This document shows positions 1 through 44,575 of a DNA stretch of 44,575 bases, piece by piece. Source of the stretch: Methanopyri archaeon (GTDB lineage Archaea; JAADCQ01; Methanopyri; Methanopyrales; Methanopyraceae); the NCBI GenBank assembly GCA_013154335.1, contig JAADCQ010000083.1, forward strand, positions 1-44,575, written 5' to 3'. How positions within the stretch are numbered: the stretch's first letter is position 1; each line of letters opens with the position of its first letter. The translations under genes were made by a program, and so were the position numbers. Under the pieces are notes generated by a model, which saw nothing but the letters and a program-made list of their open reading frames with translations, made no database searches and was not told the DNA's origin.

Positions 1-1
1 G

Positions 2-967
2 CTGGCCGCGTGCGTGCCGGCCTTCTGCGATGCGTGGCCGTCCCCGATGGCGTTCACCGAGGTGGGCGTCAGGAGCGAGTTGTTCGTGGAGGGCGTCCAC
101 GAGGTGGGCGGTTGGAAGATCGACTACGTGGAGGCGGAGTACAGGGCGTTGTTGTCGTTCCGGGAGGAGGAGCCGGTGACCCTGCACGTGTTGTTGCCGG
201 AGGGCACGGAGGTGTTGAGGGCGTGGATCCACGACGTTTCGTCGATGGATATAGCGATGAACATGATCCCGCCGGGTGGGACGCCGGTGAAGCCGGTGGG
301 GCGTTCGGAGGTGACCTGGTGCTTCGACGGTAGGTCTTGGACGTGGGAGCAGCTTGATTTCAGGTTGGTTCCGGACTCGAAGTACATGGTGTTGGTGTTG
401 GATCTGAGGATCCCGACGGTGCATATGTCGGCGGAGGAGATGGATCGGTGGATTTGGAACCATATGGTGGTGCCGAAGATGTACGACGCCGAGTTGGGGT
501 CCGAGTACGAGCGTGGGGTCGTCGAGTGGCCGGTGCCGGCGTATCCCTCGGGGCCGTTGGGTTTCAAGTTGTTCACGTCGGGGTCGGTGAAGGCCAGGGT
601 GGAGTTGTTCCTGTGGCCCGGGGGTGTCGTGACGCGTCCGCCTTCGGCGCCTTCGTGGGAGACGTTTCAGGTCTTCCTGACGCGTCATCTGGCGTTGGTG
701 TTCCCGGACGCTTCGGTGTTGCCGGTCACCGAGAGTGGGAGTGTGGACGTCGAGCGTGAGATCGTGGAGTCGGAGTGGCCGGAGGTGACGGGGAGGTTCG
801 GGTTCCCGTACGTGCCTGTGGTCGCGGTGTTGTCGTTCGACACGGGTGAGGGCGCGGGGTCGGACGGGTGTTCGTTCCCGTTCGTGTCGTGGTTGTTCAT
901 GCCGGCGGGTCCGGGGGTGGATCAGACGGCGTCGTTCCTGAGGCTTCTTCTCTGGCCCCTCCTCTAG
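2..967 (+). CDS. Hypothetical protein, open at the left edge
   Basis: The frame is open to the window edge. The first in-frame start visible is GTG at 14, giving 317 residues, but the true start may lie outside. I recognise no family. The protein is rich in Trp, Pro and Val, has no signal peptide, no obvious membrane segment and no cysteine cluster. Codon choice is strongly NNG/NNT (TTG Leu, GTG Val), the same as in the chelatase gene downstream, which supports it as a real resident gene. It ends 12 bases before the convergent PH-domain gene. Function unknown. Confidence 0.6.
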   Translation: MAACVPAFCDAWPSPMAFTEVGVRSELFVEGVHEVGGWKIDYVEAEYRALLSFREEEPVTLHVLLPEGTEVLRAWIHDVSSMDIAMNMIPPGGTPVKPVGRSEVTWCFDGRSWTWEQLDFRLVPDSKYMVLVLDLRIPTVHMSAEEMDRWIWNHMVVPKMYDAELGSEYERGVVEWPVPAYPSGPLGFKLFTSGSVKARVELFLWPGGVVTRPPSAPSWETFQVFLTRHLALVFPDASVLPVTESGSVDVEREIVESEWPEVTGRFGFPYVPVVAVLSFDTGEGAGSDGCSFPFVSWLFMPAGPGVDQTASFLRLLLWPLL

Positions 968-979
968 TTCTTCCCCACC

Positions 980-1420
980 TCAGGCGGTGGCGCCTCCGAG
1001 GGCTTCGGGGTCGATGCCTACGAGGACGGTGCCTTCGGGGGTTTCGAGCACGGTGAGGCGTTTTCTCCTCCTGGAGTAGACCTTGCACTTCCCGATGCCT
1101 TTCACCTTGTAGGTGCCGACGTACCCGAGGAAGCCTCCGATGCCGTGGAGGCGGTGGGCGTGGCGTAGGGTTAGGTCGGTGGTGCCCAGGACGCGTTGGA
1201 TCTTGAGTTCGACGGTCCTGGCGGGGGCGACGAGGAGTAGTTCGTCGCCTTGGACGACGGCGTACCTGGGTACGATCATGAAGGCGGCGATGAGTACGGT
1301 GGCGATGGGGATGGCGGCGGCGAGGGCTGTGCAGGGGCCGGTCTCGTAGGCGGCGAGGCCGAGGGCGGTGGCGACGCCGGCCAGGGTTAGTGCGGTGGTG
1401 GCGGCGGTGGTGCGGTCCAT
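980..1420 (-). CDS. Membrane-anchored bacterial-type PH domain protein
   Basis: About 146 residues from ATG at 1420; a TTG at 1453 would add 11 residues. Two hydrophobic segments lie at roughly residues 5-24 and 28-50, then a beta-rich domain with GIGGFLGYVGTYKVKGIGK near its middle and a C-terminal strand VLVGIDPE. This matches the bacterial PH (bPH_5-like) fold, in which two N-terminal helices anchor a cytosolic PH domain. Ligand and role are unknown. It is convergent with the hypothetical gene to the left and divergent from the chelatase to the right, so it shares the roughly 240-base regulatory gap with cobN. Confidence 0.7.
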   Translation of the reverse strand: MDRTTAATTALTLAGVATALGLAAYETGPCTALAAAIPIATVLIAAFMIVPRYAVVQGDELLLVAPARTVELKIQRVLGTTDLTLRHAHRLHGIGGFLGYVGTYKVKGIGKCKVYSRRRKRLTVLETPEGTVLVGIDPEALGGATA

Positions 1421-1497
1421 CCGGAGGGTTAGGACGAGGCAGCCGGCCGGCAACGGGGCCCTTCGGTTTTGGGGATCTCGGATCGGATATGTTTCGC

Positions 1498-1606
1498 GGT
1501 GTTACGGGTCGTCGGGGTACCCCCTACGGTGGTCGTCGTTGCGTACGGGTGGTTGGTGTTACGATATAGGGTGTTTGGTGTTATTATCGAGGTGTTCTCC
1601 GGTGTT
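1498..1606 (+). promoter_or_regulatory. GGTGTT direct-repeat cluster upstream of the chelatase gene
   Basis: GGTGTT occurs at 1498, 1555, 1570, 1577, 1591 and 1601. Three copies continue as GGTGTTA (1498, 1555, 1577). Five copies fall within 52 bases. The stretch is AT-richer than its surroundings and precedes the cobN start by 50-160 bases. I infer a regulator-binding region; no known operator consensus was recognised. Confidence 0.4.
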
Positions 1607-1658
1607 TCCGTATGAAAGGTTTTTGACCGGGGGCGGGTCGGTGGTCGGGGGGTTCGTT

Positions 1659-4600
1659 TTGGTCAGGGCCGTGGTGGTAGTGGGTCATCAGCCGTACTCC
1701 TTGAGCGTGGCCCGGGCGGCGGAGCGTTTGGAGGGTGAGGTGGACGTCGAGTTGTTCTACATGTGGGATCTGAGGGAGCGGCCGGAGGAGTTCGAGGAGG
1801 CCGTGAGGGGTGCGGATTTCGCCGTCCTGAACGTGATGGATTCCGCGGCCGCGAGGGCGGTGGATCTGGAGGGGATCGCCCGGGAGACGCCGTTCGTGGC
1901 GGTTCACTCGTGTTTCGAGGTGATGCGGGCTTCCTTCGAGAGTTTGGGTCTGAGGAAGAGTCGCCTGTTCAGGTTCTTCGAGAGGATGATGGAGCGTCGT
2001 AGGGATAACCTGTCGGGTGTGAGGATGGACGAGGCGTTGGAGCGTGGTGCGAGGTTCGCGGAGAGGATGGGTTGGTTCGGCGCGTTGAAGCGGTTGAAGG
2101 TGGCCATGCGGGCGTTCAGGTACTGGGATTACGGTGGTGTGGATAACGTGGAGAACATGCTCCTGTACCTGGCGAGGGAGTTGGCGGGGGCGGACGTGAG
2201 GGAGCCGGGTCCGCCGGTGGAGGTTCCGGGTAGGGCGTTGTACGATCCGGGGGAGGGTCTCGTCGACGTGGGTTTCCTCGAGGGGTTGAGGGAGGAGTTC
2301 GGGTCGTTGGTGCCGGTCACGTTCTACAAGTTCTTCTACGCGAACGGGAACACGGAGCACGTGGACGCGGTGATAGAGGCGTTGAGGGATCGTGGGATCG
2401 GGGCGATCGGTGCGTACTGTTCGGTGGACGCGTACGGGACGTTGGTTAGGTTCTTCGAGGGGGAGCGTCCGGACGCGGTGGTGGCGTTGACGTGTTTCAG
2501 GATCGTGGGGGGTCCGATGGGTGGTGAGGTGGAGCGCGGTGTGGAGTTGTTGAGGCGTTGGGACGTGCCGTACTTCGTGGCGCCTCAGGTCTGGTACCTG
2601 GATCGGGAGGAGTGGGAGGAGAGCGAGTTCGGTATGGATCCGTTGAGCCTGTTGATCAACGTGTCGTTGCCGGAGTTGGATTCGGCGATCTTCCTGCCGC
2701 CGGTGGCGTGTCAGGCGGAGGTGGGGAGTTTCGAGGGTGTTCCCCTGTACGCGATGGAGCCGATCCGGGAGAACGTGGGTAGGGCGGCCGAGTTGGTGGA
2801 GCGTTGGTTGCGGTTGAGGGAGGAGGGTCCGCGTAGGGTCGCGATCGTCCTGTTCAACTACCCGCCGGGCGAGGAGAACGTGGGTGAGGCGGCGTACCTG
2901 GACACGTTCTCGAGCCTCCGTAACGTGTTGGAGTTGTTGTCGGAGGAGCTGGGTTTGGAGGTGGATCTGGATCGTGTCACGGACGACGTGTTGAGGCGTC
3001 TGGGTAACCCGGATCTGAGGCACCGTCGGCCGGGGGACGTGCCGAGGGCGGACGAGGTGCCGTTGGATCGGTACCTGCGGTGGTTCGAGGGGTTGCCGCG
3101 GGAGGCGAGGGAGAGGGTGTTGGAGGCGTGGGGTGGTCCGGAGGAGGACCCGTTCCTGGTGGACGGTTCGTTCCCGGTGTTCGGGTTGGACCTCGGGGAC
3201 GTGTTCGTGGGGTTTCAGCCGACGAGGGGGCTTCACGAGTCGGAGGAGTCTTACCACGATGACACGCCGCCGACGCATCACTACGTGTGTTTCTACGAGT
3301 GGTTGAGGAGGGAGTGGGGCGCGGACGTGGTGCTTCACTTCGGGACGCACGGGACGTTGGAGTTCCTCCCGGGGAAGGAGAAGGCGCTCTCGCCGTCGTG
3401 TTTCCCGGACCTGTTGATCACGCCGTTGCCCCACGTCTACCTGTACAACGTGAACAACCCGTCGGAGGCGGCGGTCGCGAAGCACAGGACGTACGCTTAC
3501 ATGGTGTCTCACCTGCATCCTCCTCTGGCGGACCCGGAGTTGAGGGGTTACAGGGAGCTTCTGCGGTTGTGCGAGGCTGTGAGGGAGGGTCGTGAGGACG
3601 TGGGGGAGTTGAGGGAGGTGGCGGAGGCGGCCGGGATCGTGTTGGACGTCGAGGACGAGGACGCGTACGTGGGTGCGGTGGAGGCGATGGTGCGTAGGGC
3701 GTTGAGGGATAGGATACCGTGTGGTTTGCACGTTGTCGGGGCGGATCCGGACCCGGAGTTGGTGGCGGAGACGGTGGTGAGTTACGCGGAGTCGAGGGGG
3801 TTGTTGGAGGGGGATCGGGAGGAGGCCGTGGAGGCCGTGAGGGCGTTCGTGGAGGAGGGTGAGGATCGGTTGTCGGAGTTCTTCTCGGACGCGGATAGGG
3901 TGAGGGGTTTCGTGGAGGATCTTGTGGAGTCGTACGAGAGGGAGGTCGAGGGTTTGCTCCGGGCGTTGCGTGGGCGTTACGTGGAGCCTTCGCCGGGTGG
4001 TGAGGTGGAGAGGAACCCGGAGGTGGTCCCGACGGGTAGGAACATCGTGTCGTTGAACCCCAGGAGGATACCGACGCCGGAGGCGGAGGAGCGGGCGAGG
4101 GAGGCCGTGGAGGCGTTGTTGGAGCGTTACAGGCGGGAGCACGGTGGGTACCCGGAGACGGTGGGGTTGGTGTTGTGGGCTTTCGAGACGATGCAGACGG
4201 GTGGGGAGACGGTGGCGATGGCGTTCGAGTTGTTGGGCGTGCGGCCGGTGAGGGACGACGCGGGTAACGTGATCGACGTGGAGCCCGTGCCGGTGGAGGA
4301 GTTGGGGAGGCCGAGGGTGGACGTGGTGGTGACCATGTGCGGTATCTTCAGGGATACCTTCCCGAACGTGGTGGAGTTGTTGGATAGGGCCGTGAGGAAG
4401 GTGGCTCGGTTGGAGGAGCCCGGGGACGTGAACCCGGTGAGGAGGCACGTGGAGGAGTTGAGGGGGGAGGGGTACGAGGATCCGGAGGCCAGGGTGTTCG
4501 GGCCGAGGCCGGACCTGTACGCGGCGGATAACATGAGGTCCAAGGTGGAGTCGTCGGACTGGGAGGACGAGGAGGAGTTGGTCGAGGCTTACCTGAGCGA

Positions 4601-5177
4601 TATGGGGTACGTGTACGGGGAAGGGGTTCACGGGGAGGAGGCGAGGGAGTTGTTCGAGGCGGTGGCGGGTCGGCAGGATGTGACGGCGCAGGTGAGGTCG
4701 CATAGGTCCTACGATATCATAGATCTGGATCATTACTACGAGTTCCTGGGTGGGTTGACGGCGGCCGCCGGTGGGGACGTGGAGACGTACGTGATAGACT
4801 CGTGTTCGGGGGAGGGGCCGGAGGTTCACGATCTGGAGACGGTGGTGCGGTCGGGCGTCGTTTCGAGGTTGTTGAACGAGAAGTGGAAGCGTCACATGTT
4901 GAAGCACGGGTACGACGGGTGTAGGGAGATCGCGAAGCGCGTGGAGTACCTGGTGGGCTTGGCCGCCACGACGGGTGTCGTGGAGGATTGGGTGTGGGAG
5001 GGTGTGGCCCGGGAGTACCTGTTCGACGAGGAGACCCGGGAGAGGATGAGGGAGTTGAACCCGGCGGCCCTGCGGGCCGTGGCGGATAGGTTGTTGGAGG
5101 CGTACGAGCGTGGGTACTGGGACGCGGACGAGGGGACCGTGCGAGAGATCGAAAGGCTGAGGAGGGATCTGTCGTGA
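1659..5177 (+). CDS. cobN: Cobaltochelatase CobN / Mg-chelatase H-type large subunit
   Basis: A protein of about 1172 residues of the CobN/ChlH/BchH family, the large subunit that binds the tetrapyrrole and metal in ATP-dependent chelatases. Family hallmarks are GTHGTLEFLPGKE at about residues 562-574, then YNVNNPSEAAVAKHR, and later LWAFETMQTGGET. TTG at 1659 is preferred because a G-rich Shine-Dalgarno run (1647-1652) sits six bases upstream; GTG at 1641 is an alternative. The length is near that of archaeal homologues. The partner ATPase subunits (ChlI/ChlD or CobS/CobT types) are not in the window. In methanogens the metal and product of these CobN homologues are not settled, because cobalt and nickel insertion are usually assigned to CbiX/CfbA. 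The neighbouring Cys-rich secreted protein suggests a metal context, by inference only. Confidence 0.9.
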   Translation: MVRAVVVVGHQPYSLSVARAAERLEGEVDVELFYMWDLRERPEEFEEAVRGADFAVLNVMDSAAARAVDLEGIARETPFVAVHSCFEVMRASFESLGLRKSRLFRFFERMMERRRDNLSGVRMDEALERGARFAERMGWFGALKRLKVAMRAFRYWDYGGVDNVENMLLYLARELAGADVREPGPPVEVPGRALYDPGEGLVDVGFLEGLREEFGSLVPVTFYKFFYANGNTEHVDAVIEALRDRGIGAIGAYCSVDAYGTLVRFFEGERPDAVVALTCFRIVGGPMGGEVERGVELLRRWDVPYFVAPQVWYLDREEWEESEFGMDPLSLLINVSLPELDSAIFLPPVACQAEVGSFEGVPLYAMEPIRENVGRAAELVERWLRLREEGPRRVAIVLFNYPPGEENVGEAAYLDTFSSLRNVLELLSEELGLEVDLDRVTDDVLRRLGNPDLRHRRPGDVPRADEVPLDRYLRWFEGLPREARERVLEAWGGPEEDPFLVDGSFPVFGLDLGDVFVGFQPTRGLHESEESYHDDTPPTHHYVCFYEWLRREWGADVVLHFGTHGTLEFLPGKEKALSPSCFPDLLITPLPHVYLYNVNNPSEAAVAKHRTYAYMVSHLHPPLADPELRGYRELLRLCEAVREGREDVGELREVAEAAGIVLDVEDEDAYVGAVEAMVRRALRDRIPCGLHVVGADPDPELVAETVVSYAESRGLLEGDREEAVEAVRAFVEEGEDRLSEFFSDADRVRGFVEDLVESYEREVEGLLRALRGRYVEPSPGGEVERNPEVVPTGRNIVSLNPRRIPTPEAEERAREAVEALLERYRREHGGYPETVGLVLWAFETMQTGGETVAMAFELLGVRPVRDDAGNVIDVEPVPVEELGRPRVDVVVTMCGIFRDTFPNVVELLDRAVRKVARLEEPGDVNPVRRHVEELRGEGYEDPEARVFGPRPDLYAADNMRSKVESSDWEDEEELVEAYLSDMGYVYGEGVHGEEARELFEAVAGRQDVTAQVRSHRSYDIIDLDHYYEFLGGLTAAAGGDVETYVIDSCSGEGPEVHDLETVVRSGVVSRLLNEKWKRHMLKHGYDGCREIAKRVEYLVGLAATTGVVEDWVWEGVAREYLFDEETRERMRELNPAALRAVADRLLEAYERGYWDADEGTVREIERLRRDLS

Positions 5178-5240
5178 TCGGGTGGCAAACCGTGGTGTCG
5201 TCGATACGTTGAGTGTCTCGTTTTTCCGGGTCGTGGTCGT

Positions 5241-5263
5241 ATCGTTATTTTGTTCGTAACGAT
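5241..5263. terminator. Inverted repeat between convergent genes
   Basis: Perfect seven-base arms ATCGTTA (5241-5247) and TAACGAT (5257-5263) flank a nine-base T-rich loop in the 107-base gap between the ends of cobN and the Cys/Thr-rich gene. Its position suggests a bidirectional terminator. The same heptamer recurs upstream of the Cys/Thr gene, so a protein-binding role is also possible. Confidence 0.4.
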
Positions 5264-5284
5264 TCTTGGAGGGGCGTGGGAGGG

Positions 5285-5785
5285 TTAGGAGATCACGTAG
5301 TACGTGCCCGTGGTCGTGGTGGTCGTCGTGGTCGTGGTGGACGTGGTCGGCTCCGTCGTCGTGGTCGTCGGTGTGACCGTCGTGACGGTCGGTGTGGCCG
5401 TGGTGACCGTGGTCGTCGGCGTGGTCGTCACCTCGGTCGTCGTGGTGGTGGGCGCCGTCGTTGTCGTCGGCTCGGTCACCGTGGTGGTCGGGGTCGTGGT
5501 CGTCACCGTGGTCGTGGGCGTCGTCACGGTCGGTGTCTCCGTGGTGGTCGTCGGGACGGTCACCGTCCCGGTGGTCGTGCAACAGCAGCACGTGCATCCT
5601 TCGCAGCAGGTGCAGTTGCATCCGCAGGTGCAGTGGCACCCGTGGTGGCAACCGTGGTGGTGGGGCTCGCACGTGCAGTGGGGCACGCAGGTGCAGCAGG
5701 TGTGATCGCACGGTACGCACGGACACGCCACGGCGGGCGCGAAGGCGGCCGCGAGGGCCGTTATCAACGCGGCCAGGATCCTCAC
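5285..5785 (-). CDS. Secreted Cys/His-rich protein with Thr-rich tail
   Basis: 166 residues, GTG start at 5785 behind a GGGGGTGA site. Three parts are visible: a signal peptide (residues 1-20, hydrophobic and ending in AVA); a head (about 21-69) holding 21 cysteines and 8 histidines in 49 residues with many CxC and CC pairs; and a tail (about 70-166) that is mostly Thr with Pro, Val and Glu, ending GTYYVIS. There is no C-terminal membrane anchor. The head resembles metallothionein-like or disulfide-knot sequences; the tail resembles an O-glycosylated stalk. I recognise no family. The order (Cys head at the N-terminus, Thr tail at the C-terminus) fits a released or tail-attached extracellular metal-binding protein, but function is not established. 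The opposite strand is also open (Val-rich) as a trivial consequence of the ACN repeats. Confidence 0.75.
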   Translation of the reverse strand: MRILAALITALAAAFAPAVACPCVPCDHTCCTCVPHCTCEPHHHGCHHGCHCTCGCNCTCCEGCTCCCCTTTGTVTVPTTTTETPTVTTPTTTVTTTTPTTTVTEPTTTTAPTTTTTEVTTTPTTTVTTATPTVTTVTPTTTTTEPTTSTTTTTTTTTTGTYYVIS

Positions 5786-5825
5786 CGTTCTTCACCCCCT
5801 TACTCCGGGGTGCGTACCTTGATAA

Positions 5826-5942
5826 TAACGATTCGGTCCTCGGTTTTATCGGTGTAAATCGTGTTTAATTTCGGGTTTTGAACTTGAAGTGTTTTGGTTT
5901 TTCGTTCGGTTACCAAGCGTTCGTTATCCTCGGTGTAACGAT
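5826..5942. promoter_or_regulatory. AT-rich gap with GGTGTAA and TAACGAT motifs
   Basis: The gap from 5786 to 6051 separates the divergent Cys/Thr-rich gene and pth2. It holds TAACGAT at 5826-5832 and 5936-5942, TCGTTAT at 5921-5927, and GGTGTAA at 5851-5857 and 5932-5938. It is much richer in AT than its surroundings and probably contains the promoter of the minus-strand gene. Related GGTGTTA copies lie upstream of cobN. Confidence 0.4.
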
Positions 5943-5981
5943 CGATTGAAAAGGCGAGGTGGTGGTCTTCGGCGGTGGACC

Positions 5982-6035
5982 GGTGAGGAGGAGCTGACGG
6001 GCTGAGTGATCGCGATGATGTGACCTCCTCTCACC
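5982..6035 (+). other. Strong hairpin upstream of pth2
   Basis: The arms 5982-5993 and 6025-6035 can form 11 base pairs with one bulged G (5988). The 31-base loop carries two CTGA boxes (5994, 6002) and GATGATG (6014-6020). It lies just upstream of the Shine-Dalgarno run GAGGGG (6037-6042). It may be a leader structure or a small RNA; the boxes do not match a full C/D guide RNA layout. Confidence 0.35.
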
Positions 6036-6051
6036 CGAGGGGTCGTTCGTC

Positions 6052-6405
6052 TTGCCGTACAAGCAGGTGATCGTGGTGAGGGGAGATCTGGACCTCAGTA
6101 GGGGTAAGTTGGCGGCTCAGGTGGCGCACGCGGCCGTGGGTGCTTTCCTGGAGGCGGAGAGGTCCGGGGCGCCCGTGGACGCGTGGCTCAGGGAGGGTCA
6201 GAAGAAGGTGGTCGTCCGGTGTGAGGACGAGCGGGAGTTGTTCGAGCTCGAGGAGAGGGCGCGTGGTCTGGGGCTTCCGTGTTTCCTGGTTAGGGACGCC
6301 GGGTTGACGGAGTTGGAGCCGGGTACCCCGACGTGTTTGGGTGTTGGGCCCGAGGAGGAGCGTGAGGTGGACAAGGTCACGGGTCACTTGCCGTTGCTGA
6401 GGTAG
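6052..6405 (+). CDS. pth2: Peptidyl-tRNA hydrolase, Pth2 family
   Basis: 117 residues, the usual size of archaeal/eukaryotic Pth2, which cleaves peptidyl-tRNA released from stalled ribosomes. The N-terminus YKQVIVVRGDLDLSRGKLAAQVAHAA carries the family's K-x-Q-V-x-V-R-x-D-L and GK-x-AAQ-x-AHA signatures, and the C-terminal part contains TCLGVGPEE. TTG at 6052 is the start, with GAGGGG about nine bases upstream. The gene stands alone on the plus strand, convergent with infB. Confidence 0.95.
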   Translation: MPYKQVIVVRGDLDLSRGKLAAQVAHAAVGAFLEAERSGAPVDAWLREGQKKVVVRCEDERELFELEERARGLGLPCFLVRDAGLTELEPGTPTCLGVGPEEEREVDKVTGHLPLLR

Positions 6406-6459
6406 CCTCGGCTAGGACACGGCTCGTCACCGTTCTGTGCCCGTATTCCTCGTCATCGG

Positions 6460-8262
6460 CTATCCCATGCCGTAGAACGGGTCTTCTTTCCTCTTTATCT
6501 CCGCTATCTCCTCGAGGACCTCCCTCTCGTCCTCCGTGAGTAGGTCCCAGAACTCCTCGAACATCTTCCTGGCGTGTTCCGAGGGGACGTCCGTGTAGAG
6601 CACGTCTCCCTCCTCGAAGTGTCTCCCGGCTATGCATCCTTCTATCGAGATGGCGACCTCCTGGCCCTTCCTCGCTTCCTCGAGGGGTTCCCCGTGCATC
6701 TGTATCTGTTTGATCTTGCCGATCTGTCTCCCGTCCTCCCTCATGAGCGGGTAGCCCGGTCTTATCGTGCCGCCGAGTACCTTCACGCCGACGATGGCGG
6801 GTTTGCTCTGTCGGAAGATGTAACCGGGTAGGACCTTGATCTTCCCGGGGTGTACGAGTTTCTCGAGGATCTTGCGCCTCTCCTTCTCCTTCCTCTTCTC
6901 GACGAGTTCCTCGTACTCCTCGACGAGTTCGTATATCACGTCGCCGAGGATGACGTCGACGTCGTACTTCTCGGCGAGTTCCTTGGCTTCGTCCGTTATC
7001 CCCACGTTGAAGCCGACTATGACGCCGAGGAGGGGTTCCTTCTCGGCCACGGCGGCGGCCTCTATCACGTCCTTCTTGGTGATGTCCCCCACGTCGGCCT
7101 TCCTTATGGGGACGTCCTTCTCCTTGAACTCGCCCACCACGGCCTCGAGGGTTCCGAGGGTGTCGGCCTTGATGATGATGCCTTCCTTGTCGGTCTCGAT
7201 GGTTACCTCCTCGACCTCCTCGATGACTTCCTTGATGACCTCGTCGAGTTCCTCCTCGTCCCAGACGGCGCGTACGGGGGCGCCGGCTATGGCGTTCTCG
7301 AGGTTAGGGGCGCTGATCTTGACTCCGGCGGCCGCGGAGACCTCTTCGACGGGTCTGAACTTGTCGGTGGGATCCCTCATCTCGTCGAGGGGTTTGGGTT
7401 TGAGGAGGGATCTTATCCTGGTGACGATGGGTTCCTCGGGGTGTCCGACGACTATCGTGTCGCCCTTCCTGAGGATGCCGTCGTAGAGGATCACGTCGAG
7501 GGTGTTGCCGAGGCCGGGTTCCTCCTTGACCTCCAGGATGGCGGCCTTTCCGGGTCCTTCGACCTCTATCCTGAGTTGGTCCTCGAGGAACCTCTGGGCG
7601 AGTCCCGTCACGACCATGAGGAGTTCGGGGATGCCTTCGCCGGTTATGCCGCTGGTCGGTACTATGGCGACGGTGCGTGTGAAGTCTTGGACCCTGTCGA
7701 ACCTCTCGGCCTGGAAGCCGTGTCTGTGGAGTTGTCCGACGAGCTCGTAGATCTTCTCGTCGAGCCTACGTTGTACCTCGGGGTCTTGTTTCTGGAGGGA
7801 TTCGAGGAAGGGGGCGCCTTCTTGGGGTTTCCAGCCGGGTATCCTGTCGATCTTGTTGGCGGCGACGACGAAGGGTGTCTTGTACCTCCGTAGGATGTTG
7901 AGGGCCTCCTCGGTCTGGGGTTTGACGCCTTCCATTATGTCCACGACGAGGATGGCTATGTCGGCGAGGGCGCCTCCCCTGCGTCTCAGGTTGGTGAAGG
8001 CGGCGTGGCCGGGCGTGTCGATGAAGAGGAGGCCTGGGATGGTTATCTCGACGTCGAGGGTCTCGAGTAGGGGTCCGCAGATCTCCTCGATGACGTCGAT
8101 GGGTATCTCCGAGGCGCCTATGTGTTGGGTTATGCCGCCGGCTTCCTTGGCGGCGACGGCGGTTCCCCTTATCTTGTCGAGTAGGGTGGTTTTACCGTGG
8201 TCGACGTGTCCCAGCACGGCTATTATGGGTTGGCGTATGCGCTTGCCGTCGTCCTCCGACAT
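6460..8262 (-). CDS. infB: Translation initiation factor aIF5B
   Basis: 600 residues, typical for archaeal IF5B/IF2, the GTPase that promotes subunit joining. G1 motif GHVDHGKT is at residues 18-25, then IDTPGHAAF (G3) and NKID (G4), followed by the EF-Tu-like domain II and the C-terminal IF2 domains. ATG at 8262 is chosen because a GGTGAT Shine-Dalgarno lies just upstream; the frame is open far further upstream but without family similarity. There is no intein. Codons end mainly in C or A, giving a G/T-rich plus strand here. Confidence 0.97.
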   Translation of the reverse strand: MSEDDGKRIRQPIIAVLGHVDHGKTTLLDKIRGTAVAAKEAGGITQHIGASEIPIDVIEEICGPLLETLDVEITIPGLLFIDTPGHAAFTNLRRRGGALADIAILVVDIMEGVKPQTEEALNILRRYKTPFVVAANKIDRIPGWKPQEGAPFLESLQKQDPEVQRRLDEKIYELVGQLHRHGFQAERFDRVQDFTRTVAIVPTSGITGEGIPELLMVVTGLAQRFLEDQLRIEVEGPGKAAILEVKEEPGLGNTLDVILYDGILRKGDTIVVGHPEEPIVTRIRSLLKPKPLDEMRDPTDKFRPVEEVSAAAGVKISAPNLENAIAGAPVRAVWDEEELDEVIKEVIEEVEEVTIETDKEGIIIKADTLGTLEAVVGEFKEKDVPIRKADVGDITKKDVIEAAAVAEKEPLLGVIVGFNVGITDEAKELAEKYDVDVILGDVIYELVEEYEELVEKRKEKERRKILEKLVHPGKIKVLPGYIFRQSKPAIVGVKVLGGTIRPGYPLMREDGRQIGKIKQIQMHGEPLEEARKGQEVAISIEGCIAGRHFEEGDVLYTDVPSEHARKMFEEFWDLLTEDEREVLEEIAEIKRKEDPFYGMG

Positions 8263-8297
8263 CGGATCACCCCGACGGCGGCGGCCCGATCCGTCCG

Positions 8298-8308
8298 GCG
8301 TTAAATCG
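8298..8308 (-). promoter_or_regulatory. Possible TATA element for infB
   Basis: On the minus strand GATTTAAC lies about 40 bases before the infB ATG, in the 48-base gap between infB and the divergent rdgB. It is the only AT-rich patch in that gap. Confidence 0.35.
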
Positions 8309-8310
8309 TC

Positions 8311-8889
8311 ATGGGGGTGCGGGCGTTGAGGGTCTACTTCGCGACCGGGAACGAGGGGAAGTTCAGGGAGGCCGAGGAGGTGTTGTCGAGGTACGGTATC
8401 GAGGTGGAGATGGTGGACTTGGATTACCCGGAGATACAGTCGGATAGCCTGGAGGAGATAGCCGTGTGGGGCGTCAGGTGGTGCGTGGAGAGGCTCATGG
8501 AGCCGGTGTTCGTGGAGGATTCGGGCCTGTTCGTCGACGCGTTGAACGGGTTCCCCGGGCCCTACTCGGCGTACGTGTTCGACACGATAGGTAACGAGGG
8601 CATACTCAAGCTGATGGAGGGGGTGGAGGACAGGAGCGCGAGGTTCCTGTCCGTGGTGGCGTTCTGCGAGCCCGGGGGTAAGCCGGTGACGTTCACCGGG
8701 GAGGTCCGGGGTAGGATAGCCGAGGAGGAGAGGGGCGAGGAGGGTTTCGGGTTCGATCCCATCTTCGTGCCGGAGGGGGACCGTCGGACGTTCGCGGAGA
8801 TGGGCGTTCAGGAAAAGTGTAAAATATCGCACAGGACCCGCGCCCTCGAGAGATTCGCGGAGTGGCTGGTGGCGCGCAGGGGGCGCTGA
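8311..8889 (+). CDS. rdgB: XTP/dITP pyrophosphatase (RdgB/HAM1 family)
   Basis: 192 residues. The enzyme hydrolyses non-canonical purine triphosphates (XTP, dITP, ITP) to monophosphates and cleans the nucleotide pool. Visible motifs are [47 protein letters not shown] and SHRTRALE, all standard for the family. The ATG at 8311 has no Shine-Dalgarno, so the message may be leaderless; GTG at 8317 is an alternative. It is followed after five bases by rps15 and probably cotranscribed with it. Confidence 0.93.
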
Positions 8890-8894
8890 CGAGC

Positions 8895-9344
8895 ATGGCG
8901 CGTATGCACTCGAGGGACAAGGGTAAGTCCGGGTCGACGAAGCCGCCCAGGGTAGCTCCCCCGTCCTGGGTCGAGTACTCCGCCGAGGAAGTCGAGGGTC
9001 TCGTGGTGGACCTGGCCAAGCAGGGTTACGAGCCCGCGATGATAGGTATCAAGCTCCGTGACGAGTACGGTATCCCGGACGTGAAGTTGATCACGGGCAA
9101 GAAGATAACCGAGATCCTCAGGGAGCACGGTTTGGAGCCCGAGCTGCCCGAGGATCTGCTCAACCTGATAAGGAGGGCTAAGAGGGTGCGTGAGCACCTC
9201 AAGAGGCACCCGAAGGACCTGGCCTCGAGGAGGGGTCTCAGGCTCATCGAGTCCAAGATCCACAGGTTGGTTAGGTACTACAAGAAGAAGGGCGTGCTCC
9301 CCGAGGACTGGAGGTACGATCCGGAGGCCATCAGGGTCGACTGA
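8895..9344 (+). CDS. rps15: Ribosomal protein S15 (uS15)
   Basis: 149 residues, archaeal-type S15, a primary 16S rRNA-binding protein. It begins [14 protein letters not shown], has the archaeal N-terminal extension, and ends with the [12 protein letters not shown] ... [18 protein letters not shown] helical core. ATG at 8895 lies five bases after the rdgB stop. In many archaea S15 is followed by the RecJ-like nuclease gene, as here. Confidence 0.97.
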
Positions 9345-9372
9345 CGCCCGTTCCCGACCCCGAGTATCGTTT

Positions 9373-9393
9373 CGAATTTCGTAACAAAATTCG
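9373..9393. repeat. AT-rich perfect inverted repeat
   Basis: CGAATTT (9373-9379) and AAATTCG (9387-9393) are perfect arms around a seven-base loop, in the 58-base gap between rps15 and recJ. It could be a transcription attenuator/terminator or a protein site. It coincides with the place where strand composition flips. Confidence 0.45.
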
Positions 9394-9402
9394 GGTAGAT
9401 GC

Positions 9403-10680
9403 GTGTTGGGGCTGCCCAACCAGGAGGCCGCCCTGGAGTTCCTCGATGAACTCCGGGAGGGAGGGAAAGGCGTCCGCGTCTACACCCACAACGACGCGGA
9501 CGGTCTCACGTCCGCGGCCGTCCTACTCACGGCCCTCTCCTCGATGGGGATCCCGGCCAGGGTCCGGGTCCTACCCACCGAGGGCTGCCTCCCCGGCACG
9601 GACGTGGGGAAAGGCCCCTCCATAGTCTTAGACATGGGTAGCGGCGTCCTCCACCTCCTCGAACCCGAGTCCAAGATCCTCGTGATCGACCACCACGAGG
9701 TACGATCCGAACCCCCGGACGGCGTGGTGTTCGTCAACCCGAGACTCGCCGGGGACGACAGGGAGACCTCCGCCTCCGCCGTCGTCTACACGCTACTAAG
9801 GGGACTCCTGAAACTGGAGGAATCCGAGGCCCCCAAACCCGCCCTCGTGGGCGCCTACGGGGACAACGCCGTCCCCCTCGAAGGACCCAGGGGCACCGTC
9901 GCCACGGTCGAAAGAGACGGGGTGGAAGCCGGTCTCGTCGAGGTGAGGGAACCCGGGTACAGGGCCTTCGGAAGGGCCACGAGGCCCGCCAAGGAACTCA
10001 TCTCGAGACTCTCCGGGGAGGACGTGGCCGAGGAACTGGAGTCGAGGCTGGGCAAGGAGGTGCTCTCCAAACCCCTCAACGAGCTAGAGGCCGAGGAAGA
10101 GAGGGACCTGATATCCGAACACGTGAGACTCGACGGTGAGGCGGAGAGATGGATCGGAAGGGCCCACGTGCTGGAGGACGACAGGGGCGCCCCCGAACTC
10201 ACCGACCCAGACGAGGCCGCCACCGTCCTCAACGCCTGCGGCAGACACGGGGGCGAGGCCATCGGCATAGCCCTCGCGATGGGCAAGTTCCTACCCGTCG
10301 AGACGGCCAGGCTCTACAGGGAGGAACACAGGAGGGCGATAAGGGAGGCCCTCGAGGTCGCCGAGAACGTCACCGAGAAGAAGGAAGGGTTCATCCACGT
10401 GAGGGGAGGGGACAGGATCCCCCACTCCGTGATAGGCCCCGTCAGCCAGATGCTGTGCGAGGAGAGGGACGAGGTCGTCGTGGGAACCGCCAAGATGGGG
10501 GACGTGATCAAGGTCTCGATACGCGTACCCGAAGGCTCGGACGTGGACGCGGGGGACGCCGCCAGCGAGGCCGCCGAGGCCGTGGGCGGAACCGGAGGGG
10601 GACACGAGAGAGCGGCGGGGGCGGAGATCCCCGCCGGCAGACTCGACGACTTCCTGAAGGAACTGAGCAAACGCCTCTAA
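9403..10680 (+). CDS. recJ: Archaeal RecJ-like DHH exonuclease (GAN-type)
   Basis: 425 residues, DHH/DHHA1 phosphoesterase. Metal-binding motifs include HNDADG (H29-G34) and the DHH motif IDHHE (residues 95-99); a glycine-rich [12 protein letters not shown] near 400 is the DHHA1 signature. Archaeal members of this size are single-strand exonucleases associated with the GINS/CMG replicative helicase (GAN) or with RNA 5'-end processing. The start is GTG at 9403, 59 bases after rps15. It overlaps the convergent ndk gene by four bases at the stops. From this gene on, plus-strand codons end mostly in C/A, unlike cobN. Confidence 0.92.
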
Positions 10681-11141
10681 CGTTCGTACAGCCAGGCCTC
10701 GTCGCACCTCTCGTACTCGTGGATCTTCAGATCGTCACCGAACACGACCTTGATCTCCCTCTCCGCGGCCTCCGGGGAATCGGCCGCGTGGACCACGTTC
10801 CTCCCTATATCCAAAGCGAAGTCACCCCTGATGCTCCCGGGCGTCGCCTCCACGGGATCCGTCGCCCCAATCAGGTTCCTAACGGCCTTCACGGCGTCCC
10901 CGCCCTCGACGACCATGGCCACCACCGGACCCGAGGTCACGTACTCCACTAGATCCTCGAAGAACGGCTTGTCCTTGTGCTCCGCGTACAACTCCTCGGC
11001 CGTCTCACGGTCCAACGTCTTCATCTCCAGGGCCACTATCTTCAGGCCCTTGGCCTCGATCCTCCTGATTATCTCACCCACGAGACCCCTCGCCACGCCG
11101 TCCGGCTTGATCATGACGAACTCACGCTGAACCTCCGCCAT
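10677..11141 (-). CDS. ndk: Nucleoside diphosphate kinase
   Basis: 154 residues. It transfers the gamma phosphate between nucleoside triphosphates and diphosphates through a phosphohistidine. The catalytic H118 lies in NVVHAADS, with the family motifs [11 protein letters not shown] and [17 protein letters not shown]. The ATG at 11141 is inside the end of cfbE (20-base overlap), so the gene is translated as the last member of the minus-strand operon that starts with the HTH regulator. Confidence 0.97.
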
Positions 11142-12426
11142 CTTCGGAACCCCCGCGAACCCGCCGGACCACCCGTTTAAACACCTCACCGTCCCGATCC
11201 GACCTCAACACCACCACCACGGGATAACCGTCCGGCGCGGGGGACGGACGAACCGGCAAACGATCCTCTACCAGCTCCCCCAACCCACCCACCAGCTCGA
11301 GGCCCACGAGCTCGTACGACTCTATCCTCCGCAGTATCTCCTCGACGGCCTCGTCCACGTCGATACCCTCGCAGTAACCCCCCGGGTCCCCACCGAACAC
11401 CAACCCGTACCTACCCCACAGCCTCGAAGCCACGTCCAAAGCGTGCCTCAACGTCCTCTCGTTCACGGCCGGGTGAACGTCCACCAACACGTCCTCACCC
11501 ACCAGCTCCAGCCTACCCGGCACGAAACCCCTGGACCTGGCCGCCAACACGTCCTCCACGCCCGCCAAACCCGACTCCAAGGCCGCCACGGCCGCCAACC
11601 CGAACGACCTATCGTGGAAGGGAACCCCGAACGGCTCGAACTCCACCGAACCACCCCTCCACGACACGCGACCCTCACCCGTCTCCACCAGGACGGCACC
11701 GGGCAACGGGGGTAACCTCGACACGTCGCCCCTCTCCAGGACCGGGAGGGCGCCCGACTCCGCGATCTTCCTCGCCTTGACGGCGACGGCCGACCTGGTT
11801 CCACCAGCCACCCTGTAGTCGTAAGGTACCCCGGAGAGCACGGCCACGTCCGCGGCCGGGGTCACCCCCAGGGAGACCTCGATCACGTACGGTCCCGACG
11901 TGGCCCTCATCACCTCCAACACCTTGTACGGGGCCACCGAAGGGGACCCGACCGGACACGTGTCCGTGGTCGATAGCTTGACGGGCCAGCCCGCCTCCTC
12001 CAGTATCCTCGCCAGGTAGGTCGCGACCGTCGTCTTCCCCCGCACACCCGTGACCTCGAACGCCACCCCGTCCTTGTACCCGGAGGCGAGGGCCCCGGCG
12101 AGATCGTGGTGATCGACCCTCAGCGTCCCCTCCACCGGGCCGGGATCGACGCCGCAGTGCACGGGCACGGCCAGAACGTCGTAACGCCCGAAGCCCCTAT
12201 CCACGATCCTGAACCCGAACCCCTCCCTTTCCACCGCGTCCACCGTCCCGTACACGTCGATCACGGTCACGTCGAACCCTCTCCTCTCCATCTCCTCCCC
12301 TAGTACCATCCCTCCGTGGGTGGCGTCGACGATACAGGCTCCAAGAGACCCCTCACCGTCGAGGAGAGCCTGCGGGCCACGGCCATCGCGGACGACGGCG
12401 TGGAGCAGTACGCTGTCACGGTGCAC
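11122..12426 (-). CDS. cfbE: Coenzyme F430 synthetase, Mur-ligase-like CfbE
   Basis: 434 residues from GTG at 12426. The protein is Mur ligase-like: P-loop GVRGKTT at residues 127-133 and Mur-type central and C-terminal domains. An N-terminal [10 protein letters not shown] then IDVYGT pattern matches what I recall of CfbE, which uses ATP to activate a propionate side chain of seco-F430 and close the last carbocycle of F430, the nickel cofactor of methyl-CoM reductase. The next in-frame start, ATG at 12309, would delete the DATHGG motif, so the start is probably upstream and the gene overlaps the ATP-grasp gene by up to 127 bases. ndk follows with overlap. A pseudomurein-type Mur ligase is the main alternative. 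A CfbB-type fragment at the right edge of the window supports the F430 assignment. Confidence 0.8.
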
Positions 12427-13406
12427 ACGGGTTCACCCCTCGGGACGAGAACCCCGGGCCGGGGCCTATCCCCGACCCAGTCGGGCAGTTTGGGAACCCT
12501 GACGTCCGACGGCGCGTACACGACCTCCCTGACCGCCCACGCTTTGGGCCTCGGGAAAGGCTCGACTTCCAACCTCCCCTCGCACGCCTCGAGGTGCAGC
12601 ACGGCGGGGTTGACGCCCAAAGCCCTTCTCATCGCGTTGACGGGGGCGGGAGGCCTAGGGTTCACCTCGATGAGGTACACACCCTCGCTCGATAACACCA
12701 CGTCGATACCGTTGATACCCACGAGCCCGAACTCCTCCACCACCACGTCCGCGATCCGGGAGAGTTCCTCCCTCACCCTCGGGTTCAGGTGCTCCGGGGC
12801 GGGCACGGAGTTCCCGACGTAGGAGTAACCGGGTCTCTCCAGGTCCACGAGTTGACCGTTGATCGACAGGGGAACCTGCTCGGAACCGTCGGACACGAAC
12901 GTGAGGCTGAGGTGAACGCCGTCGACGTACTCCTGATAGATCCACCCCTCCCCCAAGGGCTCGGGCTCCTCCACGACCCTGACGCCCAGCCCCGCCGATC
13001 CCCTCCTCGGTTTCACGACGACGGGCCTCGAGCGCACGTCGTCGGGGTCCTCCGAGGTTTCTGGCATCTCGACGCGGTCGGAGAGGCGCTCGTAGAGCCT
13101 CAACTTGTCCGAGACCTCTTCCACGGTCCCGGGATCGTTACCGGCCACCTCGAGACCCGAGGAATCGGCCGGCCCGTGGGCGAACTCGGCCGTCGGCACC
13201 ACGATCTCGGGTCCCAACTCGGAGAGGGCCTCTTCGATCCACCGAGGGGGTGGGGGTCTGAACCTGGGGATGTAGGTACCGGGCCTTTCGAGGATGTAAG
13301 TCACGGTCACACCGGGTTGGTCCTCCGGGTCGTAGAACTGGACCGAAGCCGGTCGGAGGCCCGCGGCCAGGGCGTCCCCGGCCAGGCCCCCGTTCGTTAC
13401 CCCCAC
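12300..13406 (-). CDS. ATP-grasp carboligase-like protein (COG2232 type)
   Basis: 368 residues, GTG start at 13406. ATP-grasp signs are VVVKPRRGSAGLGVRVV (lysine and glycine loop), IYQEYVDG, and the metal-binding end GVYLIEVNPRPPAP. The N-terminus reads like a truncated Rossmann-type lobe; codons just upstream would add DVVF before GVTNGGLAG but contain no usual start. It resembles the methanogen COG2232 group of uncharacterised carboligases. Tyramine-glutamate ligase MfnD is another ATP-grasp possibility but fits less well. It is in an operon with cfbE, which suggests but does not prove a cofactor role. Confidence 0.75.
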   Translation of the reverse strand: MGVTNGGLAGDALAAGLRPASVQFYDPEDQPGVTVTYILERPGTYIPRFRPPPPRWIEEALSELGPEIVVPTAEFAHGPADSSGLEVAGNDPGTVEEVSDKLRLYERLSDRVEMPETSEDPDDVRSRPVVVKPRRGSAGLGVRVVEEPEPLGEGWIYQEYVDGVHLSLTFVSDGSEQVPLSINGQLVDLERPGYSYVGNSVPAPEHLNPRVREELSRIADVVVEEFGLVGINGIDVVLSSEGVYLIEVNPRPPAPVNAMRRALGVNPAVLHLEACEGRLEVEPFPRPKAWAVREVVYAPSDVRVPKLPDWVGDRPRPGVLVPRGEPVCTVTAYCSTPSSAMAVARRLSSTVRGLLEPVSSTPPTEGWY

Positions 13407-13416
13407 GAAGACGACG

Positions 13417-13866
13417 TCAGGTCCGTCTGAGTTCGGCGAGGGCTCTCACCGCCCGCTCCACGAGCTCGAGCTCCCTAGCGGCTTCCTCGTGGTCGGCGTT
13501 CTCCGCCCTCTCCAACCTCTTCAGGGCGAACCTCAGGAGGGCCGTCTCGAGGTCCTCGAGCCCGGGTACCTCTCCCGTGTCCCCACCCTCATCAACCTCG
13601 GTCTCCCTCGGTTCCTCACGCTCCTCCCTCGGTTCCTCGCGGACCTCCCTAACCTCCACGGTCTCGGTCGGGGGCTCCACCATCTTGATGCCTTCCTCGT
13701 CCTCCTCGAAGACCGCGCCACACCCGGGGCAGGTTATGGTGCCGTCCGGGGATTGAAAGAGGGGGAACATGCACTCCGGGCAGTGGAACCGCAGCATCTT
13801 GTACCCGGAGGTCAGGAGCTCCGTCATCCGCCTGAAATCGGCGTCCTTGGGCTTCCTACCCTTCAT
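13417..13866 (-). CDS. UPF0148 zinc-ribbon protein (p27/SSSCA1 homologue)
   Basis: 149 residues. An N-terminal helix with the motif MTELLTSGYKML precedes a zinc ribbon (C29, C32, C46, C49: CPEC ... CPGC), then a charged Glu/Arg/Val repeat region (about 60-100) and a C-terminal helical hairpin. This is the archaeal UPF0148 family, related to the autoantigen p27 domain. Its role is unknown. ATG at 13866; 19 bases after the HTH gene and 10 bases before the ATP-grasp gene, so second in the operon. Confidence 0.85.
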   Translation of the reverse strand: MKGRKPKDADFRRMTELLTSGYKMLRFHCPECMFPLFQSPDGTITCPGCGAVFEEDEEGIKMVEPPTETVEVREVREEPREEREEPRETEVDEGGDTGEVPGLEDLETALLRFALKRLERAENADHEEAARELELVERAVRALAELRRT

Positions 13867-13885
13867 GAGGGACCGATCTTCCCCC

Positions 13886-14380
13886 TTAAGGCACGGCCGT
13901 AGGGTTGCGCATGACGAACATCGGGACCTCCCGTCCGACCTCCTCCTTGATTATCTCCCTGACCTTATCCTCGTCCTCCGTTATGATGAACAGGACCGAT
14001 TGCTCCTCGCCCGTGTAACCGCCCCTACCCGTCATCTCGGTGACGCCCTCGCCCTCCTGGATGAGCCTGTCTATCACCTGCTCCGACTTGTCCACCGGCA
14101 CTATGGCTATCACGAGGGACGGGCCCATGGCGGCCTCAAGGCGTCCGATTATCCTGGCGATCTGGAAGTCGTTGTCCACCTTCATCTTCATCCTGGCCTG
14201 CTCCAGGTGGTTACGGACGCCCGAGACGGTTATGCCCAGCTCCTCGGCTATCTCCCTGTAGGACATGCCACGGGATCTCATCATGGCGACGGTCGCCTGC
14301 CTCTCTGTGAGACCGTAGATCTCCATCAGGAGGTCCGTAACGTCCCTACCCGCGGTGGTGGTGGCCCGCAAATCGAGCAT
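13886..14380 (-). CDS. HTH transcriptional regulator with DUF2179-like domain
   Basis: 164 residues, ATG at 14380. Residues about 24-68 form a LuxR/Tfx-like helix-turn-helix (LTERQATVAMM ... SYREIAEELGITVSGVRNHLEQA). Residues about 88-160 form an alpha/beta domain with VIAIVPVDKSEQVIDRL, GVTEMTGRGGYTGEE and MFVMRN, which resembles DUF2179 (the C-terminal domain of YitT-type proteins) and, more loosely, PII-like ligand domains. It heads the minus operon with UPF0148, the ATP-grasp ligase, cfbE and ndk, so it is a candidate ligand-sensing regulator of that operon. The domain similarity is by eye. Confidence 0.75.
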   Translation of the reverse strand: MLDLRATTTAGRDVTDLLMEIYGLTERQATVAMMRSRGMSYREIAEELGITVSGVRNHLEQARMKMKVDNDFQIARIIGRLEAAMGPSLVIAIVPVDKSEQVIDRLIQEGEGVTEMTGRGGYTGEEQSVLFIITEDEDKVREIIKEEVGREVPMFVMRNPTAVP

Positions 14381-14402
14381 CCCCCGGCGGTGGGGTTCCC
14401 TC

Positions 14403-14422
14403 GAAAAAGGTTTTTCAAACCT
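14403..14422. promoter_or_regulatory. Candidate operator in the HTH/UPF0147 divergent gap
   Basis: Two overlapping inverted repeats: GAAAAA-GG-TTTTTC (14403-14416) and AGGTTT-TTC-AAACCT (14408-14422). They sit 23 bases upstream of the HTH regulator start and about 50 bases upstream of the UPF0147 gene, in an AT-rich patch of an otherwise GC-rich gap. This is a good position for autoregulation by the HTH protein or for its core promoter. Confidence 0.4.
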
Positions 14423-14470
14423 CGGGCCGGGCGGACCCCAAAAACCCGTCCCCGGGGGTGTGCCCGGGTT

Positions 14471-14740
14471 ATGACTGATTATTCACAGATCTTCGAGCAG
14501 TGCAGACAGCTCTTGGACGAGAGGATCATCCAGGACGATCAGATCCCGAGGAACGTCAGGAGGGCCGCCAAGAAGGCCATCGAGATATTGGAAGACGAGG
14601 GGCAGTCCCCGGGCGTCAGGGCGAGCACCGCCATCTCGACGCTCGAAGAGGTTGTGAACGATCAGAACACTCCCGAGTACGCGAGACCCGTCCTCCTCCA
14701 GGTGATAGCCGCCCTCGAACAGGTCAGGGACGAGGTCTGA
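14471..14740 (+). CDS. UPF0147 family protein
   Basis: 89 residues starting MTDYSQIFEQC at ATG 14471. A small all-helical archaeal protein with the family pattern VRRAAKKAIEILEDEG ... RASTAISTLEEVVND ... EYARPVLLQVIAALE. Its role is unknown. It is divergent from the HTH regulator gene and its end overlaps the convergent aldolase gene by 17 bases. Confidence 0.9.
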   Translation: MTDYSQIFEQCRQLLDERIIQDDQIPRNVRRAAKKAIEILEDEGQSPGVRASTAISTLEEVVNDQNTPEYARPVLLQVIAALEQVRDEV

Positions 14741-15296
14741 GCGCCGCTACCCTCGCCGCCTCCTCCAAAGCCTCCACGATCTTCAACGCCTCCCGAAGAT
14801 CCCTCCCCACGCCCAAGGTCCCGTGACCCCTCAGGATCACGGCGCACGGCACCCTCGCGACCCTCGCCACCTCCCTGGCCAGCTCCTCGCTCCCCGGCTC
14901 CAGGAACCCGACTTCTTCCACCCTCCCCACCCACCTCTCCAACTCCGCCGTCGTAGGGAAAGGCTCGTCCGTGTGGGCGAGCGCCGTGGCGTAGGGCGAG
15001 TGAGCGTGAACGATGGCCCCCTCACCGACCTTACCGTACACCGCCAGGTGCATCGGCGACTCGGACGTGGGCTCGAAGGCCCCCACGACCCTATCCCCGT
15101 CCACCGTGACCACCGTCACGTGCCTGGGCCTCACGTCACAGAGCCTGAAACCCGACGGGGAGAGGGCCACCAGATCCCCACACCGAACGCTCACGTTGCC
15201 CGATCCAGACAGCGCCAAACCCCTATCGAACACCTCCCTACACACCTCGGCGACGGCCCTCCTCATGCCCGCCACGGAATCCTCCGGCACCTTCAT
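14724..15296 (-). CDS. fucA: Class II aldolase (L-fuculose-phosphate aldolase-like)
   Basis: 190 residues, ATG at 15296. Zinc-dependent class II aldolase/adducin fold: SGSGNVSVR (30-38), catalytic glutamate E79, zinc ligands H97 and H99 (VHAHS) and H158 (RGHGT), which line up with E. coli FucA. In methanogens a homologue makes lactaldehyde from fuculose-1-phosphate, a proposed source of lactate for coenzyme F420. A different sugar phosphate substrate is possible. The AT-rich membrane protein gene lies six bases upstream on the same strand. Confidence 0.85.
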   Translation of the reverse strand: MKVPEDSVAGMRRAVAEVCREVFDRGLALSGSGNVSVRCGDLVALSPSGFRLCDVRPRHVTVVTVDGDRVVGAFEPTSESPMHLAVYGKVGEGAIVHAHSPYATALAHTDEPFPTTAELERWVGRVEEVGFLEPGSEELAREVARVARVPCAVILRGHGTLGVGRDLREALKIVEALEEAARVAALRPRP

Positions 15297-15302
15297 CGAA
15301 CA

Positions 15303-15920
15303 TCACTTCTTCTTCACTTTTATCAGCTTTATAGTATCCACGTAAACTTGCACATAATCATCCCTGATATAAACTCCCTTGGCCTGAGCCTCTATGTAGT
15401 AAGGCGTTGAGTATATGATCACCGTCTCACCGTGTATCTTGACCTTCTGCACGTACCCGACCGTCTTTATCAACAGATTCGTCACGACTCCTTTCGCCGG
15501 CGGCTTATCCGCGTACACCTTCATCACCTTGCTACCGACGGCCACGTCATCAAGGTGAGTCAACTTAATGAGCTTCCTCTTGAGTTCATCCTTGTTATAC
15601 ACTTTAACCTGGTACTTAAACAGTATCTTTCTTTCAAGCTTTACCTTCTCCTGCTGTATTCTTATACCAACGTACTCCATCAATAATTTCATCCCGTTGT
15701 TGAACCTATACATGAACTGATTATACGCTATCAACGCCTCCTTGTTGAAGTCCTCGAAATTACCCTGAACGAAGTCCGTCGCCATCTTGGACAGCACCTG
15801 CGGATCCACGGGCGATTTACCCGTCACCGCCATCGAGAACAGGAAACCCGCCGCCGAGGACAGGAAGAACACCATAACCGCTATCGCGATCCTGGCCGCC
15901 ATCAGCGCGGGCTTCGCCAT
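15303..15920 (-). CDS. Lysine-rich membrane-anchored hypothetical protein
   Basis: About 205 residues from ATG at 15920; an ATG four codons upstream is also possible. One N-terminal membrane segment (about residues 8-31, IAIAVMVFFLSSAAGFLFSMA) is followed by an extracytoplasmic or peripheral domain rich in Lys, Tyr, Val and Asn, ending IKLIKVKKK. No family recognised. The DNA is strikingly AT-rich: 15601-15660 has 21 G+C of 60 bases, against well over 60 percent in neighbours. This could reflect recent acquisition or an unusual composition constraint. Confidence 0.65.
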   Translation of the reverse strand: MAKPALMAARIAIAVMVFFLSSAAGFLFSMAVTGKSPVDPQVLSKMATDFVQGNFEDFNKEALIAYNQFMYRFNNGMKLLMEYVGIRIQQEKVKLERKILFKYQVKVYNKDELKRKLIKLTHLDDVAVGSKVMKVYADKPPAKGVVTNLLIKTVGYVQKVKIHGETVIIYSTPYYIEAQAKGVYIRDDYVQVYVDTIKLIKVKKK

Positions 15921-16002
15921 CTGCCCGCCCACCTCCCCCTTGAGTCCGTCTTCGACCGGGTACCCCCGTCCGACGTTCTAAACGCTACGGGGCGCGTGAA
16001 AC

Positions 16003-17604
16003 GTGAACAACGACAGGTCGGACGTCGCCGAGAAAGTACAGGAGCTCATGGAAAGGTACGGCCTCCTCGTATCCCCCGAGCTCTTGGACAGGCTGGAGGA
16101 GGTCGAGGAGGCCGCGGACGACCTCGCTTCCATGGACCTACCCGTGATCACCGAGGAAGTACTACGGGGCGAGCTCGATCCCGAGTTCGTCGTCGACGGG
16201 AGCCCGTACGAGCTGGTAAGAGAGGGCGAGGAAACGGGAACCGAACCGGAAGTGGAGACGCGGGAGGAAGAGGAACCCGAGGTCAGGGTCGAACCCCCGA
16301 CCGAGAGGCCCCCGGCCGCCGAGTACGACTCCGAGGTCGAGGTGCTGGAGAACGTCGAGAAACCCTCCTCCAGGGGCGACGTGGAGGAGTTCGTGAGCCT
16401 GTTCGTGGACAGGCTGAACAGGCTGAGGAAGAAACTCAAGGGGAGGATGGACGACTGGTGCGATAACATAGCCGACGTCATCTCGCGGACCTCAAAGGAA
16501 CCCGGTGTCGTCTCTTTCGCCGCCCTCGTCACGGACGTGAGGGAGACTGAGAGATCCATGGTACTCAACGTCGAGGACGAGACCGGGATGCTGAAGGTCA
16601 TCGTGTCCAAGAGGAGGGGCGAGGGGATATACAAGAAGCTCAGGAAGATCGCCTTCCCGGGCATCGTACTCGGCATCCGCGGGTTCTGCAAGGGTTCCGA
16701 CCGCGTCGTTTTCGTGAACGACAGGAGCGGCGAGGTGAGACTCCCGGGTGAGGGCCTCCCGGAGAAGAGACCCCCGGCCGTGGAGGACGACGTCGCGGCC
16801 CTGTTCCTGGGCGACGTCCACGTGGGCTCGAACAAGTTCGAGGAGGACCTCTTCCACAGGCTCATAGAGAGGCTCTACGACCCGGACGATCCCCTCGGCC
16901 GCGTGAAGTACGTGCTCATCACAGGCGACGTGGTGGACGGGGTGGGCATATACCCCGGACAGCGCGAGGAACTCGACATCCCGGACATCGACGCCCAGTA
17001 CGAGAAGTTCGCCAAGCTGCTCGAGATGATGCCGGACTGGGTCGAGATAGTGGTGATACCGGGGAACCACGACGCGATAAGACAGGCCCTCCCCCAACCC
17101 CCGCTCTCCGAGTCCGACCCGGCCGCGCCCCTTCGGGAACTCGACGTCCACCTCACGTCCAACCCCTCGACCGTCAGGCTCCACGGGAAGGAGGGCGTCG
17201 AGGTCCTCCTGTACCACGGTCAATCCTTCGACGACATCATAGTCGACAGGCCGGACCTAGAACACGACCCTCGGGGCGTGAGGGAAGCCGCCGGCATGTG
17301 CATCGAGGCGTGCCACCTGGCGCCCAAGTACGGCGGATCGGTGCCCATAGCGCCGGACGAGAGGGACAGGCTCGTGATAGAGAGGAAGCCCCACGTCCTG
17401 GCCGTCGGCCACACGCACATAGCGTCCACGGGCGAGAAGGGAGGCTGCACGATAATATCCACGGGCACGTTCCAGAGGAGGACCGAGTTCCAGAAGAAGG
17501 TCGGGATAGAGCCGACGGTGGGTACCGTGTACGTGCTTAACATGCGGAAGGATAAGTACATGAGCAAGAGGCTCGGGAGGGTGGACCTACTGGACGGGGG
17601 TTGA
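16003..17604 (+). CDS. polB: DNA polymerase D small subunit DP1
   Basis: 533 residues, GTG at 16003. This is the small subunit of archaeal family D polymerase, carrying the calcineurin-like 3'-5' exonuclease. N-terminal helical region 1-70, acidic linker about 75-110, OB fold about 160-250, then phosphodiesterase motifs: GDVHVG (D271, H273), GDVVDG, GNHD (H356, D357), YHGQSFD and GHTH (H470, H472). All metal ligands look intact. The DUF1611 gene follows after four bases, suggesting cotranscription. The large subunit DP2 is not in the window. Confidence 0.96.
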   Translation: MNNDRSDVAEKVQELMERYGLLVSPELLDRLEEVEEAADDLASMDLPVITEEVLRGELDPEFVVDGSPYELVREGEETGTEPEVETREEEEPEVRVEPPTERPPAAEYDSEVEVLENVEKPSSRGDVEEFVSLFVDRLNRLRKKLKGRMDDWCDNIADVISRTSKEPGVVSFAALVTDVRETERSMVLNVEDETGMLKVIVSKRRGEGIYKKLRKIAFPGIVLGIRGFCKGSDRVVFVNDRSGEVRLPGEGLPEKRPPAVEDDVAALFLGDVHVGSNKFEEDLFHRLIERLYDPDDPLGRVKYVLITGDVVDGVGIYPGQREELDIPDIDAQYEKFAKLLEMMPDWVEIVVIPGNHDAIRQALPQPPLSESDPAAPLRELDVHLTSNPSTVRLHGKEGVEVLLYHGQSFDDIIVDRPDLEHDPRGVREAAGMCIEACHLAPKYGGSVPIAPDERDRLVIERKPHVLAVGHTHIASTGEKGGCTIISTGTFQRRTEFQKKVGIEPTVGTVYVLNMRKDKYMSKRLGRVDLLDGG

Positions 17605-17608
17605 ACGG

Positions 17609-18679
17609 GTGGCGTTCACGGAGCACCCCGAGGTAGACAAGGTGGTCCTGGTTCCCTTCACGAAGGTCACCGCCGGTATCCTCATGTTCTCCGACGTCGA
17701 GGTCGTGGGCGTCTGCGATTACAGGGAGGACAAGGTCGGGCGCAGCACCGCTGAACTCGTCGAAGGGGACGTACCGGACCTGGAGATCCGACACGTGGAC
17801 GACCTCCCCGAGGTCCTGGAGGACGCCGAATGGCTCGTGTGGACCAAGGAGGTGTTCGACAGGGACGTTCACTACGAGGTCTGGAGCAGGGTCATCGACA
17901 CCGCCATCCTCGAGGGCGTTAACGTGTACAACATGGGACGCCTCCACATGTTCCGCGAAGACGAGAGCAAGAGGCTCGAGGCCGCGAAGCGGGGCCTCCG
18001 GTACTTCGACGCCAGCGACCCCGAACTCCACCTGAAGATGATGCCCTACGGGGTGAAAGCGAGGGAGGAGGGCGTGAACGCGGACGTGGTGGCCGTGATC
18101 GGGGCGGCCCGAAGGACCGGGAAGTTCACCACCCTCAACACGATACGTGAGATCCTGGAGGACGAGGGCGTCAAGGTAGGGACCGTCGGCACCGAACCCA
18201 GCAGCATGCTCGTGGGACTCGACGCCATGGTGATACCCCAGGTGATCCCGCTGGCCCACGCGGCCCCGACCATCCTGGGCGCCGTCAAGTACGTGGACGA
18301 GGAGAAAGAACCCGACGTGATACTCGTTGGATCCCAGACCGGGGTCACCGCGGACCCGTTGGAAGTGGGCACCGGGAGGGGAGGCTGCGTCTGCTCCATA
18401 ACCATACTGACGGGCTGCGCCCCGGATCTACTCGTCGCGGCCACCAGACCCGACACCCTGGACGAGCTGAGGGAAGCCATCGAGGTCGCTCAAACCCTAA
18501 CCGGCGCCAGGGTCCAGTTCGTGAGCGTCAACGGCAAGGGGTACGACGAGGAAGAAGTGAGGAAGGTCTGCGAAAGGATAGAGGACGAACTCGGCTACCC
18601 GGCGGCCGACCCCGTGAAGATGAGGGAGGAGTTCGAGGAACTGGTCATCGACCTGTTGAAACCGGAGTCGGAAACATGA
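17609..18679 (+). CDS. DUF1611 family P-loop protein (DgcN-like)
   Basis: 356 residues, GTG at 17609. An N-terminal Rossmann-like lobe (about 1-125) precedes a P-loop domain with GAARRTGKFT (165-174). The whole matches DUF1611/COG3367. A bacterial member, DgcN, is reported as a D-glutamate N-acetyltransferase; the archaeal substrate is unknown. It is probably cotranscribed with polB. Its last 35 bases overlap the convergent M20 peptidase gene. Confidence 0.8.
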   Translation: MAFTEHPEVDKVVLVPFTKVTAGILMFSDVEVVGVCDYREDKVGRSTAELVEGDVPDLEIRHVDDLPEVLEDAEWLVWTKEVFDRDVHYEVWSRVIDTAILEGVNVYNMGRLHMFREDESKRLEAAKRGLRYFDASDPELHLKMMPYGVKAREEGVNADVVAVIGAARRTGKFTTLNTIREILEDEGVKVGTVGTEPSSMLVGLDAMVIPQVIPLAHAAPTILGAVKYVDEEKEPDVILVGSQTGVTADPLEVGTGRGGCVCSITILTGCAPDLLVAATRPDTLDELREAIEVAQTLTGARVQFVSVNGKGYDEEEVRKVCERIEDELGYPAADPVKMREEFEELVIDLLKPESET

Positions 18680-19763
18680 TCTTCGCGCACTTCAGGTAGG
18701 CTTCCGCGCACCTCCGAACCGATTCCACAGATACCCACTCGTCCGGCCCGTGGATGTTCCCACCCTTCGGACCCAGTATGACCGCGTCCAGACCCGCCTC
18801 GTGCACCAGGTAATCTATGTCACAGTGCCCCATCTTGAACCTCAACCCGCCCGGCAGACCCGCCGCCCTCGCCGCCCTCCTCGCCGCCTTCACGATGAAC
18901 GAGTCCGTGTCCACCACCGTGGCCCTCGACGCGGACTTCACCCTGACCTCCACATCGTACTCACCGTCCACCGACTTCACGACCTCCTTCTCCACCGCTT
19001 TCCTGACGTCCTCGGGCGTCTCCCCAGGCACCGTCCTGTAATCCACGGTGAGCGTGCACTCGTGCGGGATCACGTTGGAGGGGCCACCCGCCTCGATACC
19101 CGTCACGGTGACGTCGGACTTCACCTCCCCCACACCGGGGACCTCGAGACGCTCGGTGTCCATCGAACTGATGGCCTCGACGGCGTCGGCCGCCGCCTCT
19201 ATCGGGTTCCTCCCCTCCTGAGGCTTGGACGCGTGGGCGCTCTCACCCGTTATCCTGACCTCTAGGGTGACCCTCCCGCGATCCCCCACGTTGACGTGAC
19301 CGTCCGTGGGCTCGCAGACCACGGCTGCGGCGGCATCGAGACCCTCCCTGCACGCGTGAAGGGTGCCGTTGTCCTCCTCGCGCGGCGACTCCTCCCCCAC
19401 CGTGGCCAGTAGAGACAGCGGGATACCTTCCTCGTGAGCACGGACCACGGCCACCAGGGCCGCCGCCAGACCCCCCTTACAATCCGCCGCGCCCCTACCG
19501 TAAACGCGCCCCGAGACGATCCTAGGGTCGTAGGGCTCGGTGATCCTCCACCCCTCGCCGCCGGGCACGGTGTCCATGTGAGCGTTGAGGAGGAGCCCTC
19601 CCCGGGTCCCGGCGAGTACGTTCCCGAAGTCGTCCACCTCGTAAGGGACGCCGTGGTCACGGAGGAACTCCTCGATCATCGCCCTTACCTCGTCCTCCTC
19701 CCCGGTGGGGCTCCTGACCGATATCAAATCCTTCAAGAGGGCCACGGGATCGGGCTCCCTCAT
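18645..19763 (-). CDS. M20 family metallopeptidase / deacylase (ArgE/DapE-like)
   Basis: 372 residues, ATG at 19763. Two-zinc M20 hydrolase: H62 (AHMDT), D94 (GAADCKGG), catalytic E124/E125 (GEES), E151 (CEPTDG) and a late histidine in NIHGPDEWV; the dimerisation lid contains GESAHASKP. Relatives remove acyl groups from amino acids (acetylornithine, succinyl-diaminopimelate, LysW-conjugates) or cleave dipeptides; sequence alone does not choose. It is convergent with the DUF1611 gene. Confidence 0.88.
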   Translation of the reverse strand: MREPDPVALLKDLISVRSPTGEEDEVRAMIEEFLRDHGVPYEVDDFGNVLAGTRGGLLLNAHMDTVPGGEGWRITEPYDPRIVSGRVYGRGAADCKGGLAAALVAVVRAHEEGIPLSLLATVGEESPREEDNGTLHACREGLDAAAAVVCEPTDGHVNVGDRGRVTLEVRITGESAHASKPQEGRNPIEAAADAVEAISSMDTERLEVPGVGEVKSDVTVTGIEAGGPSNVIPHECTLTVDYRTVPGETPEDVRKAVEKEVVKSVDGEYDVEVRVKSASRATVVDTDSFIVKAARRAARAAGLPGGLRFKMGHCDIDYLVHEAGLDAVILGPKGGNIHGPDEWVSVESVRRCAEAYLKCAKIMFPTPVSTGR

Positions 19764-19806
19764 CGTCGCGCCGGAACCCCCGCTCCGGCGCGCGACGGGA
19801 GAGGTC

Positions 19807-19817
19807 CCTTAAATTTG
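19807..19817 (+). promoter_or_regulatory. Likely TATA element for rpoK
   Basis: CCTTAAATTTG is the only AT-rich patch in the 129-base gap between the M20 gene and rpoK. It lies about 80 bases before the chosen rpoK start, consistent with a leader of about 50 bases. Confidence 0.4.
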
Positions 19818-19892
19818 ACCCCCGTGAACACCGTACCGACAACTTCACACCACGTGAACACCGATTCCCAGGCCGGGAAGGGGGTGACCCGC

Positions 19893-20057
19893 GTGTCCCT
19901 CACGAGGTTCGAGATAACCAGGATCCTGGGGGCGAGGGCCCTCCAGATAGCCATGGGTTCCCCCGTCCTCGTGGAGGTCTCCGAGGACGACGACCCCTTG
20001 GAAATTGCTAAAAGGGAGTACCTGGAGGGGCGCATCCCGGTCGTCGTGAAGAGGTAG
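19893..20057 (+). CDS. rpoK: RNA polymerase subunit K (Rpo6)
   Basis: 54 residues, starting MSLTRFEITRILGARALQIAMG and ending IPVVVKR, the invariant core of archaeal RpoK (RPB6/omega), which assembles and stabilises the polymerase. GTG at 19893 is preferred: a GGGGGTGA Shine-Dalgarno ends six bases upstream; GTG at 19884 lies inside that site. It is followed after 11 bases by ferredoxin and then rps2, part of the usual archaeal rpoK-rps2 cluster, with enolase replaced by ferredoxin here. Confidence 0.95.
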   Translation: MSLTRFEITRILGARALQIAMGSPVLVEVSEDDDPLEIAKREYLEGRIPVVVKR

Positions 20058-20068
20058 GGGGGAGCGCC

Positions 20069-20260
20069 TTGCCCGAGGTCGTCATCGACTACGACGCCTG
20101 CGACGGGGTATCCGCCTGCGGCGAGTGCATAGAGGCCTGCCCCATGAACGTCCTGGACGAGGAGGACGACAAGCCCGTCGTCGCCAACCCAGACGACTGC
20201 ACCGGCTGCGGCCTCTGCGAGCAGGCCTGCCCCAACGGCGCCATAGAGGTTAGGATGTAA
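20069..20260 (+). CDS. 2[4Fe-4S] ferredoxin
   Basis: 63 residues, TTG start at 20069 behind AGGGGGGAG. The protein has two clusters: C11, C17, C20, C24 (with five residues between the first two cysteines rather than two) and C44, C47, C50, C54 (CTGCGLCEQACP). It is a small electron carrier; partners are not indicated. It lies between rpoK and rps2 and is probably cotranscribed with rpoK, with a T-run terminator after it. Confidence 0.95.
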   Translation: MPEVVIDYDACDGVSACGECIEACPMNVLDEEDDKPVVANPDDCTGCGLCEQACPNGAIEVRM

Positions 20261-20269
20261 AGATGTAAA

Positions 20270-20281
20270 TCAATTCTTTTT
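20270..20281 (+). terminator. T-rich terminator-like run after ferredoxin
   Basis: AATTC followed by five T bases (20277-20281), in the 71-base gap between ferredoxin and rps2. Archaeal termination commonly uses such T-runs without a hairpin. An AT-rich patch at about 20298-20306 may then serve as a promoter for rps2. Confidence 0.4.
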
Positions 20282-20331
20282 CCCATCCCCGCGCCCCGTT
20301 TCCATACATCACAACACCCGGGGGTGATCGC

Positions 20332-20949
20332 TTGGCCGAGGAATCCGGCGACGACCTACTCGTCCCCCTCAACGAGTACCTGGCCGCCGGCGTCCACATA
20401 GGCACCCAACAGAAGACCAAGGACATGGAACCCTTCATCTACAGGACCAGACCGGACGGCCTACACGTGATAGACGTGCGCAAGACGGACGAGAGGATAA
20501 GGATAGCCGCCAACTTCCTCTCCATGTACAACACCGAGGAGATCCTCCTCGTCTCCAGGAGGTACTACGGCCAGAGACCCATCACTAAGTTCGCGGAAGC
20601 CACCGGCGCCATCGCCATACCGGGTAGATTCGTCCCCGGCACCCTCACGAACCCCGAGTACGACGGCTACCTGGAACCCGAGGTGATAGTCCTGACCGAC
20701 CCGAGGGCCGACTTCCAAGCCCTGGTCGAGGCCCAGAGCGTCGGCATCCCGATAGTAGCCCTGTGCGACACGGACAACTTCACCGGAAACATCGACCTGG
20801 CCATACCCACGAACAACAAGGGTAGAAGGGCCCTAGCCCTAGTGTACTGGCTCCTCGCCAGGGAACTGCTCAAGAAGCTAGGGAGGCTCGAGGAGGACGA
20901 GGAGTTCGAGTACGACGTCGAGGACTTCGAGGGACCGCCGCCCAGGTGA
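20332..20949 (+). CDS. rps2: Ribosomal protein S2 (uS2)
   Basis: 205 residues, TTG at 20332 with GGGGGTGATCG upstream. Archaeal S2 with [19 protein letters not shown], the F-x-PGTLTNP block ([15 protein letters not shown]), VLTDPRAD, and [11 protein letters not shown]; acidic C-terminal tail. It binds the 30S head/body junction. It is followed 19 bases later by the ASCH-domain gene. Confidence 0.97.
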
Positions 20950-20968
20950 AAGGGGATCCCCCTCCCTC

Positions 20969-21565
20969 ATGGCCGCCGGCATCTCCAAGCACCTGGAGCT
21001 CAGCGGGGAGTACAAGGACAAACTCCTCCGCGGCGAGAAACGAGCCACCATCCGCGTGGGACGCGTCCCCGGGGCCAGACCCGGCAAAGTCGTCTACCTC
21101 CACTGCGGAGGGTACGTGTACGGGAAGGTCCGCATAACCGACGTCGAAACCAAACGCGTGAAGGACCTCACCGACCGCGACGCCAAGGACGACGGCTTCC
21201 CGAACAAAGAAGCCCTGGTGAAGGCCCTCAAACGCCACTACCCGAACCTGACCGAGGACGACCTCGTCACGATCATCAGGTTCGACTGGGTGGAACGCTT
21301 CGAAGAACCCATCCTATCCGAACACCTCCCGTACGAGGGTCACGACCCCCTCGAAATAGCCGAACTAGCCCTCAAGGAGGACATCCCCCTGGATCCCAGG
21401 GACAGGGAGATGCTCGAGCTCCTGCTGGAGGCCGGTAGCATCAGGAAGGCCGCCCAAGCGCTCGGCGGGCTCGGCCATAGGGAGAAAATACGCCGCGCCG
21501 TCAGAAGGGCGTACGAGCTGCTGAAAAGCAGGGGAACCCTCAGACCCAAGGTCGAGGTTAAGTAA
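20969..21565 (+). CDS. ASCH domain protein with C-terminal helical (HTH-like) domain
   Basis: 198 residues, ATG at 20969. Residues about 1-115 form an ASCH (PUA-like) domain with LRGEKRATIRVG and GKVVYLHCGGYVYGKVRI, a fold that binds RNA or modified nucleosides. Residues about 135-198 are helical, with MLELLLEAGSIRKAAQALG and VRRAYELLKSRG resembling a helix-turn-helix. COG2411-type archaeal proteins have the first domain. Location after rps2 suggests an RNA-related role; not demonstrated. Confidence 0.8.
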   Translation: MAAGISKHLELSGEYKDKLLRGEKRATIRVGRVPGARPGKVVYLHCGGYVYGKVRITDVETKRVKDLTDRDAKDDGFPNKEALVKALKRHYPNLTEDDLVTIIRFDWVERFEEPILSEHLPYEGHDPLEIAELALKEDIPLDPRDREMLELLLEAGSIRKAAQALGGLGHREKIRRAVRRAYELLKSRGTLRPKVEVK

Positions 21566-21596
21566 CGGAAAACACGGGTCCCACCTTACAACCCTT

Positions 21597-21673
21597 CGGT
21601 GATATCGCAACGGTCAAATAAGCGCCCCGGTGACCCGCGACCGGCTTGAAATCACCGATACCTACGACGTAGG
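21597..21673 (+). promoter_or_regulatory. Nested structured leader before the permease gene
   Basis: Outer stem CGGTGAT (21597-21603) with ATCACCG (21651-21657) encloses an inner stem CCGGT (21627-21631) with ACCGG (21640-21644). It is followed at once by the palindrome CCTACG-A-CGTAGG (21661-21673), whose 3' arm runs into the Shine-Dalgarno AGGGGG of the permease. It may be a riboswitch-like leader or an operator. No known riboswitch consensus recognised. Confidence 0.4.
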
Positions 21674-21684
21674 GGGATGTCGTC

Positions 21685-23196
21685 GTGGCCGAGGAGAAGG
21701 AAAGGTCGGGCCACGGACTGAAGCGAGAACTGACGGCCCTCGGTTTCGTATCGACAGTGTGCTGCACGGTGATCGGAGGAGGAATCAACGTACTAACGTG
21801 CATGATCCAGGTCAAAGCCCCGGGAGTCGCGGATTACGTACCGATAGCGTTCGTCATAGCCGCGATACCGAGCCTGATAGCCGGATTCGTGGCCGGAGCC
21901 CTCAGCACCGCCGTACCCAGGGCCGGCGGACACTACACCTACGTGAGCAGGCTGTTCGACCCGTTCCTGGCGTTCTTCAGCTCCTGGAGCAGGTTCGTGG
22001 GCGAGGTCGGCGCCTTCGTGGCCATCGCCATAGGAGACGTCGCCCTCCTCGCGGCCATGTGCAAGTTCTGGGGGGCCGCGGGCGCCGCCAAATGGCTGAA
22101 CTCCCATACGCTGGAAGTGGCATCCTTGATCATAATCTTCACGTGGCTCGTTAACATCCTTGGCATCAAGATATACGAAGCCGTCGTGGACGCGATGTTC
22201 ATCATCCTGTTGACGGGCTTCTTCCTGGTCGTCGGCTACGGTCTCGCGGCCAGCCCCTCCGAGGTCATCAAGGCCATAGGAGGATGGGCCACGATCAACA
22301 AGCTCGTGGCACAGGCCGGTGGGCTACCGAAGGGCGTGGGATCGGCGGCCGCCATATTCTCGGCCGCGGCGACCCTCGTGTTCGCGTACGTGGGCTTCGA
22401 AACGGGCACCCAGGCCGCGGGAGAGGTCAAGAAACCCCACAGGGTCTTCAGGTACATGCTCATAGCCCTAGGCGTGATCACGGGCTACTACCTCCTGTAC
22501 TCGGCCGCCGTGTACCACGCCGTACCCTGGCAGTGGATATACGCAAAGGCCAAGCTCGCCAAGGCCGCCGGCACGAACTTCACAGTCCCACAGGCCATGG
22601 CCCCCGTGTTCAAGACACTCTCCCCGAGCGTAGGCGAAGCCATAGCCGGGTACGTGGCCTTCGTGGCCGCCATAGCACTACTCAGCGACCTACCACCCAT
22701 GTTCCTATCCACGAGCAGGATGACCTTCGCCTGGGCCCACGACGGCATGATCCCCAAGGCCCTCGCCAAGGTGCACAAGAAGTTCAGGACCCCGTGGGCC
22801 GCCCTGACCTTCCTGATGATACTGGCGCTGATACTCACGTGGGCCGTCGGTCAGTTCCTAGCGGCCGTGGACATAACCACGGTGGCCCTACTGTTCACGT
22901 ACCTGTTCATCTGCATGACGGCGCTGTGCTGGAAGTTCGTCAGACCGGAGATCTACGAGAAGGCACCGCTCGGTGACAAGTCCAAGAAACTCACCAACTG
23001 GTTCGGTGCCATCGGAACCGTGCTGAGCCTCCTCTTCCTCGGCGAGATAGCCATCACCGACCCACAGAGCTTCTACTGGTGGGTCGCGCTGATGGTACCG
23101 GGCCCGTTCATCTTCTACTACGCGTACAACAGGACGGTCAAGAAGCTGGGTCCGGAGAAGGCCAGGGAGAGACTCATGGAGATACCACCCGAGTGA
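21685..23196 (+). CDS. Amino acid permease, APC superfamily
   Basis: 503 residues, GTG at 21685 preceded by AGGGGGATG. About 12 hydrophobic segments. The first contains the APC signature VCCTVIGGGIN (usually G-x-IIG-x-GI), and the sixth region has VFAYVGFETGTQAAGEVKKPHR, the typical F-x-GFE ... E-x-KNP-x-R motif. It imports an amino acid or amine by cation coupling; the substrate is not deducible. It stands alone with a structured leader. Confidence 0.92.
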   Translation: MAEEKERSGHGLKRELTALGFVSTVCCTVIGGGINVLTCMIQVKAPGVADYVPIAFVIAAIPSLIAGFVAGALSTAVPRAGGHYTYVSRLFDPFLAFFSSWSRFVGEVGAFVAIAIGDVALLAAMCKFWGAAGAAKWLNSHTLEVASLIIIFTWLVNILGIKIYEAVVDAMFIILLTGFFLVVGYGLAASPSEVIKAIGGWATINKLVAQAGGLPKGVGSAAAIFSAAATLVFAYVGFETGTQAAGEVKKPHRVFRYMLIALGVITGYYLLYSAAVYHAVPWQWIYAKAKLAKAAGTNFTVPQAMAPVFKTLSPSVGEAIAGYVAFVAAIALLSDLPPMFLSTSRMTFAWAHDGMIPKALAKVHKKFRTPWAALTFLMILALILTWAVGQFLAAVDITTVALLFTYLFICMTALCWKFVRPEIYEKAPLGDKSKKLTNWFGAIGTVLSLLFLGEIAITDPQSFYWWVALMVPGPFIFYYAYNRTVKKLGPEKARERLMEIPPE

Positions 23197-23283
23197 TATC
23201 CGCCGCCGCGGTACGTCGTCCGATCATCCCACGGAGGTCACCAGCGGCGGACCTCTTCATCCGCCTCCCAACCCCACATCTTC

Positions 23284-23308
23284 TTCCCGCTATAACGCGA
23301 GCGGGGAA
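23284..23308 (+). promoter_or_regulatory. Hairpin with TATAA loop before the UPF0235 gene
   Basis: TTCCCGCT (23284-23291) can pair with AGCGGGGAA (23300-23308) with one extra G. The loop contains ATAACG, giving TATAA across the arm boundary. The right arm contains the GCGGGGAA Shine-Dalgarno of the TTG start at 23314, so folding would hide it. Confidence 0.35.
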
Positions 23309-23313
23309 CCCGC

Positions 23314-23601
23314 TTGAAGGACCCTTTCGAGGAACACCCCGAAGGAACCCTCGTCAGGCTGAGGGTCAACCCCGGAGCCCCTAGAACCGAGATCAAAGGC
23401 GTGGACGAGTGGAGAGGCGCGCTCGAGGTGAACGTCTCCGAACCCCCGAGGGGAGGGCGCGCAAACAGGGAACTCATACGTTTCCTAAAGAAGCTAACCG
23501 GGACCGACGTCGAACTGGTCTCGGGCGAGACCTCGAGGGACAAGACCGTCCTCATCAAAGGTCTGGACCCCGAGGAGGCCCGCCGGGTACTCACCCGGTG
23601 A
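23314..23601 (+). CDS. UPF0235 / DUF167 family protein
   Basis: 95 residues, TTG at 23314. Small alpha/beta protein of the YggU family: VRLRVNPGAPRTEIKG, LEVNVSEPPRGGRANRELIRFL and VELVSGETSRDKTVLIKG are the conserved blocks. Role unknown. A Cys-containing gene follows 53 bases downstream on the same strand. Confidence 0.93.
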   Translation: MKDPFEEHPEGTLVRLRVNPGAPRTEIKGVDEWRGALEVNVSEPPRGGRANRELIRFLKKLTGTDVELVSGETSRDKTVLIKGLDPEEARRVLTR

Positions 23602-23654
23602 AGCGGGCGTCACATAGGTATACCACGGGTCGGGAGGGGGCCGGGGTGAGGCCC

Positions 23655-24020
23655 TTGCCCAAGGTGGAGGAGCTGGCCGCGGCGATAGTGGCCCTGGAGG
23701 ACGCCTCGTGGGAGCAACCCGCCAGGGAGAAGTTCCTGAAGACGTTCGCGACCAAACTCTCCGAGTACCTCGAGGAGTTGGGGTACGAGACGCCCGAGGA
23801 GAAGCTGGCGGCCGTGTACGGGGAGGAGAACTTCGAAGTCAACGAGGAGGACGACAAGGTGATCGTGGAGGTCAGGTGCCCGTGCAGGACCTTCAAGGAG
23901 GTCGCGGAGGAGAAGGACTACTGCACCAACATGGCGTTCCTCGAGGCGGTGTTCGGCGGCAAGGTCGAGGACAGGGAGGTTGGCGAGGAGACCTGCACCG
24001 TGGTGATATCCAAAGGGTAA
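23655..24020 (+). CDS. Cys-containing hypothetical protein, paralogue A
   Basis: About 121 residues from TTG at 23655, six bases after a GGGGTGA site; GTG at 23646 would add three residues. An N-terminal helical half with VALEDASWE and TKLSEYLEELGYETPEE precedes a C-terminal half with VIVEVRCPCRTF, DYC, FLEAVFGGKVED and TCTVVI. Four to five cysteines in the second half suggest a metal or cluster site reminiscent of V4R-type domains. It is clearly paralogous to the gene at 26250-26639. It precedes a membrane protein gene on the same strand. Confidence 0.75.
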   Translation: MPKVEELAAAIVALEDASWEQPAREKFLKTFATKLSEYLEELGYETPEEKLAAVYGEENFEVNEEDDKVIVEVRCPCRTFKEVAEEKDYCTNMAFLEAVFGGKVEDREVGEETCTVVISKG

Positions 24021-24035
24021 CGCCCCCGCCGGACC

Positions 24036-24045
24036 GTTAATTAAC
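24036..24045 (+). promoter_or_regulatory. TATA-like palindrome GTTAATTAAC
   Basis: A perfect 10-base palindrome in the gap between paralogue A and the membrane protein gene, about 33 bases before the TTG start at 24078. It is well placed as the TATA box of that gene. Confidence 0.45.
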
Positions 24046-24077
24046 CCCGGAAACCCCCGAAGGTGGAAGGGGGAACC

Positions 24078-24860
24078 TTGGACCCGCTTTCCGTCCTATC
24101 CGCCCTCCAGACGGACAGCGTGGTCAGAGGCGCTAAAGACGAAACAGTTCCCGTTTACATAGCCATCACTCCCGTGTTCCCGGGCGCCCTACTCGTGATG
24201 ACGGGGCTCGGAGCGCTGGGCGTCCTGGGACCACCCTCCGTCACGTTCCTCCCCGTGGTCATGGCCACACTCATGATGATCACCGGGTGCATAATCGTCT
24301 CCTGGGACGCGCTCGGGAGGACCATAAGGGTCGTGGACGCCCACTCCGAACGGGCCACCGCTTACGCGGAGGACCTCGTCAACACCCTAGCCGTCCTGGG
24401 GTACGACGTCTCGAGGCTGGAAAGGATGCTGGAACGACTTCGATCCGTCAGAACAGGGCTCAACGCCACCCTCCACCCCACGATATCCGGGGCCCTCGTC
24501 GTGCTGCCATACGTGGGGCCGATCGTATCCCTCGCCTCCATAGGCTACCTAGCACTCTCCATACACTCGACGCTACGGGAGCACGCCAGACGCGAGCGCA
24601 GACTCCTCGAGGAAGCGGCCAAGATGGCCGGGATGAACCCGTACAAGCCGCCCTTCGTCGCCAACACCATCAAGATACCCGACACCGTGAAACTACCGAT
24701 CGGGATAGCCGCATCCGTGGCGACGTGCGGGGCGTTCCTCGCCTACGCCATGTACGGTCTCGCCAAGGATATAAACGAACACGTCGAAGGACACGAGAAG
24801 CTGGAAGCCGAACTGACACCCGCCCTCGAGATGACCCTCGAAGAACTCGTGTACGGTTAG
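24078..24860 (+). CDS. Hypothetical membrane protein with four hydrophobic segments
   Basis: About 260 residues from TTG at 24078, with GGAAGGGGG upstream; GTG at 24063 is possible. Two membrane segments lie in the first third (about 28-75), a long amphipathic helical region (about 80-135), a segment near 135-165, a basic Arg-rich stretch, and a final segment near 215-240, ending with an acidic tail. No family recognised. It follows paralogue A by 57 bases and is convergent with the surface protein gene (14-base gap). Confidence 0.65.
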   Translation: MDPLSVLSALQTDSVVRGAKDETVPVYIAITPVFPGALLVMTGLGALGVLGPPSVTFLPVVMATLMMITGCIIVSWDALGRTIRVVDAHSERATAYAEDLVNTLAVLGYDVSRLERMLERLRSVRTGLNATLHPTISGALVVLPYVGPIVSLASIGYLALSIHSTLREHARRERRLLEEAAKMAGMNPYKPPFVANTIKIPDTVKLPIGIAASVATCGAFLAYAMYGLAKDINEHVEGHEKLEAELTPALEMTLEELVYG

Positions 24861-24874
24861 GGGACGGCGGCGCG

Positions 24875-26209
24875 TCACCGCCGCCCCCACCACACCAAGA
24901 ACCCACCGAGCACGGCGCAGATCAAGGCCGCGATCACCGCGACCGTCGGGACCCCCGTGACGTAACTCCCGGCCGTAAGACCGCCCCCGGGGTAGCCCCC
25001 GACGATCCCCCGACCCCGGTACCGACCCGTCGCGATCACCGGCTTCCCCGCGGGACAACCCATCTCGACCGCGGTCGTAACGCCAACAGGGACCCTCGCG
25101 GGAATCCCCACACGGTTCATGGTCCCTCCCGGGTTCCCCGTGATCCCCCGTACAACCCGTTCCCCTGTCACCATCGCGGTCGGCGTCGTCTCGACCGCCG
25201 AAGGCACCCGGACCGATGTCCGTCCCGTGGGCGACCCACCCCGCGTCGTACCGGGCGCGGACTTCGCGGAGGACGCCTTCCTCGACTTCGTGGCCTTCGT
25301 CCCTTCCTTCTTCCCCGTCGGTTTGGTGGTCGCACCCGATACCGTAGCAGACGTCGTGGCGCTCTCCTCCGGGTGGTAATACCTTATCTCCTCGATGATT
25401 ATCTCGGAGACCTCCGGTTTCGGCGTGGGATGCGACGGTGGATGCGTCAAGAACGCCAGAACCTCGGCGGCCAGCGCGGCCAACGTCACCAGAGGGACCA
25501 ACCCCTGGATAAGGCCCGCCAGCGACAACGTCCCCGAGGAACTCGATGTCGTGGTCGATGTGGCGTACTCCCCGAGATCCTTGGCCAGCTCCAGCTGAAC
25601 GTTGGCATCGAAGGACGTTACCGCCGCCGGGTTGGAATCCACCACTTTCACGGCGTCCTCGATCCAATCCTTAGACAGGTGCGTGGCCACGACCCAGTCG
25701 GAGCTCACGTTACCCGTTTCCATCACGGTCTCCACGCAGTCGGGTTTGACCAGCAACGCCTCCTTGGACTCCAGGTCGTTCCACGTCACCAGGTACAGGT
25801 ACGTACCGTTCCCAGGCACCGGGGCGCCTGGGGTTAGGCAGTAACCGGGAACCTCGAGGTTCGCCGTGATCACCTTGAGTACCTGACCCGTCGACGTCGT
25901 CGATATCTCGGCGCAATCCTTGGGTATCGGTATCAGCAGCGGTTGAACCTTGAGCGTCGTCTCGTTGACGTCGTCCCCCGGTACGGCCACCAGGTAGTAA
26001 GCGTTCCGTCCTTCCACCTCGGCGTAGACGTCGGGGTCCCAGGGTAAGGTTTCGGCCATGATCTCCACCTTCATCGACGATAGCTGCTGCATCGGGGTGC
26101 TGCCCGTGGCGTTTTCAACGCATCCAACTATCGGCATGATCGTACTCGCCGTCACCGCGGAGGGCATCGCCAGCACCAACAGCACCACGGCGAGGGGAGG
26201 CCCCTTCAC
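24875..26209 (-). CDS. Secreted/surface protein with internal and C-terminal membrane segments
   Basis: 444 residues, GTG at 26209 with GGGGTGA upstream. Signal peptide 1-22 (ends AVTAS), an N-terminal domain with about five cysteines (about 23-215), a Thr/Ser patch, a hydrophobic region (about 232-262, LAGLIQGLVPLVTLAALAAE), a Lys/Ser/Thr/Gly-rich low-complexity stretch (about 290-415), and a C-terminal membrane helix followed by WWGRR. It looks like an envelope protein anchored at the C-terminus. No family recognised. Paralogue B lies 40 bases upstream on the same strand. Confidence 0.65.
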   Translation of the reverse strand: MKGPPLAVVLLVLAMPSAVTASTIMPIVGCVENATGSTPMQQLSSMKVEIMAETLPWDPDVYAEVEGRNAYYLVAVPGDDVNETTLKVQPLLIPIPKDCAEISTTSTGQVLKVITANLEVPGYCLTPGAPVPGNGTYLYLVTWNDLESKEALLVKPDCVETVMETGNVSSDWVVATHLSKDWIEDAVKVVDSNPAAVTSFDANVQLELAKDLGEYATSTTTSSSSGTLSLAGLIQGLVPLVTLAALAAEVLAFLTHPPSHPTPKPEVSEIIIEEIRYYHPEESATTSATVSGATTKPTGKKEGTKATKSRKASSAKSAPGTTRGGSPTGRTSVRVPSAVETTPTAMVTGERVVRGITGNPGGTMNRVGIPARVPVGVTTAVEMGCPAGKPVIATGRYRGRGIVGGYPGGGLTAGSYVTGVPTVAVIAALICAVLGGFLVWWGRR

Positions 26210-26243
26210 ACTCTCGTCACCCCCCGACCCACCCGGTCATAGG

Positions 26244-26254
26244 GTATTATTAAT
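26244..26254 (-). promoter_or_regulatory. TATA-like element for the surface protein gene
   Basis: On the minus strand ATTAATAATA lies about 36 bases before the GTG at 26209, inside the end of paralogue B and the 40-base gap. The distance fits an archaeal promoter. Confidence 0.4.
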
Positions 26255-26639
26255 CGGATCGACGTTCTATCTCCAGAACGCAGTGACACTTCTCCTTCCT
26301 CTCGAAACCAACGACGACACCGCCGAACAGGGCCTCTAGCCAACCGCTGACCACGCAGTGCGTGTCGATAGGGTCATCCCTCTCGGCCAGTTCCTCCACG
26401 ACGCAGAAGGGACACCCCTCTACCTCCACGATCACCCTGTCGCCCTCTTCCCGGACCGTGTAGTCCTCGAAGACCAGGGAGAGTTGCTCGTCCGGGTCCT
26501 CGTAACCCAACTCGGACAACTCGTCGGCCAGCTTCCTGGAAAACACGCGGATGAACGCGTTCCTCGCCTTCCCCATCACCTCCCAGGATGCGTCCTCCAA
26601 GGCGGCCAACGCGGCTATCAGTAACTCGTCGGTCGCCAA
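26250..26639 (-). CDS. Cys-containing hypothetical protein, paralogue B
   Basis: 129 residues, TTG at 26639 after GAGGGGGA. Shares with paralogue A the blocks ALEDASWE, F-x(2)-KL-x(3)-L-x-ELGYE-x-P-x-E, VIVEV, a CP-x-C type pair (CPFC here, CPC in A), a lone C (THC), LEA-x-FGG-x-V and a terminal C (KCHC). The pairwise pattern shows common descent. The C-terminal CHCVLEIERR resembles the end of V4R domains. It precedes the surface protein gene. Confidence 0.78.
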   Translation of the reverse strand: MATDELLIAALAALEDASWEVMGKARNAFIRVFSRKLADELSELGYEDPDEQLSLVFEDYTVREEGDRVIVEVEGCPFCVVEELAERDDPIDTHCVVSGWLEALFGGVVVGFERKEKCHCVLEIERRSD

Positions 26640-26749
26640 CGGGTCCCCCTCGAACCCCTTGAAGCGCCCCCACGATAACGAGTTCGCCTTCGGGAATCGA
26701 TATCCCCCGATCCGGAAACGGTTTGAAGGAACCTACGGTCGGGCAAAGG

Positions 26750-26756
26750 AAATATA
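26750..26756 (+). promoter_or_regulatory. TATA box for the mini membrane protein gene
   Basis: AAATATA, preceded by a purine-rich GGGCAAAGG (BRE-like). The expected transcription start near 26778 leaves a leader of about 50 bases before ATG 26829. Confidence 0.45.
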
Positions 26757-26828
26757 CGATTCCGGACCGTGATGCGTATGCCGAGGATCGAACTCAAGCT
26801 AAAACGTAGATAGGGGGTGCAAAACACG

Positions 26829-27068
26829 ATGATGCCGTTCCACCCGTGCCCGTGCCCCATGATGGGAGGACCCGCGATGGGAATGGGCATGGGAATGGGG
26901 ATGTTCCTGTGGCCGGTGGTCTTCCTACTCAAGCTAGCGGTCGGGCTGGCAGTGCTGGGCCTGATCGTGTACGTGGGCCTGAGACTGGTCGGTCTAAGGC
27001 CCGCCGACGTCGTCAGGGAGCTCAGAAGGGACTACATCGAGGTGAAGAAGGAGCTCAAGCGTGAGTAA
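26829..27068 (+). CDS. Met/Cys-rich small membrane protein
   Basis: 79 residues from ATG at 26829, nine bases after GGGGGTG; GTG at 26817 would add four residues. The N-terminus holds HPCPCPMM and an alternating MGMGMGMGM run, then one or two membrane segments (about 24-52) and a charged amphipathic C-terminal helix (VVRELRRDYIEVKKELKRE). The Met and Cys density suggests soft-metal binding such as Cu(I), an inference only. Its end overlaps the convergent methyltransferase gene by 14 bases. Confidence 0.7.
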   Translation: MMPFHPCPCPMMGGPAMGMGMGMGMFLWPVVFLLKLAVGLAVLGLIVYVGLRLVGLRPADVVRELRRDYIEVKKELKRE

Positions 27069-28305
27069 CCGCCTCGTGCACCGTCACGAACAACACGTCC
27101 AGGTATCTCGTGTCCGGGTTGCCCGGGTCGATGGGATGACACGCCGGTTGACCCCCGGGCGGTCCCAACATCTTCAGTCCCTTACCTTCCCTGGCCGCCG
27201 CGTCCGAAACGAGCCCCATCAACTCCTCCGCGTTCAGAAAGTGGCTGCAGGAACACGTTATCAACAGGCCGCCGTCCGCCACCAACCGTAACGCCTTTCT
27301 GTTCACATCGTAATAGGCCCGTTTGCCCCGCTCCTTCGCTTCTTTCGACGTTATGAAGGCGGGAGGGTCCAAGATCACCACGTCGAATTCCTCGCCCCTT
27401 TCCGCCAACTTCTCCATGTAAGCGAACGCGTCCGCCACGACGAACTTCGTAACATCCCTCACGTCGTTGAGATCCGCGTTGGCGTAGGCGGCCTCCACGA
27501 CCCTGTCGAACTTGTCCACCCCTATCACCTCCTCGGCGCCGGCCAGGGCCGCGTGGACGGCGAACGTCCCCGTGTACGTGAACACGTCCAGGACGCGCGC
27601 CCCCTCCACGATATCGCCCAGGTCGTGGAGCCTCAGCCTGTTGTCCACTTGATCGATGTAGAACCCCGTCTTCTGCCCGCTTTCAACGTCCACGTGGAAG
27701 GAGGCCGGTCCCTCCTCTACGACCGTCCTGGTCTTCTCCTCCCCGGCCACGACCCTCCTTCTCTCCGGGAGACCCAGTTGTTTCCTCTTCCTCGAATCGT
27801 TTTTCTCGTACAACGTGTCGACGTCCAACACGTCCAGGAGTTCCTCCGCGTTCTCCAGGACGATCCTCTCCATGGCGGGGCACGTGGTTTGGAACACGGC
27901 GATGTCGTCGTACTTGTCCACGATGAGACCCGGTAGACGGTCGGCCTCCGAGAACACGACCCTGTAGTGATTCCTCACCTTCGGTATCCCGAGCCGTATC
28001 CTGTACTCGTGGCACTCCCGGATCCTCTCCATCACGACGTCCTCGGGCTCCTCGTCCGGGGCTAGGTCCGGGGCGAAGATCCTAGCGACTATACCGGGGG
28101 CCCTTCCCCTCCTGACGTCCGCCGAGGATGCCTGCGCGAACGCGACCCCTAGGAGTTCTCCGGACCCCGTCCTGACGTCGACCACGTCGCCCGGGGAGAA
28201 CGTCCCCCTGACCCTCCTGACCGCGGGGGCGTACACGGAGAGTGCGCCGCGTCTTATCGCGTTCCTGGCGTGCCTGTCGACTATTATGGTAGGTCGCCGC
28301 CTCAC
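27055..28305 (-). CDS. RlmI-like rRNA (cytosine-C5) methyltransferase
   Basis: 416 residues, GTG at 28305. N-terminal PUA-like RNA-binding domain (about 1-80), middle EEHD-like domain, and a SAM-dependent methyltransferase with VLDVFTYTGTFAVHAAL, a second motif VIGVDKFD, and ILDPPAF; TCSCSHFL carries the cysteines expected for m5C chemistry. It matches the bacterial RlmI/COG1092 family, which modifies 23S rRNA. The start overlaps the previous gene's stop by four bases, making it the last member of the pdxT operon. Confidence 0.9.
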   Translation of the reverse strand: MRRRPTIIVDRHARNAIRRGALSVYAPAVRRVRGTFSPGDVVDVRTGSGELLGVAFAQASSADVRRGRAPGIVARIFAPDLAPDEEPEDVVMERIRECHEYRIRLGIPKVRNHYRVVFSEADRLPGLIVDKYDDIAVFQTTCPAMERIVLENAEELLDVLDVDTLYEKNDSRKRKQLGLPERRRVVAGEEKTRTVVEEGPASFHVDVESGQKTGFYIDQVDNRLRLHDLGDIVEGARVLDVFTYTGTFAVHAALAGAEEVIGVDKFDRVVEAAYANADLNDVRDVTKFVVADAFAYMEKLAERGEEFDVVILDPPAFITSKEAKERGKRAYYDVNRKALRLVADGGLLITCSCSHFLNAEELMGLVSDAAAREGKGLKMLGPPGGQPACHPIDPGNPDTRYLDVLFVTVHEAVTHA

Positions 28306-28763
28306 GGTACGGGTTTCCCCCAGATCGTTTTGAGGGTGCTCACCACGGTGTGCCCCGTGGCCCAGGACAGCGCCGAAAGCGTCAGGGACCCGGCCAGCGC
28401 CGATAGGTGCGCTTTCCGGTCACCCGTGGCCCCGAGCAGAAGCATCACGGCCATGGTCACGTACGTCCCGAAGAACACGGTGATCAGGAAGATACCCAGG
28501 GTCGTGCCGTACCTGACCACGCACCTCCTGGCCCGTTCTTCCTCCCTGCCGTGGAGTCCTCTGACGAGCCTTCTCAACCAGGGCCCTAGGAGCGCGTCCA
28601 AGGGCCTGGCCAGCTCCACGGGTAGGTACCCGGCCACCCCGGTGACGAGTATCAGGGGTACAGGTGGGGCCCCGTGGACTATCCCGTAGGCGACGGCGGC
28701 GGCGTGTCCTACGGGAGAAGCCGCGATGAGGGCCGCCACCGCCAGCGTCTCCACCTCACTCAC
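28302..28763 (-). CDS. Small membrane protein, COG2426-like (putative small exporter)
   Basis: 153 residues, about four hydrophobic segments. The pattern SPVGHAAAVAYGIVHG, PLILVTGVAGYLPVELARPLDALL and FFGTYVTMAVMLLLGATGDRKAH resembles the Sm_multidrug_ex/COG2426 family, whose function is not established. It overlaps queC upstream by eight bases and the methyltransferase downstream by four. Confidence 0.6.
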   Translation of the reverse strand: MSEVETLAVAALIAASPVGHAAAVAYGIVHGAPPVPLILVTGVAGYLPVELARPLDALLGPWLRRLVRGLHGREEERARRCVVRYGTTLGIFLITVFFGTYVTMAVMLLLGATGDRKAHLSALAGSLTLSALSWATGHTVVSTLKTIWGKPVP

Positions 28764-29448
28764 GATACCGGGTGGGATCCTCGATCCCCGCCTCTTGGAA
28801 CGCGCGCTTCCTGTGGAAACAGGCCTCGCAGCGGCCGCAGTGAACGGGGACGTCGTCCTCCCACTCGGGGTTGTAGCAGCTCACGGTCAGGTGCAGCGGG
28901 GCGTTCAACCTGTCCGCTAGCTTCACTATCCCCGGTTTGTCCAGGTCCGCTAGCGGGCTGTGAAGTTCCGGCTTCGAGGGTGTCCCGACCTTTAGGGCCT
29001 CCGCGACGGCCTCGGCGAACTCCCTCGTGTTATCGGGGAACCTCTCGGCTTCCTCCGCGTTGATCCCCCAGACGATGTGGAAGTCGTCGTCCTCGCCCTT
29101 GAGGAACATGTCGTCGCAGAGGGCGGCGGCCACGCCTATCAGGTTCCAGTTCCTGGCCGGTAGCCAGTTGGCCGAGAGTTCCTCGGTTCCCTCCTCCCTG
29201 GGTAGTCCGCCGGAGAAGAGGGGGTTGTACGGGAACAGGAGGCGGGGCCAGTACACGCCCACGACCTTGAACTCGGCCCCGAGTTCGTCGGCCACGGCCT
29301 CGGCGGCCCTCCTCTCGTGCGGGGCGTTCCTCTGACCGTAATCGACGAAGAGGCACACGTGCCTGTCCGGGTTCAGCTCCTTCTCGGCCCAAGCGGCGGC
29401 CGTGGCCGAGTCCATACCGCCCGAGGTCAAGGTGACGACGGTTGTCAC
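28756..29448 (-). CDS. queC: 7-cyano-7-deazaguanine synthase QueC
   Basis: 230 residues, GTG at 29448 with GGGGTGA upstream. It makes preQ0, the precursor of archaeosine in archaeal tRNA. The PP-loop TSGGMDSATAA is at 8-18, the zinc-binding cysteines are C191, C204, C207 and C210 (HCGRCEAC), and the conserved NWLPARNWNL block binds substrate. It lies three bases after the GXGXG subunit gene in the same operon. Confidence 0.95.
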   Translation of the reverse strand: MTTVVTLTSGGMDSATAAAWAEKELNPDRHVCLFVDYGQRNAPHERRAAEAVADELGAEFKVVGVYWPRLLFPYNPLFSGGLPREEGTEELSANWLPARNWNLIGVAAALCDDMFLKGEDDDFHIVWGINAEEAERFPDNTREFAEAVAEALKVGTPSKPELHSPLADLDKPGIVKLADRLNAPLHLTVSCYNPEWEDDVPVHCGRCEACFHRKRAFQEAGIEDPTRYRE

Positions 29449-29451
29449 GCG

Positions 29452-30147
29452 TCACCCCTCCTCCATGTCCGATCCTCCGTAGAACGGTCTCTTGGACTCG
29501 GGCACTATCTTGGTGAGTGACCTCAGATCATCGCGCGTGACGTCGAGCCCGTAGCCCGAGATCGTCTCCCAGACCCTGTCGATGTCCTCATCGGTCGGTT
29601 CTACCGTCTTCGCGTTCTTGCCGAGGCCTTCCACCTCGCCGAGCACGTATATCTCGCCGCGGAGCATGCTTTCGCCCGTGTACGTGCCCGCGTCCCCGAG
29701 GACGATTATGGTGCCCCCCATCATGTACATCCCGGTCATTATCTCCACGTCGCCTCCGATGATGACGGTGCCGTTCTTCATGATCTGACCGACCCTGGAT
29801 CCCGCGTTGCCCTTCACGACCACGGTACCGCCGTACATCCCTTGGCCCACGCCGTCTCCCGCGTGGTTCTCGATTATGACCTCCCCGGCGGTCACGTTGT
29901 CCCCCGGGTACCAGCCGGCGTTACCCTTCACGATTATCCTTGGACCGTGGATCATGGTACCGACGAAGTAACCGACGCTACCTTCGATGATCACTTCGAC
30001 TTTCTCGGTCAGGCCCGCGGCTATGTAGTGCTTCGCGTCCGGGTTCTTCAGAACGATCCTATCGTACTCCGGTGCGTGCGTCTTCAGGGCGCTGTTGATG
30101 TCCCTAGGTTCCTTGCCCCTGCAGTCTATGACGAGCTCGTCCGCCAA
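29452..30147 (-). CDS. Glutamate synthase GXGXG-domain subunit (GltB3-like)
   Basis: About 231 residues. Right-handed beta-helix made of GXGXG repeats (GDGVGQGMYGGTVVVKGNAG, then GSRVGQIMKNGTVIIGG). This is the C-terminal structural domain of glutamate synthase, also found in FwdC and made as a separate subunit in methanogens. TTG at 30147 is preferred because GGGGTGA, which contains the upstream stop codon, lies five bases before it; GTG at 30156 (four-base overlap) is the alternative. Confidence 0.85.
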   Translation of the reverse strand: MADELVIDCRGKEPRDINSALKTHAPEYDRIVLKNPDAKHYIAAGLTEKVEVIIEGSVGYFVGTMIHGPRIIVKGNAGWYPGDNVTAGEVIIENHAGDGVGQGMYGGTVVVKGNAGSRVGQIMKNGTVIIGGDVEIMTGMYMMGGTIIVLGDAGTYTGESMLRGEIYVLGEVEGLGKNAKTVEPTDEDIDRVWETISGYGLDVTRDDLRSLTKIVPESKRPFYGGSDMEEG

Positions 30148-30152
30148 GGTCC

Positions 30153-31088
30153 TCACCCCGTGAACACCTCGTACTCCCCGGGCCTGATCTGGGTCAGTCC
30201 TTCTATCTCGTCCCCGAGGACCCTCCTGATGGCCACCTCCTCCGAGGCCACGACTATGGTATCGTCCTTCCCGTACCCTATCACGCCGGGCCTGAGACCG
30301 AGGGGGTCTCTGACCACTCCTATCCCCTCGGGCGTGCTCACTATGAAGCAGAACGGGCCGTCCAGGTCCCTGATGGCCTCCTCGAGGGCCTCCTCGAGCT
30401 CGTACCCCTCCATCAGCTTGTCGGCGATGTAGACTATTATACATTCGGAATCGTTGTTGGTTTTGAATTTGTAACCTTTTATCTCTAATATTTCTCTGAT
30501 CGAATAATAGTTGGTGATCTGACCGTTGTGAACGACGGCCATGTTGGGTATCATGTAGCTCTGGAACGGGTGCGCGTGGTACCTGTCAACCTCGGATTCC
30601 GTGGAGAACCTAACGTGTCCTATGCCGTGCGTCCCCTCGAGGGCGGAGACCCCGTACTGGGACGAGACCTCCTCGGCCGTGCCCACGTCCTTCAGTATCT
30701 CGAACCCGTGACCCGCGCTCAGCACCGTGATACCGAACTCGTCCTCCAGGGTCTCCACGACGGCGGCCAACTCCATCTGGCCCTCGACTCCGTCCTCGAC
30801 GCCCTCGATATGGACCCTGTAAACCCGCGTGAGCTCGTCCTCGGCTATCAGCTCTATGTCGCTGACACGACCGCCCTCCGGGAGCGCCTCCTCCACGCTC
30901 CCCATCTCCGAAAGCTCGTCCGTGTTCCTCGGGAGCTCGAGTATGAGGACTGGATCGGACGTGCCCCTGTACAGGGCGTAACCGGCCGAGTCAGGACCCC
31001 TGTGCTGGAGGGCGTCGAGCATCTCGGTCAGGTACTGCCCGACGGGGCCCGTCTCGGGGAGAACTACACCGGCGATACCGCAGGCCAT
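30153..31088 (-). CDS. Class II glutamine amidotransferase (GltB1-like)
   Basis: About 311 residues. N-terminal nucleophile glutaminase: ACGIAGVV at the start, LQHRGPDSAG, GIGHVRFSTES, VVHNGQITNY, then FCFIVSTPEGIGVVRDPLGLRPG. It releases ammonia for a partner synthase. From ATG at 31088 the cysteine is residue 3 (Met-Ala-Cys), so two residues must be removed to free it. Cotranscribed with the GXGXG subunit; the FMN synthase domain that would complete a split glutamate synthase is not in the window. Confidence 0.88.
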   Translation of the reverse strand: MACGIAGVVLPETGPVGQYLTEMLDALQHRGPDSAGYALYRGTSDPVLILELPRNTDELSEMGSVEEALPEGGRVSDIELIAEDELTRVYRVHIEGVEDGVEGQMELAAVVETLEDEFGITVLSAGHGFEILKDVGTAEEVSSQYGVSALEGTHGIGHVRFSTESEVDRYHAHPFQSYMIPNMAVVHNGQITNYYSIREILEIKGYKFKTNNDSECIIVYIADKLMEGYELEEALEEAIRDLDGPFCFIVSTPEGIGVVRDPLGLRPGVIGYGKDDTIVVASEEVAIRRVLGDEIEGLTQIRPGEYEVFTG

Positions 31089-31100
31089 GGTCAACACCGC

Positions 31101-31718
31101 CTACAGCGCCTTTTCGAGGAGCTTGACGTGGAACCTGGGATCGTCGGCGAGCTCGGGGTGAAAGGCCGTGGCCAGCACGTTCCCCTGCTCCACCGCCACT
31201 ATGTAGTCACCGAACTCGGCCAACACGTCCACGTCGTCGGACAGCACCTTCTCCACGCCGGGGGCCCTGATGAACACGGCGGTGAAGGGCTCGTCCATCC
31301 CCTCCACCTCGAGGTCCACCTCGAACGACTCACGCTGCCGACCGAAGGCGTTCCTCACGACCCTGACGTCGAGCACGCCCAAGCACGGCTGTTCGATCTC
31401 CACCTCCCTACCGGGATGGGCCTGGGGGACCACCTCCTTGGCGAGCAGGACGAGACCCGCGCAGGTCCCCATGACCGGGAGCCCCGACTCGATCTCCTCG
31501 ACGACGGGGTCCACCAGGTCGTGCCTCTCCATGATCCTACCTATCGTCGTGCTCTCGCCACCCGGCACGATGAGGGCGTCGAGACCTTCCACGTCCTCCG
31601 GATACCTCACCCAAACCGTGTCCACCTCGACACCGAGCTCCTCGCCCGCGGCCTCCACGGCTCCCTCGTGCTCCTCGACGTCCCCCTGGACCGCGAGGAT
31701 ACCTACTTTGAGCGTCAC
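31101..31718 (-). CDS. pdxT: Pyridoxal 5'-phosphate synthase glutaminase subunit PdxT
   Basis: 205 residues, GTG at 31718. Class I glutaminase that feeds ammonia to PdxS for vitamin B6 synthesis. LAVQGDVEEH is at the start, GGEST at 54-58, the nucleophile C86 in GTCAGLVLLA, and H187/E189 in FHPEL complete the triad. PdxS is not in the window. First gene of a six-gene minus-strand operon reaching 27055. Confidence 0.96.
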   Translation of the reverse strand: MTLKVGILAVQGDVEEHEGAVEAAGEELGVEVDTVWVRYPEDVEGLDALIVPGGESTTIGRIMERHDLVDPVVEEIESGLPVMGTCAGLVLLAKEVVPQAHPGREVEIEQPCLGVLDVRVVRNAFGRQRESFEVDLEVEGMDEPFTAVFIRAPGVEKVLSDDVDVLAEFGDYIVAVEQGNVLATAFHPELADDPRFHVKLLEKAL

Positions 31719-31749
31719 GTGAGACCACCCCCCACGAACCCCGGACGCC

Positions 31750-31760
31750 GACTTAAATCG
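31750..31760 (-). promoter_or_regulatory. TATA element for the pdxT operon
   Basis: On the minus strand CGATTTAAGT lies about 32 bases before the pdxT GTG, the only AT-rich patch in the gap between pdxT and the hexapeptide-repeat gene. The surrounding CGACTTAAATCG is nearly palindromic. Confidence 0.45.
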
Positions 31761-31767
31761 GACCCCC

Positions 31768-32712
31768 TCAGATGGGGTGGAAGCTCCTACCGTCCTCGGT
31801 CCTGTAGTACCTGGAACCCCTCGCCCTTAGGGGCCCGGTGACGGGCTCGTCGCACAGCCTCCCGCTCCTCACCACCACGTCCCTTCCGTACCTCGAGGGG
31901 CAGTCCAGGATGCAGCACAGGATGCGCTCGTGGTTCTCCGTTATGACCCCCCTGACCCTGTCGACGGCCTTGACGGGAGGCTTCCTCGAGGACGCAGCGA
32001 TCCCGTAGAGGCTCACGTTCCCGAAGGAGAACCTACCGTGTTCCACCTCACCCTTCCAACGACCCAGACCCGCCAGCACCTCGTCCCTTAGGGAGCGATC
32101 CCACGTGACCAGGGCCAGGTTGACGCCCACGGACTCCACGGAGGCCACGTGCTCCCATCCCGTATCGTATCCCCTGGTGGCTAACCTGACCCTGACCTCG
32201 GTCTCCTCGCCGCCCACGAACGCGTGCCCGCTGAACCTGGCCACGTCCCCGGCGTACTCGGCCGGGTCGCCCGTGACCACGGTGTAATCGTCGACGTCGT
32301 CCTCCACCCTGGAACCGGCCCCGACCACGGCCCCCTCGCCGACCTTCACGCCCCCCGGCACCACCGTCCTCATACCCAAGAAGCAGTCGTAGCCCAGTTC
32401 GGCCCTATCGCCGTCGAAACCGATGATCGACCCGTCCCCGATGAACGCGTCGTTACCCACGTCGGCTCTAACGACGCAGAAGGGCGAGATGCTCGCCCTT
32501 TCACCCACGTCCGAGTCGAACACCCTACAGAACCCGTAGACGGCCGCCTTCCTCCTTATCACCACGGACGGCCCTATGACGGCGTACGCCCCGATCTCGG
32601 CCGTCACGTCCGCCAGGTTGTCACCGATTATCCGCACGTGCTCCTCGACCACCGCCGGATGACGGAGCTTATCGTCCTCCCTCAGGGGCCTAAAGGAGGG
32701 GCCCCCGGGCAA
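31768..32712 (-). CDS. Left-handed beta-helix (hexapeptide) protein with novel Cys-containing C-terminal domain
   Basis: 314 residues from TTG at 32712. Residues about 30-150 are hexapeptide repeats (IGAYAVIGPSVVI ... VGEGAVVGAGSRVEDDV ... TGDPAEY) as in gamma-carbonic anhydrases and acyltransferases. Residues about 170-314 form a separate domain that I do not recognise, with CCILDCPSRYGRD and a C-terminal SRYYRTEDGRSFHP. It is downstream of the kinase gene on the same strand (14-base gap). Confidence 0.7.
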   Translation of the reverse strand: MPGGPSFRPLREDDKLRHPAVVEEHVRIIGDNLADVTAEIGAYAVIGPSVVIRRKAAVYGFCRVFDSDVGERASISPFCVVRADVGNDAFIGDGSIIGFDGDRAELGYDCFLGMRTVVPGGVKVGEGAVVGAGSRVEDDVDDYTVVTGDPAEYAGDVARFSGHAFVGGEETEVRVRLATRGYDTGWEHVASVESVGVNLALVTWDRSLRDEVLAGLGRWKGEVEHGRFSFGNVSLYGIAASSRKPPVKAVDRVRGVITENHERILCCILDCPSRYGRDVVVRSGRLCDEPVTGPLRARGSRYYRTEDGRSFHPI

Positions 32713-32726
32713 GGCAGGAACTCCCC

Positions 32727-33308
32727 TCAGGACCTATGCTCGAGGTAGGACTCGACGACCTTCCTCGCCTCCTCGTCCCCGAGCCAATCCACCCTATCGC
32801 CCTTCCCCTCCTCGAGCACCTCCAGCACCCTGTCGGCCAACTCAGCCTTGGTGAGACCCGTCGCATCGATCTGGTAAACCCTCGCCGCCTCGGGCCTGAC
32901 CATCCCGCAACCCCCGGTCCTCACGTTCACGGCCTCCCCGAAGCACACGCCCACGAACTCCGCCTCCAGGTTCTCGGCTATCTTCTCCGGCGGGTAACCC
33001 CTCTCCTTCAGCCTCCGCTCGAGCTCGGCCGGGTGCAGCCTGATCACGACCACGGCGTCCACGGGCATCAGGTGGGAATAATGCGACTCCACGAACGCGG
33101 GCTCGGACTCGGGTTCCCACTCCTCCACGTACCTTCTGAGAGCGTAAAGGTCGACGACCTTCGCCCTACGGACCTCGTCCTCCTCGATTATCGCGTCCAG
33201 TTCCCTAGCGACCTCGTTCAAGTGCACCACGTCGAAGCCGCGTTCCGCCAGCACCCTACAGACCGTGGTCTTCCCGACGCCGGGCGTGCCCGTTATCGCT
33301 ACCTTCAA
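32727..33308 (-). CDS. AK6/Fap7-type adenylate kinase
   Basis: About 193 residues from TTG at 33308, giving [15 protein letters not shown] as in other archaeal members; GTG at 33344 would add 12 unlikely residues. P-loop at 7-14, then [22 protein letters not shown] and [23 protein letters not shown]6 proteins have adenylate kinase/ATPase activity and help late small-subunit ribosome maturation in eukaryotes. The family usually has about 170-190 residues. Confidence 0.9.
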
Positions 33309-33376
33309 GCCGGATGCACTCCCCGTCCGTGTGCGCGACCGCACGACCGTAAGGGTTCCGGTCCGGGGTGAGGAAC

Positions 33377-34372
33377 GTGAGGTTCTGGGAACCCGAGAAC
33401 GGGACGGTGAGATGCCTGGTCTGCCCCAGGGAGTGCAGGATCCCGGAGGGACAGCGCGGGTTCTGCAGGGTCCGGGAGAACAGGGGCGGGGAGTTGGTCC
33501 TACTCACGTACGGTAAGTCATCGGGCGCCGTGCCCGATCCGGTCGAGAAGAAGCCCTTGTTCCACTACAAGCCCGGGTCCAGGACGTACTCGATAGGAAC
33601 CGTGGGATGCAACCTGAGGTGTCTCCACTGTCAGAACTGGCAGATCAGTCAGGCCTCCCCCGAAGAGGTACCGTTGGAAGACCTGCCCCCCGAGACCATC
33701 GTGAAGCGCGCGAGGGCCACGGGGTGCGACAGCGTCTCCTTCACGTACAACGAGCCCGTTATCAACCTGGAGTACACGGTGGACACGTTCGAGCTGTGTA
33801 AAAGGGAAGGCTTGGGTACAGTCTACGTGACCAACGGCTTCATGAGGGAGGAGACGGCGGCTTTCCTCTCCCGCTACCTGGAGGCCGCCAACGTGGACCT
33901 GAAGGCCTTCACGGAGAGGTTCTACAGGGAGGTCTGCGGTGGGTCCTTGGAACCCGTCCTCAGGACGCTGAAAACGTGGAAGTCGAACGGTGTCCACGTC
34001 GAGGTAACCACGCTCGTGATCCCGGGACACAACGACTCCGAGGAGGAGGCCAGGGAGATAGCCGCCTGGATAAGGGACGAGTTGGGACCCGAGACCCCCT
34101 GGCACGTGAGCAGGTTCCACCCCGATTACAAGATGCTGGACGTGCCCCCCACCCCCGTGGAGACCGTCGAGAGGTTCGTGAGGATAGGCTACGACGAGGG
34201 TCTGTACTACGTGTACGTGGGCAACGTGCCGGGCCATAAGTACGAGAACACGTACTGCCCGAACTGCGGCGCGCTGCTCGTGGAGAGGAGGGGCTTCACG
34301 GTCCTCCGGATCAACCTAGAGCCCGGCCCCAGATGTCCCGAGTGCGGGGCCAGACAGTACTTCGTGCTATGA
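33377..34372 (+). CDS. amrS: AmrS-like radical SAM enzyme (pyruvate-formate-lyase-activase-like)
   Basis: 331 residues from GTG at 33377, which has GGGGTGA five bases upstream; GTG at 33368 lies in that site. N-terminal cysteines C13, C16, C20 and C30, the SAM cluster C78, C82, C85 (CNLRCLHC), and a C-terminal zinc ribbon (CPNC ... CPEC). This is the radical SAM member of the AmmeMemoRadiSam group, whose biochemical role is unknown; the Memo and AMMECR1 genes are not next to it. Confidence 0.88.
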
Positions 34373-34394
34373 GGATCGCGGGTAGCAGGGGAAG

Positions 34395-35546
34395 ATGCTG
34401 AGGGTAAGGTTCAGGGCCCTGAGGTACTTCGTGGCCTGGGTCAGAAGGTACTTCGACGTGTCCGTGGTCAAGTTCATGGTCTACTACATCGCCATGGTGC
34501 TCTCCGCCGGGACCCTGGGGTTCCACATCCTCGAGGGCAGGGACCTCGTGGACTCCCTCTACACCACGGTGATGATCCTCACGGGGGTGGGGTGCGCCCA
34601 ACCCCCCTCGACCGAGGGCGGCAAACTCCTGGCCGTCGGCCTGATCATCTCCGGCCTCGGGGCCCTGGTCCACGTGATCACCCGGGTCTTCTCGGCCCTA
34701 ACCCGGGGAGACGTACTGTTGAGGCTCAAGGAGAGTGACGCCCTGGCCAGGATCGACAGGATGAAGGACCACGTGGTGGTTCTCGGGTTCGGCAAGAAAG
34801 GGGGCTCCGTGGCCGAGGAACTCAGGGAACACGGTTACGATGTCGTCGTGGTCGACAAGGACGAGAGGAAGTGCAGGGAGGCCCTCGAGAGGGGTTTCAT
34901 AGCCGTCCAGGGGGACGTGACCGAGGAGAAGACGCTCGAGAAGGCCGGGGTCGAAAGGGCTCAGGTGGTCGTGGTGGCTACGAACTCCGAGGAAACTAAC
35001 GTGTTTTCGTGCATACTGGCCAGGGACATGAACGAGGACGCCATGATCCTCGCCACCGCCTACACGTCGACGGGTGAAAGGACGCTGAGGAAAGCCGGGG
35101 CGGATGAAGTCATCAACGTGTACTCGTCGGCGGGCCAGTCCGTGGTGTGCAGGATCCTGGATAGGATGTCGTTCACGGTGACCGTCAAACACCCCCTCGA
35201 GGACACTTACGACGAGTTCCACATCATAGTCTCGAACGGCGGCATAATCGTCGACGTCAGGTACCACGTGCCGGACCTGCCGGAACCCGTCGTCAAGGAG
35301 CTTTGGATAGAGACCGAGGAGGACATCAGGCGGAGGATGAGGCTCCACCGTAGGTCCGCCTCGAGGAGAGCCCTGGAGAGACTCCACGAGCTCTCGGACG
35401 ACGTTCACTCGCACAAGATAACCGTAAGGAGGATGGAGGACAAGGACAGGATAATCCGGGAGCTGGACAGGGCCGGGTTCCTCATAGGCGTGAACATGAC
35501 GCACGAGCAGGTACTCAGGGAGGTCTTCGGCGTCGAAGCGCCCTGA
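34395..35546 (+). CDS. K+ channel-like protein with RCK (TrkA-N/TrkA-C) domains and altered filter
   Basis: 383 residues, ATG at 34395. Two membrane helices (about 26-45 and 77-101) with a pore helix between them, as in MthK. The selectivity filter position reads TGVGC (63-67) instead of TVGYG. A cytosolic RCK domain follows (VVVLGFGKKGGSVAEEL near 127-142, then VVVVDKDE), and a TrkA-C-like end (about 255-383). It may be a gated channel of changed selectivity or a non-conducting sensor. Its end overlaps hemD by 32 bases. Confidence 0.85.
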   Translation: MLRVRFRALRYFVAWVRRYFDVSVVKFMVYYIAMVLSAGTLGFHILEGRDLVDSLYTTVMILTGVGCAQPPSTEGGKLLAVGLIISGLGALVHVITRVFSALTRGDVLLRLKESDALARIDRMKDHVVVLGFGKKGGSVAEELREHGYDVVVVDKDERKCREALERGFIAVQGDVTEEKTLEKAGVERAQVVVVATNSEETNVFSCILARDMNEDAMILATAYTSTGERTLRKAGADEVINVYSSAGQSVVCRILDRMSFTVTVKHPLEDTYDEFHIIVSNGGIIVDVRYHVPDLPEPVVKELWIETEEDIRRRMRLHRRSASRRALERLHELSDDVHSHKITVRRMEDKDRIIRELDRAGFLIGVNMTHEQVLREVFGVEAP

Positions 35547-36213
35547 GCGTGGCTTCCACGACACCGTCCAGATCGCTGGTAGGGGCCTCGAGAACCTCCA
35601 ACCCCGCCCTTTCCAGAACCCGGGTGGTGACCGGCCCTATCGAGACCGCAGGTTCCGGTAGATCCCTCACGTCGACGTTCTTTAGGAACGCCTCGGCGGT
35701 CTTGGAGCTGAAGAAGCACACAACGTCGTACACCGACGGGTCGACGTTGACGTCCTCCTCAACTATGTCGTACACGGGTATCTCGACGAGGGAGTCACCG
35801 AGTACCTCCCTCATGTCCGACGTCCGGGCCGCGCACCTGAGGGCCAGAACCTCGCCCTCATCCCGGAGACGCTCGGCCAGGGCTCGGGTGGTGTACCTCT
35901 CGGGGATCACGTCGACGTTCACCCCGGCCTTCTCGAGCGCCTTGGCCGTGGTGGGCCCCACGGCGGCCACCTTGACGTCGGATCGTGCTATGGCCCGCAC
36001 CTCCCGTGGTTTTAGCATGTCCACGGTCCTGGGTCCCGTGAAGGCAACGACGTCGAAGGTCCGGAGCAACGACTCGGTGACCTCGGGCCTGTCCTCGATA
36101 GGTTCGAGGCGTACGGGATGGACGACGTCGGCGTTCAGTCCCACCCTTCCGAAGGCCTTCACCGTGGTCTCGTCCCTGCCCGGGGCCCTTACGGCCAGGA
36201 CGCGTCCCTTCAT
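35515..36213 (-). CDS. hemD: Uroporphyrinogen-III synthase
   Basis: 232 residues, ATG at 36213. HemD family by weak but consistent patterns: VLAVRAPGRDE, VVAFTGPRTVDML, VAAVGPTTAKALEKAGV, VVCFFSSKTAEAF, and VSIGPVTTRVLERAGLEVLEAP. It closes hydroxymethylbilane to uroporphyrinogen III, the root of sirohydrochlorin, F430 and cobamides. Third gene after kae1 and SRP19, overlapping the SRP19 stop by four bases. Confidence 0.88.
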   Translation of the reverse strand: MKGRVLAVRAPGRDETTVKAFGRVGLNADVVHPVRLEPIEDRPEVTESLLRTFDVVAFTGPRTVDMLKPREVRAIARSDVKVAAVGPTTAKALEKAGVNVDVIPERYTTRALAERLRDEGEVLALRCAARTSDMREVLGDSLVEIPVYDIVEEDVNVDPSVYDVVCFFSSKTAEAFLKNVDVRDLPEPAVSIGPVTTRVLERAGLEVLEAPTSDLDGVVEATLRALRRRRPP

Positions 36214-36536
36214 TCTCCCTTCATCTCCTTGAGTTTCTCGGCTATGGCGAGGATGGTCTTGCGCTTGGACCCGTCTATCTTGTCGACTATCAGCCTGCCC
36301 TTGTCCTCCCACCACCTCTTGGGGTAGGCCTTGTCGCGTTGAACCTCGGGGTTCAGTCCCAGCTCCTCCGCCGCCCTCTTCACGTCTATCAACCTGGGGT
36401 TCCTCACGGCCAGGTGTTTGGGGACGGCCCTTCCCTCGGATCTGGACCTGTCCGCATCGAAGTAGACGACCCAAACGACGCACCTGTCCGTTCCCTTGAG
36501 TCTCACGGTGGGGGTTTCCTCGGGCGAGGTCGTCAC
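36210..36536 (-). CDS. srp19: Signal recognition particle protein SRP19
   Basis: 108 residues from GTG at 36536, overlapping the kae1 stop by four bases. Conserved VVWVVYFDADRSRSEGRAVPKHLAV and KAYPKRWWEDKGRLIVDK match archaeal SRP19, which binds 7S RNA and primes SRP54 assembly. GTG at 36503 is a shorter alternative start but lacks a good Shine-Dalgarno. Confidence 0.93.
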   Translation of the reverse strand: MTTSPEETPTVRLKGTDRCVVWVVYFDADRSRSEGRAVPKHLAVRNPRLIDVKRAAEELGLNPEVQRDKAYPKRWWEDKGRLIVDKIDGSKRKTILAIAEKLKEMKGE

Positions 36537-37555
36537 CCCCTCCACGGAACGGGTGCCTCGTCTATCCTGTACTTCTGCTCGACGGTGGCTTCTTTGGGCA
36601 CGTCCTCCGGTCGTATGCTGAGCCCGTGTTCGTGCACGAGGATGCCCGTCCACGCTATCATGGCGCCGTTATCGCCGGCGAGGTCGGGTGGAACGGTGTG
36701 CGCCTCCACGCCCCGTTCCTCCGCCATTGTGTGGATCATCTCGGAGAGCCTCCTGTTGGCGGCCACGCCCCCGGTGAGTAGTACCCCGTCCGAGTTGAGT
36801 TGGGCGGCGGCCCTCTCCGTTATCTCCGTGAGCATGGCGAAGGCCGTCTCCTGTATACCGGCGCAGACGTTCTCCAGGGGTTCGCCCTCCTCGTACGCCC
36901 TGAGGGCCGCCGTGAGGAGGCCGGAGAAGGACACGTCGGTCCCGTGCACCGTGTAGGGGAGTTCGGTGGGTTCGTCGGCCTCACGGGCGAGTTTCTCTAT
37001 CTCCGGGCCTCCCGGGTGGGGGAGTCCTACTTTCCTGGCGAACGTGTCGAGCATGTTGCCGATCGGGAGGTCGAGGGTCTCCCCGAACACGCGGTACCTA
37101 CCTTCCTTGAGGGCGATGACCTGGGTGTTCCCTCCGGAAACGTATAAAGTAGTGGGGTAACCGAAATCGAGGCCTTCGCGCTCGGCCGAGAGTAGCCCTA
37201 TCTCGACGTGCGCCACGCAGTGGTTCACGGGCGCGAGGGGGATGCGTAGGGCGAGGGATATGGTCCTCGCCGCCGTGGCCCCCACCCTGAGGCACGGTCC
37301 GAGGCCAGGTCCCTTCGAGTACGCCACGAGGTCGAGTTCATCGGGTTCGACGCCGGCCTTCTCGAGGGCCCTGTCCACGAGATCGGGTATCTCCCTGGCG
37401 TGGTGTTCGGCGGCCTCCGATGGGTGTATGCCGGAGCCGGGTGGGGGCACGTACTGGGCCTTCTCGTTGGCCAGAACTTCCCCGTCCCCGGTTACTATCC
37501 CGACGCCGAGCTTCTCGGCCGTGGATTCGATGCCGATACAAATCACGTCTTCCAT
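36533..37555 (-). CDS. kae1: KEOPS subunit Kae1 (tRNA threonylcarbamoyltransferase)
   Basis: 340 residues from ATG at 37555. It transfers threonylcarbamoyl to A37 of ANN-decoding tRNAs. ASKHA fold with CIGIESTAEKLGVGI at the start, metal ligands H112 and H116 (NHCVAH), LYVSGGNTQVI, LLTGGVAANRRL and the late aspartate in GDNGAMIAW. Kae1 and Bud32 are one fused gene in several methanogens; here they are separate and bud32 lies about 0.9 kb beyond on the same strand. Confidence 0.96.
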   Translation of the reverse strand: MEDVICIGIESTAEKLGVGIVTGDGEVLANEKAQYVPPPGSGIHPSEAAEHHAREIPDLVDRALEKAGVEPDELDLVAYSKGPGLGPCLRVGATAARTISLALRIPLAPVNHCVAHVEIGLLSAEREGLDFGYPTTLYVSGGNTQVIALKEGRYRVFGETLDLPIGNMLDTFARKVGLPHPGGPEIEKLAREADEPTELPYTVHGTDVSFSGLLTAALRAYEEGEPLENVCAGIQETAFAMLTEITERAAAQLNSDGVLLTGGVAANRRLSEMIHTMAEERGVEAHTVPPDLAGDNGAMIAWTGILVHEHGLSIRPEDVPKEATVEQKYRIDEAPVPWRG

Positions 37556-37582
37556 CCCCCTATCCCGGGGAGGGTGTCCGGG

Positions 37583-38437
37583 ATGAAGATCGATGTGGAG
37601 CGTTTCGCCCGGGACTGCGCCCGGGTGTTGGAGGGGTTGGGACTCCACGTGGAGGAAGTGGACGATGGCTACGACCTGGACTTCCTGGCGTGGTGCGACG
37701 ACGTGTGTCTGGGAGTCAGGTGCGTTTCGGGCAAGAAGGACCTGCGCGGGATCTCGGCGTACGGGGAGTGGGAAGACGGTATCTCCGAGATCGTGCGCGG
37801 GGCCGAGGCCCTAGGGGCCTACGCGCTGGTCGTGCTCCCCAAGGATCTCGACGACGAGATGCTGGCGCTGTCCACGTTCTGCGAGTCCTACGGGGTACCG
37901 ATGAGCGTCACCTCCTGGTCGGCGCTCACGTTCGAGGTCTCCGAGGATCCCTTGGACGTGGACGGGACGACCGAGGTGTTCATGGAGCGGGAACTCGGGC
38001 ACGTCCCGGAGTGGCCGGAGTTGAGCGAGGTGGAACCGCTCCTCGACGGTGAGAAGAAGGTCACCCCGGACGTGATCAGGGAGGTGGTCAGGGAAAGGGT
38101 CACGGTCGACTGGAAGGATCTGGTCATGGTGCTGAGGTGGGCCGGTTACTCGTCGGAGGGGTTCGAGGAGTCCGTCGAGAAGGTCCTGGAATCCGAGGAG
38201 GTCGAGGAGTACGAGGGGGAACTCATGCACGTCCCGGACAAACTCCCCGAGGTCCTGGGAGCCCTCCTCGTGTGGCTGGAAGGCAGGGGCGACGTGCCCG
38301 AGGACGAGGTCTACGAGTTCATGTACTCGCACTTCAAAGTGCCGTACGACGTCACGTACCTGGCGTTGAAGAAACTCGAGGAACGCGGCGAGATCAGACT
38401 CGTCAGGAACAGGGTATCGAGGCTTGGGACGGGATGA
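37583..38437 (+). CDS. Hypothetical protein with possible nuclease-like N-terminal domain and winged helix
   Basis: 284 residues from ATG at 37583, six bases after GGAGGGTG; GTG at 37574 is an alternative. Residues about 10-120 have a pattern seen in restriction-endonuclease-like folds (hydrophobic strands, GYDLDFLAW, VRCVSGKKD, then a LVVLPKDLDDEM ... YGVPMSVTSW end), but the usual E-x-K is not clear. The C-terminus (about 240-284, YDVTYLALKKLEERGEIRLV) looks like a winged helix. Divergent from kae1 by 27 bases. I do not recognise a named family. Confidence 0.6.
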   Translation: MKIDVERFARDCARVLEGLGLHVEEVDDGYDLDFLAWCDDVCLGVRCVSGKKDLRGISAYGEWEDGISEIVRGAEALGAYALVVLPKDLDDEMLALSTFCESYGVPMSVTSWSALTFEVSEDPLDVDGTTEVFMERELGHVPEWPELSEVEPLLDGEKKVTPDVIREVVRERVTVDWKDLVMVLRWAGYSSEGFEESVEKVLESEEVEEYEGELMHVPDKLPEVLGALLVWLEGRGDVPEDEVYEFMYSHFKVPYDVTYLALKKLEERGEIRLVRNRVSRLGTG

Positions 38438-38442
38438 TCCCC

Positions 38443-39093
38443 TCACACGTACCTGACTTGCGATTTTATCCTTTCCAACTCCCGTAGCACGGTTTCGGTC
38501 CTCTTCTCCCCCGCTTCTTCCTCGTACCCCCTCAGGAAAGCCCGCCAGAGCTCGTCCGACAGGGAAGGGTGGGAACTCTCCAGGCATCTCTCGAACACGC
38601 GGAGGTCGATGGCGTGGTCCTTAGGGTCCCCGGAATCGAAGCTCATACCGAGATCTATCAGGACGGGCCCGTCGTCGGCGACTATCACGTTCGATGTGGT
38701 CAAGTCGTTGTGGACGATCCCCATACCGTGCAGGGACGCGGCGATCCTCCCCAGCTCCTCGACGTGCTCCGGACCCGCCTCACCCTCCTCCAGGGCATCC
38801 CTGAGGGAGGGCCCGGGGACGTACTCGGTGACCACGAGACACTCCTCGACGTCGGCCTCGTAGAGCGTTGGAACGGGGAGGCCGGCGTCCGCCAAACGGA
38901 CGAGGGTCCGGGCCTCGCGCCTGGTCCTGTTCCTCCTCAACCTGGAGTCGAGATCCGGGTGCCGGTACTCCCGGGGTAGTCTGATCTTGTAGACGGCGTC
39001 GAGCCCGAACCACTCGTGGAGGACGACGATGGATTCCGCACCCCTGGCCAGGACGCGTCCCCGGGCGATCACCTCCTTGAGACCGGGGTGCAC
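38443..39093 (-). CDS. bud32: KEOPS-associated kinase/ATPase Bud32
   Basis: 216 residues, GTG at 39093, six bases after rps27ae. Small RIO-like kinase of the KEOPS complex. Glycine-poor N-lobe with VYKIRLPREYRHPDLD, catalytic loop HNDLTTSNVI (D130, N135; usually HGDLTTSN), and LIDLGMS (D147). It drives Kae1 through ATP hydrolysis. Last gene of the expression operon. Confidence 0.94.
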   Translation of the reverse strand: MHPGLKEVIARGRVLARGAESIVVLHEWFGLDAVYKIRLPREYRHPDLDSRLRRNRTRREARTLVRLADAGLPVPTLYEADVEECLVVTEYVPGPSLRDALEEGEAGPEHVEELGRIAASLHGMGIVHNDLTTSNVIVADDGPVLIDLGMSFDSGDPKDHAIDLRVFERCLESSHPSLSDELWRAFLRGYEEEAGEKRTETVLRELERIKSQVRYV

Positions 39094-39099
39094 GCCCTA

Positions 39100-39285
39100 T
39101 CATCCCTTCTTGGACTCGGGCTGGCTCTTGAACTCGGTGTAACCGCACTTACCGCAGGCGTACCTGTTACCGTGATCGGCCATGAACACGCCCGGGCCGC
39201 AGCGTGGACAGAACGGGTTCTTCCTCTCCACCTTACCGTCCTTGACCTCGTACAGCCTGGCCCTCCTCGGGATACCCACCTTCAC
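39100..39285 (-). CDS. rps27ae: Ribosomal protein S27ae (eS31)
   Basis: 61 residues from GTG at 39285, overlapping the rps24e stop by four bases. Zinc ribbon C26, C29, C44, C47 ([22 protein letters not shown]). A GGGGGTGA site directly abuts this GTG, so GTG at 39279, six bases further, is an equally good start. Confidence 0.95.
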
Positions 39286-39659
39286 TCACCCCCCTCTTCC
39301 TCACCCTCTCCTTCGCCCTCTCCTTCTTCGCCTTCCTCCTCGGAACCCTCCTCTTCCTTCTTCTCCTCTATCTGCTCGAGGACGCGCCGGTGCCTCTCTA
39401 CCTTGTGCTCCGGCTCTATCTCCTCGAGTTTCTCGACGCTCTCGTACACCTTCGCGTAACCCACGGTCTCCCTCTTACCGAACTCCGATTCCATCCTGTC
39501 CAGGAGGAGGACCTCCTTGTCCACGTCCAGCACGGCGGCCAACTTCTTCAGGACCTCGGCCCGGGTGGGCGTCCCGCCGTCCTCGTGCCTCACCACGAAC
39601 TTGATCTCGGTCCGGTATAGGAGGGGGTTCTCGGTCTCCTCGATCACCTCCACCTCCAA
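39282..39659 (-). CDS. rps24e: Ribosomal protein S24e (eS24)
   Basis: 125 residues, TTG at 39659 with GGAGG five bases upstream. Conserved [28 protein letters not shown] and [18 protein letters not shown]. The last 30 residues are almost entirely Glu and Gly, an acidic tail longer than in many homologues and typical of salt-adapted proteins of this organism type. Confidence 0.96.
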
Positions 39660-40168
39660 GGCAACCTCCCCCTGAACCTCCTGAGCACGTCCTCGACCCT
39701 ATCTTTCAGCGCCTCGGTGACCCTGAGGATCACCATTCCCTCGCCGGGAAGGCCGTACGCGACTATCGAGTTTTCGGGAGCCACCATGAGGACCACGAGA
39801 GTGAGGAGGTCCTCCTCACCCAGCACGCGGATCAGCGTCCTATCACCGTCCAACGCGTTGAGGAAAGCCTCCCTGACCACGCTTACCGACGCCTCGGTTA
39901 TCGTGCCGGGTGGGTTCTCCAGCCGGAGTTCCACCGTGAACTCGTGGGAGACGTCCGGGGCCCTGTGGGACCTGGCGATCCTCCCATCGACCACGGCGAC
40001 GTCGGGCTTGACGCCGGCCCGTAGGAAGGAGATGGTGGTGGCGTCGCCCACGGTGGCCAGGATGCCGACCCGGGACACCCTGCGTAGGGTGTCCTTCGAG
40101 GGGGACGGGTAGACCCGTCCCCACGGCCTCCTCAGCTCCGGCGCCAGCTCCTCCGGCATCTTCAGCAC
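39644..40168 (-). CDS. GTP-dependent dephospho-CoA kinase (DUF359 family)
   Basis: 174 residues. It phosphorylates dephospho-CoA with GTP in archaeal coenzyme A synthesis. Motifs are VGILATVGDATTISFL, VVDGRIARSHR and NPPGTITEA. GTG at 40168 is preferred, with GGAGGAG five bases upstream; GTG at 40174 (overlapping the spt4 stop) is the alternative. It overlaps rps24e by 16 bases. Confidence 0.9.
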   Translation of the reverse strand: MLKMPEELAPELRRPWGRVYPSPSKDTLRRVSRVGILATVGDATTISFLRAGVKPDVAVVDGRIARSHRAPDVSHEFTVELRLENPPGTITEASVSVVREAFLNALDGDRTLIRVLGEEDLLTLVVLMVAPENSIVAYGLPGEGMVILRVTEALKDRVEDVLRRFRGRLPWRWR

Positions 40169-40170
40169 GT

Positions 40171-40368
40171 TCACTCCTCCAGTATCCTCAGGGCGTACTT
40201 GCCGGGTAGCGAGGCGCCCAGCCTCTCGGCGACCTTCGAGTTGACGTCTATCACGACGGCTATTCCCTTCCACTCCTCCGTGAACTCGTCCGAGTGACAC
40301 GCCGGGCATATCTCCGTGTCCTTGTCCACCAGGTAACCGCACCTGACGCAGGCCTTGAGGGACGACAT
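40171..40368 (-). CDS. spt4: Transcription elongation factor Spt4 (RpoE2)
   Basis: 65 residues, ATG at 40368. Zinc ribbon C7, C10, C21, C24 (CVRCGYL ... CPACHS) and the end VNSKVAERLGASLPGKYALRI, diagnostic for archaeal Spt4, the partner of Spt5 in processive elongation. It follows rpoE by seven bases. Confidence 0.96.
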   Translation of the reverse strand: MSSLKACVRCGYLVDKDTEICPACHSDEFTEEWKGIAVVIDVNSKVAERLGASLPGKYALRILEE

Positions 40369-40375
40369 GACCCGA

Positions 40376-40927
40376 TCACTCCCACCACTCCGGCTTGCCC
40401 AGTCCCTCCCTCTTGGTGGATAGGGCTATCTTGGAGTCCCTCGGGCGTTCTTCGTCGAGGCTCACGCTAACGACCATGGCCTTGACGACGTCCCCCCGCC
40501 TGAGCTCACGGCCCGTCTCCTCGCCTATCAGGACCTCCCTCGAGGCGTCGTACCTCATGTACTCGTCCGCGATCTGGGAGACGTGTAGGAGACCGTCCAG
40601 CGGCCCCAGCCTCACGAAGGCACCGAACTCCTTGACCCTCGTCACCTCTCCCACGACGACCTCCTTCTCCACGGGCCTGAACACCAGGGCCCTGAACCTG
40701 ACGTTGTGGTAGGCCGCCCCGTCCCCCGGGAATATACCCTCGTCCTCGACGTCCAGCACCTCGTCCACGAAGATCACGAACCCGACCGGCTCGCCGTCCT
40801 CGTCCTCCTTGAACAGTCTACCCTCGACGTCGTTCTCGAGGGCCTTGAGGACGGCCTCCTCGACGTCGCCCGTGAAGTGGGTGGGGGGGATGCGGACCGT
40901 GGTCTCCAGTTCGACGAACTCGTACAC
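40376..40927 (-). CDS. rpoE: RNA polymerase subunit E' (Rpo7)
   Basis: 183 residues from GTG at 40927, giving MYEFVELETTVRIPP as in other archaea; GTG at 40939 would add four residues. RPB7-like N-terminal domain and a C-terminal S1 domain (GEVTRVKEFGAFVRLGPLDGLLHVSQI). It forms the polymerase stalk with RpoF. The GGTGA Shine-Dalgarno covers the ppa stop codon. Confidence 0.96.
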   Translation of the reverse strand: MYEFVELETTVRIPPTHFTGDVEEAVLKALENDVEGRLFKEDEDGEPVGFVIFVDEVLDVEDEGIFPGDGAAYHNVRFRALVFRPVEKEVVVGEVTRVKEFGAFVRLGPLDGLLHVSQIADEYMRYDASREVLIGEETGRELRRGDVVKAMVVSVSLDEERPRDSKIALSTKREGLGKPEWWE

Positions 40928-40935
40928 GGGCCCCT

Positions 40936-41469
40936 TCACCCGTGCTCGCGCTCGTATATCTCGATGGACTTCTCGATGGCGCGCTTGGCCGCGTCGGCGC
41001 CCTCCCAACCGTGTACCTCCGTCTCCTTACCCTCCAGCCTCTTGTACTCGGAGAACATGTGGGCTATCTCGTCCAGCCTATGCTTCGGCACGTCGTCGAT
41101 GTCCTCGACGTCCTCGTACCTGGGGTCCTCCACGGGCACGGCCAACACCTTGTCGTCCGGGTCGCCCTGGTCGGTCATCCTCATGAGACCGATGGGTCTC
41201 GCCTCTATAACGCAGCCCGGGAACGTCGGTTCCTCCATGATGACGATGATGTCCAGGGGGTCCCCGTCCTCGTAGAGCGTCCTCGGGATGAAACCGTAAT
41301 CGTACGGGTAGTGGAACGGGGAGTAGAGAACCCTATCCAGCTTGAAGATACCCTTCTCCTCGTCGTACTCGTACTTGTTCCTGCACCCGGCCGGTATCTC
41401 TATCACGGCGTACACGACGTCCGGCGGGTTGGGACCGGGCTCCAGGTCCTTCCATAGGTTCTCGACCAA
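40936..41469 (-). CDS. ppa: Inorganic pyrophosphatase, family I
   Basis: 177 residues, TTG at 41469. Soluble enzyme that hydrolyses pyrophosphate. Signature [11 protein letters not shown] with the three metal-binding aspartates, plus [15 protein letters not shown] and [10 protein letters not shown]. Located between the RraA-like gene and rpoE in the expression operon. Confidence 0.97.
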
Positions 41470-41487
41470 GCCGGTCGAACCCCCGGG

Positions 41488-42066
41488 TCAGATCTGCCGT
41501 AGGATCTCCCTCCAGGGTTTTCCATCCCGGACATCGGCCGCGACCTTGGATTCCAACTCGTGTATCTCCTTCGCGGCCTCTAGAACGTCCTCCCACTCGT
41601 CCCCGGGAACGACCACAACGCCGCTCTTATCGGCCACTATAACGTCTCCGGTACGGACGAGAACGCCCCCGATGTACACGTCCACGCCTATCTCGCCCCG
41701 CGAGGCGTGGGAACCCGCCTGACACGTGGTGCCTCGGGCGAAAACGGGGTAGTTCAACTCCTCGATGTCCTCCACGTCCCTCACCAACCCGTCCACCACG
41801 GTCCCGGCCAGACCCTTCTCGACCGCGGAGAGCGACGAGAGCCCTCCCCAGAACGCCCTGATACCGTCCTCCGGTTTGATGACCAAGACGTCACCTTCGT
41901 CCGCCTCGTCCACGGCCTCCACCACGATGCCCCAGTCCTTACCCTCGACCTTGACGGTCAGCGCCCTCCCCACGACGGGCGTCGGACCCGCGATGTGCCG
42001 TATCCCGGGGAGCCCGTACCTCTTCCCGGCGGCGTCGGAGATCAACGGTGCGGTGACTTCCTTCAA
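41488..42066 (-). CDS. RraA-like protein (HMG/CHA aldolase family)
   Basis: 192 residues, TTG at 42066, overlapping the PIN gene stop by four bases. RraA/4-hydroxy-4-methyl-2-oxoglutarate aldolase fold: GGLSSLSAVEKGLAGTVVDGLVRDVEDI and YPVFARGTTC. Bacterial RraA inhibits RNase E; other members are metal-dependent aldolases. The archaeal role is unknown. Setting among RNA genes hints at an RNA-related job without proof. Confidence 0.85.
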   Translation of the reverse strand: MKEVTAPLISDAAGKRYGLPGIRHIAGPTPVVGRALTVKVEGKDWGIVVEAVDEADEGDVLVIKPEDGIRAFWGGLSSLSAVEKGLAGTVVDGLVRDVEDIEELNYPVFARGTTCQAGSHASRGEIGVDVYIGGVLVRTGDVIVADKSGVVVVPGDEWEDVLEAAKEIHELESKVAADVRDGKPWREILRQI

Positions 42067-42473
42067 CCCCTCTCACCCACCACGGTGAGGTGTGTGGTCT
42101 GACGCATGGTGATCACGGGGATCCCGGCGTCGAGGGCCGCGCGTTTCAACGCCTTGTCCTGGGTGCACAGATAAGGGTTGGGAACCCGCTCGGCCAGGTT
42201 GAGGAGGGCCTCGTCCCCGTCCCTCCCCTCGACCTCGACGACCTCCACGTCCTTGAGGTCCAGGAGGGAGAGCGCCACCCTCGCCGCCACCCTGTCCGAA
42301 CCGCGGGCGGAGGAAGCTATGCGCTCGAGTTCCTCGACGACCTGGGGGGCGGTCACGGGGACGTAGGACCCGAGAAGCCGTTCCAGCTCGGAGAACACGT
42401 CCACCCCGTGCTGGTGAGGGATCATGAGGAAGTTGGCGTCCAGTAGGGCGTGGGGGAGGGCCTTCTCCTTCAG
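42063..42473 (-). CDS. PIN domain RNase-like protein (Fcf1/COG1412 type)
   Basis: About 136 residues if translation starts at CTG 42473; the only ATG/GTG/TTG upstream in frame is at 42554, well inside aIF2-gamma. PIN acidic residues are visible in [18 protein letters not shown] and [10 protein letters not shown]. Archaeal homologues next to aIF2-gamma are common, and the relatives act in rRNA processing. CTG overlaps the aIF2-gamma stop as CTGA, with GGTGATAAAGGG upstream. Confidence 0.85.
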
Positions 42474-43729
42474 CCCTTTATCACCCCGTGTCCGATGAGC
42501 CTCCACCTCTGTATCCTCCTGCTGATGGCGACCCTGTCCCCTTCCTCCGCGCACACGGGCTGCTTCAACTTGATCTCTATCTCATCGCCCCTGGCGCTCG
42601 TGACCACTCCCACCGTGGTAGCCGTTCCCACGGTCAACATCAGGACCTCGTTCGTTCGGATGGGTTCCACCTTCCTCTCCTCCTCGGTTCCCACGACCCT
42701 CTCCAACAGCTCCACGTCCAGCAGGAGCTCGTGGCGCACAGGGGGCAGCGTGTCGGGCTCGCCCGCCACCTGACCGGACAGCCTGTCCGCCTTGGTCATG
42801 GCGGGGTCCAGCTTCGTACCGACGCCGACTAGACCCCCGGGCCTGGCCTCCTCCACCGGGGTGACGTTGGCATAGAGGCTCGTGACCTCCGTGTAGATGG
42901 GCTCCCACTTCACCCTACCGTAGCTCTCGACCCGCCTGCCGGGTCGGATCTCTATCTCGTCGCCGATCTTCACCTTACCCTGCACGATGGCGCCTCCGAT
43001 GACGCCACCCTGGAGCTCCTCGGGCCTGGCACCGGGCTTGTTGACGTCGAAGGACCTCGCGATGTACATCCGGAAGGGCGCGTTGAGGTCGTGCTCGGGG
43101 GGTTCGAACGTCTCGTACATGGCCTCGACGAGCACGTCCAGGTTGGCCCCGTGCTGCGCGGAGACCGGGATTATGGGCACCTCGTCCGGATCCAGGTGCG
43201 TTTCCTCCTCCAGGAACCTCACTATCTGCTCGTAGTTCTCCCTGGCCTCCTCGGGCGTCACGAGGTCGATCTTGTTCTGGGCCACCACGACCTGGTCCAC
43301 GCCGATTATCTCCAGCGCCATGAGGTGCTCCCTGGTCTGAGGCTGCGGACACGGCTCGTTGGCCGCGATGACCAGGACCGCGGCGTCCATTATCGCGGCT
43401 CCGGACAACATCGTGGCCATCAGGGTCTCGTGCCCGGGCGAATCGACGAAGGAAACCCTCCTCAACCACTCCGTCTCCTTGCCGCACTCCGGGCACTCCT
43501 CCTCCACGGAGTACGTACCGCACTCGGGACACCTCGTGAACACGGTGTCCGCGTAGCCCAGCCTGATGGATATCCCTCTCCTGGTCTCCTCGCTGTGCGT
43601 GTCCGTCCACACGCCGGACAGGGCCTGCGTCAGCGTCGTCTTACCGTGATCCACGTGGCCCACCATTCCGATGTTCATCTCGGCCTGCTGGAACCTGGGA
43701 TCCTCCACGTGACGTAGGTCTATCGGCAC
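42470..43729 (-). CDS. eif2g: Translation initiation factor 2 subunit gamma
   Basis: 419 residues, GTG at 43729. The tRNA-binding GTPase subunit of aIF2. G1 [11 protein letters not shown]3 DSPGHE, G4 NKID, a zinc knuckle (CPECG ... CPECG) and EF-Tu-like domains II and III. It follows rps6e by 34 bases. Confidence 0.98.
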
Positions 43730-43763
43730 GCCGCTTCAACCCCAGACGGTGACCGCGAGGACT

Positions 43764-44165
43764 TCACTCCTCCTCTCCCTCGCCTCCCTCGAACAGGAGT
43801 TCCTCCACGGGCTTGTCCCCGTACTCCACGATCTTGGTGTTCACCTGGACTATATCCTCGCTGATCGTGTTACCGTGGACGGTCTTCCTCCTCCTCTCTC
43901 CCTTCTCCCTGGGGTGGAAACCGGGCGGACCGCTCAGCAACACCCTGACCCTGACCGGACCGTGGATGTCCGGCCTCATCGGGAAACCGTCCTTGTCCGA
44001 CCCTCCCCTGATCTCCAGCTTGTAGCCCGGCAGTCCCACTATCTCACCGTCGATGATGTCACCTATCTTCTTACCCAGGAGTCTCTCGGCCTTCTCTCCC
44101 TTGATCTCGACCTGGTAAGAACGGGCCTTCTTAGGGTCCGCTATCACCACTTTGAACTCCGGCAC
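43764..44165 (-). CDS. rps6e: Ribosomal protein S6e (eS6)
   Basis: 133 residues, GTG at 44165. Conserved [35 protein letters not shown] and [16 protein letters not shown](V); acidic C-terminal tail. First gene of the long minus-strand operon that runs to bud32. Confidence 0.97.
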
Positions 44166-44218
44166 GCTCCTTCACCCCGCGGACCGCGGCTTCCTCCACC
44201 CGGACGCGGCCCGGATCG

Positions 44219-44229
44219 TTCTTTAAGTC
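44219..44229 (-). promoter_or_regulatory. TATA element for the rps6e operon
   Basis: On the minus strand GACTTAAAGAA lies about 55 bases before the rps6e GTG, the only AT-rich patch between rps6e and the cfbB fragment. Confidence 0.45.
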
Positions 44230-44239
44230 TTGTAGGCGG

Positions 44240-44575
44240 TCAACGGGCCTCGGTCGCCGCACGGGTGAAGTTGGCCGCCATCCCCGGATGGGACGCCGCG
44301 TGCACGTGAACGTACGTCCCGAGCACGTTACCCGCGCCCGGCGGCACGAACCCCTCCCTACCGTCCAACCCCTGACCGCGCAACACCCTGTACACGGTCC
44401 TCAAGGGCGACGGATCCACTATCCTCGAGTAGTGGAACTCGTGCCCCTTGAACACCTCCCCCTCCACGGTGACCGGCGTGTCCGCCTCGGCCTCCGCGAC
44501 CGTGTAACTCAACCCCTGCACCCTGTCCGTCATCTCGACTTCGACCGGGAAGACACCCACCCAATCGTAACGCTC
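44240..44575 (-). CDS. cfbB: C-terminal part of CfbB/CbiA-type a,c-diamide synthase
   Basis: A fragment of about 112 codons, open to the right edge, so the start is outside the window. The visible part is the class I glutaminase-like end of cobyrinate/Ni-sirohydrochlorin a,c-diamide synthase: VEMTDRVQGLSYTV, GEVFKGHEFHYSRI, then GNVLGTYVHVHAASHP. In F430 synthesis CfbB amidates the a and c acetates of Ni-sirohydrochlorin. CbiA of the cobamide pathway is the close alternative; both could be present in the genome. Confidence 0.85.
   Translation of the reverse strand, partial: ERYDWVGVFPVEVEMTDRVQGLSYTVAEAEADTPVTVEGEVFKGHEFHYSRIVDPSPLRTVYRVLRGQGLDGREGFVPPGAGNVLGTYVHVHAASHPGMAANFTRAATEAR

Follow-up and report, generated by a model that had tools for sequence, protein, structure and literature searches.

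A putative exported protein with a cysteine/histidine-rich head and a threonine tail, encoded at a rearrangement breakpoint in a Methanopyrus genome

Short reading frames of extreme composition raise the question of whether they are genes at all and, if so, what their products might do. Such a frame lies on the minus strand of the window analysed here, a stretch of 44,575 nucleotides from a Methanopyri archaeon (contig JAADCQ010000083.1). A preliminary description of this DNA had proposed a secreted protein in which a signal peptide is followed by 49 residues with 21 Cys and 8 His and then by about 95 mostly Thr residues, located 107 bases from the end of a gene for a CobN-type chelatase. Translation of positions 5285-5785 (minus strand) bore this layout out. 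The 20-residue signal peptide VRILAALITALAAAFAPAVA (5726..5785, minus), with predicted cleavage after AVA, precedes the Cys/His head CPCVPCDHTCCTCVPHCTCEPHHHGCHHGCHCTCGCNCTCCEGCTCCCC (residues 21-69; 5579..5725, minus), and the remaining, C-terminal tail of 97 residues (5288..5578, minus), which ends in GTYYVIS, consists for two thirds of Thr (64 residues), with 10 Pro and 10 Val. The spacing from the CobN stop at 5177 was likewise as described.

The complete ORF (5285..5785, minus) encodes 166 amino acids, from a GTG start at 5785 to a TAA stop ending at 5285, and since an in-frame TGA lies three codons 5' of the GTG, the start is fixed. Six bases 5' of the GTG we found a Shine-Dalgarno-like GGGGGTGA (5792..5799, minus) that also occurs in sibling secreted genes, and the AT-rich upstream region (5786..5976, minus; 47% GC), which includes GTTATTATC at 5829-5821, is the probable promoter. 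The ORF has a GC content of 68%, versus 47% and 54% in its AT-rich flanks, and wobble GC in the minus frame is 92% (49% C, 43% G). Its Thr codons (ACG 37, ACC 30, ACA 4) are used at ratios close to the 56/41/3% of neighbouring genes. Their wobble bases alternate (ACC/ACG) slightly above random (z 2.7), as expected of a hexamer repeat.

Export of the protein is well supported by the character of its N-terminus, and probably proceeds via the Sec route. The signal peptide, judged by eye, has a mean hydropathy of 2.31 over 19 residues and an AxA site, and comparison with other secreted Methanopyrus proteins showed it to be of the genus type. Another secreted gene in the same genome (G000:C69) is 73% identical to the orphan gene in its Shine-Dalgarno, start and signal DNA; there, too, the leader precedes GTG-AGG, and the signal peptide resembles that of the orphan. 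At the other end of the protein, a C-terminal hydrophobic anchor with a basic end is absent and the tail contains no transmembrane segment; the highest 19-residue hydropathy past residue 25 (0.89) lies in the Cys head and not at the C-terminus, compared with 1.8-2.7 for sibling C-termini. Secretion, Cys/His head and Thr tail, as given in the preliminary description, are supported, but its knob on a stalk has to be redrawn: the head forms the mature N-terminus, and the tail is C-terminal without a membrane anchor.

A comparable design was found in an exported class of Methanopyrus proteins (G000:C27, 3951-4469, C19 and C59; G001; G002), which consist of a signal peptide, one or two small HC.F.D.NGDG.CD heads, usually a Ser/Thr stalk (present in the members from C27, G001 and G002), and a C-terminal hydrophobic anchor ending basic. 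For two scanned members of this class no Pfam family reached its cut-off. In a further protein, G000:C82, a Thr run directly follows the signal and an anchor is located at the C-terminus. The orphan resembles the stalked proteins in its signal peptide, small Cys/His head and Thr/Ser-rich stalk, but both the C-terminal anchor and the HC.F.D.NGDG.CD motif are missing, its head is unrelated, and the stalked proteins have far fewer head Cys; in cross-searches neither retrieved the other. Because the genus contains this class and G000:C82, export of a Cys/His head joined to a Thr tail is credible for the orphan. These observations also point to stalked Cys/His surface proteins as a Methanopyrus class of which little has been described.

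The orphan gene is flanked by the convergent CobN/BchH-type chelatase gene (1644..5177, plus, start approximate; PF02514, E 9e-297) and by a divergent gene for the peptidyl-tRNA hydrolase Pth2 (6052..6405, plus; PF01981, NF003314). The CobN protein is 80-86% identical to CobN of three congeners. DNA alignment to relatives stops at 5137-5155, at the CobN end, and restarts at 5977-5984, before Pth2, and the ∼800 bp in between (5178..5976) have no equivalent beside either gene in relatives. There, the two genes are >100 kb apart, making their adjacency unique to this genome, and in two relatives a gene for an L7Ae-like ribosomal protein, identified by sequence reading, lies divergently upstream of Pth2. 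On these alignments, the orphan gene lies, between CobN and Pth2, in genome-specific sequence at a rearrangement breakpoint. An assembly chimera appears unlikely, as the best similarity of the region elsewhere in the same genome is ∼43 bp at 86%, too little for an easy misjoin.

The preliminary description had also reported upstream motifs common to the orphan gene and CobN and had implied a functional link to the chelatase, which the analysis did not support. What is shared comes down to a single 9-mer, GTTATTATC, and 38% of random region pairs in the window likewise have some 9-mer in common. As the two genes are convergent, no common promoter is possible, and with an adjacency that is not conserved and 9-mer sharing that is commonplace, the link is weak and co-regulation with CobN was rejected. 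The neighbourhood of the orphan gene showed no metal regulator or transporter.

Elsewhere in the window, positions 14-967 (plus) encode a 317-aa protein without a Pfam match that by eye is like an exported protein in G002:C1 (about 1312187-1313273), and positions 980-1453 (minus) encode a 157-aa protein that carries a bacterial PH domain (PF10882) and, apparently, hydrophobic segments. Four Methanopyrus genomes each encode several very large CobN-related proteins (about 1300-2160 aa) besides the CobN of the window (G000:C74, C80, C13, C39; G001-G003). Downstream of CobN in G002 (segment positions 298-3662) a series of genes encodes proteins with apparent signal peptides at their N-termini.

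Homology searches, including HMMER, did not find the orphan protein in the other four Methanopyrus genomes, and the DNA of the locus was absent at the CobN and Pth2 loci in the three genomes checked there. Absence from related genomes had been proposed as an argument against the gene. The frame is indeed missing from all four but, because at three of them the DNA itself is missing too, this reveals an orphan and does not disprove the gene. HMMER controls with mutated copies of the query indicated that divergent homologues with an intact Cys pattern would mostly be detected, and the HMMER negatives therefore count, with the caveat of the search's loose first look. In 152 genomes of another archaeal phylum nothing convincing was found. 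The first 80 residues, searched against 84,980 genomes and against viral contigs, gave no match, nor did a tblastn search of plasmids, but both may say nothing, since a control tblastn with low-complexity filtering on failed to recover even the query itself.

Several weak candidates were rejected: matches in another archaeal genus are short Arg/His-rich frames, and of two matches in G002 one (970735) falls within a TrkG-like transporter gene and the other (1368438) is antisense to a secreted gene. A CTC-repeat DNA pattern gave >100 matches each in the genome and viral collections, and those fetched were mostly Cys-rich simple-repeat frames without the signal-head-stalk layout. In these searches, no relative of the orphan was detectable, not even among four sister species.

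The 49-residue head contains 11 CxC, 5 CC and 5 CTC motifs, and its 21 Cys and 8 His make up to 29 metal ligands available. Part of it is built by two 18-bp tandem repeat pairs (89%; 5606-5642 and 5660-5696), and it contains the 6-residue tandem duplications CTC[VE]PH (CTCVPH/CTCEPH) and GC[HN]CTC (GCHCTC/GCNCTC). The head is aperiodic and has 9 residue types. Consistent with the earlier statement that the layout matches no known family, the head matched no Pfam family at E up to 10 and no PDB sequence, in searches that are limited by low complexity. The structure prediction suggested along with that statement was carried out with AlphaFold on this one orphan sequence and yielded no structure (mean pLDDT 56.6, pTM 0.17).

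What might such a protein do? We give even chances to the reading that this real, lineage-specific gene encodes a metallothionein-like metal ligand, exported and rich in Cys and His, on a disordered, probably O-glycosylated Thr tail. After Sec export and signal cleavage, the mature protein would begin with the 49-residue Cys/His cluster, and the composition and predicted location of this cluster suggest that it would bind soft or borderline metals (Zn, Cu, Cd, Ni or Fe) via thiolate and imidazole outside the membrane, as a metallothionein would; its thiols would presumably stay reduced outside an anaerobic vent methanogen. The Thr/Pro/Val tail, disordered and extended, may position the cluster within the pseudomurein wall or past it. 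O-linked glycans on Thr are possible in archaeal envelope proteins (PMC2913515), and the Methanopyrus wall is double-layered, with pseudomurein (PMC4243693). Counting against this reading are the failure to find a homologue in the four congeners, the head's lack of a Pfam or PDB match, the uninformative AlphaFold model, surroundings in which no metal regulator or transporter was seen, the missing C-terminal anchor, the neutral codon use of the head and the alternating Thr wobble bases. The more ambitious claim, that a hyperthermophilic archaeon has an extracellular protein akin to metallothioneins in which a cluster of at most 29 ligands on a glycosylated Thr tail captures or buffers vent metals in the cell wall, is put forward tentatively and with less than even confidence.

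Whether the minus strand is coding at all could be questioned on codon statistics. Over the whole ORF the synonymous-codon score is 31.7 for the minus frame and also 31.7 for the wobble-matched plus-strand frame, which does not separate the strands, and for the head alone it is -0.8 (neutral) versus 5.4 for the plus frame, the latter with one stop. We consider it very improbable, however, that the plus strand is coding (a Val/Gln/Trp-rich 133-aa ORF, 5304-5705) or that the region is non-coding: the plus reading lacks a signal peptide, the wobble-matched frame is broken by three stops over the ORF, and a poly-valine protein is implausible, whereas Thr stalks recur in this genome. As codon statistics do not decide, the minus strand was chosen for its start, Shine-Dalgarno sequence, signal peptide and uninterrupted frame. 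A young orphan could also have arisen by repeats, with low-complexity DNA at the breakpoint gaining a signal peptide and promoter and perhaps being expressed with little or no selected function. The breakpoint position, the short tandem duplications in head and tail, the ACC/ACG alternation and the simple-repeat nature of most similar pattern matches elsewhere are consistent with such an origin, which we nevertheless regard as unlikely in view of the aperiodic head with its 9 residue types, the full anatomy from Shine-Dalgarno sequence through start and signal to stop, and a codon choice like that of native genes. That the ORF is a real, lineage-specific gene and more than a chance frame is well supported by its sequence.

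If the product is exported, its cysteines might serve structure and not metal, pairing with each other or cross-linking neighbouring chains or the wall into a heat-stable disulfide knob, with the Thr tail as a mucin-like spacer. The predicted extracellular location, the extreme Cys density and the mucin-like tail would suit this somewhat unlikely alternative. Against it, 21 is an odd number, so that at least one Cys would be unpaired within a monomer; the 8 His among the Cys point to metal; metal thiolate proteins typically show CC and CxC spacing; and disulfides would be disfavoured in a sulfidic, anoxic habitat. A variant of the metal-binding reading makes the protein a lipoprotein, with the first mature Cys lipidated, the head at the membrane and the tail pointing outward. 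In its favour, a Cys stands exactly at +1 after AVA and the protein has no other anchor, but a lipobox usually has Leu at -3 and is not known to allow Pro at -4, and the sequence here, A-P-A-V-A-C, lacks the former and has the latter. We regard the variant as improbable.

Should the head bind metal as in the preferred reading, an organism with growth near 100 C would have a metallothionein-like protein that is exported, which would suggest that this methanogen, with its requirement for Ni, Co and Fe, handles vent metals at its surface. With metallothioneins, some bacterial members of which also use His, the head shares a short chain, extreme Cys content, and CxC and CC motifs; it differs in its predicted export, the 8 His in 49 residues, the long Thr tail, and the lack of a Pfam or PDB sequence match. 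Metallothioneins are described as cytosolic (PMC8790569), a location that does not fit the orphan, given the signal peptide read from its sequence, and Thermococcus gammatolerans, a hyperthermophile, reportedly lacks metallothionein genes (PMC3407056). The orphan may be an extreme and perhaps novel type of exported metal binder. The other comparison is with those S-layer and surface glycoproteins of archaea that have Thr-rich, O-glycosylated stretches: the orphan likewise appears to be exported with a Thr-rich extended segment, which may be glycosylated, but it has neither a globular ectodomain nor a C-terminal anchor.
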